From: Bacteroidales bacterium
GTDB taxonomy: Bacteria; Bacteroidota; Bacteroidia; Bacteroidales; UBA932
Reading direction: 5' to 3'
Length of the DNA: 64,000 bases
Assembly (NCBI GenBank): GCA_028686425.1
Contig: JAQUBZ010000002.1
Coordinates: 1-64,000 of the forward strand
Numbering within the stretch: position 1 is the first letter of the stretch; every line of letters starts with the position of its first letter. This document shows positions 1-64,000 of this stretch, piece after piece. Position numbers and translations under genes: made by a program. The notes under the pieces were generated by a model. It searched no databases, had not been told where the DNA came from, and saw only the letters and a program-made list of their open reading frames with translations.

Positions 1-422
1 TCTTGAGTAACAAGATTAGGATCAAACGGAAAAGACTCTATCTTACGTGCCTTGAATTGTCTATATTGAGGTTCCGGTGCAGCATAGCCTCCCATACGTG
101 TACGTGCATTCTTTGTCTTTGATGTTTTGGAGATTGATTTACTTCCGGAAAATTTGTTCCTCTCACTATTGTACACTGCCTGCTTTTTTGTCGGCGGTTT
201 TTCATATAAACCTACAGTATCGCCATTTGTCATGATATTGCTGTCATCTTTCAAGCTGCTTTTCACCTCCGTACTATCGGAGGTCACCTCCTCATCCGAC
301 TCTTGGGCCGGAATATTGACCACCTTCATCACAAAAACTGCTGTTTGGAATCCCAATACAAGGAATATCAGGGCAACAACTCCTGATGCTGCCGATTTTG
401 ACATTGATTTCTCTTTCTTCAT
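1..422 (-). CDS. Helix-hairpin-helix (ComEA-like) protein, 3' end cut by window edge
   Basis: An open frame on the minus strand starts at ATG 422-420 behind a strong AGGAGG-type ribosome site and runs off the left edge, so only about 140 residues are visible. It begins with a charged stretch, then one membrane segment (about residues 12-33), then a Lys/Ser/Thr-rich linker. The last visible residues, ESFPFDPNLVTQ, match the lead-in to the repeated helix-hairpin-helix DNA-binding modules of Bacteroidales ComEA-like proteins ('F-DPN-A/V-T'). The HHH domain itself lies outside the window, so the family call is inference from this lead-in. It sits 54 bases downstream of rsmI on the same strand and may be co-transcribed. 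Confidence 0.7.
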   Translation of the reverse strand, partial: MKKEKSMSKSAASGVVALIFLVLGFQTAVFVMKVVNIPAQESDEEVTSDSTEVKSSLKDDSNIMTNGDTVGLYEKPPTKKQAVYNSERNKFSGSKSISKTSKTKNARTRMGGYAAPEPQYRQFKARKIESFPFDPNLVTQ

Positions 423-476
423 TCTACCTTTCCTCCTGAAAATTAATTAGTTGTAATTGTTTTAAGTGCGGTGAGA

Positions 477-1202
477 TTAACTTTGACCGTCATGTTCATC
501 TTCCGGTCTGTCCCCGAAGTCGCGTTGTAATGTTCCTGTCCCCGCCACGACTATGACTATTTCTCCTTTAGGCTCATGCTCTGTAAACCATTTATAAAGT
601 TCAGTCAGTGTCCCCCGATGGGTCGTATCGTGAAGTTTTGAAATTTCTCTTGATACCGAAGCCGGACGGTCTCCTCCAAAATATTCGACAAACTGTCCGA
701 GTGTCTTGGCAAGCCGATAAGGTGATTCGTAAAATATCATAGTTCGTTTCTCTTCTGCCAAGAGCCTCATTTTTGTCTGACGCCCTTTTTTGACGGGTAG
801 GAATCCTTCAAAGCAGAACCTGTCACATGGAAATCCCGAATTGATCAGCGCGGGTACAAATGCCGTAGCTCCGGGAAGTGTTTCAACTTCAATGCCTGAC
901 TGTACACATGTCCTGACCAAAAGAAAACCGGGATCTGAAATGCCGGGAGTGCCGGCATCTGTTATTACGGCCACAGAAAGGCCTGCAATGATTCTTTCCC
1001 TGACAGACTCGACCATAGTGTGTTCATTGAACTTATGATGTGACTCCATATGAGTTGTGATCTCATATTTTTTCAACAATACTGCACTTGTCCTTGTATC
1101 CTCAGCCAGAATCAGATCCACCTCTTTAAGAATACGAATTGCCCTTAAAGTGATGTCCTCAAGATTACCTATTGGTGTAGGAACTATATATAATTTCGAC
1201 AT
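477..1202 (-). CDS. rsmI: 16S rRNA 2'-O-ribose C1402 methyltransferase RsmI
   Basis: 241 residues. It uses S-adenosylmethionine to methylate the 2'-O of C1402 in the decoding centre of 16S rRNA, in the cytoplasm. The tetrapyrrole-methylase-fold signatures are plain: [14 protein letters not shown] near residue 8, [14 protein letters not shown] near 34, and [14 protein letters not shown] near 80. Length is slightly below the usual 270-290 residues, short at the C-terminus, as in many Bacteroidetes. It starts at ATG 1202 and is divergent from tdk; a minus-strand TAnnTTTG element lies at 1235-1242. Confidence 0.95.
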
Positions 1203-1209
1203 TTTTATC

Positions 1210-1217
1210 TATCTTTG
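1210..1217 (+). promoter_or_regulatory. Bacteroidales -7 element before tdk
   Basis: TATCTTTG fits the Bacteroidales -7 consensus TAnnTTTG and lies 31 bases before the tdk start. No good TTTG -33 box is seen at 19-21 bp spacing, so this is a moderate call. Confidence 0.4.
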
Positions 1218-1248
1218 TTTATGGGTTTACCTTACAAAAATAGTCAAA

Positions 1249-1860
1249 ATGTTTATAGAAAATGCAAAAAATCCAGGTTGGATTGAAGTTATTTGCGGCT
1301 CAATGTTTTCAGGAAAGACTGAAGAACTTATCAGAAGGCTTAAAAGAGCCAAGTTTGCTAATCTGAATGTGGAAATTTTCAAACCGAGAATTGATGTTCG
1401 TTATTCCGATGTGGAGGTGGTTTCACACGATTCTAATGCAATACTTTCAACACCTGTCGATTCGTCCGGAAGCATTCTGCTTCTATCAGGCAATGTCGAT
1501 GTTGTAGGAATAGATGAAGCTCAGTTCTTTGATTCCGGGATTGTGAATGTTGTCCAACAGCTTGCTTCTCAAGGAATCAGGGTTATCGTTGCAGGACTTG
1601 ACATGGACTATCTCGGCAAGCCTTTCGGACCGATGCCTGCACTGATGGCCGTAGCCGAATATGTAACAAAAGTACACGCTATCTGTGTCAGATGCGGTGA
1701 TCTTGCCAACCACTCCCATAGGCTCTCATCAAGTTCCAAACTTGTGGAACTTGGAGAAAAAGATATTTACGAACCTATCTGCAGGCACTGTTTCGACAAA
1801 ATTCGTAAGGAGGAAGAAGAGTCAGCCAACATTCGGGAAACAAAAAATCAACTTTCGTAG
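1249..1860 (+). CDS. tdk: Thymidine kinase (type II)
   Basis: 203 residues from ATG 1249; the open frame continues upstream through the rsmI start, but homology begins here ([20 protein letters not shown]). It phosphorylates thymidine to dTMP with ATP in the salvage pathway. The P-loop GSMFSGKT is at residues 17-24, the DEAQFF motif follows the Walker B strand, and two zinc-binding cysteine pairs (CVRC and CRHC) form the lasso region. It is divergent from rsmI across a 46-base gap that must hold both promoters. Confidence 0.95.
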
Positions 1861-1987
1861 CTTCTATTACAATGATTCTATTTCCTCTTTTGATAAACTT
1901 GTCAAAGCTATAATATCATAATATCCTAAAAATTTACCATGAAATAATGCTTTAGCGCGTAAACGTAATGAAATAATTATTTTTAAT

Positions 1988-1995
1988 TATATTTG
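1988..1995 (+). promoter_or_regulatory. Bacteroidales -7 element before ABC exporter operon
   Basis: TATATTTG matches TAnnTTTG, 31 bases before the ATG at 2027. The rest of the 166-base gap 1861-2026 is AT-rich and shows nothing else I can name. Confidence 0.4.
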
Positions 1996-2026
1996 CAGTT
2001 TACTTTATTAACAAATAATAACAATA

Positions 2027-2923
2027 ATGCTTCAATGCAATTCTATTACTAAGGTTTTCGGTGAATATACTGCCTTAAATAATGTTTCACTTGAATTTCC
2101 TCAGGGCAAAATTTTTGGACTTCTCGGCCCGAATGGGGCCGGTAAGACTACCTTAATAAGAATAATCAATCTAATAACAATTCCTACATCAGGTGAGGTC
2201 ATATATAATGGACACCAGATGACAGAGCAGGCTGTCAGGGAGATAGGCTATTTGCCTGAAGAACGTGGCTTATATAAAAAGATGAAGGTCGGAGAACAGG
2301 CTCTCTATCTTGCAAGACTTAAGGGTATGAGTACCGAAAAAGCTACCAATGAGTTAAAAAAGTGGTTTATCAAATTTGGAATTCAATCATGGTGGGACAA
2401 AAAAGTTGAAGAACTGTCCAAGGGTATGGCCCAGAAAGTTCAATTTATTATTACGGTTCTCCACAAACCCAATTTATTGATACTTGATGAGCCATTTTCA
2501 GGGTTTGACCCTGTAAATGTCCAACTTATCAGAAACGAGATACTGAATATGAGAGATAATGGAACCACTATAATTCTTTCAACTCACAATATGGAATCTG
2601 TTGAAGAGCTGTGTGACAATATAGCTCTTATCAACAAATCCAATCTTGTAATAACAGGGGAGACGGATGCTATACGCCGTAAATATGGGCTTAATCAGGT
2701 GGAACTGCTCTATCGGTCGGGGGACAAGATTAATTTTATTCCTCAATCTTTTGAAATAGTATCGGATGACGAACATAAAGATTATAGAAGAGCTGTTTTG
2801 AATGTGCTAACGGAGAATCATTCTAAAGAAGTCATTTCCGAACTGATTCAAAATGTGGATATTGTATCATACAAGGAATTGATACCACGCATGAATGATA
2901 TTTTTATCAACTTAGTCAAATAG
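2027..2923 (+). CDS. ABC transporter ATP-binding protein (NatA-like)
   Basis: 298 residues. ATPase of an ABC-2 type exporter working with the permease 11 bases downstream. Walker A GPNGAGKTT lies at residues 34-42, the signature loop LSKGMAQKVQ near 130, and Walker B LLILDEPFSGFDP just after; the D-loop and a switch histidine (STHNMES) are also visible. The C-terminal ~80 residues form the extra domain typical of DrrA/NatA-type ATPases. Substrate cannot be told from sequence; NatAB (sodium efflux) and drug exporters share this layout. Confidence 0.9.
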   Translation: MLQCNSITKVFGEYTALNNVSLEFPQGKIFGLLGPNGAGKTTLIRIINLITIPTSGEVIYNGHQMTEQAVREIGYLPEERGLYKKMKVGEQALYLARLKGMSTEKATNELKKWFIKFGIQSWWDKKVEELSKGMAQKVQFIITVLHKPNLLILDEPFSGFDPVNVQLIRNEILNMRDNGTTIILSTHNMESVEELCDNIALINKSNLVITGETDAIRRKYGLNQVELLYRSGDKINFIPQSFEIVSDDEHKDYRRAVLNVLTENHSKEVISELIQNVDIVSYKELIPRMNDIFINLVK

Positions 2924-2934
2924 GAGGAATTGTT

Positions 2935-4350
2935 ATGAATTTCAAAAAGATAAATATAATCATAGGTAGGGAATATGCTGTACGTGTTAAGAAGAAATCT
3001 TTCATTCTGACAACGATACTTACCCCTATATTGTTTGCTTTATTAGTATGTATCCCATCTCTCATAATGATATATGGCGGAGGTGATGCCAAAAAAATCA
3101 AAGTTGTCGATGATTCTGCGATAGTTGCAAGTCACTTTGAGAATACAGATAAAGTGGAATATATAGTTGCGGCAGATGGTGAGAATCTTGAAAATTTGAA
3201 GGAAAGGTTTGACACTCTCGATTATTACGCCATTGTAGGTATTTCCAAGCTTGATTCAAATAATAATGTGGCCGTAAGGGCTTATTCCAAGGAACCTTTG
3301 AATATCGACATTAAGAATTCGATAGCCAAAGTCGTAAATAAATCGGTGGAAGATTACAAGTTGGCTCAATATAATATTGAAAATATTGACACTATTTTAT
3401 CAGATGTGAAGAGTAACATAAAAGTTGAGGCATTGACATTGAAAGAAGGTGGAACCGAAAAGAAGGAGTCTGTGGAAATATATATGATACTCGCTTATAT
3501 AATGAGCTTTATGATATATGGTTTCGTATTTATGTTCGGAACAATGGTCATGAGGGGAGTTATTGAGGAGAAGTCCAATCGTATTATAGAAGTTATAGTC
3601 TCATCAGTCAAATCTTTTGAGTTGATGATGGGCAAGATAATCGGTGTAGCATTAGTAGCTCTAACTCAGTTCTTTATCTGGATAGGCCTTACTATTGTGC
3701 TGGTGCTGGTTTTTAATCTTGCTTTTGGAATGGACCTTACAAAAGGTGTTTCACAGGATCAAATGGCTCAGATTACTCAAGTGACAGGAGCCAACGGGGT
3801 CGATATATCTTCTGTTACAGGTACGTCAATCGATACGTTGAATATTCAATCATCTGAAGCAATACCTGCTGCAGAAAGTGATTCTACATTTATTCAGGAC
3901 GCAATTCAGCAATTATCGCAGATAAACTTTATTTATATCATCGGGTGCTTCTTGATTTACTTTATCCTCGGATATCTGCTATATGCAGCCATGTTTGCCG
4001 CAGTTGGATCTGCTGTTGACAATGAGGCCGATACCAATCAATTGACTTTGCCTATTACACTGCCGTTGATTATAGGTCTGTTTATTATGCTCAGCACATT
4101 TCAGGATCCAAGCAGTCCTCTTTCTTTCTGGGCATCCATAATACCGTTTACTTCTCCTATGGTGATGATGGCGCGTATTCCGTTTGGAGTCGTACCTACA
4201 TGGGAATTGCTTCTTTCTATAGGATTACTGATAATAACTTTCGTAATCACTGTGTTTATTGCAGGAAAGATTTATAGAGTTGGGATTTTGATGTATGGCA
4301 AAAAGGCAACATTCAAGGATTTGTTCAAATGGATAAAATATAAGAATTAA
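2935..4350 (+). CDS. ABC-2 type exporter permease (NatB-like)
   Basis: 471 residues. Inner-membrane partner of the preceding ATPase. One N-terminal membrane segment (about 25-47) is followed by a ~130-residue extracytoplasmic domain and then five or six membrane segments in the C-terminal half, the topology of the NatB/ABC2_membrane_3 family. The VMRGVIEEKSNRIIEVIVSS stretch is the characteristic cytoplasmic coupling region. An insert rich in Gln, Ser and Asp (about 275-320) sits in the second periplasmic loop. A good AGGAGG ribosome site precedes the ATG, unusual for this phylum. Its stop overlaps the next start by one base (TAATG). Confidence 0.9.
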   Translation: MNFKKINIIIGREYAVRVKKKSFILTTILTPILFALLVCIPSLIMIYGGGDAKKIKVVDDSAIVASHFENTDKVEYIVAADGENLENLKERFDTLDYYAIVGISKLDSNNNVAVRAYSKEPLNIDIKNSIAKVVNKSVEDYKLAQYNIENIDTILSDVKSNIKVEALTLKEGGTEKKESVEIYMILAYIMSFMIYGFVFMFGTMVMRGVIEEKSNRIIEVIVSSVKSFELMMGKIIGVALVALTQFFIWIGLTIVLVLVFNLAFGMDLTKGVSQDQMAQITQVTGANGVDISSVTGTSIDTLNIQSSEAIPAAESDSTFIQDAIQQLSQINFIYIIGCFLIYFILGYLLYAAMFAAVGSAVDNEADTNQLTLPITLPLIIGLFIMLSTFQDPSSPLSFWASIIPFTSPMVMMARIPFGVVPTWELLLSIGLLIITFVITVFIAGKIYRVGILMYGKKATFKDLFKWIKYKN

Positions 4351-5111
4351 TGAGACGAATAATAGTTATTTTTTGTACAATTGCTCTGCTTTCTGCTTTT
4401 GCAGACTATGCAACGGCACAGTTGAATTATAAGTGGACAGTTGTTCCAATGGACTCTACGTGGAATGAGATAAAGGACCCTGCAGCCACCAATATTATTG
4501 CAAAGTATCAGCCTTTAGTGGCTCCATTGATGGAAATCATAGGATATTCTGTTGATGAATATGATAAAGCCAAGCCGGAGAGTGGTCTGTCCAATTTTGC
4601 GGTAGATATTATAAGGGATGCTGCTTCAAAACACTGTAATTGTAATGTGGATATTGCGATGACCAATTTTGGAGGCATTCGTACAAGTCTGCCAAAGGGA
4701 GCAGTAAGAGTATATGACATATATTCAATCTTCCCATTTGACAATTATATTGTGATTGCCACCTTTAAAGGGGACAAGTTGAAAAAAATGCTGGAAGCTC
4801 TTGCTCAATCCGGTAGAGTTGAAGCTTTCAGTAATGTAGAATTTGTTATTGACAATAGAAAACTCGTCAAATCAAATATCGGAGGATTACCCATCAATCC
4901 TGACAAAATGTACAAATTCGCAACTATCAATTTCTTGCTTGAGGGTGGGGACGGTGTGCAGATGAAGAATTATATGGAGAGCGTTGAAGAAACGGATATT
5001 TTGATAAGGGATGCCATAGTAAGCTATATCAAGGGCATGACAGCCAAATCTGAAAAAATTGAATTGAAGGAAGACGGCAGAGTAATAAGTAAAAATTGGG
5101 AGAGACGATAA
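4350..5111 (+). CDS. 5'-nucleotidase C-terminal domain protein, periplasmic
   Basis: 253 residues with a signal peptide (cleavage likely after DYATAQ). The body corresponds to the substrate-binding C-terminal domain of UshA-type 5'-nucleotidases: the SGLSNFAVDIIRDAA, MTNFGGIRTSLPKG, YDIYSIFPFDN and EGGDG motifs are all present. It lacks the metallophosphatase half, which is encoded by the next gene, so the enzyme is split in two with the order reversed relative to single-chain relatives. Start and stop codons overlap both neighbours by one base, so the two halves are almost certainly translated together. Confidence 0.9.
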   Translation: MRRIIVIFCTIALLSAFADYATAQLNYKWTVVPMDSTWNEIKDPAATNIIAKYQPLVAPLMEIIGYSVDEYDKAKPESGLSNFAVDIIRDAASKHCNCNVDIAMTNFGGIRTSLPKGAVRVYDIYSIFPFDNYIVIATFKGDKLKKMLEALAQSGRVEAFSNVEFVIDNRKLVKSNIGGLPINPDKMYKFATINFLLEGGDGVQMKNYMESVEETDILIRDAIVSYIKGMTAKSEKIELKEDGRVISKNWERR

Positions 5112-5962
5112 TGAAACGTATAGTAATACTACTAATGGCGGCAGTAGTTTTGAGTCTGGCTGCTGTAAGATGTGGAACTCAGCAATTGGTGATACTTCAC
5201 ACTAATGATACTCACAGCCAAATCGAAACAGAAAGAGTAGGGGAAAGAAAGGATTTCGGAGGAGTAGAGCGCAGATTGCAATTTATTGACAGCGAGAGGA
5301 AAAAATATGGAAAAAAATATGTTCTTCTGCTTGATGCCGGTGATTATAATCAAGGTACACCTTATTTTACAATGGCAAAGGGTGACTTGGAAGTGGAGTT
5401 GATGAATGCAATGAAATATGATTATGCTACTCTTGGCAATCATGAATTTGACAATGGTCAGACAGAACTTGCCAGACGTCTTAAAATGGCTAATCACCAG
5501 ACATTGTGCTGTAATTATGATTTTACGGATACTCCGCTTGATGGTATTGTGAAACCATACGCTATTGTACGCAGAGGAGGATTGAAGATAGGTATAATCG
5601 GTGCTACTACTTATCTTGAAGGGGTGGTCTTGAAAAGCAATCTTGATGGCTTAAAACGATTGAATACAGTTGAGGAAATAAACAAATATGCCGATTATTT
5701 GAAGAATAATCAGAGGTGTGACCTTGTCATACTCCTCTCTCACCTCGGATACGATGGGGGGTCGATGAAAAAACCATCAGATGTATTTATGGCCCAAAAT
5801 TCAAAATATATAGATATCATAATAGGAGGACACACTCATACTTTTCTGACAGAGGCCACTGAATTGGAGAATCAGAATGGAAATAAAGTCGTGATTACTC
5901 AGGCAGGTGATAAAGGTATCGTGGTGGGTAAATTAGAGCTATTTACTCCCGTTCGATTTTAA
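5111..5962 (+). CDS. 5'-nucleotidase metallophosphatase domain protein
   Basis: 283 residues from ATG 5111, which overlaps the previous stop (TAATG); an in-frame TTG at 5096 lacks support. A signal sequence of about 20 residues, possibly a lipoprotein (VRCGTQQ), precedes the calcineurin-like phosphoesterase domain. Metal ligands are seen in HTNDTHS (near 35), LLDAGD (near 75), LGNHEFD (near 115), LLSHLG and GGHTHT (near 245). With the preceding gene it would hydrolyse nucleotides or nucleotide sugars in the periplasm. The last 20 bases overlap the convergent DUF4783 gene. Confidence 0.9.
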   Translation: MKRIVILLMAAVVLSLAAVRCGTQQLVILHTNDTHSQIETERVGERKDFGGVERRLQFIDSERKKYGKKYVLLLDAGDYNQGTPYFTMAKGDLEVELMNAMKYDYATLGNHEFDNGQTELARRLKMANHQTLCCNYDFTDTPLDGIVKPYAIVRRGGLKIGIIGATTYLEGVVLKSNLDGLKRLNTVEEINKYADYLKNNQRCDLVILLSHLGYDGGSMKKPSDVFMAQNSKYIDIIIGGHTHTFLTEATELENQNGNKVVITQAGDKGIVVGKLELFTPVRF

Positions 5963-6338
5963 GTTGTTGGACGGATGTAATATTATCAGTAGTCTTTACA
6001 AAAAGAATAATTCTGAATTTTTCTCCTCCGGCGCTAAGTGAGCCTACTGCATACTTCATTGGAGCTTTGCCGCTTTTGTGTATGATAGTAAACTTTTTGG
6101 GAGTATAGTTTGTAAAGAAATTCTTCATAATCAACTTTGCCTGATTACGGGTACAATTGTTGATTGCTCCGAGAATATCCAGTTCCAAATTGTCGGCAAA
6201 CCATGCTGAAAGTTTTTCATAATCTCCTGATTGGATGTACTTTCCTATTGGAGTAAACGCATCCTGGTCATTTTGTTGAGCAGAAGCGATATTCAAAGAA
6301 AAAACACTTAATAAGGCTAATAGTAAAACTTTTTTCAT
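5943..6338 (-). CDS. DUF4783 domain protein, secreted
   Basis: 131 residues with a clear signal peptide (cleavage near NIASAQQ). The mature part has the NTF2-like DUF4783 pattern seen across Bacteroidales: a DAFTPIGKYIQSGDYEKLSAWF opening and the NRNQAK-like segment CTRNQAKLIMKNFF. Function is unknown; fold-level similarity suggests a small periplasmic binding or scaffolding protein. It stands alone on the minus strand and its 3' end overlaps the convergent 5'-nucleotidase gene. Confidence 0.8.
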   Translation of the reverse strand: MKKVLLLALLSVFSLNIASAQQNDQDAFTPIGKYIQSGDYEKLSAWFADNLELDILGAINNCTRNQAKLIMKNFFTNYTPKKFTIIHKSGKAPMKYAVGSLSAGGEKFRIILFVKTTDNITSVQQLKIERE

Positions 6339-6412
6339 TTTTGGGTGCTATATTTTTAGGGAAGAAAATACAAAAATCAAGCCATAGAAGGTGAATATTA
6401 GTTTATAAATTG

Positions 6413-6420
6413 TAAATTTG
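6413..6420 (+). promoter_or_regulatory. Bacteroidales -7 element before rlmH
   Basis: TAAATTTG, a match to TAnnTTTG, 20 bases before the rlmH ATG. It would drive rlmH and the overlapping histidine kinase gene. Confidence 0.4.
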
Positions 6421-6440
6421 TATCGAAAAATGCTCAATGA

Positions 6441-6914
6441 ATGAAGATTAAGTTGTTATTGGTTGGGAAAACCGTTGAACAGTACTTGCAAAAGGGGATT
6501 GATGTTTACCAGGGCCGGATGAAATATTACATTTCATTTGAACGGATTGAAATACCGGAACTTAAACAGGTTTCCTCCTTGAGCAAAGATCAAATAAAAG
6601 TGAAGGAGGGAGAGTTGTTGCTCAAACAGATAAAAATACAGGATTGCGTAGTATTGCTTGATGAAAAAGGAAAAACTTATTCTTCTGTGGATTGGGCACG
6701 ACATTTGGAGCAGGTGATTGCACATAGTTCAAGGGATATAGTGTTTGTGATAGGAGGCGGATACGGATTTTCGGAACAAGTCTATTCTCGCGCGGATTCG
6801 ATGCTCTCGCTCTCCAACATGACATTTTCCCATCAGCTTGTGCGGTTGATATTCATGGAACAATTATATCGTGCGTTTACAATAATTAAAGGGGAACCAT
6901 ATCACCACGAATGA
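6441..6914 (+). CDS. rlmH: 23S rRNA pseudouridine-1915 N3-methyltransferase RlmH
   Basis: 157 residues, the usual family length. This SPOUT-class enzyme methylates pseudouridine 1915 in helix 69 of 23S rRNA on assembled 70S ribosomes. The knotted SAM site is visible as VLLDEKGKTYSS, FVIGGGYGF and LSNMTFSHQLVRLIFMEQLYRA, followed by the conserved GEPYHHE tail. The stop overlaps the histidine kinase start by four bases (ATGA). Confidence 0.95.
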   Translation: MKIKLLLVGKTVEQYLQKGIDVYQGRMKYYISFERIEIPELKQVSSLSKDQIKVKEGELLLKQIKIQDCVVLLDEKGKTYSSVDWARHLEQVIAHSSRDIVFVIGGGYGFSEQVYSRADSMLSLSNMTFSHQLVRLIFMEQLYRAFTIIKGEPYHHE

Positions 6915-9900
6915 AAACTTTTTTGAAATATTATAGGATAGCAGTCTCTTATACCAAAAAGTATCCGGCCGAGATATTCGGTATTATTGCGGTAGTACTT
7001 TTTATGGCTTCTTTCTTCAATACAAGTTATGATTATGACTTGAAGAGGGAAGTAAGACAAGTTGAAAGACACCTTCAAAAAAGGCAGCGTATTATGGAAA
7101 AATATGCTATCAAAGCCCTTGAAACGCCGCCTGATCAATGGCCCAACCTTGACGATATGCCGGAAGATATGGTGCTGTACAAATATAACGCCGATACTTT
7201 GCAGTCATGGGCGCACGAGTTTCCCATCAGTAACGATGAGGTTGACGTATATCCGTTTATGTACAGGTTACAATACATGAGCAATAGAAATCTGTATAAT
7301 ACACCGCTTGCATATATAGGAGTCAAAGAACAATACGTTAATCTGGGATCTGCATGGTATGTTGTCAACACACAGATTTCCAAGACTAAACAATCCAAAG
7401 TCGTTACAGGTATATTGATTAAAACGGAGTATCCTGTTGACAATAGTTCAAGAAATAAAGTAAATCCAAATCTTAAACTCGACAAGAGATATACTACTTC
7501 AAGTGTCAATATGGACGATGGACAGATCGTATATGGACTTGAGGGATCTCCCCTATTTTCAATAGGAATGCAGGGTGCAACTTCTTTCAAATACGGAGAT
7601 CCTCTTTCAAGATGGATAGCCCTGGTTTTTGCCATTATGACCCTTTTTGCGTACCATATCAAAACCCATAGTTGGACATCATTTGGCGTGACGACTATCG
7701 GTCTGGTCATTATCAGAGTGGTAACAATGATAATGTCATCAAGGATAGATACTGCCAATCAGGTCTTTTCTCCAATTTTGTATGCGGATACCAAGTTGTT
7801 CAATTCTCTGGGGAGTTTTCTGTTTAACAATCTGTTTGTCTCGTTAATTGTATATGCTCTTTTTACTTTGAGAAATAATATATTGAAGAAGATGTACAGA
7901 TTGACGAATGCCGAAAAAAAGATAGTTGTTACACTTCTGGTGATGCTTGCCATATTTTTAGTGGCATACATTCATCTGACATTGCGTTCACTCATTAATA
8001 ATTCAAATATCATTTTGGAGCCTTTCAGAATAGAGGAAATAGGATGGCATTCGGTATTGTGTTATTTTTCGTATGTTCTGCTCTTCCTTGCTTTACTTTT
8101 TGTGTTGCAGATGATAGTAATGTATATTAAGGGAGAAAGGAGAATATCTCTCCTTACATGGAAGAATATAATTATTTACATTTTGGTAATATCTCTCTAT
8201 TGCGTGATTATAGTAGGGTGGTTCGGCCTGAAAAAAGAGTTTGAAAGCAACAGAGTGTGGACCAACAAACTTGCAGTAGAAAGGGATCTGTCACTTGAAT
8301 TGCAGTTGAGAAGTGTTGAGTCCGCTATAGCCACAGATCCTTTCATTGCAATTCTGTCAGCCGTGGATGGAAGGGAACTGATTAAAAACAGATTGATGGA
8401 GAGGTATTTTTATAAGAGTATAAATCAGAAATACAGTATAGATCTTACAGTCTGCACTCCAAATAACCTGCTTGAATTGGAGAGGGGGGCTATTCCTGTC
8501 AATTGTTTCGGCTTTTATCAGGATCAACTTACAAGATACGGGGTGCCTCTTGCACAGAATTCGCGGTTTTTCTATATGAATAATTATTCCGGTACCACCT
8601 CTTATATTGGCATTTTTACCTATTTTAATCCGAATGACAATCAGGTTTCGAGATTGTTTATCGAGATTAATGCCAAATATGTAAAGGGAGCAATCGGATA
8701 TCCCGATGCACTTCTCGATATTCAGAATTACGATGAACAATCTGTTCCCAAACAATATTCATACGCTGAATATTCGAATGGAAGGCTGGTCTCTTATGGA
8801 GGAGTATATAATTATCCCGTAGTGTTGGGAGATGAGTACAAGATAGGGTATATGATGAAGAACAAAAAGGGATATACTCACTTTGTCAATAAACTTTCCG
8901 ATGACGAAGTGACTATTGTCAGTCGTCCTCGCAATTCGTTATTTCAATACATTGTCTCATTTTCATATTTTGCAATATTCTTTGGCGTATTTATACTGAT
9001 TTGCACAAAATGGGGAAGAAAAAGCAAGTTGTTTACATTGCCAAAGCACTCATTGAAACGAAAAATTACCCTTCTGACCACTGCCACAATGATTATAGCA
9101 CTCGTTGCCATGGGGGTCGGAAGCATAATTTACAGTTTGAGACTTACCGAAGAGAACAACAATGAGAGGATAGAAGATAAAATACATTCCGCCCAAAGTT
9201 CGTTATCGGAATATTGCAAATATGCTGTCAGATATAATGAATTGAACACTCCTGAACTGTTCGGAGCTATGGAAAATGTATCTAAAGTTATTCAAACCGA
9301 CATTAACCTTTATGATACACATGGCGGATTAATCCGCTCTACAAAGCCGGAAATATTTGAGCAGTTTTTGATGGGAAAGAGAATGAACGATAAGGCTTTC
9401 AGAGAAATAGTCTATAACAAGGCATTGAGATATACCACAGTGGAAGACATTATGGATATGAATTACTATTCTGTATATGCCCCTCTGTTTAACGGAGACG
9501 GGGATTTGGTCGCAATTGTGAATGTTCCCTACTTCTCACGATCAAAGGATGTCAATGACGCAACATCTTCCACAATAGCAACCATCATCAATCTGTATCT
9601 TATACTTTTGATAGCTGCAATCATTGTGGGGACCACGGTATCCAACTCTCTTGCCAAGCCTCTGGCTGAAATCAAGAAGAAAATGGAGGGACTGGCCATG
9701 TCAAACAAGAATGCCCATATTTATTATCGAAACAAGAAAGATGAACTCGGAGTGCTTGTGACGGCATATAATAATATGGTAGATGATTTGGAGGAGAGTA
9801 CGAGGAGACTGGCTCAAAGCGAGAGGGAGCAGGCATGGAAAGAGATGGCTCGGCAGATAGCCCACGAAATCAAAAATCCGCTGACCCCGATGAGGTTGAG

Positions 9901-10537
9901 TATTCAGCATCTGATGAGGATGAAGAAACAGAATTATCCGGGTTGGGAAGATAAGTTGGAAGAACTAAGTCATTCTCTGATAGAGCAAATTGATATTTTG
10001 TCGGATACAGCAAGCGAATTTTCATCGTTTGCCAAATTTTACAATGAAGAGAATGCAGATGTCAATCTGGATGAGCTGATTAAAGAGCAGGTTGTAATAT
10101 TTGACAACAATGATAATATTGATTTCAAGTATGTTACAACAACAGATGATGCCTTTGTGACGGCAAGAAGGAAACAACTTGCAAGAGTATTGGTCAACCT
10201 GATTTCCAATGCTATTCAGGCGCTTGAAAATAGTCGCGGCAATGGGCATATAAGAATCTCTCTCTATAAAGAAGAGCTGCCAAAGGGCAATTATTTCAAG
10301 ATAGATATAGAAGATGACGGTCCCGGAGTTGCCTTGAATAACCAGAATAAATTGTTCAAACCGAACTTTACTACCAAATCGGGAGGCACGGGGCTTGGAC
10401 TGGCCATTTGTAGGAGTATTGTAGAACAATCACAAGGGATGATTTCGTACAAAAAATCATCCCTCGGTGGCGCATGTTTCTCTATAGAACTTCCCGAAAA
10501 AGACAGAACTATTTCTGTCTCAGATATATCTGAATAG
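6911..10537 (+). CDS. Giant NtrY-like sensor histidine kinase
   Basis: 1,208 residues, far longer than ordinary kinases. Layout: one membrane segment at about 19-37, a ~190-residue extracytoplasmic domain, then a bundle of about six membrane segments (235-440), a second extracytoplasmic domain (about 445-680), two more membrane segments (680-740), a third sensor domain, and a last membrane segment (about 893-915) leading to a HAMP linker. The DHp motif [18 protein letters not shown] holds the phospho-accepting His near 984. The ATPase domain has N ([13 protein letters not shown]), G1 (EDDGPGV) and G2 (GGTGLGLAI) boxes. NtrY-like form and position suggest the NtrC-like regulator at 11827-12987 as partner; that pairing is inference. 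The 3' end overlaps der by 29 bases. Confidence 0.9.
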
Positions 10538-11816
10538 TACACCCCTGAAAGTCAAAATGTTCTCTCAGTTTGTTTTCCAAAAATCTCTTGTACGGGTCTC
10601 TTATGTACTGTGGAAGGTTGCAGAAAAACGCAAATGACGGTGATTGGGTTGGTAATTGTGTGATGTACTTAATCTTGATGTACTTACCTTTCCATGCAGG
10701 AGGTGGATAATTTTCTATTTCAGGGAGCATTGCATCATTAAGTGATGAAGTTGATACTTTTCTCTGATAGTTGTCGGACACCTTTGCTGCAGCATCAAGC
10801 ACTTCGAGTATTCTTTGTTTGTTGATTACAGATGTGAAGATGATTGGAATGTCATTGAAAGGGGCAAGGCGTCTCTTTATCATCAGGGTATATTCTTTCA
10901 TTGTATTGTTGCTTTTCTCTACAGTGTCCCATTTGTTTACGACAACCACGCATCCTTTTTTATTGCGTATGATGAGGTTGAAAATGGCCATGTCCTGCGC
11001 TTCAATACCTGTTGCCGCATCAACCATCAGAATGCATACATCTGAATTTTCAATGGCTCTTATTGAGCGCATTACAGAATAAAATTCCAAATCTTCCTTT
11101 ACTTTTGTCTTTTTGCGGAGGCCTGCTGTGTCCACAAGCATAAATTCATGCCCGAACTTGTTGTAATATGTGGAAATTGCATCTCTTGTGGTGCCTGCAA
11201 CAGGTGTCACAATATTTCTTTCTTCTCCGAGAAATGCATTGGTCAGCGAGGATTTGCCGACATTAGGCTTTCCTACTATTGTAATATGCGGTATGTCAGG
11301 ATGTTCATCCTCTTTTACTGTAGATTCGGGGAGTTTTTTGACAATGAAGTCGAGTAAATCCCCTGTCCCGCTTCCGTTTGCTGAAGAAATGGACCACGGC
11401 TCCCCAAGTCCGAGGGCGTTGAATTCGTATGCACCATACATCTTGTCTCCTGTATCTACCTTGTTTACAGCCAATACGACAGGTTTGCCGCTACGGCGCA
11501 GAATATCTGCTATTTCCGCATCGAAATCTGTGATGCCTGTGGCGACTTCCACTAAAAACAATATCAGGTCACTCTCTTCAATTGCGAGCATAACCTGCTT
11601 TCTGATTTCTTCTTCAAAAACATCTTCGGAATTGATTGTGAAACCTCCCGTATCCACTACGGAAAATTCGTTGCCGCACCATTCGCATTTGCCGTAATGG
11701 CGGTCGCGTGTTACACCGGCAGTCTCATCTACAATTGCCTTTCTCATACCCACTAATCTGTTGAAAAGAGTCGATTTTCCAACGTTGGGCCGTCCTACTA
11801 TTGCTACTAAATTCAT
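10509..11816 (-). CDS. der: Ribosome-assembly GTPase Der (EngA)
   Basis: 435 residues from ATG 11816 (a longer frame adds 13 residues without homology). Two tandem GTPase domains are plain: G1 boxes GRPNVGKS (residues 8-15) and GKPNVGKS (near 180), G3 boxes DTGG and DTAG, and NKVD/NKWD G4 boxes. A C-terminal KH-like domain follows. It acts in 50S subunit maturation. The start is 10 bases after the stop of the NtrC-like gene, suggesting co-transcription, and it is convergent and overlapping with the histidine kinase. Confidence 0.95.
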
Positions 11817-11826
11817 AATTATATGT

Positions 11827-12987
11827 TTATATTGATGGGGTGGCGTACGCCACAATATCTTCCTTTGTAATGGTATCCGAGCATAGTATCATCAACCTTT
11901 CAGTTACATTGCGAAGCTCTCTGATATTTCCTGTCCAAGGAAGATTTTTCAGCTCTTGATATGCCTCGGGAGCGACATTTCTTTTAGTCATACCTGTCTC
12001 TTCACATATCTGACGGATAAAATGGTCCACAAGCAGAGGAATATCATCTTTTCGCTCGGCAAGAGTAGGAACATGGATAACAATCACACTTAATCTGTGG
12101 TAAAGGTCTTCACGGAAATTTCCTTTTTCAATCTCTTCTGTAAGATTCTTGTTTGTGGCGGCTACAACGCGAACTTTTACGGAAATGTCAGTATCGCTTC
12201 CAACCCTCGTGAGTTTGTTTTCCTGAAGTACTCTCAGTACTTTGGCTTGGGCAGCGAGGCTCATGTCGCCAATTTCATCCAAAAACAAAGTCCCTCCGTC
12301 AGCTTGTTCAAATTTACCTTTATGCTGCTTGACGGCAGAGGTAAATGCTCCCTTTTCGTGTCCGAACAGCTCGCTTTCTATGAGTTCGCTCGGAATAGCG
12401 GCACAATTAACCTCAATGAAGGGCTTGGATGCGCGATTGCTCTTGTCGTGTAATCTTCTTGCAACCAGCTCTTTGCCTGTACCATTGGAACCGGTGATCA
12501 ATACTCTTGCATCTGTCGGGGCAACTCTGTCAACAATCTCTTTAATATGCTTAATGGAGTCTGATTCTCCTATTATTTCGTTTTTGCTATAAACTTTCTT
12601 TTTGAGACTGATAGTCTCTTTGACAAGTGTCGTCTTGTCGGTAGCATTTTTGAGTGTGATTAGTATCCTGTTGAGATCCAACGGTTTCTGTATGAAGTCG
12701 AATGCTCCTTTTTTGATGCACTCAACCGCAGTATCGATACTTCCGTGTCCCGATATCATGATTATTGCAGATTCACATTGGGCTTTGTATAGAGCATCCA
12801 ACACCTCAATTCCGTCCATATTGGGCATTTTGATGTCGCAAAATATAGCATCGAAGTTGCCGTTCAATGCTGTTTCAACTCCTTCCTGACCATCTGCTGC
12901 AAGGGTTATTTCATGTCCCTCAAATTCAAGAATCTCTTTAAGAGTATTACGAATGCTTTTCTCGTCGTCAATGATTAATATCTTCAT
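11827..12987 (-). CDS. NtrC-like sigma-54 response regulator lacking the Fis-type HTH
   Basis: 386 residues from ATG 12987; upstream codons of the open frame have no homology. A receiver domain (1-120; acidic pocket IDDEKS, phospho-Asp in FCDIKMPN, Lys in IQKPLD) is followed by an AAA+ domain with Walker A GSNGTGKE and Walker [13 protein letters not shown]. The sigma-54 contact loop reads GAFTSA rather than GAFTGA. The chain ends soon after the R-finger helices ([12 protein letters not shown]) with no C-terminal DNA-binding HTH. Shortened regulators of this sort occur in Bacteroidetes, so this is probably the native form rather than a truncation. The probable kinase partner lies just beyond der. 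Confidence 0.9.
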
Positions 12988-13010
12988 TTCATTTATCGAA
13001 TAAATAATGA

Positions 13011-13048
13011 TTTCGCAAAGATACGCTTTTTTTGTACTTTTGTAGAAA
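13011..13048. promoter_or_regulatory. Overlapping divergent promoters of the NtrC-like gene and cmk
   Basis: Plus strand: TTTC (13011-13014), 20 bp, TACTTTTG (13035-13042), ahead of cmk at 13061. Minus strand: TTTC (13045-13048), 21 bp, TATCTTTG (13016-13023), ahead of the regulator at 12987. Each -7 fits TAnnTTTG and each -33 is one base off TTTG. The two footprints occupy the same 38 bases. Confidence 0.5.
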
Positions 13049-13060
13049 TAACTGACGTTC

Positions 13061-13759
13061 ATGAAGAAGATAATTATTGCAATTGATGGTCATTCGTCAA
13101 CCGGCAAAAGCACTTTTGCCAAGATGATTGCATCCAAATTGGGTTTTACGTTTATTGACTCCGGCGCGATGTATCGAGCAGTGACCCTGTTTGCTATCGA
13201 GGAAGGGTACATAGACAATGGCGATAATATCGATACCGACAGATTGAAGGCTGCCCTTGGCCGAATTGAAATCACCTGTTTGAATTATCCTGACGGTTCG
13301 AGTGTAACATTTCTCAACGACAGAAATGTGGAGCCGGATATTCGAGGGTTAAAAGTGTCATCTCTCGTAAGTCCTGTTTCGGCGTTGCCCTTTGTAAGGG
13401 ACTATGTCAATATACTGCTCAGATATTACGGAACACAGGATAACTCGGTCGTTGACGGCAGAGATATAGGCACCGTGGTATTTCCTGATGCTCCTCTGAA
13501 AATATTCATGACGGCAGACGCCTCCATAAGGGCCAAACGCAGATTTGATCAGATGGAAAGCAAAGGAGAGAAAGCCGATTATGAAAAAATATACAAAAAT
13601 GTAGTGGAGCGTGACTATATCGATTCATATCGCGCTGTTGCCCCATTATGCAAAGCGGATGATGCACTTGTACTTGACAACAGCAATATGACTGTAGAAG
13701 ATCAACTCGTGTGGGTGGATGAGATTGTACAAAAGAGATTCGGACTGAAATTGTCATGA
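13061..13759 (+). CDS. cmk: Cytidylate kinase
   Basis: 232 residues. It phosphorylates CMP and dCMP to the diphosphates. The P-loop GHSSTGKST is at residues 10-18, followed by DSGAMYRAVTL and the VDGRDIGTVVFPDA signature of the family. Length is normal. The stop overlaps the ispH start by four bases (ATGA), so the two form an operon, a pairing also common elsewhere in bacteria. Confidence 0.95.
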   Translation: MKKIIIAIDGHSSTGKSTFAKMIASKLGFTFIDSGAMYRAVTLFAIEEGYIDNGDNIDTDRLKAALGRIEITCLNYPDGSSVTFLNDRNVEPDIRGLKVSSLVSPVSALPFVRDYVNILLRYYGTQDNSVVDGRDIGTVVFPDAPLKIFMTADASIRAKRRFDQMESKGEKADYEKIYKNVVERDYIDSYRAVAPLCKADDALVLDNSNMTVEDQLVWVDEIVQKRFGLKLS

Positions 13760-14616
13760 ATATAAAGGTCGAGATTGATGCCGGTTCGGGATTTTGCTAT
13801 GGAGTAATCAGAGCCGTGGAGCAGGCTGAACATTATCTCAAGTTCAACAGCAGGCTTTATTCTCTTGGAGATATAGTACACAACTCTCTTGAACTTGACA
13901 GGCTTAAAGGCAAAGGGCTGAAAATACTCACGGCTAAGGATGTTAGAAATCTGAAAAATGACGTCATACTGATACGTGCACATGGCGAACCTCCGGAGAC
14001 ATATCGTATGGCACGTGACAATAATCTCCAAATCATAGATTGTACATGCCCCGTAGTTCTTAAATTACAGGAAAAAATAAGAAGCACATATCTTGAAATC
14101 AAAGAGGCGGAAGGACAAATCGTAATTTTTGGAAAAGCCGGACATGCCGAAGTAAACGGACTTGTCGGGCAGACGGATGGGACTGCGATTGTCATAGACG
14201 GGGTTAGAGGGTTGGATTTGATCGATTTTGAACGCCCGATTGCTCTATTCTCGCAGACTACCAAAGATCCTGTCGAATATGAGAGAACTGCTGCATATAT
14301 GTTGGAAAGAGGCAAAAATGTAAAAGTATTCAATACAATATGCAGACAGGTGGCTTCAAGACACAATTCACTTGTCCGGTTTGCCGAAAGCCATTCGATT
14401 GTGTTGTTTGTGAGCGGGAAGGAGAGTTCCAACGGAAAGGTGCTGTACGACTTGTGCAAAAGTGTCAATCCTCGCTCGTATTGGCTTGAAAATAAAGACT
14501 TGATAGACCCAACATGGTTTAAAGATGGAGATTTTGTGGGGATTTGCGGAGCAACTTCCACACCCAAATGGCAATTGGAAGAGATAAAAGCAAAACTTTC
14601 TTATATAATATTTTAG
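13756..14616 (+). CDS. ispH: 4-hydroxy-3-methylbut-2-enyl diphosphate reductase IspH
   Basis: 286 residues. Last step of the methylerythritol phosphate pathway, reducing HMBPP to IPP and DMAPP with a [4Fe-4S] cluster. The three cluster cysteines are at 14 (GSGFCYGV), 98 (DCTCPV) and 196 (NTICRQVA). Conserved IRAHGEPP and GKAGHAEVNGL segments are present. It is translationally coupled to cmk and ends 46 bases before efp. Confidence 0.95.
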   Translation: MNIKVEIDAGSGFCYGVIRAVEQAEHYLKFNSRLYSLGDIVHNSLELDRLKGKGLKILTAKDVRNLKNDVILIRAHGEPPETYRMARDNNLQIIDCTCPVVLKLQEKIRSTYLEIKEAEGQIVIFGKAGHAEVNGLVGQTDGTAIVIDGVRGLDLIDFERPIALFSQTTKDPVEYERTAAYMLERGKNVKVFNTICRQVASRHNSLVRFAESHSIVLFVSGKESSNGKVLYDLCKSVNPRSYWLENKDLIDPTWFKDGDFVGICGATSTPKWQLEEIKAKLSYIIF

Positions 14617-14626
14617 TAAAAATTAG

Positions 14627-14634
14627 TACATTTG
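14627..14634 (+). promoter_or_regulatory. Bacteroidales -7 element before efp
   Basis: TACATTTG matches TAnnTTTG, 28 bases before the efp ATG, giving efp a start site separate from cmk-ispH. Confidence 0.4.
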
Positions 14635-14662
14635 CGCAAAATAAAACAATAACAGACAATAT

Positions 14663-15229
14663 ATGGCAACAACAGCAGATTTTAAGAATGGTCTTTATTT
14701 AAATTTTAATGGTAAACCATGTTCAATCGTATGGTTTCAGCATGTCAAGCCGGGGAAAGGCCCCGCTTTCGTAAAGACAAAATTGCGCAACCTTGAAAAC
14801 GGTCGTATTCTCGAGAAAACTTTTTCTGCAGGTGAAAGAGTTGAGACAATAACAGTGGAACACAGATCCTACCAATATCTCTACAAGGATGAAGAAGGGT
14901 TTAATTTCATGAATACAGAGAATTTTGAACAAATACATCTTGCTGCGGAAATGTTGGACAATTCGGATTTAATGAAAGAGGGGCAGGCAGTCGAGATGAT
15001 TTTTCTTGCGGACGAAGAGAGATGTCTTACATGCGAACTGCCTACATACGTAGAGCTTGAAGTCACCTATACCGAGCCTGCTGTCAAAGGCGATACTGCA
15101 TCAACCAATGCACTGAAAGCTGCAACATTGGAAACAGGCGCAGAGATAATGGTTCCATTATTTATCAATCAGGGTGACAAGATTAAAGTTAATACGACAG
15201 ACCGTTCGTATGGAGAAAGAGTGAAATAA
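14663..15229 (+). CDS. efp: Elongation factor P
   Basis: 188 residues, full length. It binds between the P and E sites and rescues ribosomes stalled at consecutive prolines. Three beta-barrel domains are expected; the N-terminal loop HVKPGKGPAF carries the conserved Lys32, the equivalent of the residue lysylated in enterobacteria, and the C-terminal EVTYTEPAVKGDT and VPLFINQGDKIKVNT segments match the family. No EpmA/EpmB homologue is nearby. It is followed after 15 bases by a lipoprotein gene. Confidence 0.95.
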   Translation: MATTADFKNGLYLNFNGKPCSIVWFQHVKPGKGPAFVKTKLRNLENGRILEKTFSAGERVETITVEHRSYQYLYKDEEGFNFMNTENFEQIHLAAEMLDNSDLMKEGQAVEMIFLADEERCLTCELPTYVELEVTYTEPAVKGDTASTNALKAATLETGAEIMVPLFINQGDKIKVNTTDRSYGERVK

Positions 15230-15244
15230 CCAAACTTATGCTCT

Positions 15245-16591
15245 ATGCGTAAATTATTAATTATATTAGTGTCCATATCCGTGTGCGGATGTGGACATTT
15301 TTCTTCTTCGGACTCATCAATCAATATCAGTGATCAGGAGAAGATGGAGAGAATCGCAATAGATTTCTCCCGAGACAGTGCCTATATGGTCAACTATCTC
15401 AAACAGTACTACCCCGATTTGACTCCCGCACAAATGCAACAATGGGAATCAACCAATGCTCTCGAAAATATGATTATTGACGGTCAGAGAAAATATTTTC
15501 GCAATGCCGGTCGTAATCTGTTCCGTATCGATAAACAAGCTCGCGCTGTGTTTGATTCAATCAACGGCGGACCGGAAATCGATCAGTTGCATCTCTTTCT
15601 TGACGGATACAACAAAAAGGTCATAAAAGCTGCAAGAGATAAAAAGAAACCTTTTGTGCTGCCGGTAACCATGACAGTCAAATATACTTTAACGGTCAAG
15701 CCTGATGTCGTCCCCGAAGGAACGCTTCTAAAGGTGTGGATGCCCTATCCTCGTGAAAATCAGCCAAGCCAAAAGGAGGTGAATCTTATTTCCGCTTCGG
15801 AGAAAGATTACATCATCTCTCCCGAAAGATATGTCCACAAAAGCATATATATGGAAAAAAAGACGGTAGCAGGCCAACCTACAGTATTTTCGTATGAATT
15901 TTCATACGAAAAATACAACGAATGGTACGATTTCAATCCTGAAGATGTCAAACCATATAACACCAATAGTTCGATATATAAGACATATACAGCCGAGAGG
16001 ATACCTCATATTGTGTTCAGCGACCGAATCAAACGGATTACCGACTCAATAGTCGGGACAGAAACCAATCCCTATCTTAAAGTTAAAGCTATATATACTT
16101 GGATAGCAGATAATTATCCTTGGGCAAGCGCAAGAGAATATTCTACTTTGGATAATATCCCGGAATATGTACTTGACAATAATCATGGCGATTGCGGGCA
16201 GGTGGGCTTACTGCTTATTGCGATGTCCCGATATGCAGGCGTGCCGGCACGCTGGCAGAGCGGATGGATGCTTCATCCGGGAGATGTCAATCTTCATGAT
16301 TGGGGAGAAATATATTACGAAGGTATAGGATGGGTTCCGACAGATATGTCTTTCGGTCGTGGCAGATATAACGTCAAAGGTAATGAAGATGAATATTTCT
16401 TCTATACAAAAGGTCTTGATGCTTATAGACTTATAGTGAATTGTGACTACTCCGGAGAGTTCTATCCGGCTAAACGATATACCCGTAGCGAGACAGTTGA
16501 TTTCCAAAGGGGAGAAGTCGAATGGGATGGCGGCAATCTCTACTTCAATCAGTGGAGCGGATGGATTGAAGAGATTAAATACGATTATTGA
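15245..16591 (+). CDS. Transglutaminase-like domain lipoprotein
   Basis: 448 residues with a lipoprotein signal (ISVCGCGHF, lipidated Cys near 16-18). The C-terminal half is a transglutaminase/protease-like fold: the catalytic Cys sits in NNHGDCGQVGLL, the His in LHDWGEIYYEG, and the Asp in VPTDMSFG, so the papain-like triad is intact. The N-terminal half contains a beta-rich region with VKYTLTVKPDVVPEGTLLKVWMP-like strands. Probably a cell-envelope peptidase or amide-bond enzyme; the substrate is unknown. The last 7 bases overlap the convergent acyl-CoA ligase gene. Confidence 0.85.
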   Translation: MRKLLIILVSISVCGCGHFSSSDSSINISDQEKMERIAIDFSRDSAYMVNYLKQYYPDLTPAQMQQWESTNALENMIIDGQRKYFRNAGRNLFRIDKQARAVFDSINGGPEIDQLHLFLDGYNKKVIKAARDKKKPFVLPVTMTVKYTLTVKPDVVPEGTLLKVWMPYPRENQPSQKEVNLISASEKDYIISPERYVHKSIYMEKKTVAGQPTVFSYEFSYEKYNEWYDFNPEDVKPYNTNSSIYKTYTAERIPHIVFSDRIKRITDSIVGTETNPYLKVKAIYTWIADNYPWASAREYSTLDNIPEYVLDNNHGDCGQVGLLLIAMSRYAGVPARWQSGWMLHPGDVNLHDWGEIYYEGIGWVPTDMSFGRGRYNVKGNEDEYFFYTKGLDAYRLIVNCDYSGEFYPAKRYTRSETVDFQRGEVEWDGGNLYFNQWSGWIEEIKYDY

Positions 16592-18246
16592 TAAAGATAA
16601 CGCTTAATCTTTTGCGTAGCCGTCTTTTCAAAGTCATTTGACAATACTTCGATTGCAGCGAGTCTCGAATACTTGTTTACACGTGTATTTACATATTCCA
16701 GGATATCGTCTTTTATCAGATTGACCTTATCCTGGATTTTGTTGTTATTATTCTGAATATTCTGTTTTAGATTTTCTTTCAGATTGTCTTTCAGGGATTT
16801 GAAAGTAGATATGGCTTCATCGCTGATATGCACTATAGCAATAAGTTTACCATTCTTCTTGGTTACAATGGATGCATCCACCAGATTGTAGCTGTTTACC
16901 ACTGCCTCTATCTCTTCAGGATAGATGTTTTCTCCGCTTGCACCGACAATCATACTCCCCATACGTCCTTTGATAAACAATCTGTTCCTCTTGTCAAACA
17001 GACCGAGGTCTTTAGTTCTGAACCAGCCGTCATGTGTGAATGAGGCTGCCGTGGCTTCCGGATTCTTGTAATACCCCATCATGACATTATCTCCTTTTGC
17101 CACGATTTCACCCTCTCCCGTCTCCGGATCGGGATTGTCTATTTTTAGTGTTGTCCCAAGCACGGATGGACCTGTAGAGCCGATAGTACGGGTGTCGTAT
17201 ATTGCTCCGGCAAGTAGTGGTGAAGTTTCTGTCAGACCATAACCGATGGCGTATGGGAAACGTGCTTCATATAGGAATCTTTCGACATCGCCATCAAGTT
17301 TGGCTCCTCCTATTCCGAAAAATCTTACTCTTGACCCAAATTGCTTCATGAGCTTTACTCCTGCTATCCTATGCAGGATTTTTCTTCCGAGAGTACTTTT
17401 GTAAATAGTTGCAATAAACTTGTTTTTACGGAATTGTGGGAGTATAGAATTGCGATATACCTTCTCTATGATCAGAGGGACCGACATGATGGTTGTGGGT
17501 CTGACTTCGCTAAAAGCACTTTTTAATACACTTGGCGTTGGCGCTTTTTCCAAATATTTGATTGAGGACCCGGCGGAAAAGGGGAGCAATAGACAGCAGC
17601 TGCATTCCAATGTGTGAGATAAAGGCAGAATAGACAGCCATATATCCCATTCATGGCTTGGCCTGAGGTCGCTCGCAGCCCTCAAAGTGGTGCATAAATT
17701 TTTATGACTGAGCATAACCCCTTTGGAATTGCCGGTTGTCCCCGAAGTATATATAATGGTGGCCAGATCTTCCAATCCCTGCTCAATACGACTCGAAGCT
17801 GTTTGATATCCTTCCTTGATTACAGAAAAATCGTCAGTTGAAATAATGAGCCGGATTCTTTCTTTGGATTTTTCACTCAATTTGGAAAATATTTTTTTAG
17901 AGATAAAAAGAACCTCAATTTCAGAATGTTCGATAATATGTTCACCTTCGGCAGTGGAAAAATCCGGCAGAAGTGGGACGGCCACCCTGTCAAACGCAAC
18001 AATGCTGAAATATGCCACATCCCAATTGGGCATATTTTGAGACCAGATGCCGACTTTTGTCCCTTTGCCAAATCCGTATTTGGACAGAACGTCTGAAATG
18101 CACCTTGTCTGCTCTCCAAATTCGGAATATGTATAAGCCTGTGTTCCATTAACAAATGAAATGAAAGGATTATCCCGAAATTCGGAAATGCTATAGTTGA
18201 ATAATTCTTTAAGTGAATTTATTTGAGATAGATATGTAGTATTCAT
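16585..18246 (-). CDS. Long-chain fatty acid--CoA ligase (AMP-binding)
   Basis: 553 residues from ATG 18246; the frame could extend to 18303 but the extension leaves only 3 bases from the neighbouring stop and is not family-like. It activates a fatty acid to acyl-AMP and then acyl-CoA. Seen: the phosphate loop YTSGTTGNSKGVMLSH, GYGLTETSP, and WFRTKDLGLFDKRNRLFIKGR with the hinge Asp, plus the C-terminal catalytic Lys region (TATQKIKRYLY). A hydrophilic Gln/Asn/Lys-rich insert lies near residues 500-525. It follows an acyltransferase gene on the same strand, suggesting joint work in lipid assembly. Confidence 0.9.
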   Translation of the reverse strand: MNTTYLSQINSLKELFNYSISEFRDNPFISFVNGTQAYTYSEFGEQTRCISDVLSKYGFGKGTKVGIWSQNMPNWDVAYFSIVAFDRVAVPLLPDFSTAEGEHIIEHSEIEVLFISKKIFSKLSEKSKERIRLIISTDDFSVIKEGYQTASSRIEQGLEDLATIIYTSGTTGNSKGVMLSHKNLCTTLRAASDLRPSHEWDIWLSILPLSHTLECSCCLLLPFSAGSSIKYLEKAPTPSVLKSAFSEVRPTTIMSVPLIIEKVYRNSILPQFRKNKFIATIYKSTLGRKILHRIAGVKLMKQFGSRVRFFGIGGAKLDGDVERFLYEARFPYAIGYGLTETSPLLAGAIYDTRTIGSTGPSVLGTTLKIDNPDPETGEGEIVAKGDNVMMGYYKNPEATAASFTHDGWFRTKDLGLFDKRNRLFIKGRMGSMIVGASGENIYPEEIEAVVNSYNLVDASIVTKKNGKLIAIVHISDEAISTFKSLKDNLKENLKQNIQNNNNKIQDKVNLIKDDILEYVNTRVNKYSRLAAIEVLSNDFEKTATQKIKRYLYQ

Positions 18247-18306
18247 CAATAATTGTGTGTGCTTTAAAATAATAGTGTCATACGAAAACTCCCGGATGGG
18301 CAAAAA

Positions 18307-18861
18307 TTATACCATATAGACAAATTTATCGGGGTGCTTACCCACGACTCCCATCTTCTTGTAGTGTTCCTGGACACGCAACATATCGGCATTCGCGTCA
18401 TCAGAGAGCTCGAATTTTTCACCTCTTCCCACAATTTTCTTTTTCCAGTCGAAGTATCCGAGATATACGGGCACGTTGGCAGCCTGTGCTATTGTATGGA
18501 ATCCGGTTTTCCATTTTTTAACAGGAGCTCTTGTCCCCTCAGGGGCTAAAGCGAGGTGAAGATAATCCCTATTCTTGAATGCATCTATAATTTGCTTTGT
18601 TACACCAACTCCGTGGTCTTTATTGAGAGGGATTGCTCCGAGTTTTTTGAGCAGAGAACCCAGCGGCCAGAAAAAAAACTCTCCCTTTACGAGTACATAA
18701 GCCTTTCCTCCGACAGACGTATAATAGAGGTATGAAATGGCAAAATCCCAAATGGAAGTGTGAGGTACTCCGAGAATTAAACACTTGTCTTCGGGTGCGG
18801 GCGGCTCTATGGCTTTCCATCCGAGAATACCGAGCAGAAATTTACAAAATTTTCTCCACAT
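18307..18861 (-). CDS. 1-acyl-glycerol-3-phosphate acyltransferase-like protein
   Basis: 184 residues, shorter than typical PlsC but complete for this subfamily. The catalytic H-x4-D motif is HTSIWD (near residue 34), the substrate-binding motif is APEGTR (near 112). It would acylate a lysophospholipid or related lipid acceptor at the membrane. Its start codon overlaps the topoisomerase gene stop by one base (TAATG), and the acyl-CoA ligase follows. The exact acceptor cannot be told from sequence. Confidence 0.85.
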   Translation of the reverse strand: MWRKFCKFLLGILGWKAIEPPAPEDKCLILGVPHTSIWDFAISYLYYTSVGGKAYVLVKGEFFFWPLGSLLKKLGAIPLNKDHGVGVTKQIIDAFKNRDYLHLALAPEGTRAPVKKWKTGFHTIAQAANVPVYLGYFDWKKKIVGRGEKFELSDDANADMLRVQEHYKKMGVVGKHPDKFVYMV

Positions 18862-20726
18862 TATTGTGCCTCCTCAACATTATTGATGTCGGACCTAAGA
18901 TTGTTTCTTATAAAATTGAGCCTGATGTCCGAGTTTTTACCCATATAAAAATCTATAATATCGTTCAACTTGTCCTCACCGGTCAGTGTGACATTCTCAA
19001 GACGTATGTCTTTTCCGATAAATCCCTTAAATTCATCAGGAGAAATCTCACCTAATCCCTTGAATCTCGTAATCTCGGCATTTTTGCCTATCTTCTTGGC
19101 AACTTTGTCCTTTTCTTCTGTGTTGTAACAGTAGTAGTTGGACTTTTTATCTCTTACTCTGAAAAGCGGTGTCTGCAATATATACAGGTGTCCGGCCCTC
19201 ACCAGTCCCGGATAAAATTTGAGAAAAAATGTCAGGAGCAGCAATCTGATGTGCATACCGTCCACATCGGCATCTGTTGCAATAATGACATTGTTGTAGC
19301 GCAGATTGTCAATATCATCTTCAATGTTGAGAGCGGATTGCAGAAGACACAGTTCAATATTTTTCTCTTTATAAAGCTCTTTTTTTGAGGCTTTTGCACA
19401 ATTGAACGGCTTACCCATAAGGCTGAATACGGCCTGTGTGCTCGCATTGCGGCTTTTGGTGATGGATCCTGAAGCAGAGTCCCCTTCGGTGATGAAAATC
19501 ATTGTGTCTGAAGCATTTTCGTGCTTGTCTGTGTAGTGAATTTTGCAATCGCGAAGCTTCTTGTTGTGGATGGCGGCTTTCTTCAGACGTGCTCTGGTCT
19601 TTTTGCTTGTACTGTCATTCGCGATTCTCTCTTTTTCGGAGTCAGAAATTTTCTTCTGAATAATCTCTGCAACATCAAGATGCTTATGAAGGTAATTGTC
19701 AAGTTCGGTACCTATGAAGTCTCCGACATATTTACTGATGGAGGGACCGTCCTTGCTCATATATTTTGTACCAAGTTTGACTTTAGTCTGTCCCTCAAAA
19801 TCGGGTCCCTCTATTTTGACACTTATGGCTCCTACAAACGACTGCCTGATGTCGGCGGGGTTAAAGTCTTTCTTATAATAATTTTTGAGTGTCTTTACAA
19901 TGGCTTCTTTAAAGGCTGCAGCATGAAATCCTCCAAGAATAGTATTCTGGCCGTTTGCAAAAGAGAATATATTGTCGCCGTTACCGTTGCCGTGAGTGAA
20001 TACGATTTCCAAATCCTTGCAGGATAAGTGAATCGGTTCGTATAGTGGCTCTTCATCAATCACGTCATTCAGCAAGTCGAGAAGTCCGTTGTCGGATTTG
20101 TACGGCTGTCCGTTGAGATTAATCGTAAGGCCGATATTCAGGTATGAATAATTTTTTATCAGAGTCTCAATGAAGTCATAGTTGTAAACAAACGGTTCAA
20201 AGAGAGTTTGATCGGGGGTGAATTGAATCAGAGTGCCGTTCTTTTCTTTTGTGGGTTCCTCTTTCTCTTCGACTTTTTTCCCTTTTTGAAATAAAACGGA
20301 AATACATCTGCCGTCTCTGAAAGATTGAGCCTTAAAATCGGATGAGAGCGCATTAACCGCTTTCAGCCCGACTCCGTTCAGTCCTACAGATTTCTTGAAA
20401 GTCTTTGTGTCGAATTTGGCTCCGGTGTGTAGAACACTAACCGCCGCTTCAAGACTTTCAAACGGAATACCTCTTCCGAAGTCTCTCACAGTGATGGTTT
20501 TGTCTTCTATCGATATATTGATGACTTTTCCATTGCCCATGGCAAATTCGTCAATGGAATTGTCAACGACTTCTTTGAGGAGTACATACATGCCATCGGC
20601 AGGATCTGTTCCATCTCCAAGCTTGCCGATATACATCCCTGGCCTCAATCTTACGGCATCAAGCCCCTCAAGTGTTATAATGCTGCTTGCATCATACTTA
20701 ATATTTTCAATATCGTTTTCGCTCAT
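18861..20726 (-). CDS. parE: DNA topoisomerase IV subunit B
   Basis: 621 residues from ATG 20726 (the open frame reaches 20825, without homology). ATPase and TOPRIM subunit of a type IIA topoisomerase. Seen: GHKL ATPase motifs (EVVDNSIDEFAMG, RDFGRGIP, GLNGVGLKAVNAL), the EGDSASGS TOPRIM motif and the DADVDGMHIR metal site. The size and QSALNIEDDIDNLRYNN region favour ParE over GyrB. No parC is adjacent inside the window. A minus-strand TATATTTG -7 element lies at 20747-20754. Confidence 0.9.
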   Translation of the reverse strand: MSENDIENIKYDASSIITLEGLDAVRLRPGMYIGKLGDGTDPADGMYVLLKEVVDNSIDEFAMGNGKVINISIEDKTITVRDFGRGIPFESLEAAVSVLHTGAKFDTKTFKKSVGLNGVGLKAVNALSSDFKAQSFRDGRCISVLFQKGKKVEEKEEPTKEKNGTLIQFTPDQTLFEPFVYNYDFIETLIKNYSYLNIGLTINLNGQPYKSDNGLLDLLNDVIDEEPLYEPIHLSCKDLEIVFTHGNGNGDNIFSFANGQNTILGGFHAAAFKEAIVKTLKNYYKKDFNPADIRQSFVGAISVKIEGPDFEGQTKVKLGTKYMSKDGPSISKYVGDFIGTELDNYLHKHLDVAEIIQKKISDSEKERIANDSTSKKTRARLKKAAIHNKKLRDCKIHYTDKHENASDTMIFITEGDSASGSITKSRNASTQAVFSLMGKPFNCAKASKKELYKEKNIELCLLQSALNIEDDIDNLRYNNVIIATDADVDGMHIRLLLLTFFLKFYPGLVRAGHLYILQTPLFRVRDKKSNYYCYNTEEKDKVAKKIGKNAEITRFKGLGEISPDEFKGFIGKDIRLENVTLTGEDKLNDIIDFYMGKNSDIRLNFIRNNLRSDINNVEEAQ

Positions 20727-20746
20727 TTTCGTGTTTTTTGTCCATG

Positions 20747-20754
20747 CAAATATA
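20747..20754 (-). promoter_or_regulatory. Bacteroidales -7 element before parE
   Basis: Minus-strand TATATTTG (TAnnTTTG), 20 bases before the chosen parE start, which also supports that start over the longer frame. Confidence 0.4.
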
Positions 20755-20836
20755 GCCAAAAATCGGTTTAAATTTGTAAATTCAAAAATAATCCTTATCT
20801 TCGTACTCACATGTTTTGCACACACACATTTCTAAA

Positions 20837-20865
20837 CATGTGACGGCTAATTAATTTAGCACATG
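20837..20865. promoter_or_regulatory. Interrupted palindrome upstream of susC
   Basis: CATGTG-acgg-CTAA on the left pairs with TTAG-CACATG on the right around a TTAAT centre; the left arm has four extra bases. It ends 32 bases before the susC ATG. No TAnnTTTG element is visible in this leader. It could be a regulator site or a stem in the susC leader RNA. Confidence 0.4.
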
Positions 20866-20897
20866 ACCAACATATTTATAAACTAAACACTTATCCT

Positions 20898-23800
20898 ATG
20901 AGGAAAAAATTATTTATTTGCCTCGTTGCAATTCTCGTTACTTCGGTAACTTTCGCTCAGAACATTTCGATAAAGGGTTCTGTAGCAGATCAGAGGGGGG
21001 GGGAACCTATTCCCTTTGCATCTATTCAGGTTAAGGGCACAATGATGGGAACCAGTACCGATGCCAACGGTCAGTTCTCTATTGATGCTCCTAAGAACGG
21101 TACGTTGATTTTCAGCTTTGTGGGTTACAAAACTCAGGAAGTTGCAATTAACGGACGTATTGTAATCAATGTCGATTTGGAACAAGACACAGAAACTCTT
21201 GATGAGGTTGTCTTTGTTGCATTCGGTACTGTAGCTAAGAAAGACTTCACCGGTTCTGCAGTTGCTCTTGAAAGCAAGAAACTGGAAAATCGTCCTTTGA
21301 CCAACGTCACCAATGCGTTGGAAGGACTTTCTGCAGGTGTTCAATTTACTTCCGCTTCCGGTCAGCCGGGTTCTTCAGGAGGTATCCGTATCAGAGGTTT
21401 CGGTTCTATCAATGCATCGAACTCTCCTTTGTACGTTGTCGATGGTGTTCCTTATGATGCTATCTCAAACATCAATGCTGAAGATATCGAGAACATTACC
21501 ATTTTGAAAGATGCCGCTTCTTCGGCACTTTACGGTAGCCGCGCAGCCAATGGTGTTGTATTGGTCACTACCAAGAAAGGCCGCAGCGAAAAGATTAATT
21601 TCAGTGTGAAAGTTAATCAGGGTGTCAGTGTCAGAGGTATTCCGGAATATGACAGATTGGATGCTTATCAATACTATCCGATGGAATGGGAAGCTTTGCG
21701 TAATGCATACTTGTCTGCTTCAGGTTCTACATATACCAAAGAGACTGCAAGTGCAGCTGCTTCAAAGAATATTTATTCTCAGTTGGCAAACAATCCTTTC
21801 AACGTACCAAACGATCAGATTGTAGGTACAGATGGCAAGATTAACGCGGCAGCACAATTGCTTTATGCCGATGATTTGGACTGGGCTGCAGGTATTGCAC
21901 GCACAGGTTACAAACAGGATTATTCGATGAATGCCGGCGGTGCTACCGAAAAAGCCGACTATTACATGTCTATAGGTTATTTGAAAGAAGAAGGTTACTC
22001 TATCAAATCTTATTTGGAAAGAGCCAATGCTCGTTTGAACATGAATATTCAACCTCGCAAATGGTTGAAGACAGGTATCAATCTTGCAGGCACGATGGGG
22101 CAGTCCAACAGCACCAATGTTGACAGCAGTACCGGCTATGCCAACCCATTCTTCTTCTCAAGAAATATCGGTCCTATCTATCCTATTTATGAACATGACG
22201 CTTCAGGTAATTTCGTACTTGATGAAAATGGCGAGAAAGTGTATGAATGGACCAACAGAGGCGCCGGTGCGAGCCAGGGACGTCACGTTATCGCCGAAAC
22301 TCTTTGGAATGACAATCTTAACAAAAGAAACATTTTGAATACCAGAGCTTACGTTGACATTACATTCTTCAAAGGTTTGAAGTTGTCCATCAACGGAGGT
22401 TATGACTTCAGAAATTATCTTAACTCAGGATATGACAACCCTAAAGTTGGTGACGGTTCTCCTGCAGGTCGTGCACGTATCACCAACTATCGCTATGATA
22501 CATACAACTTGAACCAATTGTTGACTTATACCAATTCAATCAACAACCACAATTTCGATGTTCTTCTCGGTCACGAAAGTTATAAGAACGACTACAAATA
22601 CGTATATGGTATGAAGCAGGGTATTATTGCTGAAGGTAATGTAGAATTGATCAACTTTACTACTATCAATAGTCTTACCACATATCTTAACCAATACAGA
22701 ACAGAAGGTTATATCGCACGTGCCAACTATAATTACAGTCATAAGTATTATCTATCGGCTTCTTTCAGAAGAGATGCCACTTCAAGATTCTACAAGGATG
22801 CTCGTTGGGGTAACTTCTGGTCGTTAGGCGGATCATGGAGAATAGATCAGGAATCTTTCCTTGCAGATCAGGCTTGGCTTAACGCTTTGAAGCTTCGTGC
22901 TTCTTACGGTTCCGTAGGTAATGACGGTACAAATTCGTGGTATTCTTGGCAGTCATTATACGGAATCCTGAATAATGCAAACCAGTCAGGTTTCATTCAG
23001 AGCACTCAGGCCGGTAACACCGAACTTCAATGGGAAAAGAACAAGAGTTTTGACGTTGCTCTCGAATTCGGTATGTTCAACAACAGATTTAACGGTCAGA
23101 TCGAGTTCTTCCACAGAATTTCGGACAACTTGTTGTTCAGTGTTCCGCTTCCTACATCTTCGGGAGTGTTGAGTCAGTGGCAGAATATCGGTACAATGTA
23201 TAATCAGGGTATTGAAATTCAATTAGGCGGAGACATTGTTCGCACAAAGGCCCTTACATGGAACAGTACATTGAATATTTCTCATGTGAAGAACGAAATC
23301 ACCAAACTTCCTCAGGAAGAGATTATCACCGGTACCAAAAAATACATGGTCGGCCACTCAATGTACGATTTCTGGTTGAGAGATTACGCAGGTGTTGACC
23401 CTCAGACAGGTGACGCTCTTTATTACAAAGATATTAAAGACGAAGAAGGTAATGTGACAGGCAAAGAGACTACAACAGACCAGACAGCTGCTTCTTACTA
23501 TTATGTAGGAACATCTATTCCTACGGTTTACGGTTCATGGATGAACAGTTTGTCATGCTACGGATTTGACCTTTCATTCCTGTTTACTTATCAACTTGGC
23601 GGAAAAGTATATGATTCCAACTATGCATCATTGATGTCTTATTCGGGATATGGATCTGCTTTGCACGTAGATATTCTCAACAGATGGCAGAATGCCGGTG
23701 ACGTTACAGATGTTCCACGTGTGGATAACGGCAAAAACTCTTCACAGAATGCCGGTTCAAGCAGATGGTTGACAAGTGCTTCTTACCTTGCTCTGAGAAA

Positions 23801-24002
23801 CGTTTCGATTGCTTATAACCTTCCAAAGAGCCTTGTTAAAAAGATTGACCTTGCAGGTATCAGAATTTACGCCAGCGGTGAAAATCTGAAAGCATGGACA
23901 GCGCGTAAAGGTATGGACCCTCAATATTCATTTGCAGGTACACAGTCCAATGACTACTCTCCGGCTCGTATCTATACATTCGGTATAAACATTCAATTCT
24001 AA
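20898..24002 (+). CDS. SusC/RagA family TonB-dependent outer-membrane transporter
   Basis: 1,034 residues. It forms a 22-strand outer-membrane barrel that imports glycans or peptides delivered by its SusD lid. A signal peptide (cleaved near TFAQ) is followed by a carboxypeptidase-regulatory-like domain (about 23-100), the TonB box region LDEVVFVAFG (about 102-111), the plug with GIRIRGFGSINASNSPLYVVDGVP, and the barrel ending in FGINIQF with a terminal Phe. Codons 33-35 contain a run of nine G (20995-21003), a possible slippage site. No anti-sigma factor, sigma factor or hybrid sensor is next to it, so its inducer is not indicated. Confidence 0.95.
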   Translation: MRKKLFICLVAILVTSVTFAQNISIKGSVADQRGGEPIPFASIQVKGTMMGTSTDANGQFSIDAPKNGTLIFSFVGYKTQEVAINGRIVINVDLEQDTETLDEVVFVAFGTVAKKDFTGSAVALESKKLENRPLTNVTNALEGLSAGVQFTSASGQPGSSGGIRIRGFGSINASNSPLYVVDGVPYDAISNINAEDIENITILKDAASSALYGSRAANGVVLVTTKKGRSEKINFSVKVNQGVSVRGIPEYDRLDAYQYYPMEWEALRNAYLSASGSTYTKETASAAASKNIYSQLANNPFNVPNDQIVGTDGKINAAAQLLYADDLDWAAGIARTGYKQDYSMNAGGATEKADYYMSIGYLKEEGYSIKSYLERANARLNMNIQPRKWLKTGINLAGTMGQSNSTNVDSSTGYANPFFFSRNIGPIYPIYEHDASGNFVLDENGEKVYEWTNRGAGASQGRHVIAETLWNDNLNKRNILNTRAYVDITFFKGLKLSINGGYDFRNYLNSGYDNPKVGDGSPAGRARITNYRYDTYNLNQLLTYTNSINNHNFDVLLGHESYKNDYKYVYGMKQGIIAEGNVELINFTTINSLTTYLNQYRTEGYIARANYNYSHKYYLSASFRRDATSRFYKDARWGNFWSLGGSWRIDQESFLADQAWLNALKLRASYGSVGNDGTNSWYSWQSLYGILNNANQSGFIQSTQAGNTELQWEKNKSFDVALEFGMFNNRFNGQIEFFHRISDNLLFSVPLPTSSGVLSQWQNIGTMYNQGIEIQLGGDIVRTKALTWNSTLNISHVKNEITKLPQEEIITGTKKYMVGHSMYDFWLRDYAGVDPQTGDALYYKDIKDEEGNVTGKETTTDQTAASYYYVGTSIPTVYGSWMNSLSCYGFDLSFLFTYQLGGKVYDSNYASLMSYSGYGSALHVDILNRWQNAGDVTDVPRVDNGKNSSQNAGSSRWLTSASYLALRNVSIAYNLPKSLVKKIDLAGIRIYASGENLKAWTARKGMDPQYSFAGTQSNDYSPARIYTFGINIQF

Positions 24003-24018
24003 ATAAACTGACGTATAT

Positions 24019-25521
24019 ATGAAAAAAATATTCAAAATATTTGCTTGTCTTACTTTATTAGTAAGTTTAGCTTCTTGTAGTAAAGATTTTCTCGAGACCA
24101 GTCCTACCTCTTCGTATGACCAGAGTTTCATATTTACTACTACCGACAACGCCTTTGCTGCATTGAATGGTATTCACAAATCAATGGTGGCTCAATACTA
24201 TTCTCGTCAGAATATCGGCGGTTACCCATCTTTCCAGATAGCCATGGATTGTTTTGGAGAAGATCTTGTATTTCCTACAGCAGGTAACGGATGGTGGACA
24301 AATACAGGTGAAGTTAAATGGAACTCACAGAGAAATGCCAACAGTTGGACCTCTGCTTTTCCATTCAGAATTTCATATAAATGGATTTCAAATGCCAATA
24401 TGATTATTGACAATATCGATAATGCAAAAGGATCGGAAGATCAGAAAACCATGGTTAAAGGACAGGCTCTTGCATACAGAGGTATGGCTTATTTCTGGCT
24501 TGTTCAGTTGTATGGTGACAGATATGATGCTTCATCTCCAAACTCGACACTTGCTGTTCCGCTGGTAGTCAATACAGTTGAGGTTAAAAAACCTCTTGAG
24601 ACTGTGGCTAATATTTACGCACAGATTGTTAAAGACCTTGAAGATGCAGTCAATCTGTTAAATAACCCTTCAAATCCTTACATGTCGTTCAACTCTAAAT
24701 CTCAGATTACCGCAGCAACCGCCATGGGCCTTAGAGCTCGCGTTGCTCTGGCTATGCAGGATTGGACAAATGCAAAGAAATATTCAGAGATGGCTATCAA
24801 TACCACAAGTGCAAAATTGATGACACAGACTCAATATGCTCAGGGATTTAATAATGCCGACAATCAGGAATGGATGTGGGGCTTTGAAATGATTCCTGAC
24901 CAGACTATGTATTTCTATGGATTTATGGCTTATATGTCATGGAACTTCAACTCATCAAACATCAGAGGATGTCCTAAGTGTATCAACAGCAATCTTTATG
25001 ATGCTATTCCTGCTACAGATATCCGCAAGACTTTGTTTGACCCGACAGGAAAAGCATGGACTATGCCTACAGGCTCATACAAAAAGTATAAATACATGAA
25101 CAGAAAGTTTGCCGTGGCTGATTATGCAAGTTCAGTAGCCGATGCCAACTTTATGAGATTGGGAGAAATGTATCTGATAGCAGCAGAGGCTTGCGCCAAA
25201 TTGAATGACGCCGCTTCAGCTCAGAACTATCTCTATACTCTGAATAAGACAAGAGATGACGAATACAAGAAGAGCACAAAGACCGGAGCAGACCTTATTG
25301 AAGAAATCTACTTATATAGGAGAATTGAACTTTGGGGTGAAGGTTTCCGCTTCCTCGATCTTAAGAGATTGAATTTACCTTTGGACAGAACTGGTGCCAA
25401 CCATGTTGAAGCAGTTTCTTTGACAATGCAAGTGCCGGCAGATGATATACGTTGGAAATTTGCAATTCCACAAGAGGAAATTGATGCTAATGATCTGATT
25501 GATAAGAACGTAAACGATTAA
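24019..25521 (+). CDS. SusD/RagB family nutrient-binding lipoprotein
   Basis: 500 residues, 17 bases after susC. Surface lipoprotein (ASCSKDFLE, lipidated Cys20) that binds substrate over the SusC barrel. Hallmarks are the N-terminal FLETSPTSSYDQ, TPR-like helices with RGMAYFWLVQLYGD, and the C-terminal YRRIELWGEGFRFLDLKRLNLPLDR signature. Substrate is not deducible. The nearest candidate enzymes are the esterase at 25593 and the GH89 enzyme at 30858, both on the other strand. Confidence 0.95.
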   Translation: MKKIFKIFACLTLLVSLASCSKDFLETSPTSSYDQSFIFTTTDNAFAALNGIHKSMVAQYYSRQNIGGYPSFQIAMDCFGEDLVFPTAGNGWWTNTGEVKWNSQRNANSWTSAFPFRISYKWISNANMIIDNIDNAKGSEDQKTMVKGQALAYRGMAYFWLVQLYGDRYDASSPNSTLAVPLVVNTVEVKKPLETVANIYAQIVKDLEDAVNLLNNPSNPYMSFNSKSQITAATAMGLRARVALAMQDWTNAKKYSEMAINTTSAKLMTQTQYAQGFNNADNQEWMWGFEMIPDQTMYFYGFMAYMSWNFNSSNIRGCPKCINSNLYDAIPATDIRKTLFDPTGKAWTMPTGSYKKYKYMNRKFAVADYASSVADANFMRLGEMYLIAAEACAKLNDAASAQNYLYTLNKTRDDEYKKSTKTGADLIEEIYLYRRIELWGEGFRFLDLKRLNLPLDRTGANHVEAVSLTMQVPADDIRWKFAIPQEEIDANDLIDKNVND

Positions 25522-25548
25522 TCTAGTGTCTGTTAATGCTTAAAACAC

Positions 25549-25585
25549 GAGGGTGGCCATTAGCTTGGCCGCCCTTAAATTTTGC
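25549..25585. terminator. Terminator after susD
   Basis: Stem GGGTGGCC (25551-25558) with GGCCGCCC (25567-25574), one G-T pair, loop of 8, followed by TTAAATTTT. It lies between the convergent susD and esterase genes and may serve both, though the T-rich side favours the plus strand. Confidence 0.7.
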
Positions 25586-25592
25586 TTAAATC

Positions 25593-26555
25593 CTACTTGT
25601 TATACAGATCGTCGGGACTGAAGTGCTCGTAGTCGTTGGGCTTGAAATCGTGGTCTTTGAATAGGAGATCGACAGCGTATGGGTGTCGGGCAACTACCAT
25701 ATTGTCAATGAACCATATAATGTCATCATAGTTGGTCATCATTTTGGAGGCGACTCCATGTCCTTCGTCTTTAAAGCGATAGATGTAATACGGATAATTG
25801 AATTTTTTAAAACGTTTGACCAGCTCACTTGAGCCGAAAAATCCTATATTGAAAAGCCGGATTTTTCCGTAAGGTACAAGTTTGTCGGCAGTTCCATGCA
25901 ACATCATCGTGGGGGCCGGAGCATGAACCTTGTAATCGCATTTTCCCTCTCTTGAAAATACCGCCCCTGAAAATGAGATTACACCTGCAAATCTGAAATC
26001 TTCAGGTATTTCACTTGTCATGAGTGTTCTGTTGCATAGCTCGTAATCCGACTGAAGAGCAGTGATGGCACCGGCGCTGCTTCCGCACAAAATAATGGTC
26101 GATGTGTCAATTTTCAACTCGGCAGCATGATTCAAAATGTATTTTAGGGCTGAAAACAGATCTTCAGCCGCATACCTGATTGCAGTCTCGACAGGCTTGA
26201 TCATGCCTGTGACACCTTTGGCGGAAATGCCTCTCATCCCAAGTCGATAATCAATAGCGCAGGTGACAAAGCCGTTATCGGAAAGCCGTTTGCAGAACTC
26301 GGCGGTAAAGTCTGCCCGAAGATTATTGTCAACAAATCCACCGCCATAGATGTATATAATACACTTATGAACAGACAAACTGTCTTTGGGAAGGTACAAA
26401 TCCATATCAAGTGAACCTGTGTCGCGAACGGCATATTTGACGGTATAATCAGATAATATTTTGAGAGAGTCGGCGTTATTGCTCCCCTCAGTGGTAAAAG
26501 CAAATGCTCCGAGCGGGATGCATACAGCAACAAATAAGATAATCAGGCGTTTCAT
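25593..26555 (-). CDS. Secreted alpha/beta hydrolase (esterase/lipase)
   Basis: 320 residues with a signal peptide (cleavage near GAFAF). The oxyanion-hole motif reads YGGGF in place of HGGG, the nucleophile elbow is CGSSAGA, and the acid and His are in GTADKLVPY and DEGHGVA, so the catalytic triad looks intact. This places it among BD-FAE/acetyl-xylan-type carbohydrate esterases. The final KDHDFKPNDYEHFSPDDLY tail is hydrophilic. Proximity to SusCD suggests glycan deacylation, which is inference. A minus-strand TAACTTTG lies at 26582-26589. Confidence 0.85.
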   Translation of the reverse strand: MKRLIILFVAVCIPLGAFAFTTEGSNNADSLKILSDYTVKYAVRDTGSLDMDLYLPKDSLSVHKCIIYIYGGGFVDNNLRADFTAEFCKRLSDNGFVTCAIDYRLGMRGISAKGVTGMIKPVETAIRYAAEDLFSALKYILNHAAELKIDTSTIILCGSSAGAITALQSDYELCNRTLMTSEIPEDFRFAGVISFSGAVFSREGKCDYKVHAPAPTMMLHGTADKLVPYGKIRLFNIGFFGSSELVKRFKKFNYPYYIYRFKDEGHGVASKMMTNYDDIIWFIDNMVVARHPYAVDLLFKDHDFKPNDYEHFSPDDLYNK

Positions 26556-26581
26556 ACAAATATATTTTAATAATTCAACGT

Positions 26582-26589
26582 CAAAGTTA
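26582..26589 (-). promoter_or_regulatory. Bacteroidales -7 element before the esterase gene
   Basis: Minus-strand TAACTTTG fits TAnnTTTG, 26 bases before the esterase ATG; no TTTG at the usual distance. Confidence 0.35.
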
Positions 26590-26647
26590 AAAAATAATGC
26601 AAATCAATTAGTGTTGTTGGCTGCAAAATTGTACTTATGTTATTGTC

Positions 26648-26679
26648 TTTGGTTTTTTCAGACGAAATCCGTACTTTTG
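26648..26679 (+). promoter_or_regulatory. Promoter of mutA-mutB
   Basis: TTTG (26648-26651), 20 bp, TACTTTTG (26672-26679): a full match to the Bacteroidales sigma-ABfr promoter TTTG-N19-21-TAnnTTTG, one of the two best in the window. The leader to the ATG at 26730 is about 45 bases. Confidence 0.75.
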
Positions 26680-26729
26680 CAGATTGTTCAGACGAATACT
26701 ATAAACACATATAATAAAATTAATAAAAC

Positions 26730-28631
26730 ATGGCAAACAAACTATTTACCGAATTTCCACCGGTTTCGACAGAACAATGGGAAGAGGTAATTATTAAAGA
26801 CTTAAAAGGTGCCGATTACGAGAAGAAACTCGTATGGAGGACTCAGGAAGGATTCAATGTTCGTCCTTATTACCGTGCTGAAGATTTGAAAAATCTTAAG
26901 TACATGGGCTCTGAACCGGGAGTTTTCCCATTTGTCAGAGGTACAAAGAAGGACAACGACTGGTTTATTCATCAGGGAATATGCTGCTGCGATAATGATT
27001 TTGCAAGAGCTAATAAAGAGGCAAAAGTGCTTCTTTCAAAGGGTGTTGAATCATTGGGATTCTATATTGACGATACAAAAGTCCAGACAAAAGAAGACTA
27101 TGCCTTACTTTTGAACGGAATATCTCTTTCCAAAGTTCCGGTATCTTTCTGCGGATGCTGCCTTAAAACAGCTGAATCTCTTAAGAACTTTTTAAAGTAT
27201 GTTGATTCTCTGGAAATTGATAAAGAAGCAATCAGGGCTATCTTTGATTTCAATCCTCTGATGGTGCTTACAACTAAAGGCTATTTCTGCGAAGATAAGG
27301 CATTTGGTATTCTTGCAGACTGCGTAAAGGCTGTTGAACAATACAAGAACATTAGAGTTATTGCAGTTGACGCCTTTACTTTCAATGGTGCAGGCGCTTC
27401 ATCTGTTCAGGAGCTTGCTTTTGCTCTTGCTGAAGGAAGTGAATATCTTTCACGTCTTACCGAGCTTGGTGTTTCTGTCAAAGAAGTTGCCAAGAGAATG
27501 ACATTCTCATTTGCAGTAGGAAGCAATTATTTTATGGAAATAGCCAAATTCCGCGCTGCACGTCTGTTGTGGGCCAATATAGTTGAATCTTACGGTACGG
27601 AATCTAATTGTGCCAAGAAGATGAACATCGTTGCAACTACAAGCGAATGGAATCAGACTGTATATGATGCATACGTAAATATGCTTCGTGCTACTACCGA
27701 GGCCATGAGCGCTGCTATTGCAGGTGTAAATTATCTTGAAGTTGTTCCTTACGATTTCGCTTTCAGGGTTCCTACCGATTTTTCAAACAGAATAGCAAGA
27801 AACGTACAGAATATATTGAAAGAGGAGTCTCATTTCAACAAAGTAGTTGACCCTGCAGCAGGTTCTTACTACATCGAAAATCTTACCAATTCTCTTGCAA
27901 ATGCAGCATGGGATTTGTTCAAGAAGATAGAAGATGGCGGCGGATATGTCGTTAAATTCAAAGAGGGATTTATCCAGAGCGAAATCAAGGCCGTTTCAGA
28001 CAAAAAGGATAAAAATATCGCTACCAGAAGAGAGACTCTCCTCGGTACAAACCAATATCCAAACTTCCTTGAAAAAGCTGACGAATGTATTACAAAAGAG
28101 ATTGTATCAAGAGATATTCCTACTATGATGGGCGCAACCATTGAGTGCAAATCTTCATGTCAACATCCGGACGCTGCAGAGCCTTTGAAACCATACCGCG
28201 GAGCTGAAGCTTTTGAAGCTCTTCGTCTTGCAACAGACAGAAGCGGCAAGGAGCCGAAAGCATTCATGCTCACATTCGGTAATTTGGCAATGTGCCGTGC
28301 AAGAGCTCAGTTCTCATCCAACTTCTTTGCTGTTGCAGGCATTAAAGTGGTTGATAATAACCGTTTTGCCACTATCGAAGAGGGTGTTGAGGCGGCAATT
28401 GAAGCAAAAGCCGATATTGTGGTTGCATGCTCATCCGATGATGAATATGCAGAAGCAGTTCCTCAAATTGCAGAGTTGCTCGGAAATAAAGCCGTTTTAG
28501 TGGTTGCCGGTGACCCTGAATGCAGGGAAGCCCTTACAGCTAAAGGTATTACAAACTTCATTAATGTTAAATGTAATGTTCTTGAGACCTTGAAAGACTA
28601 TCAACAACTACTTGGAATTAAAGAACTATAA
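26730..28631 (+). CDS. mutA: Methylmalonyl-CoA mutase small subunit
   Basis: 633 residues. Non-catalytic beta subunit of the B12-dependent mutase that interconverts succinyl-CoA and methylmalonyl-CoA on the way to propionate. TIM-barrel substrate-domain similarity is clear (VRPYYRAEDL, SNRIARNVQNILKEESHFNKVVDPAAGSYY-type segments), while the C-terminal domain lacks the D-x-H-x-x-G cobalamin motif, as expected of this subunit. Followed after 12 bases by mutB, and preceded by a textbook promoter. Confidence 0.95.
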   Translation: MANKLFTEFPPVSTEQWEEVIIKDLKGADYEKKLVWRTQEGFNVRPYYRAEDLKNLKYMGSEPGVFPFVRGTKKDNDWFIHQGICCCDNDFARANKEAKVLLSKGVESLGFYIDDTKVQTKEDYALLLNGISLSKVPVSFCGCCLKTAESLKNFLKYVDSLEIDKEAIRAIFDFNPLMVLTTKGYFCEDKAFGILADCVKAVEQYKNIRVIAVDAFTFNGAGASSVQELAFALAEGSEYLSRLTELGVSVKEVAKRMTFSFAVGSNYFMEIAKFRAARLLWANIVESYGTESNCAKKMNIVATTSEWNQTVYDAYVNMLRATTEAMSAAIAGVNYLEVVPYDFAFRVPTDFSNRIARNVQNILKEESHFNKVVDPAAGSYYIENLTNSLANAAWDLFKKIEDGGGYVVKFKEGFIQSEIKAVSDKKDKNIATRRETLLGTNQYPNFLEKADECITKEIVSRDIPTMMGATIECKSSCQHPDAAEPLKPYRGAEAFEALRLATDRSGKEPKAFMLTFGNLAMCRARAQFSSNFFAVAGIKVVDNNRFATIEEGVEAAIEAKADIVVACSSDDEYAEAVPQIAELLGNKAVLVVAGDPECREALTAKGITNFINVKCNVLETLKDYQQLLGIKEL

Positions 28632-28643
28632 AATATTAAGATT

Positions 28644-30779
28644 ATGAGACCATCATTTAAAGATATAAAATATACCGGTGCTGCCACTGCTGAATGTAAC
28701 TGCAAAGAACACTCTTCTACTTGGAAGACTCCGGAAAACATCGAAGTAAAATCCATTTATAGCGCTGCTGATCTTGAAGGTATGGAACATCTTCACTATG
28801 CAGCCGGTATTGCTCCATTCCTTCGCGGACCTTACTCTACAATGTATGTTCAGAAACCTTGGACTATCCGTCAATACGCAGGTTTCTCTACAGCTGAAGA
28901 ATCAAACGCTTTTTATCGTAGAAATCTTGCAGCAGGTCAGAAAGGACTTTCTGTTGCATTTGACCTTGCCACTCACCGCGGATATGATGCAGATCATCCG
29001 AGAGTGGTAGGCGATGTTGGGAAAGCCGGTGTAAGTATCTGTTCTGTAGAGGATATGAAAGTCCTTTTCGATCAGATTCCTTTGAACAAAATGTCAGTTT
29101 CCATGACTATGAACGGTGCAGTTCTTCCTATCCTTGCATTCTATATCGTAGCCGGTATGGAACAAGGTGCCAAATTGGAAGAGATGGCCGGTACCATTCA
29201 GAATGACATTCTGAAGGAATTTATGGTTCGTAACACATATATCTATCCTCCTGAGTTCTCAATGAGAATTATCGGCGATATTTTTGCCTACACATCCAAA
29301 TATATGCCTAAGTTTAACTCTATTTCCATCTCAGGTTATCACATGCAGGAAGCAGGTGCAACCAACGATATTGAAATGGCATACACTTTGGCTGACGGTC
29401 TTGAATATCTTCGTACAGGTATCAAGGCAGGTATAGATGTTGATGCTTTTGCTCCTCGTTTGTCATTCTTCTGGGGCATCGGCATGAACCACTTTATGGA
29501 AATCGCAAAAATGCGTGCTGCACGTATGATCTGGGCGAAACTTGTAAATCAGTTCAATCCGAAGAATCCTAAGTCATTGTCTTTGAGAACACACTGCCAG
29601 ACATCAGGGTGGTCGCTCACCGAACAGGATCCGTTCAACAATGTTGCCAGAACTTGTATTGAAGCTATGGCTGCCGCTCTTGGTCATACACAGTCACTTC
29701 ATACCAATGCTCTTGATGAGGCTATCGCCCTTCCTACAGACTTCTCTGCACGTATTGCTCGTAATACTCAGATTTACATTCAGGAAGAGACCAACGTATG
29801 CCGTTCAATCGACCCTTGGGCAGGTTCATATTATGTTGAATCATTGACCAAAGAGTTGGCAGAAGGTGCATGGAAGCATATTGAGGAGATTGAAAAACTC
29901 GGCGGTATGGCAAAAGCAATAGAGACAGGTATTCCTAAACTTCGTATCGAAGAGGCTGCTGCCCGCAAACAGGCACGCATCGACTCAGGTATCGACAAGA
30001 TTATCGGTATTAATGAATATCGTCTTGAAAAAGAAGATCCTATCGAAATCCTTGATGTTGACAATACAAAGGTTCGCGAATCTCAAATCAAGAGATTGAA
30101 GGAGCTTCGTGCCAACCGTAATAATGATAAGGTAAAAGAGTGTCTTGCTGCCATTACCAAAGCAGTTGAATCTAAATCAGGCAATTTGCTCGAACTTGCT
30201 GTTGAGGCAGCCAAGAATCGTGCGACACTTGGTGAGATTTCAGATGCGTGTGAAGCAGTAGTAGGACGTTATAAAGCAGTAATCCGTATGAATACAGGCG
30301 TTTATTCTTCAGAAGTCAAAAATGATTCAGACTTTGACAAGGCAAAACAGATGGTATCCGATTTTGCAAAGAAAGAGGGTCGTCAACCTCGTATTATGAT
30401 TGCCAAACTTGGTCAGGACGGTCACGACCGTGGAGCAAAAGTCGTTGCTACAGGGTATGCAGACTGTGGCTTTGACGTGGATATGGGACCGTTGTTCCAG
30501 ACTCCTGCCGAAGCTGCCAAACAAGCTGTAGAAAATGACGTCCACGTAGTGGGTGTATCTTCTCTTGCAGCAGGTCACAAGACTTTGGTTCCTCAAATTG
30601 TAAGCGAACTAAAGAAACTCGGTCGCGAAGATATTCTCGTAATCGTAGGCGGTGTGATTCCTGCTCAGGATTACGATGCTCTTTACAAGGCAGGTGCGAT
30701 GGCCATCTTCGGCCCCGGTACACCTATTGCCACTGCAGCAATCAAAATTATGGAATTGCTGATGCAGAAATTCGAGTAG
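28644..30779 (+). CDS. mutB: Methylmalonyl-CoA mutase large subunit
   Basis: 711 residues, full length. Catalytic subunit. The substrate TIM barrel holds [17 protein letters not shown] and the [15 protein letters not shown]-type active-site stretch; the C-terminal B12-binding domain has the cobalt-ligand motif [11 protein letters not shown] (His near 600), [10 protein letters not shown] and VGGVIP. No epimerase or MeaB chaperone gene is next door, so those must be elsewhere. The operon ends at a strong terminator. Confidence 0.97.
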
Positions 30780-30798
30780 TAATGTAATGATTTATAGT

Positions 30799-30835
30799 AA
30801 AAGGGTGGCTGAATTTTTTCAGTCACCCTTTTTTA
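30799..30835. terminator. Terminator between mutB and the GH89 gene
   Basis: Eleven-base stem GGGTGGCTGAA (30803-30813) with TTCAGTCACCC (30818-30828), loop TTTT, then T6. An A-run before the stem means it could act in both directions for these convergent genes. Confidence 0.85.
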
Positions 30836-30857
30836 TGTTTACAGACCGTCAAATAAA

Positions 30858-33089
30858 CTATTCGGCTTCCAATATTCTGTTCGCATACTTGCCGTATAGC
30901 TCGGAAGCAATAGCTTTACTGTCTCCGACAGGTTCTGTATCAAATTCATACATCCTTTCGTCCCACCACTTTTTCTCATAAGTGGTAACTGCTTCTTTAT
31001 AAAGCTCATATTGAGTATCATCAAATGTTCCGCCTTCATCCGTCACTTTATTTACAGCCTCGAAAAACATGGTCCAGCGTACCTTGTAGAAAGTCTTGGT
31101 AAGTCCGTTCCATGTGCGGCTTGCATAGTCGTTCAGCAACATGGCCTTGTCGCTCCATGTTGTAATGAGATTTCTTGCATTTTCTTCAAAATAATCCGCT
31201 TCTTCTGAAGTCTTGCCCCATGCTCGCGCATCTGCAATCCATTTCCCGACAAGGAATGCACTTTGAGTTCCGACAATCTTGTCAACATCATCAAGTATTT
31301 CGATCATTTCGCTCTCCTTACTTTTCATAACTTCTCTATTACCCTCAGTATAAGCTTGTTCATAATCTCTGAAAATAGTGAGGAAGTAATTGCTGAGCAT
31401 CTGCCTTGTAATATTTGCCACGTCAAAAGAGTATGCGCTGTTCTTGCCGTCAGCAGCAAGAAGAAGTCTTACAATCTCAACAAGATTCTTGTTGTCATAT
31501 TTGATGCGCGGATTGGCATAGTACGTCTTGTATTTGCCGAAAGTCGGGCGGATATTGATCAGCGGGCATTGCCCCGGAGTTGATGGTGCAATATATATGC
31601 TGTCAATCAACAATTTCCATGCAGCTCTGCCATTTTCGTCAACTTTGCCTATACGTTGATCGGCAAGTGTATTTGTCCACTGTTCTATGTGTTTATGAGC
31701 GTCAAAATTCCATGCTTTCTCAAAGACGTATTGATATACAAACGGGTTACAGTCAAAACCTTCAAGAGTGGATCCGATGCCCGAAAAGTTGTCGCCGCCG
31801 TTTATAAATGTGTTTTCGACCCTTTCGTTAATTGTGGCAATATCGCCCACGAGCATGGTGTTTCCGCCAAAATTGCCGAGATAACACCATATATAAGGTA
31901 CACCGAAATATTTTTCGGTCCTTTGCCATACCTCCTGACGTTCGCAATAATAGTCGAGCAATAATGATTTTTCTTTAGGATAAGAGGTAATGTAAGGCTC
32001 TACACGATCATTGGTCCAATCTTTACGATCATTCCAGAACAGCCATGTCATTTGAAGCCATACAGCGCTCGAGTCGGCTTTTGTAAGAGATTCGGATACC
32101 TGACGGCTCACACGACCGAGATAGTTCGGTTCCCAGCTCGGAGGCGTAAGTTCATTGAACAGGTCAATTCCGTAAATATGATCCGTTCCGTAGATTTCGC
32201 TCTCTTTTTCTACAAATTTCTTCTGTATCTCTGTATAGAGGTCACTCATAGGGTCAAGGAAGCTGCAGGCGTGTTCTTCACCATATCCTGCCCATGGTTC
32301 AAGTTGGGTAATCGGAGCATCGGGATATATGCGTTTTAAGTCTCTTGGAACATGTCCTGCAAATGCAGGAAGCACAGGTTTCATGTTGAATTGGCGTTCA
32401 CGTGCCGTAATCTGCTTTTGCAGTTCGAGCTGACCGTCAAGCCATGATTTGGGAAGTGGACCACCCCATCGGTCGATGTTCTGCATTCTGTGCCATGGGA
32501 GGTGAGCCGGCCCTGTAAAATAGTTTCGCACTTCTTCATCTGTCAGACCCATTTCCGTCCAAATCCGGTACCAGATGGATTCCTGACCTGTAATGGCAAG
32601 CGGAAGATTGACTCCGTTGAGTGCCATCCAGTCTATGAAATGTTCCCATTCAGACCAATTCCACCAAGGCATTGTATAGCCGAATGTACAATAGTTCAGG
32701 AAAAATCTGTTGTCAACCCGTGCCTGAATTTTGACAGGTTCGCTGACTTTGGGAAGGCGTGACGGCATTTTAAAAGAATCAAACATAAACCAGCCAACTT
32801 CCACGTGACAATAATATTTCAGATAATGGTTAAGTCCGACCGCCATAGAGTTGGCATTGTTACCTGAAATGTGAATTTTGGAGCCTTCTGAACAAATCCG
32901 AAAAAAGTCTTTGTCTTCAGCGGGAGCCTTTTCAAAGATGAAGGAGCTTGCTTTTTGAGGTATTATTCTGTGAGTAAGTTCTTTAATGGCAATTACATCG
33001 GGATCTGTGTCTGCCTGAGTGCTTTGTTTGCATCCTTGGAGTGAGAACAATCCGAAAGCAATAAGCGATAAAAGTAGAATTTTTTTCAT
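30858..33089 (-). CDS. Alpha-N-acetylglucosaminidase (GH89)
   Basis: 743 residues. Lipoprotein signal (LFSLQGCKQST, Cys20) followed by the three NAGLU domains: small N-terminal alpha/beta, TIM barrel and C-terminal helical domain. Family markers include YCTFGYTMPWWNWSEWE, LAITGQESIWYRI, the acid/base Glu in DLFNELTPPSW and the nucleophile Glu in GIGSTLEGFDCNP. It removes terminal alpha-linked GlcNAc, as found on gastric-type mucin O-glycans and heparan-type chains. It is a lone gene on its strand; its promoter is covered by a 12-bp inverted repeat. Confidence 0.93.
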   Translation of the reverse strand: MKKILLLSLIAFGLFSLQGCKQSTQADTDPDVIAIKELTHRIIPQKASSFIFEKAPAEDKDFFRICSEGSKIHISGNNANSMAVGLNHYLKYYCHVEVGWFMFDSFKMPSRLPKVSEPVKIQARVDNRFFLNYCTFGYTMPWWNWSEWEHFIDWMALNGVNLPLAITGQESIWYRIWTEMGLTDEEVRNYFTGPAHLPWHRMQNIDRWGGPLPKSWLDGQLELQKQITARERQFNMKPVLPAFAGHVPRDLKRIYPDAPITQLEPWAGYGEEHACSFLDPMSDLYTEIQKKFVEKESEIYGTDHIYGIDLFNELTPPSWEPNYLGRVSRQVSESLTKADSSAVWLQMTWLFWNDRKDWTNDRVEPYITSYPKEKSLLLDYYCERQEVWQRTEKYFGVPYIWCYLGNFGGNTMLVGDIATINERVENTFINGGDNFSGIGSTLEGFDCNPFVYQYVFEKAWNFDAHKHIEQWTNTLADQRIGKVDENGRAAWKLLIDSIYIAPSTPGQCPLINIRPTFGKYKTYYANPRIKYDNKNLVEIVRLLLAADGKNSAYSFDVANITRQMLSNYFLTIFRDYEQAYTEGNREVMKSKESEMIEILDDVDKIVGTQSAFLVGKWIADARAWGKTSEEADYFEENARNLITTWSDKAMLLNDYASRTWNGLTKTFYKVRWTMFFEAVNKVTDEGGTFDDTQYELYKEAVTTYEKKWWDERMYEFDTEPVGDSKAIASELYGKYANRILEAE

Positions 33090-33129
33090 TGTATAACTTT
33101 ATTGGTTTGAGAATAACAAAGTTATACAA
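33089..33129. promoter_or_regulatory. 12-bp perfect inverted repeat over the GH89 promoter
   Basis: TTGTATAACTTT (33089-33100) and its exact reverse complement AAAGTTATACAA (33118-33129) are separated by 17 bases. The right arm overlaps a minus-strand TAACTTTG -7 element (33117-33124); the left arm touches the GH89 start codon. It fits a dimeric repressor or activator site. Confidence 0.55.
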
Positions 33130-33140
33130 AAAAATGATAT

Positions 33141-33172
33141 AAAAAAGAGGGCACCCGATTAAGAGTGCCCCC
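33141..33172 (-). terminator. rpsU terminator
   Basis: Read on the minus strand: stem GGGCAC/GTGCCC (33165-33170 with 33149-33154), then CTCTTTTTT. It lies 50 bases past the rpsU stop and upstream of the GH89 promoter. Confidence 0.75.
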
Positions 33173-33222
33173 CACAAAGCTATGAAAACGGTTTATTTTG
33201 ATTTTTACAAATCCAAAGTTAG

Positions 33223-33414
33223 TTATTCATCACGTATTTGCAATTTCTGCACGTATATAGCTTTCTTTTTCTCGTCTCTTTTTCTGACTGATGGTTTTTC
33301 AAAAGTCTTGCGATCTCTAAGCTCACGTACAATCCCTGTCTTCTCAAATTTGCGTTTAAATTTCTTTAAAGCTCTTTCAATATTTTCACCTTCTTTAATA
33401 GGTACTATAATCAT
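33223..33414 (-). CDS. rpsU: 30S ribosomal protein bS21
   Basis: 63 residues from ATG 33414 (the longer frame adds 20 residues upstream of the ribosome site). Small basic protein of the 30S platform near the 3' end of 16S rRNA. The start MIIVPIKEGENIERALKKFK and the RKFEKTG, RELRDR segments are typical of Bacteroidetes S21. The leader has AGGAGGTG eight bases before the ATG, an almost perfect anti-Shine-Dalgarno complement, suggesting translational self-control (see findings). Minus-strand -7 TACCTTTG is at 33444-33451. Confidence 0.95.
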   Translation of the reverse strand: MIIVPIKEGENIERALKKFKRKFEKTGIVRELRDRKTFEKPSVRKRDEKKKAIYVQKLQIRDE

Positions 33415-33422
33415 ATTGCAAA

Positions 33423-33430
33423 CACCTCCT
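33423..33430 (-). promoter_or_regulatory. Strong Shine-Dalgarno of rpsU
   Basis: Minus-strand AGGAGGTG, 8 bases before the rpsU ATG. Most genes in this window have no comparable site, so this one stands out and also fixes the start codon. Confidence 0.8.
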
Positions 33431-33443
33431 TTTTTCGAGAGGG

Positions 33444-33451
33444 CAAAGGTA
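33444..33451 (-). promoter_or_regulatory. Bacteroidales -7 element before rpsU
   Basis: Minus-strand TACCTTTG fits TAnnTTTG, about 30 bases before the ATG, giving a leader of roughly 20 bases that is mostly the Shine-Dalgarno site. Confidence 0.4.
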
Positions 33452-33494
33452 AATAAGTTTTTCAAAATGACCAACTTTTTTCAAAAATTAATTG

Positions 33495-33502
33495 TATTTT
33501 TG
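33495..33502 (+). promoter_or_regulatory. Bacteroidales -7 element before hutU
   Basis: TATTTTTG fits TAnnTTTG, 24 bases before the hutU ATG; a TTTT rather than TTTG lies at the -33 position. Confidence 0.4.
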
Positions 33503-33526
33503 TCCTAATTCATAAATAATGTAATA

Positions 33527-35536
33527 ATGAACCACAAAGAAGATTTCAAAAAGATAATTTCAATGGGCATCCCTGAAGTGTTGCCACAGCCAAAGCCTTA
33601 TGATACAACTATTAGCCACGCTCCCAAGCGCAAAGAAATTCTTACTGTAGAAGAAAAAAAGCTTGCCTTGAGAAATGCACTGAGATATTTTCCGTCCAAA
33701 CATCATAAAGTTCTTGCTCCGGAATTTGCAAAAGAACTTGAAGATTATGGCAGAATATATATGTACAGGTTTCGTCCCGATTATAAAATTTATGCACGCA
33801 GTATAGACGATTTCCCCTACAAAAGTCGTCAGGTTGCCGCTATTATGCTCATGCTTAGTAATAATCTTGACAATGCTGTTGCACAACACCCTCATGAACT
33901 GATTGTATATGGCGGGAATGGTGCCGCCTTCCAGAATTGGGCACAATATCTGCTGACTATGAAGTATTTGTCGGAAATGACCGATGAACAAACACTTGTC
34001 CTTTATTCGGGACATCCGATGGGGCTGTTTCCATCTCATAAAGGGGCTCCGAGACTTGTAATCACCAATGGCATGGTTATTCCCAATTATTCAAGTAAAG
34101 ACAATTGGGAGAGGTTTAATGCCATGGGAGTGTCTCAGTACGGACAGATGACGGCAGGTTCATTTATGTATATAGGTCCGCAGGGGATTGTACACGGTAC
34201 GACGATTACGGTATTGAATGCTGCCAGAATGCATAATAAAGGTGGAAATGACATAAGAGGAAAGATATTTGTAAGCTCAGGATTGGGAGGAATGTCGGGA
34301 GCTCAACCAAAGGCGGCCGTTATTGCCGGCGTTGTCGGAATCATCGCTGAAGTTAATCCAAAAGCCGTTGACAAACGTTTTAAACAAGGATGGGTGGATG
34401 AAGTTTACACTGATGTAGATGAGTTGATAGATAGAGCATTGATAGCTAAAGACAAGAAAGAGGCAGTATCTCTTGCATATCAGGGCAATGTTGTAGATTT
34501 GTGGGAAAGACTTGCCGAAAGGGGGATTAAGGTAGATCTCGGATCGGATCAGACTTCGCTCCACAATCCGTTTGCAGGAGGATATTATCCTGTCGGAATA
34601 GGTTTTGATGAGGCGAATGAGATGATGGCAGAACAGCCTGAAAAGTTCAAAGAGTTGGTTTATGCTTCACTCAGAAGACATATTGCGGCTGTTAATAAAT
34701 TGACAGCCGGAGGAATGTATTTCTTCGATTATGGTAATGCCTTTCTTCTTGAATCTTCAAGAGCAGGAGCAGATGTGCTGAAAACTGACGGTTCGTTCAG
34801 ATATCCTTCGTATGTTCAGGATATTATGGGGCCGATGTATTTTGATTACGGATTCGGGCCATACAGATGGGTATGCACTTCATCCAAACCTGAAGATCTG
34901 GCCATGACCGATCGATTGGCAGTGGAAGTAATGGAACAAATCCTTAAAACAGCTCCCGATGAGATCAAATCCCAATTAAAAGACAATATCCACTGGATTA
35001 AAGAGGCCGGTGCAAATCACCTTGTAGTTGGTTCGCAGGCGAGAATACTTTATGCGGATGCAGAGGGCAGGACCAAGATTGCCTTGGCAATGAACAAAGC
35101 GATAAGGGAAGGAAAAGTAAGCGCACCGATTGTCCTCGGTCGTGATCATCATGATGTATCGGGAACCGACTCTCCTTATCGTGAGACCTCAAATATTTAC
35201 GATGGTTCGTCATTTACAGCCGATATGGCTATTCAGAATGTGATAGGTGATTCATTCAGAGGGGCGACGTGGGTCTCTGTCCACAATGGCGGAGGTGTAG
35301 GATGGGGAGAAGTTATCAACGGTGGTTTCGGGATGGTGATTGACGGAAGCAATGAGGCTGATACACGGATTAGGGAGATGCTCCATTGGGATGTCAACAA
35401 TGGGATAGCAAGACGGAGCTGGGCAAGGAATGAACCAGCCATTTTCGCCATTAAACGTGAGATGGAGCGGACACCTCTTCTTAAAGTGACCTTACCCAAT
35501 ATAGCAGATGACGATGTCATAGAGGCTTGTTTTTAA
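33527..35536 (+). CDS. hutU: Urocanate hydratase
   Basis: 669 residues, the long form found in Bacteroidetes (the classical enzyme is about 555). Second step of histidine breakdown, converting urocanate to imidazolone propionate with tightly bound NAD+. Seen: YGGNGAAFQNWAQYLL, YSGHPMGLFPS, YIGPQGIVHGTTITVLNA, SGLGGMSGAQPKA and GRDHHDVSGTDSPYRET. Other hut genes are not nearby. Followed after 10 bases by the xer gene; possible read-through. Confidence 0.95.
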   Translation: MNHKEDFKKIISMGIPEVLPQPKPYDTTISHAPKRKEILTVEEKKLALRNALRYFPSKHHKVLAPEFAKELEDYGRIYMYRFRPDYKIYARSIDDFPYKSRQVAAIMLMLSNNLDNAVAQHPHELIVYGGNGAAFQNWAQYLLTMKYLSEMTDEQTLVLYSGHPMGLFPSHKGAPRLVITNGMVIPNYSSKDNWERFNAMGVSQYGQMTAGSFMYIGPQGIVHGTTITVLNAARMHNKGGNDIRGKIFVSSGLGGMSGAQPKAAVIAGVVGIIAEVNPKAVDKRFKQGWVDEVYTDVDELIDRALIAKDKKEAVSLAYQGNVVDLWERLAERGIKVDLGSDQTSLHNPFAGGYYPVGIGFDEANEMMAEQPEKFKELVYASLRRHIAAVNKLTAGGMYFFDYGNAFLLESSRAGADVLKTDGSFRYPSYVQDIMGPMYFDYGFGPYRWVCTSSKPEDLAMTDRLAVEVMEQILKTAPDEIKSQLKDNIHWIKEAGANHLVVGSQARILYADAEGRTKIALAMNKAIREGKVSAPIVLGRDHHDVSGTDSPYRETSNIYDGSSFTADMAIQNVIGDSFRGATWVSVHNGGGVGWGEVINGGFGMVIDGSNEADTRIREMLHWDVNNGIARRSWARNEPAIFAIKREMERTPLLKVTLPNIADDDVIEACF

Positions 35537-35546
35537 CAATGATGAA

Positions 35547-36482
35547 ATGAAACTTACGGAGCAGTTTTTGGATTATATAAAAGTTCAAAAAAGATATTCT
35601 CCGCGCACTTTGGTTCTGTATGCTGAAGCAATAGCGGAATTCTACTCTTATATCTATGGGGAAGAAGATGTTGAATCGGAAGATGAAATATCTGTTCTGA
35701 CAACTGTCAATGTCCGTGGTTTTATTGCTCATGGATTGGATGGAGGATTGTCCTCACGCACTATGAATTTAAAATTGTCGGCGTTGAGCAGTTTATGCAA
35801 TTTTCTGGTCAAGAGGGGATATATGACTTCCAATCCCGTCAGAAAAGTATTCAGACCAAAAGAAGAGAGGCGCCTGCCTGAATTTTATACAGAAAAGGCA
35901 CTTTTTAACTATTTTGACGATTCTCTCAACAAAATTGAAGAAAATCCAACCTTTGAAAATCTTAGAAACAGAACAATTATTTTGATACTTTATACCACAG
36001 GAATGCGCCGTGCAGAGCTCTGTGGCCTGAAAATTGATGATTTTGATCAGGGAAGATCGGTGTTCAGAGTATTGGGAAAGGGAGATAAATTGAGAGAAAT
36101 ACCCGTTCCTTCTTTGATTTGTCGGGAAATTGTATTATATTTGAAAAGAAATAATGAAGAGTATCCGGACAATCCTGAAGGTTATTTTTTCTTGACAGAA
36201 AAGGGTAAGCCGCTCTATTTGAGTTTTGTAAATAATATAGTCAAGAAAGAGCTGTCACAGGAGGATGGGTTTAGCGGTCGAAAATCGCCTCACGTATTGA
36301 GACACTCGCTTGCCACACATCTTCTTAACAGGGGGGCCGATTTGAATAGTATAAAGGAGATTTTGGGGCATTCTTCACTTGCAGCGACACAGATTTATAC
36401 CCATAATTCTTTTGAACAGCTGAAAAAAACATATTTAACTGCTCATCCAAGAGCAAAAAACGGAGGTAAAAATGGAAATTAA
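35547..36482 (+). CDS. xerC: Tyrosine recombinase, XerC/XerD-like
   Basis: 311 residues. N-terminal SAM-like core-binding domain (about 1-90) and C-terminal catalytic domain with the R-H-R-H-Y set: Arg in TTGMRRAELCGL, HxxR in HVLRHSLATHLL, His in LGHSSLAATQIY, and the nucleophile Tyr in that same segment. It resolves chromosome dimers at dif with a partner recombinase. Length, intact motifs and its coupling to hpf match the conserved chromosomal gene rather than a mobile-element integrase. XerC versus XerD cannot be settled here. Confidence 0.88.
   Translation: MKLTEQFLDYIKVQKRYSPRTLVLYAEAIAEFYSYIYGEEDVESEDEISVLTTVNVRGFIAHGLDGGLSSRTMNLKLSALSSLCNFLVKRGYMTSNPVRKVFRPKEERRLPEFYTEKALFNYFDDSLNKIEENPTFENLRNRTIILILYTTGMRRAELCGLKIDDFDQGRSVFRVLGKGDKLREIPVPSLICREIVLYLKRNNEEYPDNPEGYFFLTEKGKPLYLSFVNNIVKKELSQEDGFSGRKSPHVLRHSLATHLLNRGADLNSIKEILGHSSLAATQIYTHNSFEQLKKTYLTAHPRAKNGGKNGN
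36462..36467 (+). promoter_or_regulatory. Strong Shine-Dalgarno of hpf
   Basis: GGAGGT four bases before the hpf ATG, inside the end of the xer frame. Strong sites of this type are rare in the window; rpsU has another. Confidence 0.6.
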
Positions 36483-36762
36483 AGTTCAATCAATCAAGTT
36501 TAACGCAGATCAGAAACTGCTTGATTTTATCGACAAAAAGTTAGGTAAAATTACAAAGTATTACGAAGATGTAATACGCACAGAGGTGATTCTTTCTTTG
36601 TTGGCAGATCCGCAAAACAAGAATGTCAAGGTACGCGTTCTCATTCCGGGGAGTGAAATAGTTGTCGAGAGAAACGCTGAGACTTTTGAAAGTGCCGTTG
36701 TTGACTGCCTCGGAGTACTGAAAGATCAATTGGTAAGTGCCAAAGAGAAACGTTTTAAATAG
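36472..36762 (+). CDS. hpf: Ribosome hibernation-promoting factor (short HPF/RaiA)
   Basis: 96 residues; short form without the dimerising C-terminal domain of long HPF. The start VQSIKFNADQKLLDFIDKKL and the basic KVRVLIPG and KEKRFK segments fit the family. It binds the 30S decoding groove and silences idle ribosomes. It overlaps the xer gene by 11 bases and carries its own strong ribosome site, so translation is probably not only coupled. Confidence 0.9.
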   Translation: MEIKVQSIKFNADQKLLDFIDKKLGKITKYYEDVIRTEVILSLLADPQNKNVKVRVLIPGSEIVVERNAETFESAVVDCLGVLKDQLVSAKEKRFK

Positions 36763-36767
36763 AATTT

Positions 36768-37079
36768 ATGGAGATTATCGAACCTCGCAGACAGCAACTG
36801 CCCAATACCACAACAGTGCTTGTTCTCGGCATACTTTCGCTTGTATTAAACGGACTGATCGGACTTATTTTAGGCATTATCGGTGCATCGCTCGCTTCGA
36901 GGGGGATGACATTGTACAACGAAAATCCTGATGCCTATTTCGGATACGGGCAGCTGAATGCCGGACGAGTGATGTCTATCATAGGCATTGTCAAAAATGT
37001 CGTTTGCGTAATAGCCGTTATTGTTATGTTGTCTTTATTCGGGACAGCTATGTTTGCTGCAATAGCTTCCTCTTTTTAG
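36768..37079 (+). CDS. Small membrane protein, CCC-motif/DUF4190 type
   Basis: 103 residues, two hydrophobic segments (about 17-45 and 68-100) flanking a soluble loop. The QQLPNTTTVLVLGILSLV opening, the GLILGIIGASLAS repeat-like stretch and the LNAGRVMSIIGIV segment match the small Bacteroidota 'CCC motif membrane protein' family, but the cysteine triplet that names it is replaced by LNG. Function unknown. It starts 5 bases after hpf, so it belongs to the same transcript. Confidence 0.7.
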   Translation: MEIIEPRRQQLPNTTTVLVLGILSLVLNGLIGLILGIIGASLASRGMTLYNENPDAYFGYGQLNAGRVMSIIGIVKNVVCVIAVIVMLSLFGTAMFAAIASSF

Positions 37080-38053
37080 ACGAATAATCTAATCAGTTCT
37101 TCTGAATTGATGCCGCTGAAATAATCATCGATTGCCAAAGTATTGAGGCGGTCGGTGATTTTTTCTTTTGAATGTGGAACCCCCGTCAGGTATTTGCAGA
37201 ACTCTTCTGTCGGGGCTTTGAAAAAATAGTCTCCTCTGATTTCAATTCTGGTGATGATACCTTTTTCAACGTTCATATACAATTCGACAAGCCCTGCCGG
37301 AAATTTGATGCATTTGGAGAAGCTGTATTTCGGGGAACAACCGTAATTCCACGAATCAAGTCTGTATTTGCTTTCTGCAAGGGCTTCTATCTGTTTCAGA
37401 TCGTCAGGTGAATAGTTGTATTCAGTATAAGACTTGCCTATATGATTTTTCAGAAACATCAAAAATTCGGATACTGTCATCGGGCGGACAAGGTGTTCAG
37501 AGATATTGGTAACTCGGCTCCTATTGGATTTGACTGCTTTGTCGGTAAATTTTTCGGGTCTGTTCTGTAATGCACCTGACAGGTCATTCAAGGATGAAGA
37601 AAAAAGCAGGGTTCCGTGTTGAAGAATACGCCCCTTATGAATGCAGATGGCGTTGCCTGAAAATTTCTTTCCATCAATTACAAGATCATTTCTACCCTCA
37701 AGTGAGGCGTTTATACCGAGGTGGTTAAGTGCATCAATGATGGGAGATGTAAACCTACGGAACATCATTCCGCTATCTTCTTCCTCGATTTTACGGTCTA
37801 TAAATGTAAAATTGATATTTCCGAGATCGTGAAATACCGCTCCTCCGCCCGTCAATCTCCTTACTACGGGGATTTTGTGACGATTGATAAATTCGGAGTC
37901 TATTTCTGCAAGAGTGTTTTGATTTTTGCCCACTATCACAGCTTTGTCATTTTGCCACAGGCGGAAGACAGGCTCTTCAAACGATGTGAGAAGATACTCT
38001 TCTGCGGCAAGGTTCCAATAGGGGTCTGTTGTCTTGTCAATAAGGCAAAGCAT
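37076..38053 (-). CDS. lplA: Lipoate--protein ligase
   Basis: 325 residues from ATG 38053 (19 upstream codons of the open frame lie inside the PAP2 gene). It adenylates free lipoate and transfers it to the lysine of E2 and H proteins. Seen: the N-terminal NLAAEEYLL, RRLTGGGAVFHDLGNINFTF, GRNDLVIDGKKFSGNA and GTLLFSS motifs, plus a C-terminal accessory domain. It overlaps the preceding PAP2 gene by 17 bases, and is convergent (4-base overlap) with the small membrane protein gene. Confidence 0.92.
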   Translation of the reverse strand: MLCLIDKTTDPYWNLAAEEYLLTSFEEPVFRLWQNDKAVIVGKNQNTLAEIDSEFINRHKIPVVRRLTGGGAVFHDLGNINFTFIDRKIEEEDSGMMFRRFTSPIIDALNHLGINASLEGRNDLVIDGKKFSGNAICIHKGRILQHGTLLFSSSLNDLSGALQNRPEKFTDKAVKSNRSRVTNISEHLVRPMTVSEFLMFLKNHIGKSYTEYNYSPDDLKQIEALAESKYRLDSWNYGCSPKYSFSKCIKFPAGLVELYMNVEKGIITRIEIRGDYFFKAPTEEFCKYLTGVPHSKEKITDRLNTLAIDDYFSGINSEELIRLFV

Positions 38054-38612
38054 ATTTCGATTTGAGTTTTGAGGCGATAAATCTGTATAACATAAACAGG
38101 AACAATCCAATAATCAGCCCGAGAATAATCCCGCAGATAACATCCCCCGGATAATGTTTGCCTACATATATCCTGCTATAAGACACGGCACTTGCCCAAA
38201 AATAGATCAAATACGAAAAGAGAGGCCTTTTTATAATCTTTGCAGTCAGAAATGCAAAGCTGAAAGTGTTGGAGGCATGACTTGATACAAAACTATACAA
38301 TCCTCCATGTCTCTCGAGTAGTCGCGTTATTCCAACCATCTGAGGATCTTCGCACGGCCTGAGCCTTTCAGTAATATTTTTGATAAATACCGATAATTGG
38401 TCACTTATTGCAAAAGCGATAATCAGAATTACAACCGAAAGCAATGCAAATTGCCATTTTCTTTTTGCAAACAGCCATATACAGATGGCCAAATACAACG
38501 GAATCCATACCCATATCTTTGACAGGAATATCATTATCGGGTCAAAAAACGGAGAATGCGCTCCGTTAAGAAACGTGAACAGCTCTCTATCTAAAATCTG
38601 TAAATTTTCCAT
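38037..38612 (-). CDS. PAP2 family membrane phosphatase
   Basis: 191 residues from ATG 38612, which overlaps the obg stop (TGATG). Five or so membrane segments. The three-part acid phosphatase signature is present: KNITERLRP (K-x6-RP), SSHASN in place of PSGH, and SRIYVGKHYPGDV with the catalytic His. Likely substrates are undecaprenyl diphosphate or a lipid phosphate in the envelope. Located between obg and lplA in a minus-strand string. Confidence 0.88.
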   Translation of the reverse strand: MENLQILDRELFTFLNGAHSPFFDPIMIFLSKIWVWIPLYLAICIWLFAKRKWQFALLSVVILIIAFAISDQLSVFIKNITERLRPCEDPQMVGITRLLERHGGLYSFVSSHASNTFSFAFLTAKIIKRPLFSYLIYFWASAVSYSRIYVGKHYPGDVICGIILGLIIGLFLFMLYRFIASKLKSKYALPY

Positions 38613-39607
38613 CAACTGTTTAATGTATTCCAAAGCAGATCTTTCAGCTTTGGAATCCCTTCTCCTGTAAGGGAACAAATGAAAATATGAGGAACCTTGC
38701 GGGGAAGATGCTTTTGAATCTCTTTTCTGAGCTCTTCATCAATCATGTCGGATTTGGTTATGGCCAATACTCTCTGTTTGTCGAGAAGTTCGGGATTGTA
38801 CTGCTTTAGTTCGTTCAGAAGCACTTTGTACTCTTCGTTTATATCCTTACTGTCGGCAGGAACCATGAAAAGCAGCATGGAGTTCCTTTCGATGTGCCTG
38901 AGAAATCTCAATCCTATACCTTTCCCTTCGTGAGCCCCTTCAATGATGCCCGGAATATCGGCAATGACAAACGATTTGTCATCGTAATAATTGACAATTC
39001 CAAGGTTTGGTTCAAGGGTGGTAAAAGCATAATCGGCAATTTTTGGCTTTGAGGCAGAAACGACAGACAACAAGGTGGATTTGCCGGCGTTGGGGAATCC
39101 TACGAGCCCCACATCGGCAAGAACCTTCAATTCGAGAACAAACCATCCCTCAACCCCTGGCTCTCCCGGTTGGGCAAAACGGGGTGTCTGGTTGGTCGCC
39201 GTTTTGAAAAAATCATTGCCGAGACCACCACGGCCCCCTTTCGCAAGTATTTTTTCTTCCCCATTTTCTACTATTTCAAACAATACTTCTCCTGTCTCTC
39301 CGTCTTTTGCAACTGTGCCGAGAGGTACATCAAGATAGATATCTTTTCCTTCGGCCCCGGTGCGCAACTGTCCGCTTCCGTCCCCTCCGTCTTCAGCCTT
39401 GATGTGTTTGCGGTATTTCAAGTGAATAAGAGTCCAAAACTGATTGTTTCCTCTTAAAATAATATGCCCTCCGCGCCCTCCGTTACCGCCGTCAGGTCCA
39501 CCCTTGGCAATATATTTTTCCCTGCGGAGATGCATGGATCCCTTTCCTCCATTTCCGGATGCACAAAAGATGCGCACATAATCTATAAAATTGGAATAGC
39601 CCTTCAT
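38612..39607 (-). CDS. obg: Obg family GTPase
   Basis: 331 residues: glycine-rich Obg fold (about 1-158) and GTPase domain with G1 [10 protein letters not shown]3 DIPG and G4 TKSD. The OCT C-terminal domain found in Gram-positive Obg is absent. It acts in 50S maturation and stress control. It follows adk by 5 bases and couples to the PAP2 gene. Confidence 0.95.
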
Positions 39608-39612
39608 GAGAA

Positions 39613-40185
39613 TTAAAGGGTCTCAATTAAGGTACATACTTGGTCGAAAATCTCTTCAATAGTTCCTGAACCGTTGATTTCGTGATATTTGTTCAGTTTC
39701 TTATAATAATCGATAAGGGGTTCGGTCTTTTGGTGATATGTACGTATTCTGTTAGCAATCACATCATCCTGCATGTCGTCTTTTCTGTCTTCGAGCATTG
39801 CTCGATGTTTGATTCTTTCCTTTACAAGATTGTCATCAACTATGATAGATATTACGGAATCGACTTGTTTGCCCATCTTTGCAAGCATTTCGTCAAGAAC
39901 GGATGCCTGTTGTGTAGTGCGAGGAAAACCATCAAAAATGAATCCTGCCACGTGCGGGTTGGTTTCAATTTCGTTTTTAATCATGGCAACGACAACTTCA
40001 TCCGGAACAAGACTTCCGGCCTCAATCAGAGCTTTGGCCTGATTGCCGAGTTCGCTTCCTTTTTTGATTTCGGCACGGAGCAAATCTCCCGTCGAAACGT
40101 GACGAAGGTTGTATTTGTCAACCATCAATTTAGCCTGTGTCCCTTTTCCGGCACCCGGAGGGCCGAACATAATGAAATGTTTCAT
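39613..40185 (-). CDS. adk: Adenylate kinase
   Basis: 190 residues: the short-LID form ([11 protein letters not shown] in place of the long zinc/LID insert). It balances ATP, ADP and AMP. P-loop [10 protein letters not shown] at residues 8-17, [10 protein letters not shown], and [11 protein letters not shown] are intact. Lies 3 bases after hpt; hpt-adk-obg is a common Bacteroidales string. Confidence 0.95.
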
Positions 40186-40188
40186 GAT

Positions 40189-40728
40189 TTATTTTAAAAT
40201 ATATATGTCTTTGTAATTTCTTCCCAACTGATTGTAATCGAGACCGTGTCCGACTATAAATTTATTATCGATTTCCATCGCCACATAGTCCAACTTGACC
40301 GACTGCTTGTAAACATCGGGTTTGAGCAACAGAGTGCATACTTTTACCTCTCCGGCTCCCGCTTTGGTCAGAAGTGTTTTGAGATCAACAATCGTCCTGC
40401 CGGTGTCAACGATATCCTCAATAATGATTACCGTTCTCCCCGTAATATCGCAGGTCAGACCCATGATTTTCTTTGTCACTCCGGTAGAAGTTGTCCCCTC
40501 GTAAGAAGAGAGGCGGATACTTGTCAGTTCACACGGGAACTCGAGACGTTGCATCAACTCTCCCGTGAACATGATAGAGCCGTTCAAAACGCATAATAGT
40601 AAAGGAACGTCTTTGCGCGATTTGAAGTCGTCGTTGATTTTGACAGCCACGTCATCTATGGCTTTACTGATTCGGCTGTAGTCGATATAAGGTACAAACA
40701 CCTTATCTTCAATAATAATTTCGTCCAT
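40189..40728 (-). CDS. hpt: Hypoxanthine phosphoribosyltransferase
   Basis: 179 residues from ATG 40728. The open frame runs another 124 codons, antisense to purE, and that part is spurious. Purine salvage: hypoxanthine or guanine plus PRPP. The PRPP motif IIIEDIVDTGRTI is near residue 100, and the LNGSIMFTGEL hood loop is present. A minus-strand -7 element TAAATTTG (40752-40759) sits 23 bases before this start and supports it. Confidence 0.95.
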   Translation of the reverse strand: MDEIIIEDKVFVPYIDYSRISKAIDDVAVKINDDFKSRKDVPLLLCVLNGSIMFTGELMQRLEFPCELTSIRLSSYEGTTSTGVTKKIMGLTCDITGRTVIIIEDIVDTGRTIVDLKTLLTKAGAGEVKVCTLLLKPDVYKQSVKLDYVAMEIDNKFIVGHGLDYNQLGRNYKDIYILK

Positions 40729-40751
40729 CTTGCGTTTATTTTTTGAAGTCG

Positions 40752-40772
40752 CAAATTTAATCATTATTTTTG
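40752..40772. promoter_or_regulatory. Divergent promoter region of hpt and purE
   Basis: Minus-strand TAAATTTG at 40752-40759 (hpt) and plus-strand TATTTTTG at 40765-40772 (purE), both fitting TAnnTTTG. The two purine genes share a 73-base intergenic region, so a single regulator could act on both. Confidence 0.45.
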
Positions 40773-40801
40773 GGTTTGTTAAAACATAATTAAGAATATA
40801 T

Positions 40802-41314
40802 ATGAAACCTATTGTCAGTATAATTATGGGCAGCACTTCAGATATGCCGATTATGTCGCAGGCTGCCGAATTTTTAAATTCAATGGAGATCCCTTTTGAA
40901 ATCAATGCTCTTTCGGCACATAGAGTTCCGGAGCAGGTTATGGAGTTTGCAAAGAACGCCGGAGACAGAGGGATCAGAGTGATTATTGCCGGAGCAGGAG
41001 GAGCAGCACATCTTCCCGGTGTGATAGCAGCATATACTACACTTCCGGTTATAGGCATTCCTATCAAATCATCCAATTCCATTGATGGATGGGACTCCAT
41101 TCTTTCAATCCTTCAAATGCCTTCAGGAATACCTGTGGCTACTATGGCTTTGGATGGAGCCAAGAACGGAGCCATTTTTGCCGCTCAAATTCTGGCCCTT
41201 TCGGACAAGGATATATTTAGAAAAATAACGGAATTCAAGAGGGAGCTTGCCAAGAAAATAGATAAGGCGAATAAAGAGCTGAAAGAGATAAAGTACGATT
41301 TTAAGACTAATTAA
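40802..41314 (+). CDS. purE: N5-carboxyaminoimidazole ribonucleotide mutase
   Basis: 170 residues, class I PurE. It converts N5-CAIR to CAIR in purine synthesis. IMGSTSDMPIM (residues 8-18), SAHRVPE and GAGGAAHLPGV are the substrate-binding motifs. Divergent from hpt and followed 20 bases later by the HHH/barrel gene. Confidence 0.95.
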   Translation: MKPIVSIIMGSTSDMPIMSQAAEFLNSMEIPFEINALSAHRVPEQVMEFAKNAGDRGIRVIIAGAGGAAHLPGVIAAYTTLPVIGIPIKSSNSIDGWDSILSILQMPSGIPVATMALDGAKNGAIFAAQILALSDKDIFRKITEFKRELAKKIDKANKELKEIKYDFKTN

Positions 41315-41334
41315 TACTTTTTAAAATATTGGAT

Positions 41335-43206
41335 ATGAGGCGAGAGATTGAAGGGAAGAGATTTCCTGAGATTGTTATGGCTATAACAATCTCTTTTTTG
41401 TTGCCGGCAGCCGTCTGTTTCTCGCAGACATTGCCGGATGACATTATTTCGATTATTGAACAGATTGCAGAAGATAGGGGAGAGTCTTCGGTGGAAGAGT
41501 ATATGGGGTATTTTGATAACTTGATCAATCATCCTTTGAATATTAATTCGGCTTCGAGAGGTGAACTTGAGCGGTTTCCTCTATTTTCATTGTTCCAGAT
41601 AGAGAGCATACTTGAGTATAAGAAGGAATTCGGGGATATTTTGTCTCTGAACGAACTCTCTCTTATTGACGGTTTCAGCTCGGGATTTGTCAAGATGATA
41701 AGTCCTTTTATCTCTATAGATTCGGGCAGGACGATAGGTCTTCCCGACTTGGGAAAGAGGTGGTCAGGAGATATTATTTTGAGAGGGAAGAAAAAATGGA
41801 AAACGGAAGGGATGAGTTATGCCGCAAAGTACAAATTGGATTATGCAGATAAAATATCTGCGGGAATAAATTTAGAAAGCGATGCCGGAGAGAAACTGAC
41901 AAAGTATTATCTGCCTGATTATACATCAATGTATGTCGGATATAAAGGCTCAAAACTCCTGAATAATGTCATTATCGGAGACTATACGGCAAGATTTGGG
42001 CAGGGTTTGGTAGTGTGGAAGGCTTTTCCCGTATCTTTTATGGGAGGGCCTTCGTCATCGGTGAAGAGGGAGAGTGCACTCAGGGGGCACAGCTCTACGA
42101 GCGAATCCGATTATTTAAGGGGAGCAGGGGCTACATTCAGTCTTAAAAACGGTAAGTTGAGCTGTTTTGCATCCCTTAACGGGGTTGATGCAAGGCTCAG
42201 TGAGGAGGGAGAATACACATCCATAGTCAGTGACGGATACCATGTTACCGAGGCTCAACTTCAGAAAAGACATGCCATGAAGGAGTATCTGGCAGGGATA
42301 AATTATTGCCATGATTTCAACAACTTGAAATTAGGGGTAACAGCCGCATGGTATTCATATAACAAGAAAAACGGACGTAAGATTCATGATTACAATAAGT
42401 ATCAATATTATGACGGATGGTGGGGAAATGTCGGATTTGACTATTATGGAGTTTATGGCAATTTCCGTTTCTTCGGAGAATTGGCCACAGATCCGGGATT
42501 TGCCTTTGCCGCCTTGTCGGGATTGATTTGGAGCCCTTTCTATAAACTTGAAATGAGCATGGTATTGCGCTCTTATTCAAAAAAATACATAGCAACCCAT
42601 GCGGGAGCCTATTCTACATTGTCTTCGTGCTCCAATCAGCGTGGAGCCACATTCTCGGCTCAATATATATTCAATGGAGGATGGAAATCGATTGTGAATA
42701 TTGATTATTCGTATTATCCATGGAGCCGTTTCAGGGTGGATGGAGCATCTTCTGCATTGAAGGGAAAGCTTTCGTTGACAAAGGAATACTTAAACGGATC
42801 TTCAATGCTGTGTCAGGTGAACTGTAATTATAAGAGTGAGGAAGGTATGATATTCAAGGGCAGATTTCACATTAATACGGCTATTGGCAGAAGGTGGAAA
42901 CTCGGTACGGAGGCCACGGGCAATCTGCGGGGATTTGCTGTATATCAGGATGTATCATACAAGTCCGCCAATGGCAAATTCGAATCATCTGCACGTGTAA
43001 CATATTATAATACAAAAGATTGGAACTCAAGAGTGTATCTGTATGAACGCGGAATGCCTCAAAGTTATTCGGTCGAGACATATTCGGGAAAAGGAACAGG
43101 AGTGTATCTTGTACTCAGATACTCTCCTGTTAAAAGTGTGGATTTATGGTTAAAATGGTCTCTGAATTATTCGGCTTTCTTAATCCGTATTTTCATTCCG
43201 GGATAG
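41335..43206 (+). CDS. Helix-hairpin-helix plus beta-barrel protein, 3' truncated
   Basis: 623 residues from ATG 41335 (a TTG two codons upstream is less likely). Signal peptide (about 1-27), then ComEA-like HHH modules ([29 protein letters not shown]; about 60-125), then a long region rich in alternating aromatic strands like an outer-membrane barrel. This architecture is common in Bacteroidales but usually longer. The last 13 residues are simply the antisense of the mltD 3' end, so the gene appears cut near 43165 and now stops by chance in mltD. Function unknown; envelope-linked DNA handling is only a guess. Confidence 0.75.
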
Positions 43207-44825
43207 ATTTTGGTCTTTTTGGTAAATCCGTTAAGCTGGAGAATATCATTCAGGCTGACACCTGTAAACTGACTTGCAATTCCCCACAATGTATCATTCT
43301 TCTTTACGGTATATATTGTGTAATTTGCTGTAGATGAAGTACTTGGTGCGGTGCTTGCCACTGTGGTGGTCGTAGAAGGAGCTGTTTGCGTGGCGGTTGA
43401 CGATTTAGTGGCTACAGTTGAGCCGCTTCCATAAATAGACAGCCTTTGGCCAACCCTTATAGTATTGCCTCTCAATCCATTCCATCTTTTAAGATTAGCT
43501 ACGGAGGTATGGTATTTCATGGCGATATGGCCGAGAGTCTCTCCTTTACGTACTTTGTGAATGATGCGTTGTCCGTCACTTCCTCCGGTCTCTTTTATCT
43601 TGTTGATTGTGATAGTGTTGAAAAATACAGAGTCCTTATATGCGTAGATTTGATCTTCCTTATCGACAAACTGCATGCTGTAATTATGAGGGATACGCAG
43701 AATGTATGTTTTCTCCGTCCCCGGAATTATGTCGTGCACATATTGTGGATTGACCTCTCTCAAGGTTTGTACGGGTATGCCTATATTGTCTGATATCTGT
43801 TGAAAATGCAACATTTTGTTGACATGGAATGTATCGACATGTGCCGGAAGAGAAATTGGTTTAGGCGCGATATTATGTTCCGGATAATATTGGAGGACAT
43901 ATAGTGCGGCGACAAACGCCGGAATGTAACCGCGTGTCTCTCTCGGAAGATAATTGTATATCTGCCAGAAATCGGTTTTGCCACCTGCCCGCCTGATGGC
44001 CTTGCTGACATTTCCTGCACCGCAATTGTAAGAGGCGATAGCGAGTGTCCAATCCCCAAATATCATATAAGCATCTTTAAGATAGGCGGCTGCAGCATGA
44101 CATGATGTGATAGGGTCATATCTCTCATCCACAAACGAGGTCATCTGTAACCCATATCTTTTGGCAGTGGTGTACATAAATTGCCACATTCCTCGTGCGC
44201 GGGCTCTCGAAACGGCAGTAGGGTTGAGGGCAGATTCAATGACAGCCATGGCTTTTAATTCTTTCGGCAAATCGTATTGGTCAAAAATTTCTTCAAACTG
44301 AGGAAGATAGTAGGTTGACAGACTGATAATATTTTGAGTGATTGATGGTATTTTATCGGTATATCTGATAATGCTGTTTTTGACATATCTGTTAAAAGGG
44401 AGAGGGATGAACGAATTCATCTTCTGCAATCTTGCAATATATACCGAATCGGGGATATTTGAAGTAAGAGTATCTCTTTCGATACTTTCAAAATCCGTTT
44501 CGAGATCGGTCATGCTCTTTTGGAGATACCAAATATTCAAAAGAGAGTCGATATTGTCAGGAGTGTTTTCTATCGGGAATAATGGATCTTCTTCGGCTTC
44601 AATTTCCTCTTCGGTGGCATTGACAGGTTCGACAATACTTTGATAGTCTGTCAACAGAGAGTCGTAGGCCCTTTGGAGAGAGTCGAGTCTGAAGTTAAGA
44701 TACTCAATCATTTGTTTCTTTGTTCTTATTCGGGGTTGCTTGTCGTTGCCTGCATAAAGGTTGCCTGATATTAGAATTGAGAATAAAATGATGATAACGG
44801 TAAAAAAATTTCTTCTTAGGTGCAT
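43167..44825 (-). CDS. mltD: Membrane-bound lytic murein transglycosylase D-like, two LysM
   Basis: 552 residues. Signal peptide, acidic N-terminal region, SLT catalytic domain (about 170-310) with the catalytic Glu in [19 protein letters not shown] and the GMWQFM and [11 protein letters not shown] motifs, then two LysM repeats (about 405-450 and 505-550) separated by a Ser/Thr/Ala-rich linker. It cleaves peptidoglycan between MurNAc and GlcNAc. The C-terminus KIRIKKAE is normal, so this gene is intact. It is the last gene of the parA-parB-DUF5683-mltD string. Confidence 0.93.
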
Positions 44826-44827
44826 GG

Positions 44828-45784
44828 TTAAAAGTTTAATTGCATTTGCATTCCAAATGCGGGATAAGAATTGTTGATTGAGGCAAATTTAACATCCAAA
44901 GGTGAAATAATCGCAGGTTGAATCGATACAGTCGCAAGATTGTCGCTTACATCGAAATCGCTCATGTAGGCAAAGACGTTGGCATCGATGATATTCAAAG
45001 CATACACCAGCACAAAGGCGAGGACTGAATAATCCCGATACCTCCGATAGGTGTCTTTATACCATTCTGCCTGGCTTGCCGTAATCTTGCCGTAATATCC
45101 GCTGTTAGGGTCGTTTCCCTTGTCGTATATATATTTGAACCTTTTATACTGAATGTCATTGAGATGGTAAAAATAGCCGCATGCTATAAATCCTCCATAC
45201 CATATCGGGATTTTCCAATAGTCTCCGTTATATGCCTGCCCCAGACCGGGAAGCAGGGCCGAATATACTGTGGATTTGGAAGGAACAGGCTTTCTCAATG
45301 GGGTTTTGAACGAGACGATTCCGTCAAGAAGAGAGCCCCAATAGACAAGTCCGGCTCCGATGTATCCGATTGTGCGATAATCGGCATATTTCTGTAATCC
45401 CGTCTCCTGATATTTGATATTGTTGTGTATTCCGTAATAAATGCCTGCTCCGATTCCTCCATATACAACGGGAAGTTTCCAATAATCCTTGTTGTAAATC
45501 TGCCCTATGCCGGGTGCTATTATCGACCCCATCAGCATATATCCGGGGGTCAATGTATCTTTCCGCGCAAATCCTCTGACAAGCTTCCTTAATGAAACTC
45601 CTGAAGTGGTGTCCGCCGATACACTGCTGTCAGGATTGACCTTGCCGGTGGTATCCGTATTTGCTCCCGGAGGTGCATTGACAATCCCGGTATTATTGGT
45701 TCCTGTAACGGACTTCCGAAACTGGGCATCAGCACTGAAGCATATTGCAGAGATTAGAAGTAATGTAATTATTAATCGGCGCAC
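44828..45784 (-). CDS. DUF5683 domain protein
   Basis: 318 residues starting with GTG 45784 behind an AAGGAA site. Signal peptide, a Ser/Thr/Asp/Pro-rich linker, then the DUF5683 domain with several short hydrophobic stretches and repeated [20 protein letters not shown] / [15 protein letters not shown] units, i.e. an internal duplication. Function is unknown; it is regularly found between parB and a lytic transglycosylase in Bacteroidales, suggesting an envelope role. Confidence 0.85.
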
Positions 45785-45795
45785 AACGTGATTCC

Positions 45796-46698
45796 TTATA
45801 ATTGTTTAGCCTCGATAGCCTTCAAAAAACATTCCAATTGCGAATCATCCCTGAACCTTACAGTCATCGTACCATGTCCCTTAGAGGAGCGTTTGAGCGA
45901 AATATTGTTGTCAAAATATTTGCCAACTATTTCAGCTACTTTGTAATAATGATCAGGAAGTTTGACATTGTCATCTGAAGATTCCCTTGAACTATTTTCA
46001 CATATTTTTCTCACCTTGTCTTCCAGTTGACGTACGGACATATCATTTTTAATGACAGCCTCACAGAGTGCCAACTGCATATCGGTATCTTCCAAGGAGA
46101 GCAATGCCTTTGCATGTCCGACACTTATTTTTCCGATTTTGACGGCTTTCTGTACTTCTGCCGGAAGTTTGAGCAATCGCAGGTAATTGGTGATGGTGGC
46201 TCTTTTCTTGCCTACACGGATGGCCATATTTTCCTGAGTCAGGTCACACTCGTCAATTAATCGCTGAAAACTGATTGCTGTCTCTATGGCATCAAGGTTC
46301 TCCCTTTGTATATTTTCAACAATTGCCATTTCGAGCATCCCCGTATCATCCGCTTTTCGGATGTATGCAGGAACATACTCGAGATGAGCGAGTTTTGCAG
46401 CCCTGAAACGGCGTTCTCCACTGATTATCTGATACTTATCTTTATCAATCTGACGCAATGTCAAGGGTTGTATCAGTCCGAGCGACATAATTGAGTCGGC
46501 AAGTTCGTTCAGGGCATCCTCGTCAAATGTCATTCGCGGCTGAAACGGATTAGGCTCAATCTGAGATATGGGAATATCTGCAATCGAAGATGGGTTTCCT
46601 TCGGTGACTGTTCGTATTTCCATACTCTGTGAGGTGTCATTGGAGTCGGAGAGCAATGCACCTAATCCTTTTCCTAAAACTTTCTTTTGTGCCATCAT
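45796..46698 (-). CDS. parB: Chromosome partitioning protein ParB
   Basis: 300 residues. CTP-dependent sliding clamp loaded at parS. The N-terminal ParB/sulfiredoxin domain holds NPFQPR, GERRFRA and [13 protein letters not shown] (ParB boxes), the HTH lies around 150-190 ([18 protein letters not shown]), and the C-terminal dimer domain follows. The start overlaps the parA stop by four bases. A second Met is codon 2. No convincing parS was seen within the window. Confidence 0.95.
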
Positions 46699-47462
46699 GA
46701 ATTCTTTTTAATAATTTCTTTTGCCAGATTCAAATAGTTGCCCGTGCCGGAAGATACCGCATCGTACAAGATAGCCGGTTTGCCGAATGAAGGAGCTTCA
46801 CTGAGCTTTATGTTTCTTGTTATGATTGTATTGAAAGTCATATCTTTGAAATGCGTTTTGACCTCTTCCACAACCTGATTGTGAAGTCTGAGTCTGCTGT
46901 CATACATGGTAAACAAAAATCCTTCAATCTCAAGTGACGGGTTGAGCCTTGTTTGAACTATTTTGGTGGTATTCAGTAGTTTACCCAATCCTTCAAGTGC
47001 AAAAAATTCGGGCTGCACAGGAATGATTACAGAATCTGCAGCAGTGAGTGCATTTACTGTGATAAGACCGAGAGACGGAGCACAATCCAATATTATATAA
47101 TCAAAATTGTTTCGCACGTCAGCAATCGCCTTTTTGAGAACGGATTCGCGGTTCTCTATATTAAGCATTTCAATTTCAGCCCCTACCAAATTGATATTGG
47201 AAGTCACAATCTTGAGATACTCCAATTCCGTATCCATAATTGATTCTTTTATGGTAGTCTGGCCTATAAGTACCTCATATAGAGTATGAGTACTGCCGGT
47301 ATCAGGGTTAAAATTGAGCCCGGAAGTGGTGTTGGCTTGAGGATCGGCATCTATGAGCAGCGTGCGCTTCTCTAAGACTGCCATTGATGCAGCGAGGTTG
47401 ATGGCTGTTGTGGTCTTTCCTACCCCTCCTTTTTGATTTGCGATTGCAATAACTTTTCCCAT
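46695..47462 (-). CDS. parA: Chromosome partitioning ATPase ParA (Soj)
   Basis: 255 residues. Deviant Walker A KGGVGKTT with the signature N-terminal Lys (residues 10-17), Walker A' DADPQANTT and Walker [10 protein letters not shown]. It moves ParB-parS complexes. No N-terminal HTH, as usual for chromosomal ParA. Minus-strand TAAATTTG at 47486-47493 gives a probable promoter for the parA-parB-DUF5683-mltD operon. Confidence 0.95.
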
Positions 47463-47485
47463 ACTGAATTAATTTATATAGGCGA

Positions 47486-47531
47486 CAAATTTACAAAATC
47501 TTTTTTTAGAACCGTAATTATATTAATTTTG
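47486..47531. promoter_or_regulatory. Divergent promoters of parA and the lipid kinase gene
   Basis: Minus-strand TAAATTTG (47486-47493) faces parA; plus-strand TAATTTTG (47524-47531) faces the kinase gene at 47551. Both fit TAnnTTTG. Confidence 0.4.
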
Positions 47532-47550
47532 TGGAGAATTAAAAATAACC

Positions 47551-48483
47551 ATGACTGAAGACTGGAAAGTAATAGTTAGTACCAAATCGGGATGTGGCCG
47601 GGCCGAAACTGATTGGACGATAATTTCGCAATTGCTTGATAACAAGGGCATTAAATATACAGTTGACTTTACGGAATATAGATTTCATGCCATTGAGCTT
47701 GCCTCTTCCGCCATTAGCGAAGGCTATCGGAAACTTCTCGGAATCGGAGGGGACGGCACGATACATGAGATTTTGAATGGAGTGTTTGAACAAAAAACAG
47801 TTCCGACCACAGAGATAACACTTGCTATCATGCCTGTGGGCTCCGGTAACGACTGGGCAAGATTGCACAATATACCGAAAAGATACGAGGAAGCCATTGA
47901 GGTAATCACCTCTTCCATGACTGTTGCTCAGGATGTTGCTTTAGTCAGTTCTTTTATGAAGGGACGTCCGTACAGAAGATATATGATTAACATAGGCGGG
48001 CTCGGATTTGATGCCAACGTATGCCACCATTTTGACAAACTGAAAGAAAAAGGGAAAACGGGAGACAGGCAATATCTCAAATGTGTGTTGAAAGGATTTT
48101 TGGGATATACTCAACGCAAGTTCAAGGTGATTGCCGATGGTAATGTCTTTTACGAAGGGAATGTGTTCTCTATTTCGATGGGTATCGGAAAATATTCAGG
48201 AGGCGGCATGATGCAGACTCCCGATGCTGTCTATGATGACGGATTGATTAATCTTACAGTTGTCAAGCAATTGCCGAAGTTGAGAGTGCTTCTGCACGTA
48301 AAGAAACTTTTCAAGGGAAACATATACAAAGTACGTTCTGTAATCCACACAATGGCCAAGACACTTGTGATTCAGGCGTGGCCTTCTTCAAGGGTTGAAG
48401 TTGATGGAGAGGATGTAGGCAATTGCCCTATTCTCGTGGAGGTGCTGCCCAAATCGATTAATGTGATTACCAATACCAAATAG
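47551..48483 (+). CDS. Diacylglycerol/sphingolipid kinase family protein
   Basis: 310 residues. DAGK catalytic-domain markers: GIGGDGTIHEILNGV (near 67) and MPVGSGNDWAR (near 92), then the all-beta second domain with GKYSGGGMMQTPDA. It phosphorylates a lipid such as diacylglycerol; since Bacteroidales also make sphingolipids, a sphingoid substrate is possible but not shown by the sequence. Preceded by a GTGGAG ribosome site. Confidence 0.88.
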   Translation: MTEDWKVIVSTKSGCGRAETDWTIISQLLDNKGIKYTVDFTEYRFHAIELASSAISEGYRKLLGIGGDGTIHEILNGVFEQKTVPTTEITLAIMPVGSGNDWARLHNIPKRYEEAIEVITSSMTVAQDVALVSSFMKGRPYRRYMINIGGLGFDANVCHHFDKLKEKGKTGDRQYLKCVLKGFLGYTQRKFKVIADGNVFYEGNVFSISMGIGKYSGGGMMQTPDAVYDDGLINLTVVKQLPKLRVLLHVKKLFKGNIYKVRSVIHTMAKTLVIQAWPSSRVEVDGEDVGNCPILVEVLPKSINVITNTK

Positions 48484-48557
48484 AGCTGATGAGGGCTGTT
48501 TTGTCTCAAACCACGCTTGAAATGCCCATATTACAGAAATTTAAAAAGTAGAAATTG

Positions 48558-51029
48558 ATGAAAAATTTTAAAGAAAAGATAAACGGATTGCTGCCATATA
48601 TAGTTGCTGCGATTGTATTTATTTTACTTGCAGTAGTTTACTGCAAACCGATGATATCGGGAAAAGTACTATCACAGGGTGATACTAACCAGTGGAAAGG
48701 AATGTCTCAGGAGATAATGGCATATCATGACAAGACGGGAGAATGGGCCAACTGGACCAATTCGATGTTTTCAGGGATGCCGTCATACCAGATAGCGGGA
48801 GGACAGCCGTCAAACGGCTTTACCAAAGTGGTAAATGCAATATGGGGATTTCTTAACGGATTGACACACTTGTTCTTCAATTCTATTCTTGCAATCATCA
48901 TAGGCTATTTTATCGGATTTTTTATATTGATGAGGTCATTCAATATCAATAAATGGCTCTCTATTGTAGGGTCCATCGCCGTGACGATGTCGTCATATTT
49001 CTTCATCATCATCGTGGCGGGGCATAATACCAAGGCTGAGACTTTGGGGATGATGGCACCTGTGATAGCCGGATTCTTTCTTATTTTCAGAAAAAAATAC
49101 GGTTGGGGTATCTCCCTTGTAATGCTTTACAGTGCATTGGGTATGATGAGGCATCCGCAGATGTCATATTATATGTTTATGATGATGGGAATCTTCGGGA
49201 TTGCCGAAATATATATCCATATCAAAGAGAAGAAAATCAAGGATTTACTGATAGGAATCGTGCTATTTGCCGCATCCCTCGGCGTTGGAGTAGGCTCCGG
49301 ATACAGCACTCTCAAGTCCAATTCGGAATATATGAAGGAGACCATGAGGGGAGGGCACAGCGAACTCGTTAAAGAGGGAGACATTCAAAATCAAAATGCA
49401 GATTCGGGACTGAGCCTTGAATATGCAACTCAGTGGAGCTATGGTATTGATGAGACACTTACATTGTTGATTCCCAACTATATGGGAGGCTCTTCAAATT
49501 ACAATATCGGAGAAAATTCGGCACTGTGCAGAGATATGATTAAGAGAGGTGCTCCCAAAAGTACTGCTGTAAACGTAGCTTCTTCACTTCCGATGTATTG
49601 GGGAGAGCAACCGTTTACTTCAGGTCCCGTATATGTGGGGGCGATTATCTGCTTCCTGTTCGTTTTGGGAGTATGTATAGTGAAAGGACCATACAAATGG
49701 GCGCTGCTCATATCGACCATGTTCTCAATATTCCTATCGTGGGGGCACAATATGATGTGGCTGACGGAACTGTTCTACAAATGGTTTCCATATTACGACA
49801 AATTCAGGACAGTATCTTCGATACTTGTCGTGGCAGAAATTGCCATGCCTCTGCTGGCTTTCCTTGCCATCAAGACAATAATGGATGGAGATGTATCAAA
49901 GAAAAAAATAGTCAGGGGGCTTGAAATCTCTGCAGGAATCACCGGCGGGATCTGTCTCATATTTGCATTGTTCGGCTCGTCAATATGCAGCTTTACATCA
50001 AGCAGTGACGGTTACTATTTTCAGAATATGCCAGAATGGCTTGGTGCAGGTATTCTCTCCGAGAGGGCTGCAATGCTCCGCTCTGATGCGTTACGCTCAC
50101 TGCTGTTCATTGTCCTTGCGGCAGCCCTTGTATGGGGATATTCAAAAGAGAAGATAAAGTTCAAATATTTTGTGATGATACTCGGAGTGCTTGTTGTACT
50201 CGATATGTGGCCTGTCAACAAGAGATTTTTCAATGATGACAACTTCGTCTCCAAACGTGAAAATGTCGGAATATTTCAGAAAATGCCTTATGAAGAGGCT
50301 CTCCTTGCAGATCCCGATCCACATTTCAGAGTACTTAATACTACAACCAATACTTTCAACGAATCAAGAACCTCATATTATTTCAAATCGATAGGAGGGT
50401 ACCATGCCGCCAAATTACGCAGATATCAGGATCTTATTGACGAGCATATATCCAAATACAATATGAATGTACTCAATATGCTCAATACCAAGTATCTGAT
50501 TATTTCAACGCAAGAAGGTGTGCAGCCTCAGTTCAATCCCGATCATCTCGGCAACGGGTGGTTTGTAGATACACTTGCAATTGTCAATACTCCGAATGAG
50601 GAATCGGATGCTCTCAAATCGATAAATCCGGCAGTAAAGGCTGTCACGGATGTGAAATTTAAGGATTTTGCGGTAAATCCGATCACTGCTTACGACAGTA
50701 CGGCTGTAATTGCTCTGACCTCTTATGCTCCTGATGTGCTGGAATATACATCTCACAGCCGTTATGACAAGACTGCCGTATTTTCAGAAATATACTATCC
50801 ATACGGATGGAAAGCATATATTGATGGGCAACAGGTTGAACATTTCAGGGTGAACTATGTCTTGAGGGCCATGAACATCCCGGCCGGAGACCACACCATC
50901 AGATTTGAATTCAGACCCGACTCGATATATAAGGGATATGTGGTGTCAACCGGATTTGGCGCAATAATCATATTGTTCCTGATTGGAGCGGTATGGTCAG
51001 GAATCGGGAAAACCGGCAAAAAGAGTTAG
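48558..51029 (+). CDS. YfhO family multi-spanning membrane protein
   Basis: 823 residues from ATG 48558 (the preceding in-frame TTG is not preferred). About 12-14 membrane segments through residue ~560, then a large extracytoplasmic region and a last membrane segment near the C-terminus. The YYPYGWKAYIDGQ and MNIPAGDHTIRFEF motifs are YfhO hallmarks. In Firmicutes YfhO glycosylates lipoteichoic acid; in Bacteroidota the acceptor is unknown. A GT-C transferase working on the envelope would suit the adjacent polysaccharide locus. Confidence 0.85.
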   Translation: MKNFKEKINGLLPYIVAAIVFILLAVVYCKPMISGKVLSQGDTNQWKGMSQEIMAYHDKTGEWANWTNSMFSGMPSYQIAGGQPSNGFTKVVNAIWGFLNGLTHLFFNSILAIIIGYFIGFFILMRSFNINKWLSIVGSIAVTMSSYFFIIIVAGHNTKAETLGMMAPVIAGFFLIFRKKYGWGISLVMLYSALGMMRHPQMSYYMFMMMGIFGIAEIYIHIKEKKIKDLLIGIVLFAASLGVGVGSGYSTLKSNSEYMKETMRGGHSELVKEGDIQNQNADSGLSLEYATQWSYGIDETLTLLIPNYMGGSSNYNIGENSALCRDMIKRGAPKSTAVNVASSLPMYWGEQPFTSGPVYVGAIICFLFVLGVCIVKGPYKWALLISTMFSIFLSWGHNMMWLTELFYKWFPYYDKFRTVSSILVVAEIAMPLLAFLAIKTIMDGDVSKKKIVRGLEISAGITGGICLIFALFGSSICSFTSSSDGYYFQNMPEWLGAGILSERAAMLRSDALRSLLFIVLAAALVWGYSKEKIKFKYFVMILGVLVVLDMWPVNKRFFNDDNFVSKRENVGIFQKMPYEEALLADPDPHFRVLNTTTNTFNESRTSYYFKSIGGYHAAKLRRYQDLIDEHISKYNMNVLNMLNTKYLIISTQEGVQPQFNPDHLGNGWFVDTLAIVNTPNEESDALKSINPAVKAVTDVKFKDFAVNPITAYDSTAVIALTSYAPDVLEYTSHSRYDKTAVFSEIYYPYGWKAYIDGQQVEHFRVNYVLRAMNIPAGDHTIRFEFRPDSIYKGYVVSTGFGAIIILFLIGAVWSGIGKTGKKS

Positions 51030-51125
51030 CCTTTCATAGATTTGACCTTGCTGATGAGTTTGTTCTGCCATAGATAACACCCATACATCCATGGCATGCC
51101 GTGAGCCATCCCCCATGCTGCAATT
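51030..51125 (-). pseudogene. Out-of-frame C-terminal remnant of the GT2 gene
   Basis: Minus-strand bases 51140 to 51026 read as a coding-like tail (FRYKIAAWGMAHGMPW then MYGCYLWQNKLISKVK) ending in TAA at 51028-51026, in the frame one base away from the GT2 gene. It joins the GT2 reading frame if one A of the A5 run at 51135-51139 is removed. No other feature explains this 96-base gap. Confidence 0.65.
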
Positions 51126-52055
51126 TTATATCTGAAAAATGTAGGGCGGCTCAAAGAACGGAATTTTTGCTTCGGGATAAAGAGATGTATATTGCTTGTA
51201 GTGTTTGGGGCACATCGTCAGAATATGTCGCTTAGTGTAAAACTTTCTGTAATTGATGGTTCTCTTTACATTATAAACTTTCGACACACATTGTTCCAGA
51301 TAATTCAACAAAAAATTTTCGACTTTCAGAATATCATCAACTCTCCAGAGGGTATCATCCCATAATGATTCTTTTGATGACAAAGAAGTATTTCTAAGGA
51401 CATAGTGATATAAAGCTCTGTTAACATGACAGATACTCTTTGAATGAAAAAAATACTGTATGGTTTGATAATAATCTTCGTGGACATTAATACCTATCGG
51501 AAATTTGAAATCGCTGTTTTGAACAATAGACCTCCTGATCATTTTGTTCCAGACCTGGAAATTTATATCTTTTGAAAAAACAGCCATTTTGAGTAGGCAT
51601 TCAATCGGATCTTTCTCGTGAGCTACGGGTTGGTAAACACTCTGATTGTTATGAATGATGTCATACGCACACCATACCATATCATAGTCACCCTCTTTTG
51701 CTTTATTATACATCACTTCGCACATAGCTCTGTCGATGTAGTCATCACTGTCGATATGTGTGATATATTCACCTGCGGCAGCTTCAACTGCAGTTTTGCG
51801 GGCAGTGCCCAACGAGAGGTTACGAGGGTGGTGAATGAGCCTGATGCTTCCTTTACGTTGAGGATATTGTTCGGCTATTTGTTTCAGGACAATGCAACTG
51901 TCATCTGTCGAACCATCATCGACAAAAATAAATTCAATATCATCAAGTGTCTGCTCAAATAGAGTACGAAGACACCTTTCTATACAATCGGCGACATTAT
52001 AGACCGGAACCAATAGTGACACCTTAGGCTGAAAATCAGCTATTTGCAGGTTCAT
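51126..52055 (-). CDS. Family 2 glycosyltransferase, probably frameshifted near its end
   Basis: 309 residues as read. GT-A fold: VSLLVPVYNVADCIERCL start, FVDDGSTDD, and the metal-binding HIDSDDYID; the C-terminal half (WNKMIRRSIV, HEDYYQT) fits capsule and O-antigen GT2 enzymes. The frame stops at 51126, but the neighbouring frame continues with a plausible 30-odd residue tail to 51026, where it would meet the end of the YfhO gene. Removing one base in the A5 run would give about 342 residues. Either a real mutation or a sequencing error. Last gene of the 54479-51026 string. Confidence 0.88.
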   Translation of the reverse strand: MNLQIADFQPKVSLLVPVYNVADCIERCLRTLFEQTLDDIEFIFVDDGSTDDSCIVLKQIAEQYPQRKGSIRLIHHPRNLSLGTARKTAVEAAAGEYITHIDSDDYIDRAMCEVMYNKAKEGDYDMVWCAYDIIHNNQSVYQPVAHEKDPIECLLKMAVFSKDINFQVWNKMIRRSIVQNSDFKFPIGINVHEDYYQTIQYFFHSKSICHVNRALYHYVLRNTSLSSKESLWDDTLWRVDDILKVENFLLNYLEQCVSKVYNVKRTINYRKFYTKRHILTMCPKHYKQYTSLYPEAKIPFFEPPYIFQI

Positions 52056-52056
52056 A

Positions 52057-52767
52057 CTATTTGTTTTTTACGGCTTCTACAATCAACGATTCAAACGTGA
52101 TCATCGGATCCGAACTGACGGCATTGTGATGATTCTCAATATTATTGAGGTCAGGGATATCGGACTGATGCATCTGCTTCAAAGAGATATGACTGAACCC
52201 GGCAAACTCCATTGCTTTAGTCAGATAGTCGTAATTATAGAGAAATTGATGTCCCCATTTGTGGTTAAAATAGTTGAGCACTATCATCGGGTCATATCCG
52301 AACAGATTACGTTCGGCAGGAGCAAAGCGGTCCATACTCCATTTGATATAATCCTTTCCGTAGTCATTTGCTCTGTCGGTATATAACTTCAAGATAACAT
52401 CCATATCGGGAGTAGCGATACGGATATGTCCGCCCGGCTTCAACACCCGATGACACTCTTTCAGCATATCAAGCCCCTGCTGCTGCGTAAGGTGTTCGAT
52501 CATGTGCTCGCTATACACGAAATCAAATGTATCATCCTTGAAAGGGAACGGCTTTGCGGCATTAAGATATGCGGTTGATCTTCTGCACGGGACGAGGTCG
52601 GTACACAACCACCCCTCCAATTGAGTGTCACCACTTCCTAAATGAAGCTTTAATGTCTTATTATGAGACAGATAGTGGGAAATAATGAAAGGAGATCGGA
52701 ACTTTCTGTAAGCATAAGAAAGAGACTCCTTTACCTTGAAATAAAAGGCAAAAATGCATTTATTCAT
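52057..52767 (-). CDS. SAM-dependent methyltransferase
   Basis: 236 residues from ATG 52767, chosen for a TGGAGG ribosome site 9 bases before it. Class I fold: motif I LHLGSGDTQLEGW, acidic residue TDLV, motif IV FDFVYSEHMIEHL, and CHRVLKPGGHIRIATPD. Found in polysaccharide loci, where it may methylate a sugar or act on a lipid-linked chain; the target is not shown. One base separates it from the GT2 gene. A strong promoter with a palindromic spacer lies just upstream. Confidence 0.85.
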   Translation of the reverse strand: MNKCIFAFYFKVKESLSYAYRKFRSPFIISHYLSHNKTLKLHLGSGDTQLEGWLCTDLVPCRRSTAYLNAAKPFPFKDDTFDFVYSEHMIEHLTQQQGLDMLKECHRVLKPGGHIRIATPDMDVILKLYTDRANDYGKDYIKWSMDRFAPAERNLFGYDPMIVLNYFNHKWGHQFLYNYDYLTKAMEFAGFSHISLKQMHQSDIPDLNNIENHHNAVSSDPMITFESLIVEAVKNK

Positions 52768-52806
52768 TTTGATAATCCTCCATAAAAAAATCAACCGAAT
52801 ATGTTG

Positions 52807-52838
52807 CAAAGATAGAATACTTTTATAAAAGTATCAAA
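52807..52838 (-). promoter_or_regulatory. Promoter with an 18-bp palindrome between its two boxes
   Basis: Minus strand: TTTG (52838-52835), 20 bp, TATCTTTG (52814-52807): a full match to the Bacteroidales promoter. The spacer contains a perfect 18-bp palindrome, ATACTTTTATAAAAGTAT, at 52817-52834. It would drive the methyltransferase and GT2 genes from the end of the upstream gene. Confidence 0.6.
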
Positions 52839-53859
52839 GCATCAATTTGGAAAGCATGGTTTTGACTCTTTCGACAAAAGTGTGGTGTTCGACTATGATC
52901 TTGTGGGCAGCTGCCGCCTGTGCCGACTTGTCATTGTGCAGCGCATCTTCTATAAGAGCAATCATTTCATCTTCGTTATGATAGAGCCCCACCTCTCCGT
53001 TTTGGAAGAGGGATTCGATATAAGGATTTGCGTCACAAATCTGATAAGCACCGGCACCGCAGGCCTCGAAAAGTCGAGGATTGGCACCGAATATACTCTG
53101 CTCATTATGAATATTAAGTGCAATTTTAGTTCTGGAATACAATTTATTTACTTCAGCAGGAGGAATATTATGGTTTATGAAGATATTTCTCTTCTCTCTG
53201 AATAACCATTTAATAGGATTTTTGAAATATGGTTTATATTCTCCGTAAAATTTAATATTTAAATGAGAGTATTTTTTTGCAATATCCTGTAATATCTTGA
53301 TTCTCTTAGGACTTGTATAAATATTGCCTACGAATAATATATCAATGTCTCTTTCAATATTCGATATAGGATAATATATTTCGGTGTCACAGGCAGTAGG
53401 AAGAAAATAAGAAGTTTTGCAGATTGATGTATAATATTCTACATCCTTTTCCTCAAAACAGAACACTGCATCAGCGTGATCAATATGATTTTTCGCTTGT
53501 TGCATATTCTTGCGTAAAATACTATCGTACATCCATATTATGACTTTTGATTTAATGCGAAAATAGTCTAATGTGTTGTTAATCAAGATAGTACCATTAA
53601 AACAGAATACAATGTCTGGTTTGTATGAGTTATATACAGACCGTATATATAAATCATATTTCTCTCTGTTTTTTTGTTTTAAACGTTCCCTGTCTAAAGA
53701 AAATTTGTGTCTCCATTTCAAAAGTCCTTTGAACGGATGAATGGGCTCATCGTATGTTTCAATTCTAACCTGAAATCCAAGCTCTTGAAAGGCTCTTCCC
53801 ACACTTTCTTGATATCCAAAATAAGGAGAAGATATTATTAGCACTTTTTTTACGTTCAT
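52834..53859 (-). CDS. CgeB-like glycosyltransferase (GT-B)
   Basis: 341 residues. The N-terminal half has a short Rossmann-like start (KKVLIISSPYFGYQESVG) and the C-terminal half contains the 'Glyco_trans_1_2' pattern: DILFVGNIYTSPKR, IALNIHNEQSIFGANPRLFEACGAGAYQI and a NDEMIALIEDAL helix. Probably adds one sugar in the polysaccharide repeat. AT content is higher than in the housekeeping genes, as in the next two genes, in line with a locus exchanged between strains. Confidence 0.85.
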   Translation of the reverse strand: MNVKKVLIISSPYFGYQESVGRAFQELGFQVRIETYDEPIHPFKGLLKWRHKFSLDRERLKQKNREKYDLYIRSVYNSYKPDIVFCFNGTILINNTLDYFRIKSKVIIWMYDSILRKNMQQAKNHIDHADAVFCFEEKDVEYYTSICKTSYFLPTACDTEIYYPISNIERDIDILFVGNIYTSPKRIKILQDIAKKYSHLNIKFYGEYKPYFKNPIKWLFREKRNIFINHNIPPAEVNKLYSRTKIALNIHNEQSIFGANPRLFEACGAGAYQICDANPYIESLFQNGEVGLYHNEDEMIALIEDALHNDKSAQAAAAHKIIVEHHTFVERVKTMLSKLML

Positions 53860-53870
53860 GATGGTTGTTG

Positions 53871-54479
53871 CTACAAAATTTTTAGAGGATTTCCCTTAGC
53901 AATCGAGTATGGCGGGATATTCTTGTTTACGACTGTATTTGCTCCGATTATGGAGTTGTGACCTATTGTTACATTAGGTAACACGGATACATTTTCTCCA
54001 ATCCATACATCATGTTCTATTTTGACCGGCCCTTTTGACACAAGTGCTCTTAGTTCAGGATGAATATTTAAATCGTCAATAGAGGAATTACCATGTGAAT
54101 GGTCGGTAATCAGCACATTGCTCCCCATAAGAACATTATCATCGATTATAATTTTTTTGATGCATCCGATATGACAATTGAAATTTAGGTGAACATTATT
54201 TCCTATTTTAAGCGAAGGGGTATAGCAATTATCATCATATTTATCAATACACTCCATACGTAGTCCCGGGCCTGAAGTAAAACTCTCTCCTATTGACATA
54301 TAACGATAACCAACAATGTAAATTGGAGCCACAATGTTGATTTTTCCGCTTGCCTTAACATGGATTTTAAATCTATATGATACAATCTTGTTTTTACCTT
54401 TTTTGATCTTTTCTGATAGCCAGAAAGGATAAAATAGAAGTGAGATTTTTGCACAGACATGACATAAGTAATCAATCAT
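53871..54479 (-). CDS. Left-handed beta-helix acyltransferase (WcaF/Maa-like)
   Basis: 202 residues. Hexapeptide repeats run from about 75 to 190 (IGNNVHLNFNCHIGC, IDDNVLMGSNVLITDHSHG, IEHDVWIGENVSVLPNVTIG, IIGANTVVNKNIPPYSIAKG). The catalytic His is in TDHSHGN. It would O- or N-acetylate a sugar of the repeat unit using acetyl-CoA. First gene of the minus-strand string; the -7 element TATCTTTG is at 54505-54512. Confidence 0.85.
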   Translation of the reverse strand: MIDYLCHVCAKISLLFYPFWLSEKIKKGKNKIVSYRFKIHVKASGKINIVAPIYIVGYRYMSIGESFTSGPGLRMECIDKYDDNCYTPSLKIGNNVHLNFNCHIGCIKKIIIDDNVLMGSNVLITDHSHGNSSIDDLNIHPELRALVSKGPVKIEHDVWIGENVSVLPNVTIGHNSIIGANTVVNKNIPPYSIAKGNPLKIL

Positions 54480-54504
54480 AGGTCGTAAAGTTTACTATCT
54501 TTTA

Positions 54505-54512
54505 CAAAGATA
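54505..54512 (-). promoter_or_regulatory. Bacteroidales -7 element before the acyltransferase gene
   Basis: Minus-strand TATCTTTG fits TAnnTTTG, 25 bases before the ATG at 54479. The 206-base gap 54480-54685 is the longest in the window and otherwise AT-rich and featureless apart from the facing plus-strand element. Confidence 0.4.
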
Positions 54513-54586
54513 CATTTTTCTTTTATTAATTGTTATATAATCTGAAATATATATACATAGTATTTTTTATAACTTTCGAATTGTTA

Positions 54587-54594
54587 TATATTTG
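54587..54594 (+). promoter_or_regulatory. Bacteroidales -7 element before the plus-strand glycosyltransferase
   Basis: TATATTTG fits TAnnTTTG; the leader to the ATG at 54686 would be about 85 bases, longer than for most genes here. Confidence 0.4.
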
Positions 54595-54685
54595 CAAAAC
54601 GTATTTCATAAATGTTGCAGTATATTGAGACACTCATATGTAAAAATATAGTTGTGTCAAATTTCTAAATAATTGAAAGAAAGAG

Positions 54686-56212
54686 ATGAAATTAAGCAAA
54701 AAAAAAATTATTAACCTATGCATAAAGTTTAGACAAAAAAGTGCAAAAGCATTTTTGGGCCACAATTATGATTTATGTTTGAAATATTTGCAAGCAGTTG
54801 CTTACACTAATTATACATTTTATCAAGGATATAAAGATGATGAAATAGAAAACATACTTAATAAGTTATCTTTAAAATTAAAACAACAACCATTCAAAAT
54901 GTTTGTTAAGGAGAACAGATGTGTATTTTATGATTCATTTTCACTTAATAATAAAGGATTGACTCAGCAGTATCTTCGGGCAATATTTAATGCAGGATGG
55001 GAACTTCTATATGTAACAGAAACCCCGAAAAATTATAAATATTCGAGAGATATAATTACTGAACTGCTTCAATATCCATTCTCCACGATTGTTTATATTC
55101 CACACAACCTTAGTGGACTGAAAAGATCACAATATATATATGATAAGATAATGGATTTCAATCCGTCAAAATTATTTATGCATATCACTCCTTGGTCTGT
55201 TGAAGCTACTACTGCTTTTTATAAGATTCCTAAATCGGTAATAAAGTACCAAATAAACTTGACTGATCACACTTTTTGGATAGGCTCAAAATGCCTTGAT
55301 TATTCATTAGAATTCAGGAATTATGGAGCCACAATATCTAAGAAATTTCGAGGGATAAGTCAAAATAATATCTTCATTCTACCATACTATCCAATAGTTA
55401 ATAATTCGACTTTTAGAGGATTTCCTTCTCAATGTAAGGATAAGGTTGTTATTTTTTCAGGTGGATCCTATTACAAGATAGTTGACGGAAATAATACTTA
55501 TTTGGAACTTGTGAAGAAAATATTGGATACGTATAAAGAAACAATTGTCTTATTTGCAGGAGATGGAAAACAAAATCTGTTTAAGCACTTTATCTCCGAG
55601 AATAAATATGAAGAAAGATTTTGTTTATTAGGATATCGATCCGACATTGATGAAGTGTTTAGAAATTGTGATATATATTTAGATACTTATCCAGTTGGAG
55701 GAGGATTGATGTGCCAATATGCTGCAAAAAACTCGAAGCCAATATTGTGCTTTGAACCGACACAAGCTAATACTTTAGAGAATTTTCTATGCCAAGTTGA
55801 TTATGAAAATATAACTACTCATACCATTGAAGATTTTTTAGAAGAAGCAAAGTGTCTCATTACCGATAAAGAATATAGAGTAAAAAAAGGAAGAGCGATT
55901 AATAAATGTGTAATTGATAATGTTCAATTTGAAAGTTTATTTATTAGGACTATTTTATCTAACAAGAATCAGATAAAATACTCTTTAGTGGATGACACGA
56001 AAATGCAAGGCTTCAATATCTACGATAAAATAGATTATGAAAATAATACGAAAGAGTATTTTGTAAATATTGTTAAGATATTGAGAATAAATGCTTTTTT
56101 TGATATACCCATTATTTCTTTTAATGCCATCTTTGCGGTATTTAAGAAATACTTAATACTTATTAAAAAAAAGATTATGCTATTTGTGTGCAAAGATAGT
56201 ATTCTTAAATAA
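54686..56212 (+). CDS. Probable GT-B glycosyltransferase, AT-rich
   Basis: 508 residues, the only plus-strand gene of the polysaccharide locus. N-terminal helices, then a GT-B-like pair of domains; visible pieces are VIFSGGSYYKIVDGN, IVLFAGDGKQNLFKHF, LLGYRSDIDEVFRNCDIYLDTYPVGGG, where the last resembles the donor-site region of GT-B enzymes that process sugar nucleotides. Ile, Lys, Asn and AT-ending codons are much commoner than in neighbours, suggesting recent acquisition. The final ~10 codons are antisense to the flippase gene (33-base overlap). Exact family is not recognised with certainty. Confidence 0.75.
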   Translation: MKLSKKKIINLCIKFRQKSAKAFLGHNYDLCLKYLQAVAYTNYTFYQGYKDDEIENILNKLSLKLKQQPFKMFVKENRCVFYDSFSLNNKGLTQQYLRAIFNAGWELLYVTETPKNYKYSRDIITELLQYPFSTIVYIPHNLSGLKRSQYIYDKIMDFNPSKLFMHITPWSVEATTAFYKIPKSVIKYQINLTDHTFWIGSKCLDYSLEFRNYGATISKKFRGISQNNIFILPYYPIVNNSTFRGFPSQCKDKVVIFSGGSYYKIVDGNNTYLELVKKILDTYKETIVLFAGDGKQNLFKHFISENKYEERFCLLGYRSDIDEVFRNCDIYLDTYPVGGGLMCQYAAKNSKPILCFEPTQANTLENFLCQVDYENITTHTIEDFLEEAKCLITDKEYRVKKGRAINKCVIDNVQFESLFIRTILSNKNQIKYSLVDDTKMQGFNIYDKIDYENNTKEYFVNIVKILRINAFFDIPIISFNAIFAVFKKYLILIKKKIMLFVCKDSILK

Positions 56213-57484
56213 AATGACCATTGTAATCATATAAATAAAATATGTTACAAGGTAGCCTTGTGTTATTCCTACAACTCCGTTAAACTTCATGAAAATAAAG
56301 GAGAGACCGACAAATAGGGCAGAAAACAATATTTCGGTGGCAATAAATGATTTAGTCATGGATTTGGCCACCATTAAAAATGAGAGAAGCCAACTTGAAA
56401 TCTTGAAAAAATCACCTGCGAGCTGCCAGATGAACAGATTTTCCATAGGGAGAAAATCGGGGGTGAAGAGTACCCTGATAATAAGAAATCTCAGAAAATA
56501 AATAGCGGCAAAACCGACAATGATGAGCGGGATGATTAACTTGTAGGCTGTAAATATCTCCTTCTTCAATTCGAGCTTATCGTGTATTTCTGATAAACGA
56601 GGCAAATAATAGACACTGAAAGAAGATGTTATGACCATCAGATACATGGAGGAAATCTTGTTCATCGATTCCCACCAGCCTGCTTCGACAATAGAAATAT
56701 TGGAAATCACATAACTTCGCAAGACCAATTGGGCGATAGGAACAGTGATAATTGTGGCAAACGTCATCAATGCGTATCCGAAATATTTTTTAGTAGTGTA
56801 TCTGTCTATTTTTTCCTGAAAATTTGATTTTTTGAACCACGGAAGTTTTCGCACCATCCACAATGTGATGACAAATATCACGCTCTGAAATGTTACTGCA
56901 CTGATCAGTGCTCCCTTCAATCCGAGAGTAAATACAAATATCAGTGTAAAGATAAGACCGACGACACTTCCTACAATATTGACAGTTACGTATTTCTTGA
57001 AATCCTTGTACCCGTTCAGGATAGAAACAAGCAGAGCATTTAAGGCATAAAATAGTATCGTAATGCCGAATATGATAAATACATATTCATATCCGTTGGC
57101 GAGCATTATGGTCCTGCTGAGAAAACTGTTGAATGCAATCATCAATATTCCGCAGATAAGGGAGCAGATGATAGTGATTTTCAGGGCTGTGGATAATAGG
57201 GTTTTGACTTTGCTGTCCGACTGTCTGAATTCTGCAACGTATTTGGTGATTCCGTTGTTGATCCCTCCACTCGCCGCAGTCATGGCGATTGATGAAAAGT
57301 TGCTCAACTGTCCGAGCAGAGCAACTCCCGATGGACCTATGACAATAGCTATGACTTTCATGCTGATAAAGCTTGTCAACATCTTGACAATAGTCGAAAT
57401 ACTTGTGAAAGAAAAGACTTTCACAATGTCCTGTCTGAATACCTTTTTGACAAATTGTCCGATATTGTCAATTATTCTCCCCAT
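56180..57484 (-). CDS. wzx: O-antigen translocase / Wzx-type flippase
   Basis: 434 residues, about 12 membrane segments, MATE/MVF-like fold. The opening [37 protein letters not shown] and [18 protein letters not shown] segments match the WzxE-like O-antigen translocase group. It flips the undecaprenyl-linked repeat unit across the inner membrane. It overlaps the aminotransferase gene by 13 bases and ends the long minus-strand operon that enters from the right edge. Confidence 0.9.
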
Positions 57485-58581
57485 TTGTTTAGTGCTGTTA
57501 TTACTGTATCAATCTCTTCCCGGGTCATTACCGGGCTCATCGGCAAGCTCAGTTCTTCTTCATGAATCTGCTCTGTGACAGGAAGTGACATTTCATTCCA
57601 TTGTTTGTAACACTCTTGTTTGTGAGGAGGAGTCGGATAATGGATGATAGTTTGTATTTCGCTGTCTGTCAAATAATTCTGTAAACCATCTCTTTCCCTG
57701 CATCTGATAGGGAAAATATGAAATACGTGTTGATTCCAATCGAATATCTTCGGAAGGATGATATTAGGATTTGTGATACTGTCTATATAATATTTTGCCA
57801 CTTGTTTGCGCAATGCTATATCATCGTCCAAATGTTTCAGTTTCACATTGAGTATTGCTGCCTGAATCTCATCGAGGCGGCTGTTACGTCCGGTGTATTG
57901 GAATATGTACTTTTTGTAAGAGCCGTAATTTGCCAATGCACGAACCGTTTTTGCAAGTTTTTCGTCATTGGTGGTGACAGCACCGGCATCTCCCAAAGCT
58001 CCCAGATTCTTGCCTGGATAGAATGAATGCCCTGCTGCATCACCGATTGAACCGGTCTTCTTCCCTTGATAAATACATCCGTGTGCCTGAGCGTTATCTT
58101 CAATCAATTTCAGATTGTATTTTTTGCAAATCTCGCCAATTCTGTCAGTATAAGCACATTGTCCGTAAAGATGAACAATACAGACGGCTTTTGTCTTCGG
58201 GGTGACAGCTTCTTCTATTTTTGAATCATCGATTTGGTATGTCTCAATGGATGGTTCCACAAAGACAGGTTTCAATCCATTTTCGGTTATGGCCAAGATT
58301 GTTGCAATGTATGTATTTGCGGGAACAATTACTTCATCGCCCTGCTTCATTACTCCCATTTCAATGTATGCCCTGAAAATCCAGATTAGAGCATCAAGGC
58401 CGTTTGCGCAGCCGATGCAATATTCAGTACCGATGTATTTGGCATAATCGGTCTCAAATCTTTCGTTCTCTCTGCCTTGAAGGTACCATCCTGAATCGAC
58501 AGTACGTAACACTGCTTCATGAATCTCATCAGCATATTTGGCTGTAACCTTTTGTAAATCAAGAAATTTAATCATTGTCAT
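57472..58581 (-). CDS. fdtB: DegT/DnrJ/EryC1-type sugar aminotransferase (FdtB/QdtB-like)
   Basis: 369 residues (or 367 if the second Met, 58575, is used). PLP enzyme: the Schiff-base Lys is in [15 protein letters not shown], with [12 protein letters not shown] and DNAQAHG also present. The best-fitting group makes dTDP-3-amino-3,6-dideoxyhexoses from the 3-keto sugar, and the FdtA-type genes upstream in the operon support this. Overlaps both neighbours by 13-14 bases. The choice between galacto (Fuc3N) and gluco (Qui3N) products cannot be made here. Confidence 0.85.
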
Positions 58582-59194
58582 AATCGTCTAATTTAAATAT
58601 TTCACCGTGTCCGGGATAGACAGTCAGTCCCTTGTTGTGATAAGTTGAAAGTAATTTGGAGATACTACTTCTCATTTGTTCGTATGAGCCGAATCTTTTA
58701 TTGGTAAATAACTTATACTTCATAATGGTGTCTCCGGTGAAAAGTATATTATTCAGAGTAAAACACATTGAGCCACCTGTGTGCCCCGGTGTCATAATAA
58801 ATTCGATCGAGATATAGTTCCAATCCAAAATATCTTTGTCATGGACCGTAATATCCACTTTTTTAACTTTGTATTGGTAGTCAGGATCATCCATATAAAA
58901 TCTGAAATAAGCATCACTCGAATGAGGTAATTCTTGAGCGCATTTTTCAGAACATACAATCTTCGTGAAGGGATATTTTTCGATTAGTGCATTACAACCC
59001 CATGTATGGTCGGTATGTTCGTGTGTGAGAACGATATAGTCGAGAGAGTATCTCCCCGATTCGATAAAATCAATTTCGCGCAGGCTGTGTTCACTTCCGG
59101 GGTCAATCACGATACAATGTCTTATCGAATTGTCATAAATTATGTAACAATTGGAAGACATCAAGTCATTGACATATCGTATCACATTAATCAT
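58568..59194 (-). CDS. Metallo-beta-lactamase-fold hydrolase
   Basis: 208 residues from ATG 59194, one base after the KAS III stop; a GTG at 59215 would overlap it. Zinc ligands: THEHTDH (HxHxDH), TPGHTGG, FTGDT and the late PGHGE. Glyoxalase II-like size. In this operon, next to a condensing enzyme and ACP, a thioesterase role (releasing or editing acyl groups) is the simplest idea, but this is inference; the family also includes unrelated hydrolases. Confidence 0.85.
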
Positions 59195-59195
59195 A

Positions 59196-60197
59196 TTAAA
59201 AAAACAAAGCAACACCGCCCCATGTATAACCTAACCCCTGGGCTACAGATAATACCTTGGTACCCTGCTTGATAGAACCATCTTGCAAGGCATGGACAAT
59301 AGCAATAGGTATGGTGGAGGAGACAGTATTTCCGCTATTCTCAAAACAGCAATAGTACTTATCTTCAGGGATGTGCAACTTCCGTCTCTGTAATTCGGCA
59401 ATATATTTATTGGCCTGATGAAAAATGTGCAGATCTATATCTTCAAGAGCGATGTGATTTCTTTTGAGTACGTCATCTGTCACCTCAGGGATGCGGTCAA
59501 GGGTATAATTCAAGATTTCCGGACCATTCATATAAATGAAGTCTGATGAATTGGGGTTCCCGAAGTCGTCAAAAATCAAGTCGTTAAGTGGTTGTCTGTG
59601 GCGTGCACCACCGGTCCTGACTATCAGATTGTCAGCTCCCGAACCGTCTGTTCCGAAACTGAATTCTCCAATTGAGGCAATCCCTTCCGTGCTTATGATT
59701 GAAGCACTTGCTCCATCTCCGAAAATTGTCCTGTTTCCTTTATCTCGAGGGTGCATGTATTTGGAGTAGGTTTCGGCAGTGAGAAGGAGGATATTTTTAG
59801 CAATACCTGCAAAAATAAGCCCTTTTGCCACCGACAGTGAAGCTATGAATCCTGAACAGCCTAAATTTATATCCAGCACACCGATCTTTTTGGAAAGACC
59901 GAGCCTGTTCTGAATCAGACAGGCCGTTGTCGGGAGAATGTAATCGGGGCTTTCAGAGCAGAATATGCAGTAATCCACCTCGCTGCAATCAGTTTTGTGC
60001 TCAGAAAATAATGTCTCTGCCGCATTTACGGCAAGATCGGCAGCTGTCTCGTCATCTCGAGTGATGTGCCTTGTCTTGATTCCCAGTTTTTTTTCGATTT
60101 TTGCCTCGGTCCATTCCGGGAAATCATTGGCCAATTGAGCATTATCCACGATTGTCTCTGGCAGATAATATGATATGTCTTTAATATATGCTTCCAT
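59196..60197 (-). CDS. 3-oxoacyl-ACP synthase III-like condensing enzyme
   Basis: 333 residues from ATG 60197 (54 upstream codons of the frame lie within the SDR gene). FabH-type thiolase fold with the full triad: Cys114 (NLGCSGF), His260 (FHQAN) and Asn290 (NSGNT). It would condense an acyl-CoA with malonyl-ACP. Set between an ACP/SDR pair and an MBL hydrolase inside a polysaccharide operon, so it is unlikely to be the housekeeping FabH. Confidence 0.9.
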   Translation of the reverse strand: MEAYIKDISYYLPETIVDNAQLANDFPEWTEAKIEKKLGIKTRHITRDDETAADLAVNAAETLFSEHKTDCSEVDYCIFCSESPDYILPTTACLIQNRLGLSKKIGVLDINLGCSGFIASLSVAKGLIFAGIAKNILLLTAETYSKYMHPRDKGNRTIFGDGASASIISTEGIASIGEFSFGTDGSGADNLIVRTGGARHRQPLNDLIFDDFGNPNSSDFIYMNGPEILNYTLDRIPEVTDDVLKRNHIALEDIDLHIFHQANKYIAELQRRKLHIPEDKYYCCFENSGNTVSSTIPIAIVHALQDGSIKQGTKVLSVAQGLGYTWGGVALFF

Positions 60198-60205
60198 TCT
60201 TATAT

Positions 60206-60952
60206 TTATGCAATACAATAGCCCCCATCTATTAATAAATTTATTCCTGTTACCCAGCTTGATGCGTCGGAAAGAAGATAGATTGCTCCGTTTGCAATAT
60301 CCGAAGTCGTTCCGAGTCGCTTGAGCGGGTAAATATCTTCCGGGTGCTCTACTTCCCAAATCATGTCATCAAACATTTTAGTCATTTCCGTTTGAATAAA
60401 TGCCGGACAGATGGCATTTACCCTGATATTCTGGGGTGCAAGTTCAAGTGCCGCATCTTTAACAAAGCCGGAAATGGCTCCTTTTGAAGCTGCGTACATA
60501 CCTTCTCCAGGCTTCGACTTATATACACCGGATAAGGATGCGATGTATATAAGTGATGACTGTTTCAGAAATTTCTTTTTTTTCAAAAGTTGGGCCGTTA
60601 AAAGAATAGGAGAGATCTCATTAATATTGACTATCTCTTCCAGAATATCGCGTGTAATGAATTTAACCTGTGACAACTTTGCGATACCTGCACAAAAAGC
60701 ACAGCCGTTGAGTGTTGGAGTATTATTTGCAATTTTATCAATGCCTTCCTGAGTGGATAAGTCTGCGGCGATAACAGTGTGTCCTGTACCACTTAACGAT
60801 TGGAAAGTCTCATCAAGGCGCGTCTCGTTTCTTCCTGTAATGACAAGTCTGGCCCCCATGTCGGCGCAGGCGGCTGCAATACCTCTTCCGATACCTGAAG
60901 ATGCTCCGGTAACCAGAATTATTTTCCCCTCTAATGAAAAAGGATTATGCAT
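60206..60952 (-). CDS. SDR oxidoreductase, FabG-like
   Basis: 248 residues. Classical SDR: GASSGIGRG cofactor loop (about 16-24), catalytic Ser in YIASLSG and the Tyr-Lys pair in YAASKGA, and a SWVTGINLLIDGGY end. Probably reduces the 3-ketoacyl-ACP made by the adjacent KAS III to 3-hydroxyacyl-ACP; a nucleotide-sugar reductase is the alternative. Starts 2 bases after the ACP stop. Confidence 0.88.
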   Translation of the reverse strand: MHNPFSLEGKIILVTGASSGIGRGIAAACADMGARLVITGRNETRLDETFQSLSGTGHTVIAADLSTQEGIDKIANNTPTLNGCAFCAGIAKLSQVKFITRDILEEIVNINEISPILLTAQLLKKKKFLKQSSLIYIASLSGVYKSKPGEGMYAASKGAISGFVKDAALELAPQNIRVNAICPAFIQTEMTKMFDDMIWEVEHPEDIYPLKRLGTTSDIANGAIYLLSDASSWVTGINLLIDGGYCIA

Positions 60953-60954
60953 AA

Positions 60955-61182
60955 TTATTTGCTGATTGCCAGATTAAATAAGTCCTCAATAGTGTTGCTG
61001 TTGCGCAAATCGGCTCCTGTGATTCGTTTTTCCAATTGTTCATCAACCATTGCAATGATAGAAAGGGCGGTCAGAGACCCCCATTCATCCAAATTTTTGA
61101 ACTCCGTTGTCGGAGTAAATAATTCAATCGGAGTCTCGTCAAATTCTTCAGCAAAAGCTGTAACAAATTCATTTAATGTCAT
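60955..61182 (-). CDS. Acyl carrier protein, atypical
   Basis: 75 residues. Four-helix ACP with the phosphopantetheine Ser36 in DEWGSLTAL; the canonical D-S-L is replaced by G-S-L after a Trp, typical of specialised ACPs rather than the fatty-acid synthase ACP. Located between the malonyltransferase and the SDR reductase, with 2- and 14-base gaps, it is the likely carrier of this cluster. Confidence 0.88.
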   Translation of the reverse strand: MTLNEFVTAFAEEFDETPIELFTPTTEFKNLDEWGSLTALSIIAMVDEQLEKRITGADLRNSNTIEDLFNLAISK

Positions 61183-61196
61183 ATCAATTATTGATT

Positions 61197-62123
61197 TTAG
61201 TTATTAGTTGTGTTTATATTTTTTAAATTAGAATAATTCCAAATTGAGTCGGTATGCTTGTCCGGATACATTCTGGATACTATTTTTTGAAGAGTGTCAT
61301 CTGTCCCTATCTCGTAAAATTCGTCTATTCCATCTCGTACCATATTGTTAACCATCGATGTCCACTGCACTCCGTGAGTGATATGAGCTATCAGATTTTG
61401 TCTTATTTCTTCAGTATTAGTGTGGACTTCTCCGTCAACACATTGATATATAGGTGTTCGCGGTGTCATAAATCGTGTTTTTCGGATAATGTCTCCTAAT
61501 TCAGTCTCAGCTTCTCTCATGTATGGTGTATGGAAACTGCCACTAATCATAAGAGGAACGGCCTTTTTTGCTCCTTCTTTCATAAATGCCTTACAAGCAG
61601 TCCTGATACCTTTTTTGGATCCTGAAATGACAACTTGACCGGGACCGTTGAAATTTGCAATATAAATTGGTTCACCTGTTTCGTCCCATATCTCATTGAT
61701 GCGCTTTGCTACATATTCTTCAGACAATCCTATCACTGCTCCCATAGCAGTAGAATATTTTTCACAAACTTTCTGGCCGATAACGGCTCTGTTGAACACA
61801 AGATTCAGACCATCCTCAAAAGAGATACAACCATTAACCACAAGAGCTGCAAACTCTCCCAAAGAGTGACCTGCCACAGCATCGGACTTGAAGGCATCTT
61901 GCACGGTTGCAAGTATCACTTCGTATAAAAACACGGCAGGTTGTGTATTTTTGGTTTCTAACAAGTCCTCTTCGGTCCCGTAAAACATGACATCCGAAAT
62001 CCTCCTTCCAAAATATTCGTTGGCTCTTTCGAACATCTCCTTTGCTTTCGGGAACTTTTCGTAAAGTTCTCTGCCCATACCTTCTCTCTGACACCCTTGC
62101 CCCGGAAATATAAAAGCTTTCAT
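61197..62123 (-). CDS. ACP S-malonyltransferase-like (FabD)
   Basis: 308 residues. Loads malonyl from CoA to an ACP. PGQGCQREGMG start, GHSLGEFAALV with nucleophile Ser87, the NRAVIGQ segment with the carboxylate-binding Arg expected for malonyl, and catalytic His in SGSFHTPYM. Full length. It follows the hexapeptide acyltransferase gene by one base. It might be the organism's only FabD, but the setting suggests a dedicated copy. Confidence 0.9.
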   Translation of the reverse strand: MKAFIFPGQGCQREGMGRELYEKFPKAKEMFERANEYFGRRISDVMFYGTEEDLLETKNTQPAVFLYEVILATVQDAFKSDAVAGHSLGEFAALVVNGCISFEDGLNLVFNRAVIGQKVCEKYSTAMGAVIGLSEEYVAKRINEIWDETGEPIYIANFNGPGQVVISGSKKGIRTACKAFMKEGAKKAVPLMISGSFHTPYMREAETELGDIIRKTRFMTPRTPIYQCVDGEVHTNTEEIRQNLIAHITHGVQWTSMVNNMVRDGIDEFYEIGTDDTLQKIVSRMYPDKHTDSIWNYSNLKNINTTNN

Positions 62124-62124
62124 G

Positions 62125-62757
62125 TTATTCTAATTTTTTCGCCGGATTACCAACTACTGTTTCATTATCCTTAACTTTCCTGACAACCACACTTGCTGCA
62201 CCCACCACGCTTTCGGTGCCTATTTTAACTTTAGGATAAACGAGTGTACCGGTGTATATAGTCGATTTATCCGATATTTCGTTCATTCCACAAAGGGTGC
62301 AGTTTACAAACAAATGGTTAAAGTTTCCTATTTTAGTATCGTGCCCGATGTTGCATAAATCCTGTATGATATTATGATTTCCAATGACCGTATTGGCCGA
62401 AATAGTGGAGAAAGCACCGATGAGGTTTCCTTTCCCCAATGAAGCTGTCGAAAAAACATTGGAATACGGATGAATTACATTTACAAACTCACATCCTTTC
62501 TCCGTCATCTCACCAACGATTGATGCTCGTATATCATAATCTGCAATAGGACAAATAAACACCTGATTATCAGAAATATGGAACTTATTGTAGCTTCCTT
62601 CAACGTGTGCATCGTATGGGTATTCGGCCTTAAAGTCATTCCCAGGCAGGATAATACCGGCTACAGACCACATAGTGCCACTTTCTTTCATTAAAGTCGC
62701 ATATTCAAATGCAATCTGAGCCAAAGGGCCCTCGCCTATGATATAGAGTTGTGTCAT
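62125..62757 (-). CDS. NeuD/PglD-type hexapeptide acyltransferase
   Basis: 210 residues. N-terminal PglD-like Rossmann part (LYIIGEGPLAQIAFEYA) and C-terminal left-handed beta helix with hexapeptide turns (IGAFSTISANTVIGNHNIIQDLCNIGHDTKIG); catalytic His in NIGHDT. Relatives N-acylate the amino group of nucleotide-linked amino sugars. Here it is placed between the ketoisomerase fusion and the ACP genes, so it may transfer the acyl group built by the cluster. Start overlaps the preceding stop (ATGA). Confidence 0.87.
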   Translation of the reverse strand: MTQLYIIGEGPLAQIAFEYATLMKESGTMWSVAGIILPGNDFKAEYPYDAHVEGSYNKFHISDNQVFICPIADYDIRASIVGEMTEKGCEFVNVIHPYSNVFSTASLGKGNLIGAFSTISANTVIGNHNIIQDLCNIGHDTKIGNFNHLFVNCTLCGMNEISDKSTIYTGTLVYPKVKIGTESVVGAASVVVRKVKDNETVVGNPAKKLE

Positions 62758-63737
62758 CGTTGCAAATTTAATAACTTCTCAATCTTTGCCCTATTGAGGA
62801 CAAAATCCTCCTTAGTGAGTGTCATCGTGTAGTAAATGCCTTTAGTATCTTCAAGTGTCCCCGAAATGACCATGCCAATCATTTTGTTGAATTTCAAAAC
62901 TTTTCTATTGTCCCTATGACAACCGTCATATCCGTTTTCAAGTTCCATACCAAAAGTGTCGAAAGCGATGTTTCTCGGAATAATAGAAGAAGCCACTACG
63001 TCATTGACACTTGTCCCTTGAGTGCAAAGCCAACTGCCACTTGTAAAAATCTTATCTTTCCATCGTATGCTGTAAAGTCTGTTAAGTGCGAAAGGCTTGT
63101 TGTCTCTGCTAAAGATAAAATAGTAATCCAATCCCTCTTTTTCCCGCTGTTTATAATTGTGTATCCATTGTATTTGTAATTCTATGTCTGGAGATGTATC
63201 GTGTATGAATTGAGATAAATGAGGATCTGTGCGAAGTTTCAATATGAATGCGGCATCATTTTCATTGACAAGACGAACATCTATTCCATACATCCGAGTT
63301 TCAAAATCGGATGGAAGCAATTTTTTCTTATAGCCTAAAAAATTAGGATAGTCTCTGATATAGTCAGCTTCGTCATAGGTCTCGGATGCCAATACAAGAC
63401 AAACCGAACCTGAAGAGAAGTTATTCAATTCACGCCATATTCCCGGGACGACATACAATCCCTGGTACGGACGATTGAGGGTAAATGTCTTCTTGTGATA
63501 ACCATCATCCAATATGACGTCAAAACATCCGCTTGCCGCTATTATTAACTGCCGCAGTTGTCTATGTGCGTGTGCCCCGCGTTCTTCGCCACCCGGAATA
63601 TCGTAGAGATAATAGGCCCGTTTAATGTCGAAGGGGATTGTAGAATTATTTTCGACAACTGTAATATTCCCTTTGCGGTCGCTATGATGGCGATCCAATT
63701 CAATGACATGACAATCATTTATTGTTGAGCTATTCAT
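62754..63737 (-). CDS. FdtA/QdtA-type 3,4-ketoisomerase fused to a GNAT domain
   Basis: 327 residues. Residues 1-137 are a WxcM-like cupin of the dTDP-4-keto-6-deoxyglucose 3,4-ketoisomerase family, with the catalytic pair in ERGAHAHRQL and the FDVILDDG and WRELNNFS strands. Residues about 150-327 form a RimJ/RimL-like GNAT acetyltransferase (RLVNENDAAFILKLRTDP start). Known bifunctional relatives join the cupin to a hexapeptide acyltransferase; a C-terminal GNAT partner is different. Overlaps the upstream paralogue by 8 bases and the next gene by 4. Confidence 0.85.
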   Translation of the reverse strand: MNSSTINDCHVIELDRHHSDRKGNITVVENNSTIPFDIKRAYYLYDIPGGEERGAHAHRQLRQLIIAASGCFDVILDDGYHKKTFTLNRPYQGLYVVPGIWRELNNFSSGSVCLVLASETYDEADYIRDYPNFLGYKKKLLPSDFETRMYGIDVRLVNENDAAFILKLRTDPHLSQFIHDTSPDIELQIQWIHNYKQREKEGLDYYFIFSRDNKPFALNRLYSIRWKDKIFTSGSWLCTQGTSVNDVVASSIIPRNIAFDTFGMELENGYDGCHRDNRKVLKFNKMIGMVISGTLEDTKGIYYTMTLTKEDFVLNRAKIEKLLNLQR

Positions 63738-64000
63738 GTTCGACCTCCTTCAAAAAGTTATCATAATTGCGTATGTAGTCACTCTCATCATATTTTGTAG
63801 AAGACAAAATCAAAGCAAGAGAATTGGTCGAGAAATTGTTAAGCTCTCTCCATGTTCTATTCGGGATATATAATCCATAATATGATCGATTTAAAGAAAA
63901 GGTTTTTTTCTCTTTTCCATCATCAAGAATAACATCAAAACTTCCTGAAAGGGCAATTATGCACTCTTGATTCTCCCTATAAGCATGCCCTCCGCGAGCT
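63730..64000 (-). CDS. FdtA/QdtA-type 3,4-ketoisomerase paralogue, 5' end outside window
   Basis: The last 89 codons of a second cupin ketoisomerase, closely related to the cupin half of the next gene (shared SGxFDVILDDG, KKTFxLNR, WRELNNFS, YDExDYIR and YxNFL). It ends after LKEVEHE with no fused domain. The active-site motif reads RGGHAYR, so the second conserved His of HAH is Tyr. This may mean altered activity or specificity. The start and N-terminus lie beyond the right edge. Confidence 0.8.
   Translation of the reverse strand, partial: ARGGHAYRENQECIIALSGSFDVILDDGKEKKTFSLNRSYYGLYIPNRTWRELNNFSTNSLALILSSTKYDESDYIRNYDNFLKEVEHE

Follow-up and report, generated by a model that had tools for sequence, protein, structure and literature searches.

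A self-contained acyl carrier protein line in a Bacteroidales glycan operon, probably for 3-hydroxyacylation of a 3-amino-3,6-dideoxyhexose

The principle of building a hydroxyacyl decoration for an amino sugar on a dedicated acyl carrier protein (ACP) is known from other bacteria. In Pseudomonas syringae, vioS, vioR, acp and vioB have been assigned to the synthesis of 3-hydroxybutyryl-viosamine, an assignment backed for vioR by a mutant and by mass spectrometry, while mutants of vioA, vioB and vioT are credited to earlier studies. VioB is the assigned acyltransferase, and the vioR mutant was explained by VioT not using dTDP-N-acetoacetylviosamine; the island is related to the P. aeruginosa PAK glycosylation island. 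In Flavobacterium psychrophilum, a 2019 study attributed a structurally characterized 3,5-dihydroxyhexanoyl group to wfpC-wfpG, with a PglD homologue as the acyltransferase. FdhC is described in the literature as the enzyme that transfers 3-hydroxybutanoyl to Fuc3N. The preliminary description of the locus presented here had considered a self-contained ACP route as not well described, a view at odds with the published P. syringae set and the two-KAS version in F. psychrophilum.

The window (the whole stretch of 64,000 nucleotides analysed from a Bacteroidales contig) contains a minus-strand operon running from FdtA1 to a flippase (Table 1), based on ORF calls with identities from Pfam and NCBIfam, and by the coordinates neighbouring genes overlap or are separated by no more than 14 nt throughout. 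A string of FabD, ACP, SDR, KAS III and MBL hydrolase with ketoisomerase, NeuD-type and DegT flanks, as originally proposed, is present. FdtA1 extends 146 nt past the window edge and is completed by the sequence beyond, while glycosyltransferase-like genes, one hexapeptide gene and one methyltransferase-type gene lie 3' of the flippase.

Table 1. Genes of the operon, with positions counted from the first nucleotide of the window
Gene	Product	Position	Strand	Evidence
FdtA1	dTDP-4-keto-6-deoxyglucose ketoisomerase-like	64146-63730	minus	PF05523 1.9e-53, whole gene
FdtA2+GNAT	two-domain protein	63737-62754	minus	PF05523 2.9e-54; FdhC 5kta 1.1e-22
HexAT	NeuD/PglD/VioB-like hexapeptide acyltransferase	62757-62125	minus	TIGR03570 154 bits, below cut-off 160.8
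FabD	dedicated malonyl-CoA:ACP transacylase	62123-61197	minus	TIGR00128 263.9 bits, over curated cut-off 260.9
ACP	dedicated ACP	61182-60955	minus	PF00550 21.5 bits, cut-off 20.8
SDR	FabG-like SDR (3-oxoacyl-ACP reductase)	60952-60206	minus	PF13561 5.9e-47
KAS III	KAS III	60197-59196	minus	PRK09352 250.4 bits, cut-off 249
MBL	MBL-fold hydrolase, GloB-like	59194-58568	minus	PF00753 2.4e-21
DegT	DegT/FdtB/QdtB-type sugar 3-aminotransferase	58581-57472	minus	PF01041 1.5e-106
Flippase	Wzx-type flippase	57484-56180	minus	PF01943 1.8e-16; overlaps DegT aminotransferase gene

Like the P. syringae viosamine island (vioA, vioS, vioB, vioR, acp), the operon unites ACP, KAS III, a 3-oxoacyl-ACP reductase, an aminotransferase and an acyltransferase in a single cluster, and in both cases a dTDP-linked dideoxyhexose would carry 3-hydroxybutyryl in amide linkage, which is a predicted product for our operon. 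However, the P. syringae system modifies a 4-amino sugar of a flagellin glycan with VioB as transferase, and FabD, MBL, FdtA and GNAT, all present here, are absent among its seven listed ORFs. A 4-amino sugar of that type does not fit an operon with two FdtA genes and a DegT protein well short of the 4-aminotransferase equivalogs PseC (195.4 vs 423.5 bits) and WecE (136.2 vs 434.85 bits), so that the operon seems to work like the P. syringae system and is not filed as a member. Similarly, the F. psychrophilum genes wfpC-wfpG include their own ACP, KAS and reductase to supply a nucleotide-linked amino sugar with a hydroxyacyl amide, but with two KAS genes instead of one, a six-carbon 3,5-dihydroxyhexanoyl group on Qui2NAc4N and a PglD-like transferase; no FabD is named in the text consulted, whereas the operon has one. 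With the FdhC/QdhC 3-hydroxybutanoyl transferase systems of E. coli O103, Hafnia and Acinetobacter, which include FdtA-FdtB or QdtA-QdtB, it shares a homologous GNAT domain and the FdtA/FdtB-type sugar pathway, but here the GNAT is fused to a second FdtA and the acyl line lies within the operon; the term “acyl carrier” was absent from both FdhC/QdhC papers searched for it. No account of this gene combination was found in the open-licence literature, among the matches listed, and the combination of parts looks new.

The catalytic residues named in the preliminary description are all in place. FabD has Ser87 in GHSLG and a GSFH motif, which usually marks the malonyl type and which is kept in 9/10 FabD relatives (the tenth is a partial frame); ACP has Ser36, the SDR Tyr153-x3-Lys157 (YAASK), and the KAS III triad Cys114/His260/Asn290 is invariant in the alignment of relatives. 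KAS III, the only KAS gene of the operon, barely meets the broader PRK09352 model and stays below the housekeeping FabH cut-off (TIGR00747, 234 vs 292.1 bits), which together with an identity of only 27% to the genome's own FabH led us to reject it as the housekeeping enzyme; FabD and the SDR are 48% and 33% identical to the genome's own FabD and FabG. Nor is the operon line the only FAS of the genome, given a separate FAS-type run on contig C35 (SDR, FabA/Z-type, FabF-type, a PF03060 protein read as FabK, and FabH-type); a second FabD gene lies on C46. The MBL hydrolase with its HEHTDH motif at 58 matches gloB (TIGR03413, 4.5e-21) at 75.3 bits, below the cut-off of 200.8, and is a possible hydroxyacyl-thioesterase.

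The absence of a dehydratase and an enoyl reductase, already claimed from the window, extends to the surroundings of the operon and to related loci. Searches by blastp with the genome's own FabZ and FabK recovered no relatives in the 16 kb past the edge or in window positions 44-64 kb, so that we rejected the idea of the missing partners lying just beyond the edge, where a DUF4842/DUF4114 protein, a glycosyltransferase, a glycosyl hydrolase, an aldose epimerase and others are encoded (seven genes also checked by Pfam). The same proteins (blastp, E 1e-3) found no FabZ- or FabK-like gene in the best 80 of at least 522 KAS III loci, although one locus (L098) had a FabF-like match. With one KAS and neither a dehydratase nor an enoyl reductase, the line would stop after one round, and we consider it very probable that it is a dedicated 3-hydroxyacyl line.

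The sugar genes point to a 3-amino-3,6-dideoxyhexose. QdtB (3frk, 9.1e-114) is among the best solved relatives of DegT, and an RmlB gene is located on contig C45 of the genome. The GNAT fusion on the second ketoisomerase had been overlooked initially: FdtA2 comprises a ketoisomerase domain (residues about 1-140) with an HAH motif, where FdtA1 has HAY instead of HxH, and residues from about 149 to 327 form a GNAT N-acyltransferase domain of the FdhC type. Solved FdhC (5kta) is the sole convincing solved relative of the latter, matching across domain residues 6-161, and the FdtA domains and QdtB-related DegT link it genetically to the 3-amino-3,6-dideoxyhexose pathway. An AlphaFold model of the fusion reached a mean pLDDT of 43 with an alignment of seven rows.

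Whereas the genes present, their order, catalytic residues and families and their co-occurrence in relatives are observed, the following pathway is a reconstruction in which chain length, stereochemistry, acyl donor, acting transferase and the role of the MBL hydrolase are predictions. FabD would load malonyl onto the private ACP, KAS III would form acetoacetyl-ACP from malonyl-ACP and an acyl-CoA, which is most likely acetyl-CoA, and the SDR would reduce this to 3-hydroxybutyryl-ACP. In parallel, RmlB, the FdtA pair and DegT would produce dTDP-3-amino-3,6-dideoxyhexose, to whose 3-amino group the GNAT domain would transfer the hydroxyacyl group, probably giving 3-(3-hydroxybutyramido)-3,6-dideoxyhexose for the neighbouring glycosyltransferases and flippase and, eventually, a surface glycan; the MBL hydrolase would probably remove stalled acyl-ACP. 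A C4 product appears likely, and the GNAT is likewise the likely transferase, while the complete scheme, an operon that builds, loads and attaches its own short 3-hydroxyacyl group via the GNAT, is moderately well favoured. The stop at a 3-hydroxyacyl stage and the link to the sugar agree with the initial proposal, whose chain length and acetyl-CoA starter are predictions. No thiolase over cut-off was found in the genome, which thus gives no sign of acetoacetyl-CoA being made by a thiolase; a CoA route to the hydroxyacyl group may nevertheless exist, given one 3-hydroxyacyl-CoA dehydrogenase-type gene and an assembly that is 92% complete.

KAS III-ACP-SDR cassettes are widespread. Among the best 80 of at least 522 confirmed KAS III relatives, an ACP was found within 6 kb in 73 and an SDR within 4 kb in 71 loci, proportions that overstate the line genes because the loci were found by KAS III similarity. 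Co-occurrence of the line with FdtA, the check proposed in the preliminary description, was examined in an FdtA sample of 60 fetched loci plus four others (G000, G219, G239, G168), with 15 lower-scoring places outside the sample. All four GNAT-bearing loci of this sample have acyl-line genes, whereas the HMM search found KAS III, ACP or GNAT in none of the 60 others (Fisher p 1.6e-6, for loci that are not independent). These HMMs were built from the cassettes themselves, and they detect the genes in L051, L079 and others. The G168 locus (L080) has FabD alone of the line genes, on a 3.2 kb contig with interrupted FdtA2 and GNAT frames. An ACP or FabD gene occurs within 10 kb of the GNAT in 7/10 GNAT loci, counted by the HMM search, which detected an ACP-like gene in L086 missed by blastp; the other three (L082, L084, L085) show neither ACP nor FabD nor KAS III across about 20 kb, and in L082 and L085 the GNAT adjoins FdtA. 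Gene order varies from FdtA-FdtA-GNAT-FabD-ACP-SDR (L079) to FdtA-FdtA-GNAT-ACP-KAS III-DegT (L051), while L093, L118, L141 (from the cultured Mucilaginibacter oryzae DSM 19975) and L159 encode two FdtA, GNAT, ACP, SDR, KAS III and DegT on a single stretch, and L142 pairs FdtA and the acyl line with a hexapeptide gene instead of a GNAT. Recurring cassettes and the FdtA and KAS III locus counts led us to reject a chance linkage of the line to the sugar operon.

The acting transferase is where the initial interpretation is probably wrong or incomplete. It had assigned acyl transfer from the private ACP to the NeuD/VioB-like hexapeptide enzyme, which would leave the GNAT to act elsewhere or only to acetylate. 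HexAT is present and looks intact: its alignment to TIGR03570 (NeuD/PglB/VioB acetyltransferases) is nearly full-length, if under the cut-off, and the active-site His positions in GHD and NH match their equivalents in perosamine N-acetyltransferase. Its gene directly precedes FabD, as in L087 and L096, and no separate 4-amino sugar is evident for it, since the sole other near full-length DegT match in the genome adjoins its own hexapeptide gene. VioB and the PglD homologue WfpG, presumably both hexapeptide enzymes, are the acyltransferases assigned in the two described clusters. However, no strong NeuD-like match lies near the FdtA, GNAT and line genes of L079, L051, L093, L118, L141 and L159 (L051 and L159 have weak hexapeptide matches at least 5 kb away), and of the 6 GNAT loci among the best 80 of at least 522, none has such a match within 5 kb. 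HexAT also shares just 29% and 27% identity with its counterparts in L087 and L096, compared to 77% and 66% for FabD. This comparative context favours the GNAT, and transfer by HexAT seems unlikely, though it is the strongest of the alternatives.

The line could also yield another 3-hydroxyacyl amide, if KAS III took up a starter other than acetyl-CoA or acted iteratively, or if the extender differed. Such bacteria have other short acyl-CoAs at their disposal, at least two KAS genes occur in 23 of the best 80 of at least 522 related loci, and L093 has a glyoxalase-fold gene, perhaps for an epimerase to judge by resemblance, between FabD and ACP; but with one KAS in the window and a FabD with the GSFH motif usual for the malonyl type, another chain is rather unlikely. 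Still less probable is that the amino sugar first receives acetoacetyl from ACP and its 3-oxo group is reduced by the SDR only afterwards, an order implied for P. syringae by the explanation of the vioR mutant and compatible with L051, where GNAT, ACP and KAS III are kept and the SDR is absent; yet with an SDR next to KAS III in most loci and diverse acyltransferases, an ACP-bound substrate fits at least equally. Highly improbable is a role without any connection to the amino sugar, in which the line would supply a lipid or a fatty-acid primer and sit in the operon by chance. All its proteins are FAS-like and could feed the general pathway, but a separate FAS gene run exists and related cassettes recur beside sugar aminotransferases and acyltransferases with no dehydratase or reductase partner seen.

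The operon would bring to 3-amino sugars a chemistry so far described for Pseudomonas flagellin and for the O-antigen of one fish pathogen. Among the best 80 of at least 522 relatives, private acyl lines prove widespread across glycan loci of the Bacteroidota type. F. psychrophilum belongs to the Bacteroidota as well. More tentatively, and somewhat against the odds, FdtA2-GNAT might be a bifunctional, ACP-dependent form of FdhC, isomerising the sugar and accepting 3-hydroxybutyryl straight from a private ACP, and FabD-ACP-SDR-KAS III an interchangeable acyl module for surface glycans in Bacteroidota whose number of KAS sets the chain, one giving a 3-hydroxy C4 and two a dihydroxy C6 group. Should acyl-ACP be the substrate of FdhC-type GNATs and chain length follow from the number of KAS, genomes could serve to predict the hydroxyacyl decorations of these bacterial coats.

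The minus strand at the end of the window carries a single tightly packed operon, transcribed in the order FdtA1, FdtA2 with a fused GNAT domain, a NeuD/VioB-like hexapeptide acyltransferase (HexAT), FabD, ACP, a FabG-like SDR, KAS III, an MBL hydrolase, DegT and a flippase. These names are backed by Pfam and most also by NCBIfam, which confirms the gene set of the preliminary description, and every residue listed there was found in the operon proteins. The contig spans 115 kb, and neither the dehydratase nor the enoyl reductase that had been suggested as a check just outside the window was found in the 16 kb read past its edge. Because the genome also encodes a second FabD and, on a different contig, FAS genes of its own, the operon set is an extra one; identities to the housekeeping proteins are 48% for FabD, 27% for KAS III vs. 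FabH and 33% for the SDR vs. FabG.

A GNAT domain encoded in the second ketoisomerase gene (residues 149-327) had been overlooked. The best solved relative of this domain is FdhC (5kta, 1.1e-22), an enzyme that work on Hafnia/E. coli O-antigens describes as turning Fuc3N into Fuc3N(R3Hb) (PMC4869667). The operon thus encodes a homologue of a 3-hydroxybutanoyl transferase for such sugars, strengthening the earlier guess of a 3-hydroxybutyryl amide on a dTDP-3-amino-3,6-dideoxyhexose but moving the transfer from the hexapeptide enzyme to the GNAT. FabD, KAS III and the SDR would yield acetoacetyl-ACP and then 3-hydroxybutyryl-ACP, FdtA and DegT would provide the dTDP-3-amino sugar, and the GNAT would couple the two. 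RmlB is encoded on another contig (C45). No thiolase but one 3HCDH gene scored over the cut-off in this 92%-complete assembly, so a route via CoA is not evident but may exist. The published two-KAS system is linked to a six-carbon dihydroxy chain (PMC6519341), and the operon has one KAS, which would fit a single elongation round and a four-carbon product. The MBL protein is similar to GloB, with a score below the GloB cut-off, and probably clears stalled hydroxyacyl-thioesters.

The FdtA search matched 76 of 247 genomes. KAS III, ACP and GNAT were absent from all 60 loci fetched and scanned with HMMs built here, while the remaining four (in G000, G219, G239 and G168) all carried line genes along with the GNAT (Fisher p 1.6e-6, loci being treated as independent despite their relatedness). 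Near FdtA, the GNAT and the acyl line therefore travel together within this order; the exceptions (L082, L085) came from the GNAT search, outside the FdtA sample. That search covered 393 genomes of the order, 7 of which matched, and a phylum draw of 395, in which 3 matched, one of these being the window's own; this makes ten loci in total. In seven of them ACP or FabD lay within 10 kb (G000, G219, G239, G744, G729, G475 and G168); G475 has an ACP-like gene that was picked up by HMM alone, and G168 has FabD alone. L082, L084 and L085 had neither. The nearest match (L079) reads FdtA-FdtA-GNAT-FabD (70%)-ACP (67%)-SDR (56%) up to the contig end, with no hexapeptide gene between GNAT and line genes, and a shorter form (L051) reads FdtA-FdtA-GNAT-ACP-KAS III-DegT with no match to SDR, FabD or MBL.

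At E 1e-60 the window KAS III by itself found a match in 33 of the order's 295 genomes. When an alignment of KAS III proteins (A1) was used for scanning, at least 522 relatives were confirmed, of which the best 80 named loci were used; by title nearly all are Bacteroidota, apart from one Eubacteriales and a few records of Treponema or Spirochaetia. Among these 80, ACP lay within 6 kb of KAS III in 73 (51 of the 52 with both flanks above 4 kb) and 71 had an SDR at most 4 kb away (47 of 52); 57 loci had one KAS gene, 22 two and one three. FabD occurred in 10, MBL in 7, FdtA in 5 and GNAT in 6, and MBL was more frequent with FabD (4/10) than without (3/70; p 0.004). No FabZ- or FabK-like gene was found by blastp in any of the 80, so stopping at the 3-hydroxyacyl stage looks like a general property of such cassettes. 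In the same set, the GNAT was present in four of five loci with FdtA vs. 2 of 75 without (p 5e-5). A NeuD-like hexapeptide gene lay within 5 kb in 24 of the 75 and one of the five, a difference that is not significant, and in none of the six GNAT-bearing loci; the co-occurrence of both genes in the window is unusual among these 80. The genome's sole other near full-length DegT match adjoins its own hexapeptide gene, leaving no separate 4-amino sugar at hand for HexAT.

Overall, the original observation is confirmed and its interpretation partly supported. The view that a self-contained ACP route was not well described is contradicted by published systems. In Pseudomonas syringae, vioS, vioR, acp and vioB are linked to a 3-hydroxy-1-oxobutyl group, a vioR mutant is without modified viosamine, and vioA, vioB and vioT mutants are quoted from earlier work (PMC3927599); wfpC, wfpD, wfpE, wfpF and wfpG of Flavobacterium psychrophilum were assigned to a 3,5-dihydroxyhexanoyl group (PMC6519341), and enterobacterial flagellin islands contain ACP and FabG genes (PMC4875605). 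In the mainly open literature searched, including PMC3726653, we found neither the pairing of an acyl line with FdtA and an FdhC-type GNAT nor an FdtA-GNAT fusion described. We thus regard the operon as a variant of known ACP-based hydroxyacyl lines, with this combination as the new element in that literature.

Coordinates of features in the window and in related loci
Feature	Sequence	Coordinates	Strand	Remark
FdtA1	window contig	64146-63730	-	extends past window edge
Tandem FdtA pair	window	62754-64000		first gene to 64146
Low-G+C stretch	window	54001-56000		G+C 0.296
Glycosyltransferase-like gene	window	54686-56212	+	Pfam match below cut-off
Interrupted FdtA and GNAT frames	L080	508-1500		short contig of G168
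FdtA-GNAT locus	L081	8475-16613		two ACP-like genes
Glyoxalase-fold gene	L093	7492-7896		between FabD and ACP
Second KAS-ACP-SDR set and PF02522 gene	L118	11255-14127		within FdtA-GNAT locus

FdtA mostly occurs as tandem pairs in fixed order (window, L204-L263 and related loci). Of 57 pairs, 49 combine an upstream HAF or HAY motif with HAH, HSH or HGH in the downstream copy; the first motif was unread in five and the second differed in three. Eight pairs are fused within one frame, and 13 of 70 loci have no such pair. Instead of a second isomerase, the upstream copy may represent an altered partner protein.

AMP-binding enzymes take the place of KAS III in L081, where one of the ACP-like genes scores just under the Pfam cut-off, as if a ligase loaded the ACP and the GNAT drew acyl groups from it. 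Stops break the second FdtA and GNAT frames in L080, through either sequencing error or decay. The PF02522 gene of L118, which comes after the second KAS-ACP-SDR set and is of aminoglycoside 3-N-acetyltransferase type, may encode another acyltransferase for the sugar. Further loci (L088-L092) contain the same FabD-ACP-SDR-KAS III block, preceded in L088 by a short hexapeptide transferase gene. Among the relatives, L093 has the most complete set of matching genes, and its glyoxalase-fold protein might epimerise a branched extender unit. Related KAS III-ACP genes in records titled Treponema or Spirochaetia (L111, L114, L121, L129, L162) reflect either gene transfer or mis-binned contigs. In the window, G+C drops from about 0.41 at a distance to 0.37 in each adjoining 2 kb and to its lowest value in the low-G+C stretch, which overlaps the glycosyltransferase-like gene facing the operon and is a possible recent insertion.
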